From assembly GCA_944389445.1 (NCBI GenBank), contig CALXMJ010000129.1:1-34805 (forward strand): a DNA stretch of 34,805 nt, in the 5' to 3' direction. The stretch is from an uncultured Victivallales bacterium (GTDB lineage: Bacteria; Verrucomicrobiota; Lentisphaeria; Victivallales; UBA1829). Below the pieces are notes generated by a model. It was given only the letters and a program-made list of their open reading frames with translations. It made no database searches and was not told the DNA's origin. Shown here one piece after another: positions 1 to 34,805 of the stretch (within the stretch, counting starts at the first letter, position 1; the number at the start of each line of letters is the position of its first letter). The translations under genes were made by a program, and so were the position numbers.

Positions 1-1310
1 CCATGGACCTGAATCTGACACCGTTTGCATCGCAGGTGATGCCGAACACGCTCGGAAATCTGCTCGGAGATTCGAAGTTCCGGAAGGATGTCCGGTTCGC
101 CGCGTATATCCGGACGTACATTTTTGAAGACGGACGGAAACGTCCGGTCGCCGCGGTCTGGTGCCATCTTCCGGCGCTGGACGAGGGCAGACAGGATGCG
201 CCTGTCGCAGAAGCCGATTTCGGCACCTCTCTGGAATCGGTCATCGACCTCATGAACAACGAGCGCGCTTTCACGCCAGGCAAAGTGAAATTCGCGGTCA
301 CCTCCTTCCCGCTCTTCTTCCGCGGAAAGCCCGGAACGCTTGCACAGATGGTCAAGGCGTTTGAAAATGCGGCAATTCTCTCCGGAGAAGGGGTTTCGCC
401 GCTGATCGTCACGGCCAATCCCGCATCCCCGGAGAAAGTGGTTCTGACGGTCAAAAATCTTCTTTCCACGCCGTTTGAAGGAACGATCGGCGCAACCGGA
501 GTCAAAATTGCCGGAGCCGCGACGGAACGTATCTTCCTCGCCTTTCCGCGCGCTCTCGCCGCCGATCGGATCACGGAAGAAAAACTGCCCGTCCGGACCA
601 GGGGGAAAAACGGCGGAAACATTGCGGTCGATCTCAGTTTCCGCGCTTCGCTCTGCAAACGGGTCCCGGATTCCGCAACGCTGGAACTGATCGACTGGAA
701 AAACATTCCCGGCGTCCGCCTTGCCGACGCCAAAGGGAAACCGTCACTCACATCCGGGCTCTACCGCACGGCGTGGAATCGGAAAGGATTCTTCCTCCGC
801 GTGGAAATCAAGGACAGGCACTTTTCGCACATTGAATTTCCGAAAACCGCAAATCGCTGGGCAAACGACGCGCTCCAAGTCTATTTCGACACCTACGCCG
901 ACGCCCGTTTTAAGCAGTCAATCGGCTACGATGAGAACGACTACGATTATATGATTCTTCCGGATGGCGCCGGAAAAACCTGTTCCGTCTATCGTCACCG
1001 GATGGTCGACTGGCAGCTCGGACTCGGCACCTCGCAGGAAAAGGCCGGAACTTTCGCAAGCGATATCCCGACCCGCTTCACAAGAACTTCCGACGGTTAT
1101 GTTTATGAGATCTTCTTCCCCGCAAAACATATCCTGCCGATTCAGCTGAAAGAGGGATACGCCTTCGGCTTCGGCGTCTACGTTCCGAACGCGGACAATC
1201 CGCAGGAAAAGAGCTATAAACGCGTTCTTTCCGCCCTCACCAACGCGAAAGGAGAAACCGACTGCTACAACAAGCCTCATCTTTGGCCGGCCCTTCTGCT
1301 TTGGAAATAA
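1..1310 (+). CDS. C-terminal part of a large protein with a CBM9-like carbohydrate-binding domain (5' truncated)
   Basis: The reading frame is open from the first bases of the window, so the ATG at position 3 is probably internal and the gene begins upstream. 435 residues are visible from that ATG. From about residue 225 to the end the pattern fits a CBM9-like/DOMON-type beta-sandwich: a W-K-N-I-P motif, then LYRTAW, GFFLRVEIKD, a WANDALQVYFD segment and a final YEIFFPAKHI strand. Such domains bind sugars and sit at the C-terminus of many secreted glycosidases. The first 220 residues look like beta-rich linker or accessory domains, and I cannot name them. A small secreted carbohydrate-binding-like gene follows after 43 bp on the same strand, suggesting one transcription unit. 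No catalytic domain is visible in the window. Confidence 0.75.
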   Translation, partial: MDLNLTPFASQVMPNTLGNLLGDSKFRKDVRFAAYIRTYIFEDGRKRPVAAVWCHLPALDEGRQDAPVAEADFGTSLESVIDLMNNERAFTPGKVKFAVTSFPLFFRGKPGTLAQMVKAFENAAILSGEGVSPLIVTANPASPEKVVLTVKNLLSTPFEGTIGATGVKIAGAATERIFLAFPRALAADRITEEKLPVRTRGKNGGNIAVDLSFRASLCKRVPDSATLELIDWKNIPGVRLADAKGKPSLTSGLYRTAWNRKGFFLRVEIKDRHFSHIEFPKTANRWANDALQVYFDTYADARFKQSIGYDENDYDYMILPDGAGKTCSVYRHRMVDWQLGLGTSQEKAGTFASDIPTRFTRTSDGYVYEIFFPAKHILPIQLKEGYAFGFGVYVPNADNPQEKSYKRVLSALTNAKGETDCYNKPHLWPALLLWK

Positions 1311-1353
1311 CTCCATGGCAGTCAACCAATAACAGAAACAGGAGAAAAACAAT

Positions 1354-1893
1354 ATGGAAAAAATGCTCTTATGTGCGGCAGCCCTCTGTGCCGCAGGACT
1401 CCTCTCCGCCGCCGAATTCCGCATCGACATCGGGGGAGAACGTTCCAAAGTGGAACTGGAAATCAAGGAATGCTCGGAAAAAATCCGCGCTTCCAGCGCC
1501 GGATGGCTGAACGAACGGAAAAACCAGCGACTCCTTTTTATCGGTGCCGCTTCCGATCAATGGGAAACAAAAAGCATCTCCTTTGTTCCGAAATCGAACG
1601 GGAATGTCAATCTCTGCCTGATGGGAACCATCAATAAACCCGGTGCGCCTCACCTTGCCTATGACAACATCAAAGTCAACGGAAAACTCGTGAAGAACGG
1701 CAGTTTTGAAGAGGGATCCGGAGACAAAATCGCAAACTGGAGCGGATGGGGAAAGGCTCAGCGCATTGCAGGCGGCGCCGCGGACGGCAATCAGTATGTC
1801 CTTGCGAATCACGTTGATGCGCTTGTTCAGTCAATCCCGGTCAAAGCCGGAGAAAAAGTCACCGTCACCTTCCAGGTTAAAAACGGAAAATGA
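1354..1893 (+). CDS. small secreted CBM4/9-like protein
   Basis: 179 residues with a clear N-terminal signal peptide: a short basic start, a Leu/Ala-rich core and an Ala-Glu junction near residue 20. The rest resembles a single beta-sandwich of the CBM4/9 kind. The recurrent motif NGSFEEGSGDKIANWSGWG near residues 115-135 is the usual 'NGsFE..... W..w' signature of this fold. An AGGAG ribosome-binding site lies about 9 bases before the ATG. It probably acts in the periplasm or outside the cell as a carbohydrate-binding partner of the upstream protein. No catalytic residues can be recognised. The fold is judged from one motif only, so the ligand is unknown. Confidence 0.7.
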   Translation: MEKMLLCAAALCAAGLLSAAEFRIDIGGERSKVELEIKECSEKIRASSAGWLNERKNQRLLFIGAASDQWETKSISFVPKSNGNVNLCLMGTINKPGAPHLAYDNIKVNGKLVKNGSFEEGSGDKIANWSGWGKAQRIAGGAADGNQYVLANHVDALVQSIPVKAGEKVTVTFQVKNGK

Positions 1894-1900
1894 ATTCTGC

Positions 1901-1931
1901 GGGGAAAATGGATGTAATATCCGTTTTTCCC
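1901..1931 (+). terminator. probable terminator hairpin after the secreted protein gene
   Basis: GGGGAAAATGGAT pairs with ATCCGTTTTTCCC across a 5-nt loop (1914-1918). The stem has about 12 pairs with one G-T wobble and a one-base bulge. It begins 7 bp after the stop at 1893. There is no long T tract after it, so a structural or attenuating role is also possible. Confidence 0.45.
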
Positions 1932-1955
1932 TGAAAAAGCAGGGAGAGAGAACAG

Positions 1956-1992
1956 CGGCATTTCCGGGAATCACTGTTTTCCGGAAATGCCG
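1956..1992. terminator. 12-bp perfect inverted repeat across the 3' end of the minus-strand gene
   Basis: CGGCATTTCCGG (1956-1967) and CCGGAAATGCCG (1981-1992) form a perfect 12-bp stem with a 13-nt loop. The loop holds the stop codon of the minus-strand gene ending at 1971, and the right arm lies inside its last codons. Together with the neighbouring hairpin at 1901-1931 it separates two convergent genes. It could terminate transcription or protect the mRNA end. Confidence 0.45.
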
Positions 1993-2621
1993 GATCTGCG
2001 CACTTCATGCCGAAATGCCGGATGGTTTTCCAGCCGGTCCTGAAGAATTACATCATCCGCATGGACAGGCGGCGTATAGAGATAACCGCAGTGTTCCGGA
2101 GTCAGGGGTTCATCCAGCGGAACCGGGGTGCGGGTTCCGTCGCCGGGACAGAGCAGAAGAAAGGGATCGGAGAGAAAGCCGGTTTTCCGGAGCAGGTCCA
2201 GCCCTTTTTCCTCCGGAAACGGCGGCATGGTTCCGTAACGCTGCTCATACGCGGTCAGCGCAGTCATGATCTGTGCAAGATTCGCCACACAGGTGGAACG
2301 TCTGGCCCGCTCCGTAACCTGTCCCATCGAAGGCATAAACGCTCCCATGACGGCAATATCCAGAAGAATCAGAATCAGCGAAATCCCGAAACGATTCGTC
2401 TCCTTGCCATGCGTCCGGACAAATCGGGAAAGCCACAAATAAAAGCAGGAGACAAAACAGAGAAGAGTCAGGGGAATCAGATACGGCATGATATCGTAAT
2501 TCTGCGGAAGGCCCGCATTTTCAAGCACCGTTTCCGGAATGCAGGACCAGGCTGCAAACAGAATCATCATCGCTGTCTGAAAAAGCGCGGGAATCAGACA
2601 GGCGGAATGCTGGAATTTCAT
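1971..2621 (-). CDS. membrane protein with internal pseudopilin-like helix and DUF1559-like tail
   Basis: 216 residues from the ATG at 2621, which has AGGAG eight bases upstream; an earlier in-frame start at 2678 lacks such a site. There are three hydrophobic segments, near residues 8-26, 43-63 and 78-100. The third is followed by QVTERARRSTCVANLAQIMT, which closely matches the region after the helix in type II pseudopilin-like (DUF1559-type) proteins. The tail has the familiar YG.MPPFPEEKG pattern and an LLCPGD motif. The N-terminal prepilin peptidase site is missing, and two extra membrane segments precede the pilin-like helix. It is therefore probably an inner-membrane protein derived from or related to that family, function unknown. 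It is separated from the GH63-like gene by about 110 bp on the same strand. Confidence 0.6.
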   Translation of the reverse strand: MKFQHSACLIPALFQTAMMILFAAWSCIPETVLENAGLPQNYDIMPYLIPLTLLCFVSCFYLWLSRFVRTHGKETNRFGISLILILLDIAVMGAFMPSMGQVTERARRSTCVANLAQIMTALTAYEQRYGTMPPFPEEKGLDLLRKTGFLSDPFLLLCPGDGTRTPVPLDEPLTPEHCGYLYTPPVHADDVILQDRLENHPAFRHEVRRSGISGKQ

Positions 2622-2730
2622 GAAAAAATCTCCTGTTTTCCGAATAGTATAGCGCGTGTTTTCCGGAAAACAATCCATTCGGATAAAATCTTTTCGGAGT
2701 CTGTTCCCGTTCAGAAGAGAAGCCGGAGTC

Positions 2731-4335
2731 TCAGAGTTTTCCCGTGTGCAGTTTCCGGATCATATCAATGTAGAGACTTGCGCTCCAGCCGTAGTCATGG
2801 AACGACTGGTGATACGGCTCCGATGGAGAATTCTTGCCTTTCCGCATCAGTTCCGGCGGATCGCACTCCCCGCGGTCATCGTAGAACTCGAAGAATGTTC
2901 CGTATTTCAAATAGAATTTTTCCTCTTCCCGGACCGTTTCTTCCAGCAGTTCCCGCGCCTCATCTCTGCAGCCGCAGCGCTCAAGTCCGAACGCAATCAG
3001 CCAGTTGATGTTGATCCAGACCGGGCCGCGCCACATATCCTTCTGATAAAACGCACTGCATTTTCTGCTGATCGAAGGAACCCGGAACGGCGTTGCAAAT
3101 GTCTCCGGATCCTTCAGGTTGGCAACCAGCTTTCCCGTCTGCGCCCGCGACGGAGCCCCGCAGATCAGCGGCAGAAATCCGGAAGAAGCCGATATTCCCG
3201 TCAGTTTTCCCGAGGCAATATCGCGATCCATGTAAATGCGTTCCGCATCGTTCCAGAGCAATTCATTGATCTTCGCATTCAGTCTGATGTGATGCCTCCT
3301 CCATTTTTCCGCCTCTTCTTTCAGGGAGAGCCGTTCCGCGAATTCCGCCATGCACTCGCATTCGAGAGAAAGGAATGCGTTGAAATCAGGCGCATCCAGT
3401 TTTGTCGCAGAATCGAAGCGGGGAGAGTTGTCCATTCCGCTTTCGCCGCTGCGGCAGAGGGGATTTCCCTCTATCGCCCATTCCACAAGTCCCATGCCAT
3501 CCGCATCGCGGTGCGTCATGATCCACTCCAGATATCGTTTCAGGCGGGGATAGGAACGGCGCAGGAAGGTTTCGTCCATCCGCTCTTCCGTCAGAAGGCG
3601 GATCCCGAACGCCAGAACCGGCGGCTGTGTGATGTCGGAATGCCAGACCGGTGAGGTCATATGCGGAATCAGTCCATCCTCAAGCTGGGATTCCAGAACA
3701 GCGGTCAAGGTTTCTTTCGCCAGCTCCGGATCGAAATGCCGCAGGCCGATCGCGTGAAAGACGGAATCCCAGAGCCACATTGCCCGGTGCGGCCAGCGGT
3801 CGGGCGTTGTCCAGCGGCACGGAATCGCACGACAGGGAGAACAGATCTGCCCCTTCAGCTGGGAGTATGCTTTCGCCAGTGTTTTCAGCGAGGACTCCTT
3901 CTCAATCCCGAAGTCGGGAAGTTTCGCAAAAAAATCAACACGACGCCTGAACTCCGCGGAAAGCTCCAGGTCAATCAGTCCGGGGCGAAAATATTCCTTC
4001 ACTCCCAGCAGAGTCCGATTTCCTTTCCGGAGGATGGAAAAACAATCCGGCAGATCTTTGAATTCCGCCTTGCCTTCCAGAAGCAGATGGTGCGTGTCGG
4101 GCAGAAGGCCTGTCGAGCCGTTGATCCGGAAGCAGTCTGAGGAAAGGAAGCATGATTCCGGAATCCCGGGAGCAAAAATGATTTCCCCATTTTCCCCCGG
4201 CTGTTTGATCTGCATGGCGGCAGAGTCTTCCGTTCGGAGAATCAGTCCGTTTTCAAAATCCGTTTCCCCGTTGAGTCCGGAACAGGCAAGGAGCTGTCCT
4301 TTGCCCCAGCGGTCCAGAATATTTGTTGTTTTCAT
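2731..4335 (-). CDS. GH63-like alpha-glycosidase, (alpha/alpha)6 barrel
   Basis: 534 residues without a signal peptide, so probably cytoplasmic. The second half has the hallmarks of the GH63/GH37 clan (YgjK, mannosylglycerate hydrolase, trehalase): MWLWDSVFHAIGLRHFDP, then GLIPHM, then ESGMDNSPRFD with Asp302 as candidate acid. MWRGPVWININW, FFEFYDDRGE with Glu483 as candidate base, and HDYGWSA near the end follow. These inverting enzymes cleave alpha-linked gluco- or mannosides; the exact substrate cannot be read from sequence. The first 150 residues form a beta-rich domain typical of the family. A good sigma70-type promoter (4372-4400) precedes it, and the AraC gene diverges from it, so it is very likely that regulator's target. 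Confidence 0.82.
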   Translation of the reverse strand: MKTTNILDRWGKGQLLACSGLNGETDFENGLILRTEDSAAMQIKQPGENGEIIFAPGIPESCFLSSDCFRINGSTGLLPDTHHLLLEGKAEFKDLPDCFSILRKGNRTLLGVKEYFRPGLIDLELSAEFRRRVDFFAKLPDFGIEKESSLKTLAKAYSQLKGQICSPCRAIPCRWTTPDRWPHRAMWLWDSVFHAIGLRHFDPELAKETLTAVLESQLEDGLIPHMTSPVWHSDITQPPVLAFGIRLLTEERMDETFLRRSYPRLKRYLEWIMTHRDADGMGLVEWAIEGNPLCRSGESGMDNSPRFDSATKLDAPDFNAFLSLECECMAEFAERLSLKEEAEKWRRHHIRLNAKINELLWNDAERIYMDRDIASGKLTGISASSGFLPLICGAPSRAQTGKLVANLKDPETFATPFRVPSISRKCSAFYQKDMWRGPVWININWLIAFGLERCGCRDEARELLEETVREEEKFYLKYGTFFEFYDDRGECDPPELMRKGKNSPSEPYHQSFHDYGWSASLYIDMIRKLHTGKL

Positions 4336-4371
4336 TCAGAAATCCTTTTCAAGCAACTTTACATTTTATAA

Positions 4372-4400
4372 ATTATACTCCATTTCGACAGGAATGGCAA
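4372..4400 (-). promoter_or_regulatory. sigma70-type promoter of the GH63-like gene
   Basis: Read on the minus strand it is TTGCCA, a 17-nt spacer and TATAAT. The -10 ends 36 bases upstream of the ATG at 4335. The AraC-type direct repeats lie 25-57 bp upstream of the -35, which suits an activator site. Confidence 0.7.
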
Positions 4401-4424
4401 CAGGATGAAAATGAAGAAATATCA

Positions 4425-4457
4425 GGAATCCTGACAAAGTTATAGGGAATCCTGACA
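4425..4457. promoter_or_regulatory. two 12-bp direct repeats 21 bp apart, probable AraC-family operator
   Basis: GGAATCCTGACA occurs perfectly at 4425-4436 and again at 4446-4457. The centre-to-centre distance is exactly 21 bp, two helical turns, as in AraC half-site pairs. The first copy also contains the small palindrome CAGGAATCCTG. The pair lies between the promoters of the divergent GH63-like and AraC genes and is the natural binding site for the adjacent regulator. That assignment is inferred. Confidence 0.6.
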
Positions 4458-4545
4458 GCGGTCGGAAACGGAGAAAATCTGTCGGGTCCATTTTCAGACC
4501 ACGGATCGGAATCGGCATTATTTTCCTTCTTTTCCCGAATAATTC

Positions 4546-4574
4546 TTGCATTCCTCCGTTCTGCGGCATAAAGT
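4546..4574 (+). promoter_or_regulatory. promoter of the AraC-family regulator
   Basis: TTGCAT, 17-nt spacer, TAAAGT. The -10 ends immediately before the in-frame ATG at 4575. Transcription would then start downstream of that ATG, which argues for the later start at 4626. Confidence 0.45.
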
Positions 4575-4625
4575 ATGAGAAAACAAAACCAATCAGGATC
4601 TCCGGCGGAGAGAAGAACTCGCACG

Positions 4626-5525
4626 ATGAACGCTTCGGCAGGAAAAATCACAAATGTCCGATTCAAAAACAGGAACGGCTGCCGGCTGTACGGACAGAAT
4701 GTCGGAGATTTTCCGAAACATCATTTTTCCTATCTGATTTCTCCGATCCCGCCGGAAAACTGGGCGCTTCAGGTGAGTTTTGCCGGACCCGATGAAACCG
4801 TATCCGGTTTTTGGCGTGCCCGGGAGAATTCCGATCTTTTTTCCCTTGAGCTTATCCAGAGCGGAACCTATGAATTCACTCAGAATGAAAAAAAGTATGA
4901 TTGCGTTCCGGGAGATCTTTTTCTTGTTCAGCCGGGCGGGAATTCCTGCATGAGAACCACCAGCGGCTATTCCGTCAAGAAAACCGTTTCCATTGCGGGC
5001 ACTTCGCTGACAGCAATCCTGAACTCACTGAATCTCGCGCAGGTGGATGTGATCCGGAATGTCCCGGACCGGATAGAAGGGATCTTCGATACGATTTTTC
5101 AACTGATGGAAAAAAGACCGGAGCATTATCTTCATGATCTTTCGGTTCAGGCGTTTCACCTGCTGCTGGAACTTTCCGAACGCTGCGAGTCGCAGGAATA
5201 TCCGGAACTTCTCAACCGGATGCTTTCCTATCTGGAAGGGTGCTTCGGCTCTCCTATTACCATTGAACATCTCAGCCGCCGGTTCGGGGTCAGTTCAGGG
5301 ACGGTTTTCCGTCTTTTCCGTGATCATCTCAAGACCTCGCCGATCGACTACATCATCCGGCTGCGGATGAGACATGCGCGCTGTCTGCTTCTGGAAGAGA
5401 AATATTCCATTAAAGACATCGCCGACCGCGTCGGCTACCGGAACCAGCTGTATTTTTCAGGCGAGTTCCACCGGATTTGCGGGATGTCTCCCCGGGAGTT
5501 CCGGAAAAAGCACATCAACTATTGA
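4626..5525 (+). CDS. AraC-family transcriptional regulator with cupin-type sensor
   Basis: 299 residues from the ATG at 4626; an in-frame ATG at 4575 would add 17 residues but overlaps the promoter. The N-terminal half is a cupin-like sugar-sensing domain, including SGTYEFTQNEKKYDCVPGDL and LVQPGG near residues 80-105. The C-terminal ~100 residues are the paired helix-turn-helix. The first is ITIEHLSRRFGVSSGTVFRLF. The second is YSIKDIADRVGYRNQLYFSG, followed by the family signature FHRICGMSPREFRKK. It probably activates the divergent GH63-like gene in response to a sugar and may regulate itself. The SD is weak (GGAGAG 13 bases before the ATG), so the exact start is uncertain. Confidence 0.85.
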   Translation: MNASAGKITNVRFKNRNGCRLYGQNVGDFPKHHFSYLISPIPPENWALQVSFAGPDETVSGFWRARENSDLFSLELIQSGTYEFTQNEKKYDCVPGDLFLVQPGGNSCMRTTSGYSVKKTVSIAGTSLTAILNSLNLAQVDVIRNVPDRIEGIFDTIFQLMEKRPEHYLHDLSVQAFHLLLELSERCESQEYPELLNRMLSYLEGCFGSPITIEHLSRRFGVSSGTVFRLFRDHLKTSPIDYIIRLRMRHARCLLLEEKYSIKDIADRVGYRNQLYFSGEFHRICGMSPREFRKKHINY

Positions 5526-5560
5526 GATCCGCCTATTTCCGATCTGCCATGTTTCCGATT

Positions 5561-5577
5561 GGGAAAGCCGATTTCCC
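5561..5577 (+). terminator. possible terminator after the AraC gene
   Basis: GGGAAA, 5-nt loop, TTTCCC, about 35 bp after the AraC stop. A T-run begins only 10 bp later, so termination efficiency is doubtful. It separates the AraC gene from the large operon. Confidence 0.3.
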
Positions 5578-5627
5578 TTCATTGCCGTTTTTTCTGAAGA
5601 TTTTATTTTTCATACTCATTTTTTTGC

Positions 5628-5655
5628 TTGAAATCCTTTCTTTTCAGGATATTTT
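5628..5655 (+). promoter_or_regulatory. candidate promoter for the GTPase operon
   Basis: TTGAAA, 16-nt spacer, TATTTT, lying in an AT-rich leader (5578-5690) that contrasts with the GC-richer coding sequence. It is placed 42 bp before the ATG at 5697. Spacing is suboptimal and other -10 choices (TACTAA at 5656) exist. Confidence 0.3.
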
Positions 5656-5696
5656 TACTAAAAATTTTCAAAACAATTCGAAAGAGAGTTTCATTT

Positions 5697-7511
5697 ATGG
5701 CGGAATGGTATTACAAAAAAAACGGCGTTTCGGTCGGTCCGTTCAATGAGGATGATCTGCTTCTTCTGATCCGCCAGGGCCGCGTGAACGGGAACTCCAT
5801 TTTGCGGGACAGTTCCGAGTTCGTCTGGAAAACCGCATCCGATTTTCCGGAACTTGCACCTTATTTTCTGGAAACGGAAGAGGACTCCTCCGAGGTTGCA
5901 GCGGAAATCCTTTCGGTGGGCAATACGGATTTCAAGTTCTCCTGTCCGGTCTGTCATCAGAATTATACGGGGGCGATCGCGCTTTATGAAGGACAGAAAA
6001 TCATCTGCCGCCATTGTTCCGCGGAAATCCGGATTCCGACCGGAATCACTTCGCCGGAAGCCGTTCCGGAAATTCTGCCGGAAGAGATTCCCGAAGGAGA
6101 AATTCTCTGTCCGCACTGCTGGAAAACGTTTCCGCGACAGTATATCATGTATATCAGTACGCATCCTTCCCTGATTGGCGATCCCGTCTGCGGCGAGCAC
6201 GAGCAGACACGTTTTTTCCCGGTGGTATTCAACTCCATCGGGCAGCCTCTTGATTCCGAAGGGATGGTCTGTACCGATATGGCGTGCCCGCATTGCCATC
6301 TGCGTCTGCCGGCGAGTATTGTGGATCTGAATTCGCTCTATTTTTCCATTGTCGGAGCACCCGCCAGCGGGAAATCCTATTTTCTGACGGCATTCACCCA
6401 TATTCTGCGGAAAATTCTGCCGGAATCGTTCGGCTGTTCTTTTATGGATATTGATCCGCAGATGAATTCCATGTTGAATTCGTATGAGGAAATGCTGTTC
6501 ATGTCCGTTTCCAGGGACAGGTTTGTCGCATTGCCGAAGACTCAGCAGATCGGGGAAGGATTTTCCAACCAGATTTTCATGAACGGTATGGCGGTGGATC
6601 TTCCGAAACCATTCATTTTTGAGATGAAACCTCTGTTTTCCTCGGGAAAGGAAAAACACCTGAACGTGATTTTCTATGACAATGCGGGAGAACATTTTCA
6701 GCCGGGCAGCGATGTCGTCATGAATCCGGCAACTCAGCATCTGTCCCATTCCAACGGCATCATCTTCACTTTCGATCCCACTGCGGATGCCTCCATGCGC
6801 AGGGAGTGTGACCGGAACGATCCCCAGGTTGCGGAAGCCCTCAAAATCACAGACCAGAACGTCCTGCTCTGTGAAATGATCAGCCGTCTGCGCAGACATG
6901 CGAATCTCCGGACGGATGAACGCTATCCGGTTCCCTGTGTGGTGTGTGTCGCCAAACACGATGTCTGGAGTTCTCTTCTGGACAGGAATCTGCGTGAGCT
7001 GAATCCCGTCCGGACGAATCCCGACACTCTGGAAGGCACCCTTGATACCGATCTGATTCTGGATGTCTCCTTTGGCGTCCGGGAACTGCTTCTGAAGGCG
7101 AATCCGGCGATTGTCAATACAGCGGAATCCTTCTTTGAACATGTTGTATACATTCCGGTCAGCAATTTCGGAACTCTGGCGACGAAAAACGCCAATGGCG
7201 CCATCGGCATCATCCCGGAAAACATCCATCCGCTCTGGACGGAAGTTCCGTTCCTCTACCTGCTCTGCAAACTGGACCTGATTCAGAAAACAAAACCGTC
7301 TGCGTCCTCCCGTGTCCAGCCAATGCCAGGATGCAGAATCGTGGACAACATGCTCGTCTTCGAGCATCCGGAAACTCATCACCGGGTGATCCTTCCGCTG
7401 GAATATTGCGGGGCGTGTCTGACCATTGCGGGAAACCGCTATCGCCTCCCGGAAAACGAACAGGAAAAATTCGTAAAACGGAAAAACGGAAATGACAGTT
7501 TCTGGGATTGA
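5697..7511 (+). CDS. GYF_2/zinc-ribbon/TRAFAC-type GTPase (DO-GTPase2-like)
   Basis: 604 residues from the ATG at 5697, which has AGAGAG upstream. Residues 1-50 form a GYF_2 (DUF4339) domain (WYYKKNGVSVGPF), a peptide-binding module. A zinc ribbon follows (C83-C86, C104-C107) and then further cysteine pairs (C138/C141, C165, C192, C197/C200). The GTPase core has a P-loop at residues 220-227 (GAPASGKS), a G3-type DNAGE (D328..G331) after a hydrophobic strand, and a G4-like AKHD (419-422). This layout matches the DO-GTPase2 or 'TRAFAC clade GTPase' proteins that occur beside GAP1 genes. It has no membrane segment and should work in the cytoplasm as the nucleotide-dependent switch of the operon. 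The assignment to GTP rather than ATP rests on the AKxD motif. Confidence 0.8.
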   Translation: MAEWYYKKNGVSVGPFNEDDLLLLIRQGRVNGNSILRDSSEFVWKTASDFPELAPYFLETEEDSSEVAAEILSVGNTDFKFSCPVCHQNYTGAIALYEGQKIICRHCSAEIRIPTGITSPEAVPEILPEEIPEGEILCPHCWKTFPRQYIMYISTHPSLIGDPVCGEHEQTRFFPVVFNSIGQPLDSEGMVCTDMACPHCHLRLPASIVDLNSLYFSIVGAPASGKSYFLTAFTHILRKILPESFGCSFMDIDPQMNSMLNSYEEMLFMSVSRDRFVALPKTQQIGEGFSNQIFMNGMAVDLPKPFIFEMKPLFSSGKEKHLNVIFYDNAGEHFQPGSDVVMNPATQHLSHSNGIIFTFDPTADASMRRECDRNDPQVAEALKITDQNVLLCEMISRLRRHANLRTDERYPVPCVVCVAKHDVWSSLLDRNLRELNPVRTNPDTLEGTLDTDLILDVSFGVRELLLKANPAIVNTAESFFEHVVYIPVSNFGTLATKNANGAIGIIPENIHPLWTEVPFLYLLCKLDLIQKTKPSASSRVQPMPGCRIVDNMLVFEHPETHHRVILPLEYCGACLTIAGNRYRLPENEQEKFVKRKNGNDSFWD

Positions 7512-7523
7512 GGAAATGTGCAG

Positions 7524-10106
7524 ATGCTGGAGTTGATTCATACATCCGTTCCACAGGGGTTGAAGGAAAACAGTTCCGGATTCTGTTCCGTCGCCTGGAC
7601 CGCGGGAATGCCGGTCAACCTGATTCCTCCGCTGGAGCAGCTGAGTGCCTACCGTGCACTCTATCCGTTCGGTGATTCCAGATACGAGCTGAATCCCGTC
7701 TCCATTGCCTACCAGCGCATCCGATACGGCGGCACAACTCTTTCCGTGCTGAGCCGAACCGCTTCCGCCGGGCTCGATTACTCCGGCAGAAGCAATAAGA
7801 TCGCTCATCAGATCCTGTTTGAAAAGGATGAGATCGCGGCGCCGGATTTTTCCCCGGTCGCCCTTGCCCGGAACAGCCGGACATTCGTCACGGAATGGAA
7901 TCGTCCGCCGGAGGAGCTTCCTCCCCGGCACATTGCGGCTCCGCGAGAACTTCTCCGTCCGGCGGCCAACTGGGGAAAGGCCGCTGGCAGTCCGGTTTGG
8001 GCGGGAATCGTCGCGGAACAATTCCTGAAGAATCCTTCCAAGGCTGTCTATGTGGAATACCCGGAGGGATTTTCCACAAGCGTGCTCCTTCTGCTCGTTG
8101 CGGAAATCACATCCCTTCTGACGAACGAACAGGAAACGGACTTCACGTTCAACACCTACTTCACTTCGCTGCCCAACGGAGGAGCCTGTTTCCTGCGGTT
8201 CTGTCCGAAAGGAACTCCCGCGCTCCGTTCCGCCGAACGGATCGCCTCCACCCCGGTCATCCGGTTAATGGAGAAAAATGCATTTTCTCCCGGGCGGGAA
8301 AACTCCTACTGGGGAATCTATGCCCGGACCGGAACACCTCCGGAACACCGTGCCTTCTCCTCGAAGGAACCCGATTCTCTCCTCGAACCGGATCTTCTCC
8401 CGGAAATAAAACCGTCTCTTCCGGAAACACCGGAATCCAGCACGGCAAAACACGATCCGCACCGGGACTATCTGCAGGCGGAAAATATCGTTCTGCGGAC
8501 ACGTCTTGAACAGAGCAGGCGCAGGCAGCAGCTGATTCTCGGCATTGCCATCCTGGCGGCGGTCGCCGCGGCTGCGATCGCAATCACGATTCTGCTGTTC
8601 ACCCGTTCCGATTCTCCTCCGGAAATCCCGGATCCGGCTCAGCCGGGCATCGAACAGGTTTCAATGGAAAAAACACGGAACATCCCGGTCCCCCAGCCGG
8701 AGAAACAATCCGCGGAAACGGAAAAAACGGTTTCATCCGCCGCGCCGGAACAGAATCTCCCGCAAAAGAAAGAGGAACCCGAATCAATGCCGACGCCGGT
8801 CCAGCCGACTCAGTCGACTCAGCCGGTCCAGCCGGTCCGGAAAGAGACCGTGCGGAACAGAATTTCCACACCGTCATCAAAATCTCTCTTCCATCTTCTG
8901 GAGCAGATCGCGGCGAAAACAGGGGAGGAAGAGACCTTTTCCTTGGAATGTCTCCTGCCTCCGGAACTGGCAAATGCGGAGGATCTTACCGTTCGTTTGA
9001 ATTCCATTGGAGGAAACACAGCAAAAAAAATTGTGAAGCATCTGCCGAAATACATTCGGAAAATTCCCGGAGGAGTCCGGATTCTTTCCACTGCCAACAT
9101 TCCTAAAGACGGAATATACGACTATGTTCCCGTACCTGAAAATTTTCTGGAACTGACGGTCGGGAACCAGCGGCTTCACATTGCGAAAAAAGCTGGCGGC
9201 ACCGGCACGAAAATCGACTTTCCCGTTCTTACGGATATCGCTTTTCTGATCTTCAAGGGTTCGACCGAGATTTCCGTACCGCTTGCCTTGACTCCGGAAA
9301 TGGTCGGCGCCCTTCCGTTCGGTACGCTGGAAAAAGGTTCCTCGACCCGGTACGATTTTGTCTTTTCTTCCGATTCCAGGCAGCCGTATTACTTTATTTA
9401 CCGGAAAAGCCAGGAGGAAGAGCGCTTTCTCTCTTTTCTTTCCTTCCGCTTTGCAAAACAGGATGCGCTGTTTCAGACGTTTGAGAACTGGAACGCCATT
9501 CAAAGGAACCGTACCCGCAATTCCCGTCCGGATTTCTCCAAAGCGGAAAATCTCCTGAAGCGCCTGAACGCACTGGTGAAAACCATTTCCGGTTTTGAAA
9601 AGAGATATTCTTCCTTTTACAGCGAGACCGATCCCGTCTGTTTCGGCGGAATCGGCAGCAGCCGGAATATGGAACAGGCCGAAGAACAGGTCAAGGCCTT
9701 CACCAGACGGAAAAAACAGTATGAGGAGTTCATGCGTCTGGAGGAGAGAAAACTCGAACGGAAAAAACAGAAAAAAGAGGTTGAACTGTTCGATGAAACC
9801 AGAAAGAAATTTGAAGAGCTGAAGGATTTCAGCACAGCCAACAAAGAACTTCTCCGGAATATCGTCGCCCGCAGTCAATACCAGCTCCAGAGACAGAAAC
9901 AGGCGGATGCGGAAGCCAAATTACAGGAATTTCTCCTGAAACAAATCCAGAACCTGCCAATCCAGGACAAAGAAAAAATCAAGAAGGCAGTCAACAGCAA
10001 ACAGCAGCTTGCCCTGTTCCGCGACGGACCGAACCGCAGCAGGGAACTGGAACAGTATTTCACCCGGACATGGGTCGTGCGAACCGTAAAACAGAGGCGG
10101 AAATGA
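7524..10106 (+). CDS. GAP1-like GTPase-associated protein with transmembrane anchor and coiled coil
   Basis: 860 residues. The ATG at 7524 has GAGGA nine bases upstream, overlapping the previous stop; the GTG at 7518 is too close to it. The first ~300 residues match my knowledge of GTPase-associated protein 1: HTSVPQGLKENSSGFCSVAWT, a following LEQLSAYRALYP, and DYSGRSNKIAHQILF, then an alpha/beta middle part. GAP1 is known mainly by its gene association with DO-GTPases; its mechanism is uncertain. A single membrane helix lies at 337-361. It is followed by a Pro/Gln-rich linker (about 370-445), a mixed domain, and a charged coiled coil at about 715-830. The N-terminal part should face the cytoplasm and the GTPase, with the remainder extracytoplasmic. 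The stop overlaps the next ATG (ATGA). Confidence 0.72.
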   Translation: MLELIHTSVPQGLKENSSGFCSVAWTAGMPVNLIPPLEQLSAYRALYPFGDSRYELNPVSIAYQRIRYGGTTLSVLSRTASAGLDYSGRSNKIAHQILFEKDEIAAPDFSPVALARNSRTFVTEWNRPPEELPPRHIAAPRELLRPAANWGKAAGSPVWAGIVAEQFLKNPSKAVYVEYPEGFSTSVLLLLVAEITSLLTNEQETDFTFNTYFTSLPNGGACFLRFCPKGTPALRSAERIASTPVIRLMEKNAFSPGRENSYWGIYARTGTPPEHRAFSSKEPDSLLEPDLLPEIKPSLPETPESSTAKHDPHRDYLQAENIVLRTRLEQSRRRQQLILGIAILAAVAAAAIAITILLFTRSDSPPEIPDPAQPGIEQVSMEKTRNIPVPQPEKQSAETEKTVSSAAPEQNLPQKKEEPESMPTPVQPTQSTQPVQPVRKETVRNRISTPSSKSLFHLLEQIAAKTGEEETFSLECLLPPELANAEDLTVRLNSIGGNTAKKIVKHLPKYIRKIPGGVRILSTANIPKDGIYDYVPVPENFLELTVGNQRLHIAKKAGGTGTKIDFPVLTDIAFLIFKGSTEISVPLALTPEMVGALPFGTLEKGSSTRYDFVFSSDSRQPYYFIYRKSQEEERFLSFLSFRFAKQDALFQTFENWNAIQRNRTRNSRPDFSKAENLLKRLNALVKTISGFEKRYSSFYSETDPVCFGGIGSSRNMEQAEEQVKAFTRRKKQYEEFMRLEERKLERKKQKKEVELFDETRKKFEELKDFSTANKELLRNIVARSQYQLQRQKQADAEAKLQEFLLKQIQNLPIQDKEKIKKAVNSKQQLALFRDGPNRSRELEQYFTRTWVVRTVKQRRK

Positions 10107-13100
10107 GCAAAATTACAGAATTGATCTCCAAAATGTACGCATTTCTTGACAGTGCGGACCAGTCCAACACTCCGGAAATGCGAGAGGTTTCCTGCCGTTT
10201 CGCCGCGCTCTGCCGCGAGGTCAACGACGATCTGGAACATGCGGATGCATTCCTGAAAAAGGGTCTCACCATTGATGCGTTGAAATTCGACAAGGAGCGC
10301 CATCCTTCTCTGCTTTCCCGTGCGGCAGCCTTGAATATCAAGCGGTTCGAGGAATGGTGCATGGTCTGCCGCCTTTATGAAAACTGGGAATCCCCTCAGC
10401 CGATCAATCTGGATATCGTCCGCCGGATGCATGACGCTTACCGCAGTACGGGAATGCTGGCTCCCCTGCTGGAAAAATGGCGGGCAATCATGCGCGACGG
10501 ATCCACCGGAGAAAAGCTGGAGATTCTCCGCGGCATCTGCAAGCTGGACCCCTCCAATAAAGCATGGACGGCCAATCTTGCAAAACTGGAACTGGTCCGG
10601 CTGGAAGAGTTATACGACGAAGCAAAAGAGGCAATCCTCCGCAAGGATTATGTCGGTCTGGAAAAGCTCTTTTTCGAACTATCCTCTCCGGAACTGAAAG
10701 CTGTTCCCAATGCCAAAGTCATGGAGAAAATAACCGCTGTTCTTCATGAATATCAGAAAAATCAGCTCGACGTGCGGACGCGGCGCCTGCTCAATGAAAT
10801 CGCGGAAAGCTACAGCGAACAGAATTACGACTCCCTGGTGGACCTGTTCCGTCGCTGGGAGAAACTGGAAAGCGATCCCGAATTCGAACTGCCCGCCGGC
10901 GCCGCTGCTCAGCTTGAGGATACCCGCCGCTGGATGCGGCAGGTACATGAGGAACGCGAACGGCAGGAAGAGTTCAACCTGACCCTATCCTCCCTCATCG
11001 AACATCTGGATTCGGAAGCTCCCATCCATGAAATCGAAAACCTCTATGGAAATCTCCAGAGGCTGGATCTTCCTCTTCCCGGTTTCATTATGGAACGGGT
11101 CAGCGACGCGCGCGAAAAAGCCGAACTGAAAAGTGCGCGCATTCACCGTCGCCGTCTGGTGCTTGGAGTCCTCTCCATTATCGCGGTAATCGGTATAACA
11201 GGATACGTTATTTTCTGCATTCAGGAGGAGAAGGCATACAAGGACACCCGGCGTCAAATGGAAACCGCCCTGAACACAAAACAGTACAAAACCGTGCTGG
11301 AACAGTACAAACAGCTTTCCGTTTCCGGCTCGTCTCTGGCGGAACGTCCGGCACTCCTGAAGCTCCGTGACGAGGCGCAGAAACGAATGGACATGCTTTC
11401 TAAGCTGGCATCCGATTACGAAATGGCCTTGAAGGCGGCGGAGGTCTTTCTGACTCCCCGGAGCGTGGAGGATGAACGTCTCGCGCAGCAGATTCAGATT
11501 GCGGAAAGACTGAAACCTCAGTTTCCCGTTACGGCAAAGCAGTCGGCCGCGCTGGACCGGTTGAAAATCCGCCGGGATGAACTCCTTCAGAAGCTGGCTC
11601 GCGAACGGGAAGCCGGATTCCGGAAAGCAATGGAGAATCTGGATGCGCGTCTCAGCGGATTCCGGAAAAAACTGAGCCTGAGTGCCGATCTTGTCCAATG
11701 TTCCGGCGAGCTTGCGGAATACCGCCGGGAATTGGAACGAATCACCAGTCCGGAATCCGTCCGGGGAATGGATCCGCAATACAGAGAGCTGTTCCGGAAA
11801 CGGATCGACTTTTCTTTGAAAACGCTGGAGACAACCCTGAAAACGCTGGAGGCGGAAAAGACATATCGCCGTCGCCTGGAAACCCCCTCCGGATTTCTTG
11901 ACTACATGAACGCTCTCGAAAATCTGGAAAACCGCATTCCCTCCCTTTTCCCTCTATATGCGGATGCCGTTTCCATGACGATTCCATGGCGCAGATTCAG
12001 CGACGGAATCTTCAGCAGAAAAGAACTGAATAATCCAGCCGCCTTGAAAGCTGTTTATAAAACCGCGGCGGCGGAAATGGGAATCAATCCCAATTACAGC
12101 GATCTTTCCCGTTTTGTCCCGCCGGAGATTGAGGGCGCTTCGGAACAGAATCCCTGTCCCGCGCTGACGTCCGCAATTGAAGAGCTCAGTTCCACCATTC
12201 TCAGCAAGGAATACGATTTTTACGAGATTATCCTTGAAGACGGCAACGGCAAGCAGTATCATTTTTTCTGCGACCGGCTGCCCGAGTTCGAGGAGCCGCG
12301 GAAAAACAGCAAATACCCGCGTTCGATGACTCTCTCGGTTTCCATCCGCCCCGGCAGCACATCGCCGCTTAAGCTGGAAATCAGCGGCATGTACGGGAAA
12401 ATCTTTTTACGGCGTACCGGAGAACTGAAGGAACTTCTGCTGCCCGATACCTTCGTAAAGCTCGTCAACTGCGATCTTTTGAGCCGGACTTTTCCCAAGG
12501 CACAGCATTTCATGTTCCTGAAAGATGCATGTCACGCTATCCGGAACGCCCGGACTCCGGCTCTGGCGGAGCAGGCCATCCTCTCCGCTCTCAAGAAGCT
12601 CCGCAAGGCAAAAAATATGAACGCATATATGCGCATGAATGCCGCAAAACGGCTGCTCGGCATGCTGAAGTTGACCTCGGGACTGAACAATACCGTTGTG
12701 GATGCCGCGCTGACAGCTCTGACTGCCGCAGATATCCCGGAATGGAGCTGGATGAATCCCCGAGAGGAGGTCGACCGTTCCGCGGAAGCCGCCGCGATGC
12801 GGAATGCCGTCGACAAACTTGACCCGGAAACCCTGGAGCGCTCCATCCGGTTCCACAGGGCGTTTTATGAAGCGGCTCTGTCCCGGATTCTGCATCCGGC
12901 GGCGATTGTCTCCCTCCAGGGCGGCGAACAGATTATTCCGTTCCGCGATGCGGCAGCTTCCGAAGAGCTCTGGAGCCTGGACCGGCTTCCCGGCGGAGAT
13001 TTCATCATCCGGATTTTCGCGAAACAGGACCGTAAAACCGGAACATTCCGAAAACTGAAGTCCGCGGGAAAAGCATTTCATGGAATGGTCCTGTTCTCAC

Positions 13101-13228
13101 CGGACGACCGGGAGGATACACGCGCTCTGCAGGAAAAACTGATCAAAACCTTTTCCGGTCCCGGTGAAACAATTTCGCCGGTGGACTATCCGATCCGCTG
13201 GCCTGCCAACTTTATGGATGAATCATGA
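10103..13228 (+). CDS. large single-pass membrane protein, mostly helical, family not recognised
   Basis: 1041 residues, starting in the ATGA overlap with the previous gene, so translational coupling is likely. The N-terminal 345 residues are helical, TPR-like in composition and probably cytoplasmic. One membrane helix lies at about 352-376. The remaining ~665 residues are long charged helices (coiled coil up to about residue 600), then a mixed alpha/beta part with a FVKLVNCDLLSRTFP stretch and a beta-rich final domain. I recognise no catalytic motif. The architecture parallels the preceding GAP1-like protein: cytoplasmic head, one helix, long outer arm. This suggests that the two form a paired scaffold across the membrane. 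The end overlaps the next gene by ATGA. Confidence 0.7.
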   Translation: MSKITELISKMYAFLDSADQSNTPEMREVSCRFAALCREVNDDLEHADAFLKKGLTIDALKFDKERHPSLLSRAAALNIKRFEEWCMVCRLYENWESPQPINLDIVRRMHDAYRSTGMLAPLLEKWRAIMRDGSTGEKLEILRGICKLDPSNKAWTANLAKLELVRLEELYDEAKEAILRKDYVGLEKLFFELSSPELKAVPNAKVMEKITAVLHEYQKNQLDVRTRRLLNEIAESYSEQNYDSLVDLFRRWEKLESDPEFELPAGAAAQLEDTRRWMRQVHEERERQEEFNLTLSSLIEHLDSEAPIHEIENLYGNLQRLDLPLPGFIMERVSDAREKAELKSARIHRRRLVLGVLSIIAVIGITGYVIFCIQEEKAYKDTRRQMETALNTKQYKTVLEQYKQLSVSGSSLAERPALLKLRDEAQKRMDMLSKLASDYEMALKAAEVFLTPRSVEDERLAQQIQIAERLKPQFPVTAKQSAALDRLKIRRDELLQKLAREREAGFRKAMENLDARLSGFRKKLSLSADLVQCSGELAEYRRELERITSPESVRGMDPQYRELFRKRIDFSLKTLETTLKTLEAEKTYRRRLETPSGFLDYMNALENLENRIPSLFPLYADAVSMTIPWRRFSDGIFSRKELNNPAALKAVYKTAAAEMGINPNYSDLSRFVPPEIEGASEQNPCPALTSAIEELSSTILSKEYDFYEIILEDGNGKQYHFFCDRLPEFEEPRKNSKYPRSMTLSVSIRPGSTSPLKLEISGMYGKIFLRRTGELKELLLPDTFVKLVNCDLLSRTFPKAQHFMFLKDACHAIRNARTPALAEQAILSALKKLRKAKNMNAYMRMNAAKRLLGMLKLTSGLNNTVVDAALTALTAADIPEWSWMNPREEVDRSAEAAAMRNAVDKLDPETLERSIRFHRAFYEAALSRILHPAAIVSLQGGEQIIPFRDAAASEELWSLDRLPGGDFIIRIFAKQDRKTGTFRKLKSAGKAFHGMVLFSPDDREDTRALQEKLIKTFSGPGETISPVDYPIRWPANFMDES

Positions 13229-14103
13229 ACGTTTACTTTATAAAACTCAACGGTAAAATTTTCGGTCCTTTTTCCGGCCGAAAACTCCAAAGCATGAAAA
13301 ATGCGGGTCTGATCCGGGAAGATACTCCCGTTTCGTCCGACCGCAGCAGATGGCAGCCCGCTGTGGATCTGCCCTGGCTGTATTCCATCGCGGACGCGCC
13401 TCCGGTCACTCTGGAGCCCGAAAGCGGAACGGAGAGGATTCCTCCCGGTGTTTTCCGCAGCGGTCCGGAAGGCTCTCTTCCGCCGCAGGACAAGTTGCCG
13501 GAGGTAACGGAGGTTTCCTCTCCGGACTGTATGGAGTTTTTCGCCCGGGAAATCTCTCTGATCTGGAATCCGGCATACCATGTGGCGGCAATCCGGGACC
13601 GTTTCGGCGAAAAGGGATGCCTGTGGGCTTCGGTGATCGCACTTCTGTTTTTTTTCCTGTCCACTTCGCTTTCGCTGAATCTGTTTCCGGCAATGAAACA
13701 ACTGTCGCTTTCTCCATGGAAAACGGTGGGGCTTCCGCTGTTTCTGGTCTTGTTTCTTACTTTGTATACGACATTTGTCCGGCTTTTTTTCGGCAATGAA
13801 GGCGTTTCCCGGATCCGGGCTTCGGACTTCCTCACGGCGACCGCATCGCTGGTCTGCTGGGGAGTTCTCATTCCATTTGCCGGAGTGCTTTGCAGTTATT
13901 ACTGGAAACCGGCAGGGACCGCATGGATGTCCTCGGGATATTTTGTTCTTCATCTGCTTTTTTTCTGCTGCGGGGCAATCGTTTCCACTCTCTGCTTTTA
14001 CGAGAGCTGGACGGGATTCGGATTTGTGAAAAAAACAACGGCAGTCTACCTTCTTCCATTTGTTTTTTTCTTTTCCATTTTTTTAGTCATTGTTCATTTC
14101 TGA
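13225..14103 (+). CDS. GYF_2-domain polytopic membrane protein
   Basis: 292 residues, start coupled to the previous stop (ATGA). Residues 1-52 are a second GYF_2 domain of this operon (YFIKLNGKIFGPFSGRKLQSM, WQPAVDLPWL). After a Pro/Glu-rich linker come five hydrophobic segments, near residues 135-155, 170-190, 210-230, 235-258 and 272-292. These resemble the Yip1-like membrane domains often fused to GYF_2. It probably sits in the inner membrane with the GYF domain in the cytoplasm, where it could dock Pro-rich partners or the GTPase. No enzyme motif is present. The gene ends 13 bp before the channel subunit gene. Confidence 0.72.
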   Translation: MNVYFIKLNGKIFGPFSGRKLQSMKNAGLIREDTPVSSDRSRWQPAVDLPWLYSIADAPPVTLEPESGTERIPPGVFRSGPEGSLPPQDKLPEVTEVSSPDCMEFFAREISLIWNPAYHVAAIRDRFGEKGCLWASVIALLFFFLSTSLSLNLFPAMKQLSLSPWKTVGLPLFLVLFLTLYTTFVRLFFGNEGVSRIRASDFLTATASLVCWGVLIPFAGVLCSYYWKPAGTAWMSSGYFVLHLLFFCCGAIVSTLCFYESWTGFGFVKKTTAVYLLPFVFFFSIFLVIVHF

Positions 14104-14116
14104 GGGAGATCATTGC

Positions 14117-14983
14117 ATGGAAAACAACACAAAACTGAGTTGGGAACACCTGGATATCGAGTGTCGATGCGGATTTCGGAGCAAGAAATTCACCGCGGTA
14201 AATTTTGTCTTCACTTTTATCTTCGGGACTCTGCTGACGGTTCTCTTCTTTGCCGTGCTGTTCCCGTTCCGCGGTTCCAGCACCTACATCGACATGTTTT
14301 TTCACGGTGGAGTGGAAAACCGTTCCGTAATTCCTTATTTCACCATGCTCCTTGCATTCTGGGCTGTGGCGATCCTGCTTGTGAAACTTCAGAAACTAGG
14401 AGTTCAGAGAAGAGCGCTTGCGCTGAAAATTCTTCCGCGCAATCAGAACTTCGTTCTTTCTCCGGCAACCGCCAAGGAGATTCTCGACAACATCTACAAG
14501 GAGGTGCAGACACCGAAACGTTTCCTGATCCTGGACCGCATTGAACGGTCGCTTTCCAATCTGAAAAACATCGGCAATGTAAGCGATGTTTCCGAGGGGC
14601 TGAATGCGCAGGCATCCAATGATGAAAATTATCTTTCCTCCTCCTATACGGTTTTGAAAGGGTTTATCTGGGCGATTCCGGTTCTGGGGTTTATCGGGAC
14701 CGTTCTCGGACTGGCATATGCCGTCGGCGGATTCGGAACCGTGGTCAGCAAAGGAGCGGATGTGGAAAAACTGAAACAATCTCTTGCAGGAGTCACCAGC
14801 GGACTGTCCATTGCATTTGAGACAACTCTGATTGCTCTTGTCGCCGCTCTCCTCGTCCAGCTCCTGATGACATTCGTTATGAGCAGGGAGGAGGATTTCC
14901 TCGACGAATGCAGGGATTACTGTCACAGGAATATTATCGCCAAACTGAAAACCGCTAAAATGATCGATCAGATCAGCGAGTGA
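14117..14983 (+). CDS. MotA/TolQ/ExbB-family proton channel subunit
   Basis: 288 residues from the ATG at 14117, preceded by GAGGGAG that overlaps the previous stop; an upstream in-frame start at 14090 lacks this. Hydrophobic segments lie at about 28-50, 71-93, 182-207 and 226-254. The last pair carries the family core: VLGFIGTVLGLAYAVGGFG, then LAGVTSGLSIAFETTLIALV, the usual pore-lining helices with the conserved Gly and Thr residues. A cytoplasmic loop of ~85 residues separates helices 2 and 3, as in ExbB and TolQ. Such proteins form pentamers around a dimer of a MotB/ExbD partner and convert ion flow into motion. Two candidate partners follow directly downstream. Confidence 0.86.
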   Translation: MENNTKLSWEHLDIECRCGFRSKKFTAVNFVFTFIFGTLLTVLFFAVLFPFRGSSTYIDMFFHGGVENRSVIPYFTMLLAFWAVAILLVKLQKLGVQRRALALKILPRNQNFVLSPATAKEILDNIYKEVQTPKRFLILDRIERSLSNLKNIGNVSDVSEGLNAQASNDENYLSSSYTVLKGFIWAIPVLGFIGTVLGLAYAVGGFGTVVSKGADVEKLKQSLAGVTSGLSIAFETTLIALVAALLVQLLMTFVMSREEDFLDECRDYCHRNIIAKLKTAKMIDQISE

Positions 14984-14987
14984 TTCC

Positions 14988-15851
14988 ATGTCCGCCAAAG
15001 ACGACTCCCCTCCTGTTTCTTTATTTTCCTTTCAGGACATTATCACCTCAATTACCGGAATCATGTTCCTCGTGGTGCTTCTGCTGGCATTGATTATTCT
15101 CGACAGCAGTATTCTGAACGCTCCCGGTGAAGAGACCGCTCCCCCTCCGGAACCCGCCCCGAATCTGGCAGAACTGAAAAAAAAAGTTACCGCTCTTGAG
15201 CAGCTTCTGAAGGATTCCCGGCTGGAGTTCCGGCACCTCTCCCTGCAAATGGAAAAGGCCATTCAGCTTCCTCTGGAAAAGCTGGAGGAGGATCTCGCTC
15301 TTGAACAGGAGAAAAACTCGAACCTGAAACGGAAGCTGCAGGAATCGGAACGGATCCGTCTTTCCCTCAAAAATGAAAATCTCCATCTGGAAAAAGAGTC
15401 GCTGCGCCTGACGGAAGAAAGCCGCAGACAGGACGGGCAAATCCAGCGGAAAAAAACGGAACTGGAAAAGAATCGTCAGAAGCTGGAAAAACTCCGGAAA
15501 CAACTCGAAAAACAAAAAAAACTGATCTCCTACAGCATCGACAGCGACTTCCCGAAAAAACTGCTGATCGTGGAGTGCGGCCCGGCGGGCATCCGGGTCA
15601 AGAACACCGCAACCGGCGAGATCCACAATTTCATTGACGACTCCGATCTGACCTACGCATCCTCCATTGCAAAATTCCTGAAATGGGCAAAGACTCGCGA
15701 CCGCCGGACCGAATATTTCAGCCTTGTCATTACGCCCGGCGCGTTCGGATACGCCGACAATCTCGATCAGGAACTCATTTCCGCCGGGTTCAGCAGAGGA
15801 AGAGAGATTCTGCCGTCGAACGACTCCAGAATCGTTGAGGAGGAACCATAA
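14988..15851 (+). CDS. ExbD/MotB-like subunit A with long coiled coil
   Basis: 287 residues beginning 4 bp after the channel gene. Asp17 stands at the start of a single membrane helix (residues 18-39, QDIITSITGIMFLVVLLLAL), the position of the ion-carrying Asp in MotB and ExbD. Residues 55-190 are a strongly charged coiled coil. The final ~95 residues form a small alpha/beta domain (KKLLIVECGPAGIRV, FSLVITPGAFGYADN). No OmpA-type peptidoglycan-binding motif is visible, unlike MotB or ZorB. The gene order matches ExbB-ExbD and MotA-MotB pairs. I infer that it is the plug/stator partner of the upstream channel protein. Confidence 0.75.
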   Translation: MSAKDDSPPVSLFSFQDIITSITGIMFLVVLLLALIILDSSILNAPGEETAPPPEPAPNLAELKKKVTALEQLLKDSRLEFRHLSLQMEKAIQLPLEKLEEDLALEQEKNSNLKRKLQESERIRLSLKNENLHLEKESLRLTEESRRQDGQIQRKKTELEKNRQKLEKLRKQLEKQKKLISYSIDSDFPKKLLIVECGPAGIRVKNTATGEIHNFIDDSDLTYASSIAKFLKWAKTRDRRTEYFSLVITPGAFGYADNLDQELISAGFSRGREILPSNDSRIVEEEP

Positions 15852-15852
15852 T

Positions 15853-16803
15853 ATGCCAAAGGCAAACGCCGGAGACAACAGCAGTCTGGAACTGCTTCTT
15901 GATACGATGTGCAATACGTTTGGCGCCGTCATGTTCATTGCCATCTCCCTGCTGGTTGTAATCTCCATGCTGGGAAAGGTGACCTCCTTTGCGGAACGTC
16001 AGGTGGATACCGAAGTCCTTCAGAACATGCGGGAACGGCTTGTCCAACTGGAAAATGAATATGCACAGTCCCGGAAAATGCTGGAGCTGCTCAAACCGTT
16101 CGCCGAACGACTGAAAAACGATCCCCGGCGTGAAATCCTGAACCGCTGCATGATCCTGAAAGAAGAAAACTCCCGGCTGGAAAACAGACTCAAAATCCTT
16201 CTCCTCCAGCAGGAAACCGAGGAAGCTCTCAAACGTGCCCTCCAGGAAAAAAAAGACAAACTGGAGCAGGAAGCCTCTCGGCAAAAAGAACTTTCCGAAA
16301 CTCTGGAGGAGAAACTGAAACTGATGCGGAAATCCATCTCTTTCATCTCACAAGCGCTCTCAAACCAGAAACCGGAATCCTCGCTGGTCTTCCGGCATAT
16401 GCAGCCCAGCAAGGACATTCCTTATTTCATTCTCCTGCGCCAGGGCCGCCTCTGGAGAATCGGACCCGACACCGGCCCCGAAGACAAAATCCTGATCCAT
16501 CCGGACGTCTCCTGCACTAGAGTAAACAACTCCTACCACTGCAAACCGGCTGTCGCAGGAACCGTCGTTTTGAATGAGAAAACCGGAGAATTGACCCGAG
16601 AGGCCCTTGATCTGCTCCGCCGGATCCCTGCCGGACGCTTCCCCTCGTTTCAAGTCTATTCCGATTCCGCCCGCGAAATGTTCCTGATCCGCGAGGCTCT
16701 GAAAGAGAAGAACATCCCGCACTTCTTCTCCACGTATACGGACGACCGGACCCCGGGTTTTGTCCTCTTGACGGAAAGCAATGTAAACTATGAAACAAAT
16801 TGA
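15853..16803 (+). CDS. ExbD/MotB-like subunit B, paralogue of subunit A
   Basis: 316 residues, with a strong GAGGAGG site nine bases before the ATG at 15853 and just one base after the previous stop. Asp17 again opens the single membrane helix (LLLDTMCNTFGAVMFIAISL). A coiled coil follows at about 60-175. The C-terminal ~130 residues have the same order of elements as subunit A: a short strand (IPYFILLRQGRLW), a middle insertion with a disulphide-capable Cys pair, then a strand-helix-strand (FQVYSDSAREMFLIREAL). It looks like a diverged duplicate of subunit A, which suggests that the plug of the channel is a heterodimer. A role as an independent homodimer cannot be excluded. Confidence 0.72.
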   Translation: MPKANAGDNSSLELLLDTMCNTFGAVMFIAISLLVVISMLGKVTSFAERQVDTEVLQNMRERLVQLENEYAQSRKMLELLKPFAERLKNDPRREILNRCMILKEENSRLENRLKILLLQQETEEALKRALQEKKDKLEQEASRQKELSETLEEKLKLMRKSISFISQALSNQKPESSLVFRHMQPSKDIPYFILLRQGRLWRIGPDTGPEDKILIHPDVSCTRVNNSYHCKPAVAGTVVLNEKTGELTREALDLLRRIPAGRFPSFQVYSDSAREMFLIREALKEKNIPHFFSTYTDDRTPGFVLLTESNVNYETN

Positions 16804-16845
16804 ATTACCACGGAACACTTCCGTTCCGAACGGGAAAGGACACTC

Positions 16846-17565
16846 ATGAATCCGAACAGCATTTACAATCCCGGCGATAAATTCAACCGGATCCGCCCAT
16901 TCTGCATTCTCGCTCTGCTGATTCTGCTCTTTCTGCTCCTGCTTTTTCTTGCACCGTCGGATTCCGCGGGGAAAAGCAGTGTGAAAAAGAATCCTCCGCG
17001 CCACGAAACGGCGGGGAAGGGGTCCGGTTCCGGCAGCGGCGGAGGCAGCGGTAACGCCATCGGGAAAGGGGCCGGTACCTCCGCTTCGCAGAATGCCGCG
17101 AAAGGCAGGGCTTCCGACAGTGCGGAGAAAGGGGCAGGCAGCAATGCGGAAAAGGGGAATGTGGAAAATAATCCACGGCCGACTTCTCCTCAGCAGTCCG
17201 CATCCGGGACCGTCTCTTCCGCCGGCGAGGGCAGGACAGAGAAAGACAAAAAAGAGATTCCCGCGCCTGCTCTTCCTGTCAAACAGTGGAAATCAACCGG
17301 GAAACCGACTCGTTCTGAAGCGGAAATCTGGTATTACGCCAAACTCCACATACGGAACATCGCCAAAGACAAACGGGACGTTTTTGAATTTCCCGAATAC
17401 GGGGCGCCCGATACCGGCATGAAAAAAAATTCCGGGAACCTCTACACTGTCTTTGGCTTCTTCAAGCTGAAAACGCATGACGGCAAAGAAAAAATGTACC
17501 GATTCTCCCTGAAAATCGACCTGGCCAGCTACCTCTGCCACGATCTGGAAATCAAAGACCTGTAG
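16846..17565 (+). CDS. membrane-anchored protein with Gly/Ser/Lys-rich linker and small C-terminal domain
   Basis: 239 residues, with AAGGA six bases before the ATG. A short cytoplasmic start is followed by one membrane helix (17-36). Next comes a low-complexity linker of ~100 residues rich in Gly, Ser, Ala and Lys, with repeating KG-A-G units. The last ~85 residues (from EAEIWYYAKLHIRN) look like a small globular beta domain with a YTVFGFFKLKTHDG strand pair, reminiscent of short secreted domains with the pattern 'W..a...ik..L..p....Fp'. I cannot name the family. It is the last gene of the operon and ends 8 bp from the convergent vWA gene. It probably extends a domain through the periplasm. 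Confidence 0.65.
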   Translation: MNPNSIYNPGDKFNRIRPFCILALLILLFLLLLFLAPSDSAGKSSVKKNPPRHETAGKGSGSGSGGGSGNAIGKGAGTSASQNAAKGRASDSAEKGAGSNAEKGNVENNPRPTSPQQSASGTVSSAGEGRTEKDKKEIPAPALPVKQWKSTGKPTRSEAEIWYYAKLHIRNIAKDKRDVFEFPEYGAPDTGMKKNSGNLYTVFGFFKLKTHDGKEKMYRFSLKIDLASYLCHDLEIKDL

Positions 17566-17573
17566 CGGAGTTT

Positions 17574-18269
17574 TCACATCCGGACCCGGTAAACTCCCCG
17601 GTTTTCCTTCGCGAGCCGGCGGAGAAGATTGGATTCTCTGCCGATGGCTATGCAGTTGATTTGGATCTTCCGTTTGGAATTCCAGGCGTTGACCATCCGC
17701 AGGACATCCGCTTCCGTACAGTCCGTCGGTTCGCCGTCGGTCAGGAAAAAAATGGTATTGATTTCATTTTCATCCGTCAGGCCGAAAACGGCGTTCCAGG
17801 CGGCTCCCATGGAAGTCCCCCCGTTGGCGGTCAGTTTCTCGATGTGCCTGAGTGCTGTTTCAACGTGAAGAATGCTGTTGAACGGATAAAGCGACTTTTC
17901 CGGTGGAAAATATTTGACGCTGCTTTCATATTCCACAAGAAAGAAGGAGCCGCGCGCAGTCTCCTCTCCGGACTTCTGCGGACGCAGTGTAAGCATGGAG
18001 ATCAGCTCTTTCTTCATCGCCTCTATCCGGGAGAGTCCTTCCGGGGTCTGGGTGCCCATCGAACCGGAAAGGTCAATGATGAAGATGATCTTTTCATTTT
18101 TATTGACCGGAATTCCATAAAAAGAGCTTTTTCCTCCGCCGGAGCTTGTCTTCCCGACATCATAGGAAAGCGGCGTTTCCTGTTTTTTCCGGGGAATGGA
18201 AAAGGTGTCCACTCCGAAAACACAGACACACCCGAAAATCAGCAGCAGAAGCGATAACCCGGTTCTCAC
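17574..18269 (-). CDS. secreted von Willebrand factor A (vWA) domain protein
   Basis: 231 residues from a GTG start with a strong GGGAGGAG site upstream. The N-terminus is a signal peptide (hydrophobic residues 5-20) with possible cleavage after Gly19; the FGC sequence is a poor lipobox. The vWA domain spans about 58-231 and keeps all metal-site residues: D66-S68-S70 (DLSGSMG), T152 in GGTSMG, and D178 in FLTDGEPTD. Such domains bind protein ligands through a divalent metal. The gene lies on the opposite strand, 8 bp from the end of the GTPase/channel operon. vWA proteins are common partners of this kind of NTPase system, so it may be the outer partner, but it is on its own transcript. There are no extra C-terminal domains. 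Confidence 0.82.
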   Translation of the reverse strand: MRTGLSLLLLIFGCVCVFGVDTFSIPRKKQETPLSYDVGKTSSGGGKSSFYGIPVNKNEKIIFIIDLSGSMGTQTPEGLSRIEAMKKELISMLTLRPQKSGEETARGSFFLVEYESSVKYFPPEKSLYPFNSILHVETALRHIEKLTANGGTSMGAAWNAVFGLTDENEINTIFFLTDGEPTDCTEADVLRMVNAWNSKRKIQINCIAIGRESNLLRRLAKENRGVYRVRM

Positions 18270-18418
18270 AACTCTCCTCCCGTTGTTGAAAGTTCAATTC
18301 ATTCTCTTCCCGTTGCCTTCCATGGGAAAAACCGATCTGTTCCCGCTTTATGACGGCCCGCCTCTTCAGAACCGGACGGTAGGGAGATAATATAAAACCG
18401 TTTTTCCGGAATTCCAGT

Positions 18419-19327
18419 TCAGGAAGAGAGTCCCGCCTGCTGTCTGAACTGGCGGATGCTCTGAAGCGAGACCGACAATATCAGAAGAAAAAGGCATCCG
18501 TAGAATGCCGGAGTAAACTCCTGATGCTCCCGGAAAATCAGCATTGCCAGAAGAATGCTGTATACCGGTTCGAGATTATAGCTTAAATTCACCGTAAACG
18601 CAGAAATCATGCGCAGCGCCCGGATCTGAAACCAGTAAAGACCGACGGTGCAAAACAATGCAAATGCAATCAGTTCAGCCGTTTCCGGCAGATTCGGCAG
18701 AAAGCGCGGCGACGGAAACAGAAACAGATAAATTGGCAGCAGCAATGAAAAGGCCAGAAAACCCCCGCACATTTCGTAATGCAGAATTTTCCACGCGGAA
18801 TGGCGTTTCCCCAGAAATCTGGAAGCGATCGTATACAGCGAAGCCAGCAGAGTCGAAACAATCCCCAGCAGAATGCCCGTCCGGAAACGGAGATCAACCG
18901 AGAATACCAGCAGAATTCCCGCAATCGCCAGCAGACTGAACAGCAGTTCCATCCATTGGAACTTCCGTTTCAGCAGAAGCGGCTCCAGAATCGCGGAGAA
19001 GAAACCGATCATCGCAAAACAGGCGACGCCGATGGAAACGTTCGCCATTTTGATGCTGCCGAAAAAAAAGATCCAGTGCAGGGCAAGCAGCAGTCCGGCA
19101 GCGGAAATTTCGAGTCGGTCACGCCATGAAACCTCCTCCCTTCCGCGCAGAAACAGACTCCCCGAAATCAGAATGACTGCCGTGAACAGCAATCGCCACC
19201 ACGTCATAACCCCGCTCGGCAGTTCAATCAGTTTTCCGAGAATTCCTGTAAACCCGGCAAATAAAATGGAGAGATGAAGACAGCAATAGGCTTTCGCCAT
19301 CTCTCCGGAATGCACTTTCCGATCCAT
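18419..19327 (-). CDS. DMT-superfamily (EamA) transporter
   Basis: 302 residues with ten hydrophobic segments arranged as two EamA repeats, the standard form of drug/metabolite transporters. Typical features are the LHWIFFFGSIKMANVSIGVA region in repeat one and the LSYNLEPVYSILLAMLIFRE motif in repeat two, where the Pro-Val-Tyr and the FGE/FRE turn are characteristic. It acts as an inner-membrane exporter or uptake system for small metabolites; the substrate is not predictable. AGAGG lies six bases before the ATG at 19327. It diverges from an AraC-family gene, with back-to-back promoters, so that regulator may control it. Confidence 0.85.
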   Translation of the reverse strand: MDRKVHSGEMAKAYCCLHLSILFAGFTGILGKLIELPSGVMTWWRLLFTAVILISGSLFLRGREEVSWRDRLEISAAGLLLALHWIFFFGSIKMANVSIGVACFAMIGFFSAILEPLLLKRKFQWMELLFSLLAIAGILLVFSVDLRFRTGILLGIVSTLLASLYTIASRFLGKRHSAWKILHYEMCGGFLAFSLLLPIYLFLFPSPRFLPNLPETAELIAFALFCTVGLYWFQIRALRMISAFTVNLSYNLEPVYSILLAMLIFREHQEFTPAFYGCLFLLILSVSLQSIRQFRQQAGLSS

Positions 19328-19354
19328 ACTCCGCCTCTTTTCCGGTCAAATCGA

Positions 19355-19382
19355 AATATAGCCGGGGAAGTCAATTTTACAA
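19355..19382 (-). promoter_or_regulatory. candidate promoter of the DMT transporter gene
   Basis: On the minus strand: TTGTAA, 16-nt spacer, TATATT, with its -10 about 28 bp upstream of the ATG. It faces away from the promoter at 19409-19437. Confidence 0.4.
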
Positions 19383-19408
19383 GAGTGCGTAAATCTGCCG
19401 AAAGTCGC

Positions 19409-19437
19409 TTGACTCTTCCGCTCTTCCGCTCTATTGT
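19409..19437 (+). promoter_or_regulatory. sigma70-type promoter of the second AraC gene
   Basis: TTGACT, 17-nt spacer, TATTGT. The spacer contains two and a half copies of the octamer CTCTTCCG (from 19413 on), an unusual tandem repeat lying between the two promoter boxes. The leader before the ATG at 19462 is short (about 18 nt) and holds AGGGA. Confidence 0.65.
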
Positions 19438-19461
19438 TTGGATATTCAGGGATTTCAGAAC

Positions 19462-20334
19462 ATGGACGACTTCATTTCCTATCAGACCTACTCAAAATTT
19501 CCGCTTCTGTATGAAAATTCCGTTTCGGAAGCGGCGGAAACACGGATCAGCATTCTTCGTTTTTCCATCGTGAATGTCAATGACTGCTACAATTACGCGC
19601 CGCATCGGCACACAGGGCCGGAACTGATGTTTTCCGTCCGGGGAAGTTATGACTGCACGCTCAACGACCGCGAGTTTTCCGTTCCGACGGGTCATGGAAT
19701 TTTCATTCAGCCGGGAGATATTCACTGCGACCACTGCGGAGCGGAAAGCCGGTTTGTCGCTCTTGTCTTCCGCGTGCTGGATCCGATCGGGAATCCCTGT
19801 TCCGATTTTTTCCGTCCGGGCTCCTCCATGGAAAAGCGATTGTTCTGTTTCGACCGCTCTCCGGAGATCAGGGAGGTCTTTGATCTGGCGGTCCGCAGGC
19901 GTTCCGGCGGAGATGCCTTCCTCCGGCAGACGGCGGCTTCGCTGGCAACCGCCCTGATCTGGAACATATTCTCCCTGTTGAAGGATCAGCTTTCGGATGC
20001 CATGGTCGGAGCGTTGAACGACAACTATTTCCGGAGCCGGATTCTCGATCTTTTCTTTGCGCATATTGACAGGCCTCTTTCCGTGCAGGAAGCCGCGGAA
20101 GCCCTCGGAATGAGCCGGCGAAGCCTGGAATATAAATTCAAGGCTCTGTTCGGAAAACCGCCTTCCAAAGTGTTCACGGCATGGAAGATCAGGCAGGCGA
20201 TCCGTCTGCTTCAAGCGGGAATGTCCTCAAAATCCGTCGCACAGGAGCTCGGTTTTGCCAATCAGTTCCACTTCTCCCGGGTCTTTCGGGAACAGACCGG
20301 AACGAATGCCTCCGCCTTTTGCGCAAAGAGATAA
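19462..20334 (+). CDS. AraC-family transcriptional regulator
   Basis: 290 residues from the ATG at 19462; an earlier TTG overlaps the -10 box. The N-terminal half is a cupin sensor with metal/sugar-type residues, including HRHTGPELMFSVRGSYDCTL and FIQPGDIHCDHCG (about 48-95). The C-terminal region holds two helix-turn-helix units. The first is LSVQEAAEALGMSRRSLEYKF. The second is MSSKSVAQELGFANQFHFSR, followed by a VFREQTGTNASAF signature. It lies between a divergent transporter gene and a downstream mannose-6-phosphate isomerase/GH5 pair, so it may regulate either or both. The second AraC protein in this window (4626-5525) shares only the family pattern, not close similarity. Confidence 0.85.
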   Translation: MDDFISYQTYSKFPLLYENSVSEAAETRISILRFSIVNVNDCYNYAPHRHTGPELMFSVRGSYDCTLNDREFSVPTGHGIFIQPGDIHCDHCGAESRFVALVFRVLDPIGNPCSDFFRPGSSMEKRLFCFDRSPEIREVFDLAVRRRSGGDAFLRQTAASLATALIWNIFSLLKDQLSDAMVGALNDNYFRSRILDLFFAHIDRPLSVQEAAEALGMSRRSLEYKFKALFGKPPSKVFTAWKIRQAIRLLQAGMSSKSVAQELGFANQFHFSRVFREQTGTNASAFCAKR

Positions 20335-20376
20335 ATCTTTGCGTTCCCGGATATTCCATTTTCCTGGATTCCGCTG

Positions 20377-20382
20377 TATACT
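20377..20382 (+). promoter_or_regulatory. probable -10 element ahead of the isomerase gene
   Basis: TATACT lies 33 bp before the ATG at 20415. No good -35 box is found at 16-18 bp, which would fit dependence on an activator such as the adjacent AraC protein. Confidence 0.4.
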
Positions 20383-20414
20383 ATCTCCATGAAAAACCAT
20401 CGGGAGATTTTATC

Positions 20415-21488
20415 ATGGAACCGTTCAAATTCATCCACAACCGCGTTCTCCGGCTCTACTCGGGCGGAAGCGGAATCGACCGCCTCTGCGGAGAAGCGGA
20501 ACCCCAAGACACCCGATTTCCGGAGGACTGGATCGCCTCCTGCATCGAAGGCAACGGGCGCGCGTACCACTCGCCGGGACACGGCATCAGCAGGATTGTG
20601 TATCGGGGAGAGATTCATTCTTTTCCGGAGTTCCTGCGGGAACATGCGCTTGCGGTTCTCGGTCCGGAACATTGGAAGCGGTTCGGTCCGGAACCGGCCG
20701 TCCTGACTAAACTTCTTGATTCGGCGGAACGTCTTCCGCTTCAGGTGCATCCGACCCGCGCCGATGCGGAACGGCTTTTCCATGTCCATTACGGGAAAAC
20801 GGAGGCGTGGATCGTTCTTGCCACCCGGAAAATCAACGGGGAGGAGCCCTATCTGCTGGTCGGTTTCAACGAAACGTTTGACCGGGAGACCTTTTACCGT
20901 GAATCCGTGGAAGGCGAATATAAAACGGGACTCTCCATGCTCCACAGACTCAATGTGAAGCCGGGGGATGTTGTCATCATCCGCGGCGGACTCCCCCATG
21001 CCATCGGTCCCGGGGTCACGATGGTCGAAGTCATGGAGCCGAGCGATCTGGTCATCGTGCCGGAGATCAACTGCTGCGGCGTCATGCTGGATGAGGAAAA
21101 ACGGTTCAACGGCCTCGGAATCGAAAAGGGAATGTCCCTCTTCGACTTCCAGCCCCGCACGAAACAGGAGCTTCTGGAATATGTTTCTCCGAAGCCGGAA
21201 ACGCTGGAACAGAATGAAAACGGAATCTTGAGCACTCTGATCCCGCGTTCCGCCTGCGGCTATTTCGAAGCGCAGAAACTGACATTCCGCGAAAAATGGA
21301 ACCTTGATCTTTCCCGGCGACTCTTCCGGATCGGAATTCTGACGGAAGGCTCCGTCCGGATCAATGCTCTGGAAATCAAACGGGGAGAGAGTTTTATGAT
21401 TCCATACGACTCTCCGGAAATCACAATCACAGGGAATGGGACGATCATATTCGTCCTTCCGCCTGAAGAGGAGAACAGACATGCTTGA
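20415..21488 (+). CDS. manA: mannose-6-phosphate isomerase, type I
   Basis: 357 residues from the ATG at 20415, which has GGGAG eight bases upstream. The cupin-type phosphomannose isomerase signature is present: LPLQVHPTRADAERLF (candidate zinc ligands Gln110 and His112), GKTEAW (Glu130) and GGLPHAIGPG (His195). It converts mannose 6-phosphate to fructose 6-phosphate in the cytoplasm, feeding mannose into glycolysis or supplying GDP-mannose synthesis. The stop overlaps the start of the next glycosidase gene by 8 bp, so the two are co-translated, which points to catabolism of a mannose-containing glycan. It is close in length to compact bacterial members of the family. Symbol given by family, not by orthology test. 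Confidence 0.85.
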   Translation: MEPFKFIHNRVLRLYSGGSGIDRLCGEAEPQDTRFPEDWIASCIEGNGRAYHSPGHGISRIVYRGEIHSFPEFLREHALAVLGPEHWKRFGPEPAVLTKLLDSAERLPLQVHPTRADAERLFHVHYGKTEAWIVLATRKINGEEPYLLVGFNETFDRETFYRESVEGEYKTGLSMLHRLNVKPGDVVIIRGGLPHAIGPGVTMVEVMEPSDLVIVPEINCCGVMLDEEKRFNGLGIEKGMSLFDFQPRTKQELLEYVSPKPETLEQNENGILSTLIPRSACGYFEAQKLTFREKWNLDLSRRLFRIGILTEGSVRINALEIKRGESFMIPYDSPEITITGNGTIIFVLPPEEENRHA

Positions 21489-23382
21489 ATCCGGAACCAT
21501 GACTCTTGGAGTCAACTACTGGGCATCGCACGCGGCAACGGAAATGTGGTCAAGATGGGATGCGGACGCGGTCGATCGCGATTTCCAAGCCCTTGCGGAG
21601 TACGGGACGAGTCTGGTCCGAGTGTTTCCGCTCTGGCCGGACTTCCAGCCGATCACTCTTCTGAAAGACGCCGGACATCCCGGCGGAAGGCCTCACGAAA
21701 TGCGGATGATTGAAAACGGTTTTGAAATCCCTCTGCCCGATACGCCCGCCGGACGGTGCGGCGTCAGCGAGCTTATGATGCGGAGATTTGAGACCCTTGC
21801 GGATCTGGCGGAAAAACACGGTTTGAAGCTGATCGTCGCCATTATGACCGGCCACATGACATTCCGGCAGTTCGTTCCGCACGCGCTGGATGGACGGGAT
21901 ATCTTCCGCGATCCGATCGCACTCAAATGGGAAGCGCGTTTTCTGGCATATTTTGTTTCGCGGATGAAACGGCATCCTGCGATATTCGCCTGGGAATCGG
22001 GCAACGAGTCCAATCTGATGTCGCATGCTCATATCCCGGAGGAGGCGTGGGTGTGGATCAAATACATTCATGGAATTATCCGGGAGAACGACCGCAGCCG
22101 TCCGGTGATCGGCGTCAGCGGGCTGACCGTAACGCCGGAAAACGGCCGCAGCTGGCTCATCGCCGACCAGGCGGAGCTTTCCGACTATCTGACCGTCCAT
22201 CCCTATCCGATGTGGGGAAAGGCGGGAACGGAGGAGTTCAATGAGATTCGGAATCTGTTTTTCACCACGGCGGAATCGCGTCTGGTGGAGGAGGTCGGCG
22301 GCAAGCCCTGCTTTGTGGAGGAGACGGGAACCTGGCGGCCGATCTCCGCCGATCTGGACGGCATGGGCGCCGCGGTCCGCGGAATGCTCTGGAACCTCTG
22401 GGCGAACGACTGCCGCGGATTCCTCTGGTGGTGCGCCTTCGATCAGGATTCGTTCGACATCGCGCCATACGACTGGGTTCAGCCGGGACTCGAACACGGA
22501 ATCTTCACCGCGGACCGCAAAGCGCATCCCGCGGCGGAGAGCATGAGACTCTTCCGGGAGTTTCTGGATGCTCTCCCGTTCCGGAAACTGCCGCGTAGCA
22601 AACCGGATGCGGTCTGTCTGCTGGAGGATTCGGAAATAGCCAATGCCGTCTGCATTCTGGCGCATCAGGCGGGTCTCCGGCTCGAGTTTCAGGCTCCCGC
22701 CGATCCGTTGAAAGAGGCATCTGTTTACTTCCTGCCTTCCGCAAAAGGACGCGCCGGACTTTCCACGCGCCGCTGGGAGGCTCTGCTGGAGAAGGTTCGG
22801 AACGGTGCGACCCTCTATCTTGCACTGGACGATACGTTCCTGACCCATCTTGCGGAGGTTTGCGGAGGTGTTCTGACCAGTCGTTTCGAAAGCAACGATC
22901 AGATGGAGTATCGCTTCCCCGATTTCCGTCTCACTCTGCCACGAAAAGTCTGTTCGCGTATGAAGAGCCTCGGCGCGAAAATCCTTGCGGAGGATTCCGA
23001 TGGCAATCCCGTCCTGTTTGAGCACTCCTATGGGAAAGGCAGAGTTTATACGCTCGCCTTTCCGCTGGAACGCATTGTGCTGAACACTCTGCACGGATTC
23101 GATACGGACGCATGGAAAATTTATGCGTTGATTCTCCCGAAACAGCACCCGGTTGTCTCCGCGAATCCGAAACTGATCGTGACGGAACATCCTTTCAACG
23201 AACAGACAACCGCCTGTATCCTGGTCAACTGTTCCATGAAAACCATGGATGAGAAGCTGACGATCGGTTCCGGCTGGGCGATTGAATCGCTCCACAGCGA
23301 CCGCTCTGATGTCCGCCTGGCAGGGAATGCGATTCACATGCCGGCGAACAGCGGAGCGCTGCTGATGCTGAAAAGGATCTGA
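21481..23382 (+). CDS. GH5-like glycosidase with C-terminal glutamine-amidotransferase-like domain
   Basis: 633 residues. The ATG at 21481 lies inside the end of the isomerase gene, with GAGGAG eight bases before it. Residues 1-350 form a TIM barrel of the GH5/GH2 clan: WESGNESN with Glu176 as candidate acid, and CFVEETGTW with Glu281 as candidate nucleophile. HHP-like packing and a WWCAFDQDSFDIAPYDW strand follow. Residues 370-540 resemble the beta-galactosidase trimerisation/GATase-like fold (GATLYLALDDTFLTHL, YGKGRVYTLAFP), and the end is a small beta-sandwich. There is no signal peptide, so it probably works in the cytoplasm on oligosaccharides. A beta-mannosidic substrate is suggested only by the isomerase partner. 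The gene ends convergently with the GH2 gene. Confidence 0.78.
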   Translation: MLESGTMTLGVNYWASHAATEMWSRWDADAVDRDFQALAEYGTSLVRVFPLWPDFQPITLLKDAGHPGGRPHEMRMIENGFEIPLPDTPAGRCGVSELMMRRFETLADLAEKHGLKLIVAIMTGHMTFRQFVPHALDGRDIFRDPIALKWEARFLAYFVSRMKRHPAIFAWESGNESNLMSHAHIPEEAWVWIKYIHGIIRENDRSRPVIGVSGLTVTPENGRSWLIADQAELSDYLTVHPYPMWGKAGTEEFNEIRNLFFTTAESRLVEEVGGKPCFVEETGTWRPISADLDGMGAAVRGMLWNLWANDCRGFLWWCAFDQDSFDIAPYDWVQPGLEHGIFTADRKAHPAAESMRLFREFLDALPFRKLPRSKPDAVCLLEDSEIANAVCILAHQAGLRLEFQAPADPLKEASVYFLPSAKGRAGLSTRRWEALLEKVRNGATLYLALDDTFLTHLAEVCGGVLTSRFESNDQMEYRFPDFRLTLPRKVCSRMKSLGAKILAEDSDGNPVLFEHSYGKGRVYTLAFPLERIVLNTLHGFDTDAWKIYALILPKQHPVVSANPKLIVTEHPFNEQTTACILVNCSMKTMDEKLTIGSGWAIESLHSDRSDVRLAGNAIHMPANSGALLMLKRI

Positions 23383-23391
23383 GTCCTTTTT
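23371..23391. terminator. bidirectional terminator between convergent glycosidase genes
   Basis: AAAAGGA, 6-nt loop, TCCTTTTT. The 7-bp stem has an A-run on one side and a T-run on the other, so it can act in both directions. It overlaps the stop codon of the GH5-like gene (23380-23382) and touches that of the GH2 gene (23390), which leaves only 7 bp between the two coding regions. Confidence 0.6.
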
Positions 23392-26300
23392 ACTGAAGGA
23401 TCAGATTCCGGATTTCCAGTTCACACCCCTCCGACTCTTTGCGCAGGGCCTGAAACAGGATCTCTCCGCGCAGATGGCAGTTCGGACGATATGTGTTCTT
23501 TCTGCTTCTCAGAAGGAAGCGGTACTGACGGAATGTTTTTCCTGCCGGCAGGGTGAAGCGGATCTGTTCCGCATGTTTCCAGTCGGCGCAAGGAATGACG
23601 ATCTTGAGTTCCAGCTCCTTGGAGGAACTCGCCTCGAACGAGAGAGTATGGAACTCCTCGGGCGCGGCGCCCTTCCGGAAGAAACAGATGAAACCGGGTT
23701 CCGGAGAGGATCCCTTCTTTTCAAAGCGGGGAAAACGGTAGAGAATCCGTTTGTCGTCGGACTGGAGTTTCCCCTTGTCCGGCAAAGGATAGGAACCGAT
23801 CGGTGAAACCCTCGTATTCTTTCCCGGAATCCGGACCGGGGAAGCGGAGCACTCCTCGCCGGTGATGGCAAGGAGAATCGGAACCGATTCCTTTGTCGGC
23901 AGATAGTTGATGTTCTCCTTATGATAGGCGCGTGCGGAGAGAAAGTCGATGGAGGCGATTTTCTTCTCCGGATACGGATTCACCCATTCGGCGACAAATG
24001 TTGTTCCGGAACGGTTGGAGCTGCCGCCCGGAATTCCGAGTCTGGCTTTCGGCAGTCCCCAGACGAACCACCAGTCGGCGACATTCTGCTGTCCGGCCAT
24101 GGGATAGTCGATTCTGGATCCGTCTGCATAGCGGATCCGGTAATATGCGCAGATTCCGTTATTGCCCCATGCCGAGGTATGCAGGAAAAAGAGTCGTGAG
24201 AAGTTCCCCTCCGCGCGGATTCCCCGGACCGCCTCCGGAAAGTACGGACGCGCCGAGCCGCAGAGCACAATGCAGGATTTCCCGTTGTTCTTCTCCGGAT
24301 CAATGACTCGGAACGGGACTCCGGCGGCGGTAACCATCCCTGTCCGGACGGAGCGGAAATCGTTTTCGCCCTGATCGGTCCATCCGCCTTTCCGGTCGCC
24401 GTCCTTCTCATCCCGGAACGAGGTTGTGACATAAGGAGCAAGATCAATTACGCGGCATCTGTTTTTTACTGTTTTATAACCATCGTTCCGATTCATGGAA
24501 AATGGATGCGCCGGAGTGCGGAACTCCCGGCTTTCCAGCACATAGCGGAGCAGATTGACAAAATAGGATGCGGCGGAACTGTCGTAATCGTGGAGTCCGG
24601 CGGCGTTCAGCTGGGAAGCGAGGATCCGTCCTTTTCCGAGCGAGGCTTCCGACACCGCGCTTCTCAGATCCCTTGATCCGAGTCCCGAGACTCCTTTCGC
24701 CGCGATCGTGTTCGAATTGAAATGCTGTATCGAATGGGTCAGCAGGAAACCATTTTCTTTCTCATTGTTCCATGTGTCGAAATTGCGCTGATCGAGCCCG
24801 GCAAAGAGCGGATGATCCGGCGCGACCAGATCCACAAAGCTCATCCTGCCGACGATCAGGCCGGTTCCGTCGGGAAAGCGGGTGTTCAGATTTCTCTGTT
24901 CCAGAATCAGCAGAACGCCCCCCGCCTTGAGAAACCGTTCCATCCTGTTGGTCATGCTCAAATCCAGCACCTCTCCCGGAGAGAGTTCCGCCGGAACAAT
25001 CAGGACTTCACCGCCTTTGAGAGCGTCAACGGAAGAGACCGTCTCCGCTTTAACCCCGTGACGCTCCAGAAGGGCACGGGCCGCGGCAAGATTCCCCGCA
25101 TGTTTCGTATCCAGCAGAAACGCCTTGCGCACCGCCCGGATTTTCCGATCCCGGATGGAACGGTCCGCCAGATAGATGTTGTAATAGTTTCTCGCCTGTT
25201 CCACACCCGAGGCATCGCGCAGAATCAGCCGGAGCTGACGGTGCCCGTTGATTCCGCCGGGCAGATTCAGACGAACCTTCTGCTCGGATTTGGAGAAAGA
25301 GTCCGCTTTCGGAATCCGGTATGAACCAATGGGTGCGGTCCGTCCCTCCAGATCCGCCAGCTGAACTTCCAGCGTCAGATTCGAGACCGGACGGCTGGAA
25401 ACATTGACAAGCGCCAGAGTCCATTCTGAAGATTCCCCGCCGAAGAGATTTCCCGGGAAAAGCCCGGTTCTTCCGACCAGAACCGGAAAAATTTTCTGTG
25501 ACATCTGCGTAATAAAATCCATCTCCGGATCGGGATTCCACGGGGCATATCCGTTCATGCGCCCGTCGAGCAGAATCGTACTGAAGATCCGCGGCATGAA
25601 TTTGCGCATGCCGTATGCGCCGCCGCGTTCTGGATCCAGAGCCGCCGCAAGCCCGATGGAACCGCTGAATCCGATCCCGCGCGGACTGCCCCAGCTGGAA
25701 GCGGAAAGCCTGTCCGCATATTTTCCATACGCGGCACGATCCCCCGGACGGAATGTTTTATCCGCCTGAATTCCCCACGAAAAGCCGATGTACTCCCATC
25801 CGACCCATGGAATCGGAAGCTCCCTCCGCCCCCGCGCATAGATATCCAGCAGCTTGCGGTGATATGTATCCAGTTCACCGCGCATGGTTGTCCATTGTCC
25901 GGCCAGTCCGGTATAGCTGTGCGTATCCACCAGATCGGTATCGAGTCGTTTTTCCCCGTAGCTGAACACGGTCGCCGATCCGGAATAGGCGCTGACGGGG
26001 CGTCCGGAACGGTCTGTTCTCCGGACCAGCCGGACCAGTTCGCCGAAACGCTCCGCAATCGCCGGATCCTGAATATGCGACACCTCGTTCCCCATGCTCC
26101 AGAGCACAACGGACGGATGATTGTATGAATTCTCCACGAATTCCGTCACTTCCCTCGCCATGAATGACTTCCATTTGTCATGGTTCAGCTGAGACGTAAA
26201 TGCCCAGCCCCATTCGGAGGCGATCATGACACCGCATTCATCCGCGAGTTCCAGAACGCGGTCGCGGATCGGCATGTGCGCCGTCCGGAGAATAAAGTAT

Positions 26301-27490
26301 CCCCGGTTCAGAAAACCGAGCAGGAACTTTTCCGCAAGCCGATCCATCTTCTCCGTCCATGCGGCATTTTCAAAATGGTGAGAGGACAGATTGGCGGCAA
26401 ACAGAAAAAGCGGTTCTCCGTTGAACTCAAATCGGCGGTTGCGGATTCGGAAATCCCGGAAACCGAAGCGGAAAGATTCCGCATCAGCTGTTTTCCCCTC
26501 TTTTTTCAGCGTGAGGGTCGTAAAATAGAGATACGGTTTGCCAATCCGCCACGGAACCGGATTTACCAGAGAAACTTCCATGCTTCCGGTATTCCTTCCG
26601 GGGGAGAGGGAGAGCTCTTTTTCCGCTTCGCCGATCTTCTTCCCCGCCGACTGCCTCATGGCGGAAGTGACGATGTTCCCGAGCCGGACCGATGTCTCTT
26701 TCCCCGTTTGATTCTCAATGGTGTAATCGACACGGATTTTCCGGTTTTTCCAATCGGGCGTTACAAGCGCTTTCCCGATCCGCAGTTCCGGTTCCAGGGA
26801 AAGAGTCACCTCTCCCGTGATTCCTCCGGCAATCAGTCCCATCCACCACTGTGAACCATAGGTATGATACGCGGGCCCCGTGCCGAAACGCGGGCCGTTG
26901 TCGGTTAAAACGCGCAGAGCAAGCACGTTGCGTCCCGGCTGTGCCGCCTCTGTTGCATCCAGTTCAAAGGAGGTATACTGCCCGTGGTGAGCACCGATTT
27001 TTTTCCCGTTCAGCCAGATTTCCGCCTCATAGGCGACACGCTCGAAGCGGAGAAGCAGACGACTGTTTTTCAGTTCGTCCGCGGAAAGCGGAAACTCCTT
27101 CCTGTACCATGCCCGTGCATACGGTTTTTTCGCGCTCTGAACTTTGAATTGATTGAAAAAATTCCCCGGAACTTCGATGGGAGAAAATGCGGAATCGTCG
27201 AAATCGCTTGCCACGACCCGCAACTCCTCCGCCGTCGGAGCGGGAATCGGTTCAGAGAATGTCCGGACTCCCGAGATTTTCCAGCTTCCGTTCAGGGAAC
27301 GTACTCTCCGGAAGTCCGCTGGACGCAGGGAGCCGATTCGTACCTCCGAAGGCGGAATCACCTCCGCTCTGCGGATCTGTTTCGGAGCAGGAACAAACGG
27401 CTTGAATTCTCCGGACGCCGGAACAACATCCGCTGCTGCCTGCCATCCGAGGAGAAGCAAAATCAGCGACATCTGATATTTTGAACTCAT
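23390..27490 (-). CDS. large secreted GH2 beta-glycosidase (beta-galactosidase/glucuronidase type)
   Basis: 1366 residues from the ATG at 27490 (AAGGA eight bases upstream); a longer frame to 27553 runs into the previous gene. There is a signal peptide with cleavage near residue 20. The order is classical GH2: a sugar-binding beta-sandwich (NGSWKISG, VPGNFFNQF, EIWLNGKKIGAHHGQYTSF), an immunoglobulin-like domain, then the TIM barrel. In the barrel, WSMGNEVSH gives Glu469 as acid/base and VGWEYIGFSWG gives Glu566 as candidate nucleophile. Beyond about residue 700 come a GATase-like domain and beta-sandwich modules, so it is much longer than simple GH2 enzymes. It acts outside the cytoplasm on beta-linked galactosides or uronides. 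It follows the prepilin-like gene by 19 bp. Confidence 0.85.
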   Translation of the reverse strand: MSSKYQMSLILLLLGWQAAADVVPASGEFKPFVPAPKQIRRAEVIPPSEVRIGSLRPADFRRVRSLNGSWKISGVRTFSEPIPAPTAEELRVVASDFDDSAFSPIEVPGNFFNQFKVQSAKKPYARAWYRKEFPLSADELKNSRLLLRFERVAYEAEIWLNGKKIGAHHGQYTSFELDATEAAQPGRNVLALRVLTDNGPRFGTGPAYHTYGSQWWMGLIAGGITGEVTLSLEPELRIGKALVTPDWKNRKIRVDYTIENQTGKETSVRLGNIVTSAMRQSAGKKIGEAEKELSLSPGRNTGSMEVSLVNPVPWRIGKPYLYFTTLTLKKEGKTADAESFRFGFRDFRIRNRRFEFNGEPLFLFAANLSSHHFENAAWTEKMDRLAEKFLLGFLNRGYFILRTAHMPIRDRVLELADECGVMIASEWGWAFTSQLNHDKWKSFMAREVTEFVENSYNHPSVVLWSMGNEVSHIQDPAIAERFGELVRLVRRTDRSGRPVSAYSGSATVFSYGEKRLDTDLVDTHSYTGLAGQWTTMRGELDTYHRKLLDIYARGRRELPIPWVGWEYIGFSWGIQADKTFRPGDRAAYGKYADRLSASSWGSPRGIGFSGSIGLAAALDPERGGAYGMRKFMPRIFSTILLDGRMNGYAPWNPDPEMDFITQMSQKIFPVLVGRTGLFPGNLFGGESSEWTLALVNVSSRPVSNLTLEVQLADLEGRTAPIGSYRIPKADSFSKSEQKVRLNLPGGINGHRQLRLILRDASGVEQARNYYNIYLADRSIRDRKIRAVRKAFLLDTKHAGNLAAARALLERHGVKAETVSSVDALKGGEVLIVPAELSPGEVLDLSMTNRMERFLKAGGVLLILEQRNLNTRFPDGTGLIVGRMSFVDLVAPDHPLFAGLDQRNFDTWNNEKENGFLLTHSIQHFNSNTIAAKGVSGLGSRDLRSAVSEASLGKGRILASQLNAAGLHDYDSSAASYFVNLLRYVLESREFRTPAHPFSMNRNDGYKTVKNRCRVIDLAPYVTTSFRDEKDGDRKGGWTDQGENDFRSVRTGMVTAAGVPFRVIDPEKNNGKSCIVLCGSARPYFPEAVRGIRAEGNFSRLFFLHTSAWGNNGICAYYRIRYADGSRIDYPMAGQQNVADWWFVWGLPKARLGIPGGSSNRSGTTFVAEWVNPYPEKKIASIDFLSARAYHKENINYLPTKESVPILLAITGEECSASPVRIPGKNTRVSPIGSYPLPDKGKLQSDDKRILYRFPRFEKKGSSPEPGFICFFRKGAAPEEFHTLSFEASSSKELELKIVIPCADWKHAEQIRFTLPAGKTFRQYRFLLRSRKNTYRPNCHLRGEILFQALRKESEGCELEIRNLILQ

Positions 27491-27509
27491 TTGCGTTTTC
27501 CTTCCCTGC

Positions 27510-28286
27510 TTATTTGACCAGAATATCCTGCGAATAGGCGAGTCCGGTGGCATTCCAGACAGAATTGGTATATCCTGTATTCATGAAAGGTTGTGATTTC
27601 GTGTAGAAAAGATTCGCACCTTCATATCCGAACGCCAGAGCCCGGTATCCGACGACATGTCCATCGGAGAAAAGCGCGTTGGCACTTCTTTCGCCTGCGT
27701 GCCAGGGATAAACGGATGAGACCGTATCCGACGTAGACGCCCAGCCGTTCATATAAATATGCGGATAGGAACCGTATGCCCCGTTCTTGTTGAGAATCCG
27801 CGAATCCGCGAACAGAAGATAATGCGACGGTTTCTTCACCGCGCCCAGCCGCCGCGGACTGGACTGCCCGAATACAGCATTGAACCCATAGGAGTTCCAC
27901 TGAAGACAATCATTGGACACATTCAAGCTCTTCTTTTTATATTCGTTTCGCATGTAAGTGGACATAGTGACAGAAGGACAGATCATTACATCCCAGGAAA
28001 TCCATTTGTTGACCAGAAAATATCCGACATTGTATCTGGTATGCTTGATGATTGCCTTGTCAGAACTCGAACCGCCCGAACCGATCAGCATCGGAGGCAG
28101 ATAACGGCTCATCGTTTCATCGGTATAGAATACAACCGCTTTCCCGTAGGTGCTCAGATTGTTGACACAGGAGATGTTCCTTGCCGCATCCCTTGCTTTC
28201 GTCAGAGCCGGAAGCAGAAGCCCTGCCAAAATTGCAATAATTGCAACTACGACAAGAAGCTCTATCAGTGTAAAATTTTTCCTCAT
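27510..28286 (-). CDS. type II pseudopilin-like protein (prepilin-type N-terminus, DUF1559-like)
   Basis: 258 residues with AGGAG upstream of the ATG. The N-terminus is a perfect prepilin signal: a short basic leader (MRKN), then [20 protein letters not shown] with Glu5 of the mature protein, followed by [20 protein letters not shown]. The rest has the DUF1559 pattern, with a late [18 protein letters not shown] motif. Such proteins are processed by a prepilin peptidase and inserted into the inner membrane. They are very numerous in PVC bacteria, often next to glycosidases and sulfatases; their task is not established. It lies between the GntR regulator (12 bp) and the GH2 gene (19 bp), so all three are probably one operon. 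Confidence 0.85.
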
Positions 28287-28298
28287 TGTTTTTCTCCT

Positions 28299-29342
28299 TC
28301 AGACTTGTTTTATGGTTATGGAAAGAGAGCTCTGGCGCGGATCGGAAGAGCTGTTCAGACGCGCCGCCATTTGCTCTGCCATGCGCAAACCCAGTTCCCG
28401 GAACGGAAACACCAGAAGAATTCCGTGGAACTTATCTCCGTGAACCGCGTGAGATTCGGCGATCAGGCGGATCCGGGAAGCGTTCCCCTGTCGGTCAAGG
28501 ATATTCCGGACAGTTGCCAGATGTTCCCCATGGACATAAAGTGCATCCGGAGAGGATTTCTTCAGTTCCGCCTCCACCTCTCCAAAAACTCCCGGCTGAT
28601 CCCAGAAAAAGCATTTGCAGTCCAGCGGGACCCCTGCCTTCCGGTACTCCTCGCGAATCCCGTCGAGAAGTTCTCTTGTCATCGCGTTGTCGAAAAGGAA
28701 AAAGAGAGAACGGCGATTTTCCCGCAGCAGAATACGTCCGATTTCAAGACCGGCGGAATAGAGATCGAAGCGGCAGCTGTCGATTCCGGTCTCTGCATTT
28801 CTTCCTCCGGAAGCGAGCTGAGCCGTCACCGGAATACCTTTCGCCTCCAGAGCGCGGATCATGGGAAAACGGTTCGTATTCACATCAAACCAGACAAGTC
28901 CTCCCAGATATATGTTCTCCAGCTCCTCCTTCAGATCCTCTTTGTTCACGCCGAACAGATTCAGCGGACGAATATTGATTCCCTGTTCCGTCAGCGCCAT
29001 TCCGCAGGTCGCCAGAACCGACCAGACCTGATGAGGATAATAGAAGTATTTTCCGTCTCCGGCGAGCAGTCCGACCAGAGGCGGCATTTTTCCGCACGAA
29101 GGTATGAAATTCAAGTGCCGCGTAAATGTCCCGATTCCGCGGCGCCCCTCCAGATAATGCTCCGCCACAAGCGCTTTGAGTTCCAGCGTAACCGTACTCC
29201 GCGCCACGCCGAACATCTTCGCCAGCTCATTCGAGGAAGGAATCATCACCGACTCCTCCGGGTGCCGGTAAATCAGATTCATGATGTAATGACGAATCTT
29301 CAGTCCTTCCTTCTGCGGAGTTTTTTTACATTCTTTTTTCAT
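28299..29342 (-). CDS. GntR-type winged-helix regulator with LacI-like sugar-binding domain
   Basis: 347 residues. The N-terminal winged helix (about residues 15-72) has the GntR pattern: IPSSNELAKMFGVARSTVTL, then EHYLEGRRGIGTFT. From residue ~85 a periplasmic-binding-protein-like effector domain follows, as in LacI/GalR (PPLVGLLAGDG, GGLVWFDVNTN, GIPVTAQLASGG, DALYVHGEHLATV). This GntR/LacI hybrid is typical of sugar-responsive repressors or activators. It is the first gene of a probable operon with the prepilin-like and GH2 genes and diverges from the fucosidase gene. An 8-bp direct repeat lies between its -10 box and start codon, suggesting autoregulation. Confidence 0.85.
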   Translation of the reverse strand: MKKECKKTPQKEGLKIRHYIMNLIYRHPEESVMIPSSNELAKMFGVARSTVTLELKALVAEHYLEGRRGIGTFTRHLNFIPSCGKMPPLVGLLAGDGKYFYYPHQVWSVLATCGMALTEQGINIRPLNLFGVNKEDLKEELENIYLGGLVWFDVNTNRFPMIRALEAKGIPVTAQLASGGRNAETGIDSCRFDLYSAGLEIGRILLRENRRSLFFLFDNAMTRELLDGIREEYRKAGVPLDCKCFFWDQPGVFGEVEAELKKSSPDALYVHGEHLATVRNILDRQGNASRIRLIAESHAVHGDKFHGILLVFPFRELGLRMAEQMAARLNSSSDPRQSSLSITIKQV

Positions 29343-29367
29343 GGAACTTCTTCAAATTATTGTTTTT

Positions 29368-29386
29368 TCGGACATTTATCGGACAT
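29368..29386. promoter_or_regulatory. direct repeat TCGGACAT x2, probable operator
   Basis: TCGGACAT at 29368-29375 and again at 29379-29386, 11 bp apart, so on the same DNA face. The repeats lie between the -10 box and the start codon of the GntR gene, a position that would block transcription when occupied. Confidence 0.45.
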
Positions 29387-29394
29387 CTAGGAAA

Positions 29395-29423
29395 ATTATA
29401 CCATACTTTTGGAAAAAAGTCAA
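29395..29423 (-). promoter_or_regulatory. sigma70-type promoter of the GntR operon
   Basis: On the minus strand: TTGACT, 17-nt spacer, TATAAT, an almost consensus promoter. The -10 box lies about 50 bp upstream of the ATG at 29342. Confidence 0.75.
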
Positions 29424-29571
29424 GAGGGGGAAAGAAAATTTTTCAGAATGAACAAAAAAATTCTCCTTCTGCCGTCAGAAAAACATTCCGCAAAGTCTTT
29501 CCGCTGGTATTGCGAAATGTGATTTTATTCATGATTCAAATTATTTTTTATCATTTTTTTTCTTCCCCCTG

Positions 29572-29600
29572 TTGAAAATCTGGAAAAGAGACGCTATCAT
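29572..29600 (+). promoter_or_regulatory. sigma70-type promoter of the fucosidase gene
   Basis: TTGAAA, 17-nt spacer, TATCAT, ending 45 bp before the ATG at 29646. Just downstream, TCCGATTTATTCAACCGA loosely resembles the inverted form of the GntR-side repeat. Confidence 0.6.
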
Positions 29601-29645
29601 ACCGGAGAATCCGATTTATTCAACCGACCGGAAGGAGAATCAGTC

Positions 29646-31589
29646 ATGTCAAACAGTCCAGTTCTGCCGACCAAAGAACAGGCGGAATGGCTTCGTTCAG
29701 AGATCGGAGTCATCATTCATCTTGATCTTCAGGTTTTTGAAAACACCTACAACTTCCGCGATCAGTGGGGATATACTCCCAGTCCGGAGATTTTCCGTCC
29801 GACGGAACTGGATACCGATCAATGGATCTCCACTGCGGCAGAGGCCGGGGCAAAATATGCGATTCTTGTGGCGAAACACTGCAGCGGATTCTCTCTCTGG
29901 CCCACGAAAGCTCACTCGTACAGCGTTGCAAGTTCCCCGTGGCGAGACGGAAAAGGCGACATCGTGGCGGATTTCATAGCCTCCTGCCGGAAATACGGAC
30001 TCAAACCGGGCATCTATTGCAGCGCCTCCGCCAATGCGTATTTGAGAGTGGACAATCCGGGAACGGTTGTCGGGGGCTCCGCCGAGGACAACCGGAAATA
30101 CAATGAAATTGTCATTCAGCAGCTCACGGAACTCTGGAGCAATTACGGTCCTCTGTTTGAACTCTGGTTCGACGGCGGCGTCCTTCCTGTGGAAAAGGGA
30201 GGGCCTCCGGTTGCAGAACTCCAGAGAAAACTTCAGCCGAATGCCCTTGTTCTCGGAGGACCTCTAGGCTGTCCGAACCGCATCCGCAACTCAGGCGCGG
30301 AAGATGGCACCGCCGTGCTCCCCGCATGGGGAACGGTCGACTCCGTCAACCCGACCCGTTCAGGCAATCCGGACGGTGACGAATACATGCCTATTGAATG
30401 CGATCTGGCAAACCGCAACTCGGTCCGCTCCTTCCAGGGAGGATGGTTCTGGCATGAAGGGCAGGACGATGCTGTGCATCCTGCAGCAACGCTCGTGGAC
30501 CGTTACTATAAATCCGTCGGCAGGAATTCCAATTTCCTGATCGGCATGGTCATCGACAACCGCGGCCTCGTGCCCGAAACGGACCGGACGGTCTTCCGGG
30601 AATTCGGGAGCGTCATCCGCCGCATCCATCAGCTTCCCCGCGATACGGTATCCGGAACAGGCGACGTTCTCGAACTCAATCTCAAGCAGAATCATGAAGT
30701 TTCCGAAATTCTTCTGCGGGAAGACTTTACACAGGGGGAACGAGTCCGGAAATACCGGATCGAATCCTTCAGCGGATCACACTGGGAACTGGTTCTGGAG
30801 GGCGAAGGGATCGGACACAAACGTCTTTTGAATTTCCCGAAACGCCGCGCAGAAAAACTGCGGCTGACCATTCTTCACTCCGAGGGAACGCCGCTGATCG
30901 AGGAGTTTTCCGCCTATCTCCGCGCTCCTATTATTGAGCCTCCGGAGATCCGGCGCGATAAAGAGGGCGTCATCACACTTTCCGTTCAGGCGGAATCGGA
31001 AGTCCGCTACACTCTTGACGGGACTCTTCCGACTCTCGATTCCCCGCTTTACACCGGACCATTCAAAGTCGAACGGCCCGGATTCATCCGGGCGGTCACA
31101 ATTCCGCTCGCAGGATTCGATCCGGCTTTCCCGGAATTGAAAACAAATCCGGTCGCGGAGCTTCATTTCGGCATTGCCGATACCGACTGGGAAGTCCTTT
31201 CCGCCGACAGCGAATACGATGAGCAGAATCGCAAAGAAAACATTCTCCTCAACAACATCTATCCGTGGATCAGCGGGAAAACGACCGATCTGCCTCATGA
31301 ATTCATCGTTGACATGAAGCGGCCTTACGATGTCCGCGGATTCATCTACACGCCTGCGTGGCAGCCCGGACACATCCTCAAATATGAGTTCTACGTCGGT
31401 GACACACCCGACAATGTCAACACCTTTCTTGGCAGCGGTTCTTTCGGCGACATCCTGAACATGCCGGTTCAGCAGGTGGTCCGCTTTGCCCAAAGCACCA
31501 GGGCCAGATACTATCGTTTCCGGGCAACGGCAAATGCCAGCGGACGCCGTTATACATCCGTCTTCCGCATGGAGATCATCACCGATTGA
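29646..31589 (+). CDS. GH29 alpha-L-fucosidase with C-terminal sugar-binding modules
   Basis: 647 residues, AAGGAG eight bases before the ATG, no signal peptide, so probably intracellular. The catalytic barrel (about 1-340) has GH29 hallmarks: AGAKYAILVAKHCSGFSLWP near residue 70, SPWRDGKGDIVADF, and FELWFDGG with Asp176 as the expected nucleophile. GQDDAVHPAATLVDRYY and GRNSNFLIGM follow. Residues ~435-510 resemble the beta-hexosaminidase C-terminal fold (VRYTLDGTLPTLDSPLYTGP). The last ~130 are an F5/8-type (discoidin) domain. It releases alpha-linked fucose from host or algal glycans with retention. It diverges from the GntR operon that includes the GH2 enzyme, suggesting joint use of a fucosylated substrate. 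Confidence 0.88.
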   Translation: MSNSPVLPTKEQAEWLRSEIGVIIHLDLQVFENTYNFRDQWGYTPSPEIFRPTELDTDQWISTAAEAGAKYAILVAKHCSGFSLWPTKAHSYSVASSPWRDGKGDIVADFIASCRKYGLKPGIYCSASANAYLRVDNPGTVVGGSAEDNRKYNEIVIQQLTELWSNYGPLFELWFDGGVLPVEKGGPPVAELQRKLQPNALVLGGPLGCPNRIRNSGAEDGTAVLPAWGTVDSVNPTRSGNPDGDEYMPIECDLANRNSVRSFQGGWFWHEGQDDAVHPAATLVDRYYKSVGRNSNFLIGMVIDNRGLVPETDRTVFREFGSVIRRIHQLPRDTVSGTGDVLELNLKQNHEVSEILLREDFTQGERVRKYRIESFSGSHWELVLEGEGIGHKRLLNFPKRRAEKLRLTILHSEGTPLIEEFSAYLRAPIIEPPEIRRDKEGVITLSVQAESEVRYTLDGTLPTLDSPLYTGPFKVERPGFIRAVTIPLAGFDPAFPELKTNPVAELHFGIADTDWEVLSADSEYDEQNRKENILLNNIYPWISGKTTDLPHEFIVDMKRPYDVRGFIYTPAWQPGHILKYEFYVGDTPDNVNTFLGSGSFGDILNMPVQQVVRFAQSTRARYYRFRATANASGRRYTSVFRMEIITD

Positions 31590-31593
31590 GAAA

Positions 31594-31793
31594 TGCCCGA
31601 AGGGCAGGAGCCGAAGGCTCGGTGCAGGTCCGTGACCTGCTTCGGTCCAGCTGAACAAGCTGGGCGCCCAACGGGCGAAATCCCACGATTATTTTTTATA
31701 AGGAGATTTCGTGCTCCGCACGACCAGCGGCTCGCCGCTGGACCGCGACAAGGACACTGTCCTTGACCCGAGAAAAATGCTTGCGCATTTTTC
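31594..31793. repeat. array of ten different short hairpins in 200 bp, non-coding
   Basis: Ten consecutive inverted repeats, mostly perfect, with different stems, fill the gap between convergent genes. Stem length and loop are: 31594-31606 (5 bp, GAA), 31608-31620 (5 bp, GAA), 31624-31640 (7 bp, CGT), 31647-31663 (6 bp, GAACA) and 31665-31677 (5 bp, AAC). The others are 31677-31710 (6 bp plus CC/GG with one bulge, long AT loop), 31710-31722 (5 bp, TCC), 31724-31741 (7 bp, CTCG), 31749-31765 (7 bp, ACT) and 31772-31793 (9 bp, TTGC). The stems share structure but not sequence, so this is not a CRISPR or simple tandem repeat. The last hairpin, with its T-rich arm, could terminate the fucosidase transcript. 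The whole might be a structured RNA or a dispersed repeat. Confidence 0.8.
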
Positions 31794-31807
31794 CGTATAT
31801 TTTAGTT

Positions 31808-33130
31808 TTATTTTTCCGGAGACTCCATCATTCCGCCCCGTCGCGCAACGATGTAGTTGCAGATATTGTCGCCAGTGACGTTGCATGCCGTTTCGAACAT
31901 GTCCAGCAGCGGATTGATTCCGATCGCAAGCGCCACCACCATTGCCACCTGCGCATCCGGCAAACCAAGATTCGTCAGGACCAGAAAGAGGAGGAATATA
32001 CTCCCGCCCGGAATCCCTCCCGCGCCGATGGATGCCAGCACAACGGAAAAAATCAGGAATAAGATCTGAAAGATCCCGAAGGGAAGCCCGAACATATTCA
32101 CCGCAAGAACCGCAAAGACCGGCAGATGAATGCAGGCGCCGTCCATATTGACCGTCGCCCCCAGCGGCAGCGCGAAACCGGAAAGCTCCGGACGAATGCG
32201 CAGTTCCGCGGCGGTCCGGAGAGAAATCGGAAGAGTCGCCGCACTGGAACGCGTCAGAAACGCCGTAATGATCGGTTCCTTGAGCTTGTTCAGCAGACGA
32301 TACGGATTCTCCCGGCAAAGAAGCAGCACCAGGAGAGGATAAATCAGAAAGATCATCATCAGCACTCCAAGCACCACACACCCCGCAATCTGAAGATAAG
32401 GTCCGAACAGTTCCGGTCCGTACAAGGTGAAATTGACCGTGGTCAATGCAAACACCCCCACAGGGAAATATTCCATGACCCAGTCGATGATCTGATAGGA
32501 AACATGAAGCGCTGCATCCAGAATTTCCAGCAGTTTTTCCACCGCTCCGGACATCTGCTGTTTTGCTTCGTGCTTCTCAATCACAGTTCTGGCGGCGAGT
32601 CCGAACAGAATGGAAAAGACGATGATCGGCAGGAACTTTCCCTCGGCCAGCGCCTGAAACGGATTCATGAAAAGATCATTCAGAAACTGGAGAAAGGAGG
32701 GTCCGCCCGCAGCCCCCGCCTTCATATTCCCCGCCTGAGAAAGAAGCGATCCTGAAAGAGCATTCCCGTTTTCCATTGCCGGATCCATCAGATAGGCAAG
32801 TCCCGTTCCGAACGCCGCCGCAAAAACCGAGGTCAGGAAATACCAGACCACCACCATCAATCCCAGTTTCCCGAACTGTTTCAGCGGCAGACTCGCCGCC
32901 CCTGTGACAAGGGAAAAGAAAATGATCGGAATCACCACCATTTTCAGCATGGCAATCAAGACGGTTCCAAACGGAGCAAGAATCCCTGTCACGCACTCGG
33001 CGACCCCCTCTCCATATACCGCCGTCAGACGCGAACAGAGAATCCCCGCCGCGATGCCAAGTATGAATGCCGTCACAATCCGGTAAATCAGCGGCACGGC
33101 AAAATAACCCGATATCATTTTTTTCCACAT
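31808..33130 (-). CDS. dicarboxylate/amino acid:cation symporter (DAACS family)
   Basis: 440 residues with eight main hydrophobic segments plus two re-entrant hairpins. The substrate-site motifs of the GltP/DctA family are present: FLTRSSAATLPISLRT (the serine-rich hairpin 1), ATVNMDGACIHL (the NMDG motif of helix 7) and GAGGIPGG (hairpin 2). DMFETACNVTGDNI in helix 8 follows, with the conserved Asp and Asn. It imports aspartate, glutamate or C4-dicarboxylates with sodium or protons through the inner membrane; the choice of substrate cannot be fixed. A clear promoter (33171-33199) precedes it, so it is probably its own transcription unit. Its end faces the hairpin array. Confidence 0.9.
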   Translation of the reverse strand: MWKKMISGYFAVPLIYRIVTAFILGIAAGILCSRLTAVYGEGVAECVTGILAPFGTVLIAMLKMVVIPIIFFSLVTGAASLPLKQFGKLGLMVVVWYFLTSVFAAAFGTGLAYLMDPAMENGNALSGSLLSQAGNMKAGAAGGPSFLQFLNDLFMNPFQALAEGKFLPIIVFSILFGLAARTVIEKHEAKQQMSGAVEKLLEILDAALHVSYQIIDWVMEYFPVGVFALTTVNFTLYGPELFGPYLQIAGCVVLGVLMMIFLIYPLLVLLLCRENPYRLLNKLKEPIITAFLTRSSAATLPISLRTAAELRIRPELSGFALPLGATVNMDGACIHLPVFAVLAVNMFGLPFGIFQILFLIFSVVLASIGAGGIPGGSIFLLFLVLTNLGLPDAQVAMVVALAIGINPLLDMFETACNVTGDNICNYIVARRGGMMESPEK

Positions 33131-33170
33131 AAGTCATCCATCCCGTTTTTATTTCTGCTGCAATCGGATT

Positions 33171-33199
33171 AATATACCGTTTCCGGGAAATGATTGCAA
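33171..33199 (-). promoter_or_regulatory. sigma70-type promoter of the symporter gene
   Basis: On the minus strand: TTGCAA, 17-nt spacer, TATATT, 41 bp upstream of the ATG. The spacer contains the 11-bp palindrome TTTCCGGGAAA (33180-33190), a possible operator. Confidence 0.65.
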
Positions 33200-33206
33200 C
33201 AGATTT

Positions 33207-33241
33207 TGCGGATTCTTTTTCCTTTCGGATCGGAATCCGCA
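33207..33241. terminator. 9-bp perfect inverted repeat after the YeiH-family gene
   Basis: TGCGGATTC (33207-33215) and GAATCCGCA (33233-33241) with a 17-nt loop, 16 bp beyond the stop of the exporter gene and just upstream of the next promoter. There is no T tract on the minus strand, so termination is not certain. Confidence 0.35.
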
Positions 33242-33256
33242 GAACTCCCGGAACTC

Positions 33257-34246
33257 TCAGCGGACACAGCGGACCAGATGAAAATGGATTGCCGCGCACC
33301 AGACTCCCGCCAGAATGATCCAGAGGATCACACCGTGAATCACTGGAGTAAGACCGAGTTCCTTCAGTTTCTCCCGGCTCAGATTCGCTCCGATCAGGAA
33401 CAGAGTGACGATCATCAGATATTTGGAAATCTCTTTCAGAACGTGTCCGGCATCGGTCGTTGCGGGAATCCACGTCACCAGCGCGGCCGCCGCGAGGAAT
33501 CCGGGAATGAACCAGGGAATCCGAATCCGGATCTTCCGTTTTTCTCCCTCCGCGGGCACTGCGGCAAAGCAGGAAAGAAACAGAGTCACCGGCACAATCC
33601 ATAATGCCCGCGCCAGCTTCACGGTTGTACCCACCTCCAGCGCCGTGGAACCATACTGCATGGATGCTCCCACCACCGAACTTGTGTCGTGAATTCCCAG
33701 CGCGGACCAGTAGCCGAACTGCACTTCATCCATTCCGAGCGCACGGCCGATCGCCGGGAACACCAGCAACGCCACCGCGTTCAGCGTAAAAACCGTAGCG
33801 GACGCAATCGCGACATCATGCGCCTTCGCCTTCAGGACCGGTGCCGCGGCGGCAATCGCGCTTCCTCCGCAGATCGAAGTCCCCACACTGATCAGATACA
33901 TCGTATCCTTTGCCAGCCCCATCCGTTTGCCGAGAAAAATTCCGAGCCCGATGCCTGCGCCAATTCCAAGAAAGGTGTAGGCCATTCCATTGGCGCCCGC
34001 ATGCAAAACATCAATCAGATTCATTCCGAATCCCATTCCGACAATCGACGCTCCCAGAAGCGTCGAGGTCAGCCGTCCTGTAATCTCCGCAAACGGATTC
34101 CCCCAGACCACGGCATACACCACTCCGGCAATCACCGCAACTCCCGGGGCATAATCACGCGCCGGAGAATACAGCCACGGCAGAAGAAAAAACGCCGCGG
34201 CAATCATCAGAAACGTTCCTTTGTGAATTCCATCTTTCCAATTCAT
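33257..34246 (-). CDS. YeiH-family putative sulfate/small-anion exporter
   Basis: 329 residues from the ATG at 34246, which has AAGGAG nine bases upstream; the ATG at 34255 directly abuts that site and is unlikely. About ten membrane segments are visible. Family motifs include RLTSTLLGASIVGMGFGMNL, SVGTSICGGSAIAAAAPVLKA, a following ALGIHDTSSVVGASMQYG, and the EVGTTVKLARALWIVP region. Proteins of this group (YeiH/YadS, 'putative sulfate exporter') sit in the inner membrane; sulfate or sulfonate export is proposed, not proved for most members. The divergent LysR gene matches the yeiE-yeiH arrangement known from enterobacteria. Confidence 0.87.
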   Translation of the reverse strand: MNWKDGIHKGTFLMIAAAFFLLPWLYSPARDYAPGVAVIAGVVYAVVWGNPFAEITGRLTSTLLGASIVGMGFGMNLIDVLHAGANGMAYTFLGIGAGIGLGIFLGKRMGLAKDTMYLISVGTSICGGSAIAAAAPVLKAKAHDVAIASATVFTLNAVALLVFPAIGRALGMDEVQFGYWSALGIHDTSSVVGASMQYGSTALEVGTTVKLARALWIVPVTLFLSCFAAVPAEGEKRKIRIRIPWFIPGFLAAAALVTWIPATTDAGHVLKEISKYLMIVTLFLIGANLSREKLKELGLTPVIHGVILWIILAGVWCAAIHFHLVRCVR

Positions 34247-34298
34247 AAAACTCATCTCCTTCCTGCTTGTTTGAGTCTTCCTTGCGGAATGGGGATGT

Positions 34299-34304
34299 AC
34301 TATA
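34299..34304 (-). promoter_or_regulatory. probable -10 box of the exporter gene
   Basis: TATAGT on the minus strand, about 53 bp upstream of the ATG. The -35 region (TTTTTA) is weak, which suits activation by the LysR protein bound at 34346-34364. Confidence 0.4.
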
Positions 34305-34345
34305 CCCCGCTAAAACAAAATTAAAAATTATTTATGATTATAGAT

Positions 34346-34364
34346 TGATAAATAAAAATTATCA
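34346..34364. promoter_or_regulatory. inverted repeat TGATAA-N7-TTATCA, candidate LysR-type operator
   Basis: A perfect 6-bp inverted repeat over 19 bp, with the T-N11-A geometry usual for LysR-type boxes, in the AT-rich gap between the divergent exporter and LysR genes. Binding is inferred from position and symmetry. Confidence 0.5.
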
Positions 34365-34407
34365 TATAAAGTATCTCTGTTTTGAATTTCAGGAACGGCA
34401 GCGGGCA

Positions 34408-34805
34408 ATGATCGACAAAAAACTGAAAATATTCCAGATGGCGGCGACCCTGAACAATTTCACGGAAGCCGCCACCGTACTGGGGATGACCCAGCCGAAT
34501 GTCACCCGGCAGATTTTTCTTCTGGAGCAGGAGCTGGGAACGCCGCTCTTTGAGCGCGACGGACGCAGAGTTTCTCTTACTCCTGCCGGGAAAGCCCTGC
34601 TGAAAGAAACGGAACGGCTTCTGGCAGATGCGGACCATCTGCGGAAAACGGTCCGCTGCGCCGCGGAAGGAATCCGCCACTACCGGATCGGAGGAACCCT
34701 GACCGCCGGAGGATTTCTTCTGCCGGACTGCATCGCCGCGTACATGAAATCGCATCCGGACTGCAATCTGGAACTTCGTGTGGGGAACACTCGTGAGATT
34801 GAAGA
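34408..34805 (+). CDS. LysR-family transcriptional regulator (3' truncated by the window)
   Basis: 132 residues are visible from the ATG at 34408; the frame stays open to the window end. The N-terminal winged helix-turn-helix is complete: KLKIFQMAATLNNFTEAA, TQPNVTRQIFLLEQELGTPL and FERDGRRVSLTPAGKALL (about residues 5-65). The linker helix and the first strand of the effector domain follow (YRIGGTLTAGGFLLPDCIA). It very probably controls the divergent YeiH-family exporter gene and itself from the shared 160-bp region. The effector ligand and full length cannot be seen. Confidence 0.88.
   Translation, partial: MIDKKLKIFQMAATLNNFTEAATVLGMTQPNVTRQIFLLEQELGTPLFERDGRRVSLTPAGKALLKETERLLADADHLRKTVRCAAEGIRHYRIGGTLTAGGFLLPDCIAAYMKSHPDCNLELRVGNTREIE

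Follow-up and report, generated by a model that had tools for sequence, protein, structure and literature searches.

An operon of an uncultured Victivallales bacterium joins a GTPase and a GAP1-like partner to a MotA-family channel with two membrane-anchored subunits, B1 and B2. It was found in a window of 34,805 nucleotides (contig CALXMJ010000129.1), the whole stretch of DNA analysed here. We propose that the operon may encode a GTPase-gated, ion-driven, trans-envelope force machine, like that of Myxococcus in logic, not in family, and we put the probability of this reading at roughly 45 per cent. Such a system would probably let the cell switch a force-generating surface machine on and off. 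What was observed is a conserved gene set with its domains, the conservation of residues for nucleotide binding and in the channel, the membrane segments detected by hydropathy and the co-inheritance of the genes.

Organization of the operon

Eight co-directional genes occupy positions 5697–17565 of the forward strand (table 1), and a von Willebrand A (vWA) gene on the reverse strand converges on them. Neighbouring genes overlap by ATGA at 10103 and 13225 and are otherwise 1–42 bp apart; coordinates, strand and spacing are as the earlier note had described them. Hydropathy analysis gives one transmembrane (TM) segment each for GAP1, M1041, B1, B2 and the anchored protein, four for MotA and five for the GYF protein, and a single N-terminal hydrophobic segment for the vWA protein.

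Table 1. Features of the operon and of the converging vWA gene.
Feature	Position	Strand	Description
GTPase	5697–7511	+	604 aa; N-terminal GYF_2, two zinc-ribbon CxxC pairs, DO-GTPase2-like P-loop domain (Pfam)
GTPase P-loop (G1)	6354–6377	+	residues 220–227, GAPASGKS (alignment)
GAP1 partner	7524–10106 (alternative start GTG 7518)	+	GAP1-N2 and GAP1-M inside, one TM (341–359), long outer coil (Pfam, hydropathy)
M1041	10103–13228	+	1041 aa; helical-repeat N-terminal part, one TM (352–370), large outer part
GYF_2 membrane protein	13225–14103	+	five predicted TM helices (Pfam, hydropathy)
MotA/TolQ/ExbB-family channel	14117–14983	+	288 aa, four TM (Pfam MotA_ExbB, 17-sequence alignment)
B1 subunit	14988–15851	+	TM with invariant FSFQDI (Asp17 at 15036–15038), coiled coil, small alpha/beta C-domain (alignments, AlphaFold2)
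B2 subunit	15853–16803	+	TM with invariant LLLDxMCNxFG (Asp17 at 15901–15903), coiled coil, C-domain (alignments, hhalign)
Small anchored protein	16846–17565	+	TM, Gly/Ser-rich linker, short C-domain (changeable tip)
vWA protein	17574–18269	-	predicted exported; intact-looking MIDAS motif (Pfam VWA)

The Pfam models GYF_2, GAP1-N2, GAP1-M, MotA_ExbB and VWA found matches. GAP1-N2 (2.2e-22) and GAP1-M (3.3e-7) lie in the protein whose gene adjoins that of the GTPase, and GYF_2 is present in the GTPase (1.3e-7) and in the membrane protein (7.4e-7). For the GTPase domain itself the match to DO-GTPase2 (PF19993; 3.8e-5, 23.9 bits) falls just below the 27-bit gathering cut-off, but G1 (GAPASGKS), G3 (DNAGE), G4 (KxD) and the CxxC pairs are kept in an alignment with 10 relatives. 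The expected domains are thus clear for GAP1, and for the GTPase they take the form of a sub-threshold match with conserved motifs.

Neither M1041, B1 and B2 nor the small anchored protein could be placed convincingly in a family of Pfam, NCBIfam or PADLOC, and the weak matches of these four seem to be coiled-coil noise. The weak PADLOC matches of B1/B2 and GAP1 (JetC, LmuB, PD-T4-6) seem to reflect coiled coils or low complexity. M1041 accompanies the GTPase and GAP1 in most relatives; its AlphaFold2 model (pLDDT 86) consists of helical repeats and beta-containing outer parts, for which a fold search returned no confident structural match. Elsewhere in the window, a protein with a prepilin-type N-terminus is encoded on the reverse strand (27510–28286); we take it to be of a kind common in Lentisphaeria.

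The channel and its two partner subunits

The MotA protein matches MotA_ExbB (PF01618) at 2.7e-10. Residues Thr195 and Thr237 are invariant in all 17 aligned sequences, and we read them as the positions where ExbB and TolQ carry channel threonines; the threonine ring of such channels is described in PMC12204202. B1 and B2, encoded next to MotA, each have a single N-terminal TM segment with a conserved aspartate (Asp17) held in a motif that is invariant in the alignments (FSFQDI in B1, LLLDxMCN in B2). The two proteins are homologous along their full length (hhalign 99.3%, E 2e-20, with the coiled coil as part of the signal), which makes a B1–B2 heterodimer within the channel pore likely, as has been discussed for AglQ and AglS.

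The description of B1 and B2 as ExbD/MotB-like in the earlier note holds for their N-terminal TM segment with its invariant aspartate and for their place beside MotA, but not for their profiles: no Pfam ExbD or MotB model matched, and hhalign against the ExbD proteins of relatives was not significant. These results do not support membership of the ExbD family (PF02472). The AlphaFold2 model of B1 (pLDDT 84) comprises a TM segment, a coiled coil and a beta-beta-beta-alpha-beta-alpha-beta domain, the order of whose elements presumably resembles that of the periplasmic domain of TolR and ExbD. In a Foldseek search with B1, ExbD was absent from the best 50 matches, and only weak RNase H-like matches were returned; PDB sequence searches gave nothing useful.

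Recurrence and inheritance of the operon

GAP1-N2 is present in nine of the 41 genomes of the window's kin, in which the order GTPase-GAP1-M1041-(GYF)-MotA-B1-B2 is kept wherever contigs are intact. The operon order also recurs, far above chance, in a genome of the same genus and in other Victivallales, Lentisphaeria and Planctomycetota. A conserved neighbourhood, on which the earlier note had made its interpretation depend, thus exists in PVC bacteria for the GTPase-GAP1 pair together with the MotA genes.

A profile scan of named genomes recovered 441 relatives of the GTPase; the best 80 of these, which were taken further, include the cultured Victivallis vadensis DSM 14823, other Lentisphaeria, Planctomycetota, Kiritimatiellota and Desulfamplus. 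Among 149 Lentisphaeria genomes, 24 of the 33 close MotA relatives (E < 1e-90) have a GTPase gene 2.3–9.9 kb upstream on the same strand. Six of the nine others start 0.1–6.3 kb from the contig start, and one of the nine (G027) lies 6.2 kb from the contig end. Six more distant Lentisphaeria MotA relatives have no upstream GTPase, the four examined being stand-alone MotA-B1(-B2) sets. Stand-alone sets without a GTPase are located at L124–L127 and L135–L141, and MotA is about 500–560 aa long in several of them. Among 246 Planctomycetota genomes, nine close relatives of MotA were found and the GTPase occurs in 13 genomes; seven genomes have both, in one of which the two genes are on different contigs. 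Over 32 complete loci, pairwise gene-tree distances correlate at r 0.69–0.89 (permutation p 0.001), values that are inflated by shared host ancestry. The Desulfamplus loci (L098:504-1295, L111, L112) carry GTPase-GAP1-M1041 with a divergent B2 upstream, and MotA-B1 elsewhere beside apparently unrelated genes.

Within the genus, both flanks of the operon occur together in two genomes. The operon is present at the same site in G003. The equivalent of window positions 5527–15323, that is the first five genes and the start of B1, is missing from G002 (C126; L142:3677-6750), a draft genome with 8% contamination that still has B2, the anchored protein and the vWA gene along with the 3' end of B1. 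G001 does not have this arrangement. Because these flanks are shared, we conclude that in this genus, as far as draft genomes show, the operon is inherited vertically at a fixed site and is able to decay. A mobile island is ruled out here by the operon at the same site in G003 and by the retention of the site in G002.

Anchored tip proteins and the vWA protein

The vWA protein (Pfam VWA, 1.1e-9) is split from the anchored protein in the window and fused to the TM-Gly linker in relatives (L014, L017, L030 and others). Judged by these fusions, the vWA gene belongs to the operon system. The interpretation in the earlier note stands as regards the conserved operon of PVC bacteria and needs to be amended elsewhere: B1 and B2 are not detectable ExbD/MotB members, and the vWA gene, which it had set facing the operon, is part of the system.

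B2 is followed, in the dozen or so loci that could be read, by a gene encoding a TM segment, a linker composed of 48–77% G/S/N/T/A and then varying outer domains, often vWA. These tip proteins look anchored rather than exported as cargo, and the SHLS motor-binding motif is absent from the TM segments of all 18 that were tested. Two tip-type proteins follow B2 at L118:15627-18259, one with weak squalene-cyclase-like repeats (0.0042) and the other with an unassigned outer domain.

MotA and the GTPase of the window are 89% and 80% identical to those of G003. Identities of 72–93% are found for MotA, the GTPase, the TM parts of the B subunits and the cytoplasmic parts of GAP1 and M1041, against 50–65% for the outer parts; flanking proteins are 65–85% identical. 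This pattern is consistent with an engine that is kept constant and outer surfaces that change quickly.

Two variants of the operon

The relatives fall into two variants. The stator type has a long GAP1 with a TM segment, M1041, usually a GYF protein, MotA-B1-B2 and often a TM-Gly-rich-vWA protein. The pilus type has a DO-GTPase, a short TM-less GAP1 and M1041, followed by PilM, T2SSM-like (GspM-like) and GspC-like genes. Its PilM matches PilM_2 (Pfam, down to 1.6e-23) and the NCBIfam Amuc_1101-like PilM model (3.6e-26), is often long and is perhaps a PilM-PilN fusion; the T2SSM and GspC matches are weak. The pilus type was observed at L061:9449-18965 and at about 15 further loci (e.g. L064, L068, L084), and is present in the cultured Oligosphaera ethanolica. 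On a GTPase tree of 88 rows, 34 of them too short in sequence to type, a single change suffices to account for each variant. The pilus type forms one supported group, mostly with short branches; the stator-type rows have longer branches, some of which are unsure. The presence of the same core beside PilM, T2SSM-like and GspC-like genes in the sister clade leads us to conclude that this core repeatedly partners envelope platforms.

Comparison with known systems

The GTPase-GAP1-GYF half has been described by Kaur et al. 2020 (PMC7159879). The resemblance lies in a DO-GTPase2-like GTPase with zinc ribbons and a Walker B glutamate, a GAP1-N2/GAP1-M partner with a C-terminal TM segment and a multi-TM GYF protein, reported there for planctomycetes. 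Unlike those systems, the operon has neither the FNIII partner (no operon protein has a Pfam FN3 match) nor the listed effectors, and it has M1041 and the MotA-B1-B2 motor; the main text of PMC7159879 contains no MotA, TolQ, ExbB or ExbD. The other half resembles the PVC vWA force transducers of PMC12204202, which have a tolQ-like gene, two different tolR-like genes, a TM-linker-vWA protein and a helical-repeat gene nearby. That paper, however, does not mention GTP, GTPase or GYF, and the tip proteins of the operon type lack the SHLS motif.

The gliding machine of Myxococcus (MglA/MglB, AglRQS/Glt, CglB) likewise combines a GTPase and its partner, one MotA-like and two B subunits and a vWA protein, and its GTPase module is able to serve type IV pili too. 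The GTPase families differ, however (DO-GTPase2 here, not MglA), AglQ and AglS match ExbD PF02472 (PMC3169522) whereas B1 and B2 do not, and a Pfam scan of the operon revealed no Glt-type domain. Membership of the Agl-Glt family is rejected on the GTPase match and on the lack of a PF02472 match in B1/B2, and the two machines at most work alike. Zorya (ZorAB) shares a MotA-family protein and the TM aspartate of the B subunit, but the operon, with a MotA of 288 aa, has no ZorA tail, no OmpA-like ZorB domain and no ZorC, ZorD or ZorE; Pfam and a defence library gave no OmpA-like, helicase or nuclease match to its proteins.

The earlier note had regarded the combination as unknown among characterized systems. 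No description of the whole was found in the open-access literature (main texts), although its halves have been published separately (PMC7159879; PMC12204202); the joint system is new as far as we found.

Proposed function and alternatives

In the proposed machine, five MotA subunits would form a ring enclosing a single helix from each of B1 and B2 (5:1:1), and the TM aspartates of these two helices would carry protons or sodium. Together with GAP1 and M1041, which spans the membrane, the DO-GTPase in the cytoplasm would form an on/off switch that engages the motor, with GYF domains and zinc ribbons as putative adaptors. The motor would pull or turn a TM-anchored, glycine-rich arm tipped by a vWA or other binding domain, so that force would reach the outer envelope or a surface ligand. 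In its logic the machine would resemble MglA/MglB, AglR/AglQ/AglS and CglB of Myxococcus, which serve surface adhesion or movement. Both a zinc ribbon and a GYF domain are present in GltJ of Myxococcus.

We favour the force machine because gene order and co-inheritance are conserved, the MotA threonines and B1/B2 aspartates are invariant and the GTPase motifs are retained; because the genes after B2 combine a TM segment, a Gly-rich linker and a changing outer domain; because in the sister clade the same core goes with PilM, T2SSM-like and GspC-like genes; and because the outer parts change quickly whereas those in the cytoplasm and the membrane are conserved. Precedents from Myxococcus also argue for it: MglA-GTP works both on type IV pili, by way of SgmX, and on the gliding motor, by way of AglR and GltJ (PMC7668184, PMC12288465); AglRQS pairs a single MotA-like subunit with two that are MotB-like (PMC9120999); and CglB serves as an adhesin of the vWA type (PMC13104615). 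That the GTPase controls an ion-powered envelope machine, as the earlier note had suggested, gains plausibility from the TM aspartate kept in both B subunits and from the coupling of the same core to PilM/GspM/GspC-like genes. Against the force machine, no operon protein is detectable as a member of the Agl, Glt or Mgl families, B1 and B2 have no ExbD match, and no outer-membrane component is encoded near the operon. A role that is dispensable, or one in conflict, would also fit the patchy distribution of the operon and its decay in one relative. Motility has, to our knowledge, not been reported for these organisms.

A conflict (anti-phage) system of the DO-GTPase/GAP1-N2 kind, whose GTPase would release the MotA-B1-B2 channel as a Zorya-like sensor-motor or a membrane-depolarizing effector, is the less likely but most serious alternative. 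GAP1-N2 systems are classed as conflict systems (PMC7159879), ZorA is the sole defence-library match of the MotA protein (8.6e-6), GAP1-N2 is patchy among the relatives, the longer branches of the stator type suggest fast evolution, and the operon is partly deleted in G002. However, the operon has no nuclease, helicase or toxin gene, MotA lacks the long ZorA tail, the B subunits lack a peptidoglycan-binding domain, and the sister variant is tied to pilus and secretion genes. A defence-gene neighbourhood, for which the earlier note had proposed to look, was not found around 21 loci: at most two of 66 flanking proteins match defence models at 1e-10, one of them a helicase, read as RecQ, that took 17 of the 18 matches, the remaining one being a weak mad2 match. 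The flanks mostly encode metabolism, repair and transport, on which ground we reject a defence island.

A Ton/Tol-like energizer, in which the motor would drive a TonB/TolA-like vWA arm for cargo or outer-membrane upkeep with the GTPase as stress sensor, appears improbable. PVC clusters of TPR, tolQ-like, two tolR-like and vWA genes have been proposed as such transducers (PMC12204202), and DO-GTPases have been linked to membrane stress (PMC11237479), but the lack of SHLS in the tip proteins, the absence of receptor, Pal and TolB genes from the operon and the separate ExbD genes of the source genome argue against it. Least probable is a GTPase-controlled export or assembly platform, in which the stator would replace PilM/GspM/GspC-like parts as the energizer for secreting surface proteins or pseudopilins: the pilus-type clade does place the same core beside such genes, but the stator-type operon has no secretin, ATPase or pilin gene and its tip proteins look anchored.

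Returning to the force machine, a bolder version can be put forward tentatively: in PVC bacteria, a modular GTPase-GAP1-M1041 switch, plugged in evolution into two different envelope engines, could be an independent equivalent of the polarity/motility switch MglA of Myxococcus. One engine would be a heteromeric ion motor (5:1:1) whose adhesive arm is changeable, the other a PilM/GspM/GspC pilus-like platform. The proposal unites two unexplained published observations, the GAP1-N2 GTPase systems and the PVC vWA motor clusters, in one testable machine, which is present in the cultured V. vadensis DSM 14823. If it is true, GTPase control of an ion-driven envelope motor would have evolved outside the myxobacteria, and it would become questionable to read all GAP1-N2 GTPases as conflict systems.

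Follow-up and report, generated by a model that had tools for sequence, protein, structure and literature searches.

The REP and BIME repeats have been proposed to hinder read-through at the 3′ ends of genes and to protect mRNA ends, and in its published definition a REP is a single palindrome of 20-40 bp that carries a GTAG/CGTC tag (PMC3733652, PMC2817692). Among structured RNAs, Acido-Lenti-1 (RF01687) has been reported from Acidobacteria and Lentisphaerae (PMC2864571). The locus considered here is a ladder of short hairpins at positions 31594-31793 of the window, meaning the whole 34,805-nucleotide stretch of DNA that was analyzed, from an uncultured Victivallales bacterium. On sequence grounds, both halves of the ladder are copies of one dispersed non-coding repeat, inverted relative to each other and meeting tail to tail, with one copy belonging to a type termed A and the other to a type termed B. 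Rather than an isolated array, the region is a pair of related copies that face in opposite directions.

The ladder shares with REP, BIME and REPIN sequences its dispersal in many copies, its extragenic and palindromic character, and stems that keep their complementarity. Its copies also lie mostly downstream of coding regions, in convergent or unidirectional gaps and often as units of opposite orientation, and they avoid divergent gaps, as expected of REP and BIME placement. Alternation of orientation likewise recalls BIMEs, since neighboring A and B copies are tail to tail in 10/12 cases; many copies are single, however. In contrast to a REP, the ladder unit, which aligns from end to end in sets of 25 and 48 copies, is ~95 bp long and holds four or five hairpins. 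Its termini are ACGG.. and ..CGAAAT in type B, with ..CGAAA as the terminus in type A; there is no GTAG/CGTC tag and no RAYT gene alongside. Its architecture is kept over the order while the stem sequences change. The ladder may work like a REP or BIME, yet it is not one by the published definition.

In the window, the ladder fills an intergenic region flanked by two convergent genes, one encoding an alpha-L-fucosidase domain with an F5/8 type C domain (29646-31589, + strand; Pfam PF01120, PF00754) and the other a sodium:dicarboxylate symporter (31808-33130, − strand; Pfam PF00375, E=6.5e-101). Ten inverted repeats are readable between positions 31594 and 31793: the A half has five, the B half has four and the remaining one spans the spacer, with 5-bp stems included in the count. 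When only perfect stems of at least 6 bp with loops of 3-6 nt are admitted, there are 6 hairpins with 42 paired steps, whereas dinucleotide shuffles of the same interval (n=1000) average 0.22 and never exceed 3, and the claim of the sequence-only reading that so many hairpins in a row do not easily arise by chance holds up. In a scan with the same strict definition, windows overlapping the ladder reach 4 and all others remain at 2 or fewer. Over 31590-31803, folding z scores are −6.4 (+ strand) and −6.1 (− strand), and none of the shuffles folds as stably. Scans for tRNAs and tandem repeats returned nothing within the window.

Copy A (31594-31683, + strand) comprises five hairpins and has related copies elsewhere in its own genome by blastn. 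Its head lies 4 nt behind the stop of the alpha-L-fucosidase-like gene. The copy opens with an extra hairpin, TGCCC-GAA-GGGCA (31594-31606), followed by hairpin 1, GAGCC-GAA-GGCTC (31608-31620), which is exchangeable, in that other hairpins occupy this position in other copies. Hairpin 2, GCAGGTC-CGT-GACCTGC (31624-31640), is joined by the linker TTCGGT to hairpin 3, CCAGCT-GAACA-AGCTGG (31647-31663), which forms the conserved core; both are supported by folding and by the strict count. Hairpin 4, CGCCC-AAC-GGGCG (31665-31677), is read from the sequence, as are the extra hairpin and hairpin 1, and is followed by AAA. The spacer between the two tails (31677-31710) contains, according to the fold, a GAAATC..GATTTC inverted repeat contributed by both tail ends, and it has another length and sequence in a sister species (L044).

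Copy B (31704-31799, − strand) comprises four hairpins, all of which are recovered both by the strict count and by the match to a covariance model, R1 (114.9 bits, E=1.6e-25), and it was aligned with 24 other copies from its own genome. Its head lies 8 nt behind the stop of the symporter gene, which ends at 31808. Read along the − strand, the order is hairpin 1, GAAAAATGC-GCAA-GCATTTTTC (31772-31793); hairpin 2, CAAGGAC-AGT-GTCCTTG (31749-31765); the linker TCGCGGT; the conserved core, hairpin 3, CCAGCG..CGCTGG (31724-31741); hairpin 4, TCGTGC-GGA-GCACGA (31709-31723); and a terminal AA.

That the two types belong together is indicated by the behavior of R1, which was built from B copies and three intermediate copies, with no type A copies, and nonetheless detects the A half of the window (31597-31683, E=1.5e-6) as well as other A copies. 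Intermediate copies such as L066 and L073 join a B-like start to an A-like end. The general unit is thus a segment of ~90-100 bp in which an exchangeable hairpin 1 precedes a hairpin 2 of ~7 bp and a linker ending in CGGT; the second half consists of the conserved hairpin 3 (CCAGC..GCTGG), an abutting hairpin 4 and then AAA. A search of the own genome and its relatives, as the initial observation had invited, revealed many such regions. With the window region as query, blastn found 36 places in the own genome including the region itself, at which the left and right halves mostly occur separately, and R1 gave 34 matches there. Consequently, the initial impression that the stems do not repeat applies within the 200 bp, where they differ from each other, but not beyond it, as they recur elsewhere in the same genome. 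R1 detected 28-48 copies in each of three other genomes of genus g1 (G001, G002, G003) and 64-68 in three genomes of genus g3, one of which (G005) has 120 at laxer settings. It found 4 copies in G020 and none in most other genera of the taxonomic family. Other families of the order contain weaker copies that keep the layout, the CGCGGT-like linker and most of hairpin 3, with quite different stems in hairpins 2 and 4. Among 288 genomes of the phylum searched with strict filters, only two marginal single matches fell outside the order.

Structured RNAs in Rfam such as Acido-Lenti-1 resemble the ladder in having a conserved secondary structure, an intergenic location and an origin in the same phylum. 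They differ in that no Rfam family (release 15) matches the window or the distant copies at gathering score, and membership in a known RNA family was rejected, the best weak matches, four in number (E 0.6-8), being at chance level. A phage origin was likewise rejected, as the core pattern has 0 matches in a viral contig collection, and the layout is missing from pattern matches in Mycobacteroides, Planctomycetales and Sedimentisphaerales (L078, L083, L065), which were attributed to chance. Literature searches in a library of open-access papers turned up no account of the ladder repeat, which is weak evidence of novelty, and the family seems to be undescribed.

Other repetitive structures accompany the ladder. 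Tandem runs of other small hairpins (e.g., ACGCGTCAGCGTGC, GTCGCGTCAGCGAC, GCGCAGCGCAAA) lie beside type A copies at L032, L033, L081, L086, L089 and L101, an arrangement in which the first hairpin looks like a module that can be exchanged. Another dispersed repeat, family C, reads GAGCCTTTGCG..CAAAGGCGTCAAAAGTTTAGGGAAAGAG.. and continues into a long, perfect hairpin with a T-run, resembling a strong intrinsic terminator. Its copies neighbor those of type B (e.g., L015, L018, L026), usually tail to tail, at L010-L029 and at further loci of g1. Ladder copies of G005 (L156, L157, L159) are interleaved with longer palindromic modules, CGCCCGGAGC..GCTCCGGGCG, which enclose hairpins of their own, and the two alternate in orientation, like mosaic elements.

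The sequence-only reading had proposed that selection acts on structure, and several comparisons bear this out. In an alignment of 48 copies, 11/28 base pairs have changed on both sides, a value reached by 0/500 shuffles, and there are 27 compensatory cells against 4.0 in shuffles. Over the order, 28/28 pairs are double-changed, with 297 compensatory cells against 77 in shuffles, although the alignment in question leans toward the model, having been fitted to it. Between orthologous B copies, differences affect 7.5% of stem positions, 5% of linker positions and 36% of loop positions, so that loops diverge approximately five times faster than stems. Stem changes without compensation, which would speak against such selection, are also present: 18/31 changed pairs in orthologous B copies involve a mismatch, and in orthologous A copies, whose hairpin 1 is sometimes unalignable, 24/28 changed pairs are uncompensated mismatches. 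By the refuting condition that the sequence-only reading set for itself, the outcome is mixed.

The pairs themselves are almost wholly Watson-Crick. On the sense strand, G-U combinations number 34 against 66 A-C combinations in the A and B copies and 25 against 13 across the order, where G-U accounts for 25/1407 cells. Thus, G-U is not favored over A-C, and the signature of an RNA folding from one strand is absent. Stems of this kind would result from a need for both strands to fold, from selection on the DNA form or from changes made by repair of quasi-palindromes. The last of these would make the ladder a mutational by-product, in which template switching perfects the arms and covariation appears without function, and the scarcity of G-U intermediates is in keeping with it, as are the many uncompensated mismatches between orthologs. 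However, repair of this kind would not account for the equal conservation of linkers outside the stems, for a third-hairpin sequence that is kept across families or for the strongly non-random placement of the copies, and we regard it as very improbable.

This placement follows the ends of genes. In genus g1, 32/58 gaps with copies are convergent as opposed to 10/74 gaps without (p=5e-7), and only 3/58 are divergent as opposed to 33/74 (p=1.4e-7), with the qualifications that genes were called with a custom codon-usage caller rather than a standard gene finder and that near-identical contigs common to bins (e.g., G002 and G003) inflate some placement counts. A location between convergent genes, initially noticed for the window alone, therefore characterizes the whole family. 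An earlier argument for strand bias, that the upstream gene is co-directional, was dropped in favor of this gap-class enrichment because convergent gaps give such a bias automatically, and distant genera were excluded from the reading of orientation since a gene caller trained on genus g1 does not work in them. Where A and B copies neighbor each other in opposite orientation, 10 pairs are tail to tail and 2 head to head; many other copies are single, and alternating arrays occur in G005. Single copies in convergent gaps have their head closer to their own stop codon in 16/23 cases, and at a distance of 1-31 nt in 14/23.

Such proximity of heads to stop codons could reflect an element of the 3′ UTR that acts solely as sense-strand RNA, stabilizing the mRNA or binding a protein, and the strong covariation and the conservation of linkers to the same degree as stems would suit an RNA of this type. 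However, such an RNA would not be expected to have stems so nearly Watson-Crick throughout, or A-C mismatches on the sense strand at a frequency equal to that of G-U. Co-directional gaps, moreover, display no strand bias (8 sense, 8 antisense), and one copy (L057) begins directly after an intrinsic terminator. A function confined to RNA consequently appears unlikely.

The ladder also occupies the position of an intrinsic, Rho-independent terminator, consisting as it does of GC-rich hairpins right after stop codons, but it differs from one in having several hairpins in a row. On the strand of its own gene, neither window copy is directly followed by a U-run, and a terminator scan of the window ladder matches only hairpin 1 of copy B as it reads along the + strand (9 pairs, of which 3 are G-C), where shuffles average 0.7 sites. 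The window ladder is thus not a canonical intrinsic terminator. Elsewhere in the window, two large hairpins lie back to back at 1893-1990 (folding z −4.5), where convergent genes end at 1893 (+ strand) and 1971 (− strand); these are likely ordinary terminators, contrasting with the ladder. Intrinsic terminators are rarer at gene ends that have a head-on copy (6/41 versus 39/119, p=0.028), in a scan that used a strict T-run because the family C hairpin would otherwise have been counted, although this deficit is weak and is not significant for convergent gaps alone (p=0.17).

Comparison of related genomes reveals both inheritance and turnover. G002 has the A/B pair of the window at the orthologous locus (L044), and in G003 copy A likewise occurs there, where a contig ends (L076). 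The pair is also carried by L085, on a contig binned in G001, but much of this contig is 97% identical to a contig of G003 (L048). At other orthologous places, sister species have no ladder, and the gene end at which B is lacking bears another hairpin or a copy of repeat C. Copies have been gained and lost between sister species, and so no single copy is indispensable; in one case (L015 versus L052), copy number was altered by tandem duplication. As a separate matter, kilobase-long stretches are shared at 97-99.9% identity by some contigs assigned to the bins of different species (L062/L072, L069/L095 and L086/L103, G003 and G002; L048/L085, G003 and G001), while other orthologous genes differ by 15-25%, which points to either cross-binning or recent transfer.

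A form with the attributes of a mobile element exists in genus g3, where each genome has 43-52 copies of a 152-bp unit built around a central A-type core. Many of these copies are 99-100% identical, with sharp ends and head-to-tail abutment (e.g., L145-L160 in G005), and many contigs of the assemblies that contain the unit end in it. Miniature elements derived from IS200/IS605, which are palindrome-associated and PATE-like, are similar to this unit in that it has hairpins near both sharp ends, inserts next to TT(T/C)ATT and abuts head to tail, with the ladder core inside; they differ from the window copies, which do not have such ends. Pairing between a guide and a target occurs in IS200/IS605 elements. 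In the 152-bp unit, the left flank (TTTATT or TTCATT) changes jointly with an internal motif (GGTTAATACC or GGTTGATACC), a co-change that resembles such pairing, although there are two variants only, which could also represent two lineages. Two diverged full units occur in the own genome (L213 and L214; G000 C11 2344-2491 and C36 14151-14295).

Matches to the Y1_Tnp transposase were obtained in 11/17 genomes tested, and no ladder lies within ~1.5 kb of a Y1_Tnp gene among those examined; the RAYT/REPtron arrangement was rejected as a candidate for this reason. Fragmentary or stop-interrupted Y1 (IS200-type) transposase genes at L040 (G000 C293 127-300) and at L173 and L177 (G005 C35) have no ladder nearby. 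No intact partner transposase was found. Several ladder-rich genomes have only broken Y1 genes or none, and in the incomplete assemblies of G002, G003 and G025 numerous ladders go together with an absence of Y1 matches.

These observations bear on the main rival to a function at gene ends, namely that the ladder is selfish DNA tolerated there. A non-autonomous transposable element would then have the ladder as its core, and a transposase of the IS200/IS605 type (Y1) would act on it in single-stranded form, with stems kept for transposition and a placement at 3′ ends that reflects no more than where insertions are least harmful. The abundance, near-identity, sharp ends, abutment and co-changing left flank of the g3 unit all argue for such an origin, as do its two diverged relatives in the own genome, the presence/absence differences between sister species and the lack of preference for G-U pairs. 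By contrast, copies of the window type do not have the ends of the mobile unit and are in many cases orthologous between species, no target-site duplication or clean empty site was seen in comparisons within genus g1, the flank co-change involves just two variants, and ladders and Y1 genes do not coincide. We therefore consider selfish DNA a possibility to be taken seriously, but one that is on the whole improbable. The early suggestion of a palindrome-rich mobile element is accordingly only half borne out: the family shows turnover and includes the mobile unit, whereas the pair in the window has been inherited in place.

Overall, we lean, with modest confidence, toward the ladder being a REP/BIME-like dispersed repeat that acts as a two-sided 3′-end structure. 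Such two-sided action is proposed because both strands can fold into the same ladder. In either direction, the structure would hinder read-through from the convergent gene and could shield mRNA 3′ ends from 3′-5′ decay, and it would fill the slot at which other genes have an ordinary terminator hairpin. Spread would occur through local duplication and the mobile derivative, with many copies being inherited where they stand. A broader proposal, which we advance quite tentatively and think doubtful as a whole, is that the Victivallales possess an order-wide class of multi-hairpin, two-sided gene-end modules, derived from or domesticated in a mobile element, active on both strands and replacing intrinsic terminators between convergent genes. 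The stems would then be confined to Watson-Crick pairs because the modules work on both strands.

With the ladder, the Lentisphaerota lineage gains a family of extragenic palindromic repeats that has apparently gone undescribed, one in which a fixed multi-hairpin layout is kept over an order while the stem sequences are swapped, and which has an apparent mobile derivative. The family offers, in one system, a means of addressing the old question of whether REP-like repeats are selfish DNA or are kept for ending and protecting transcripts, and its nearly Watson-Crick-only covariation provides a way to tell a function that involves two strands from one that involves RNA only.
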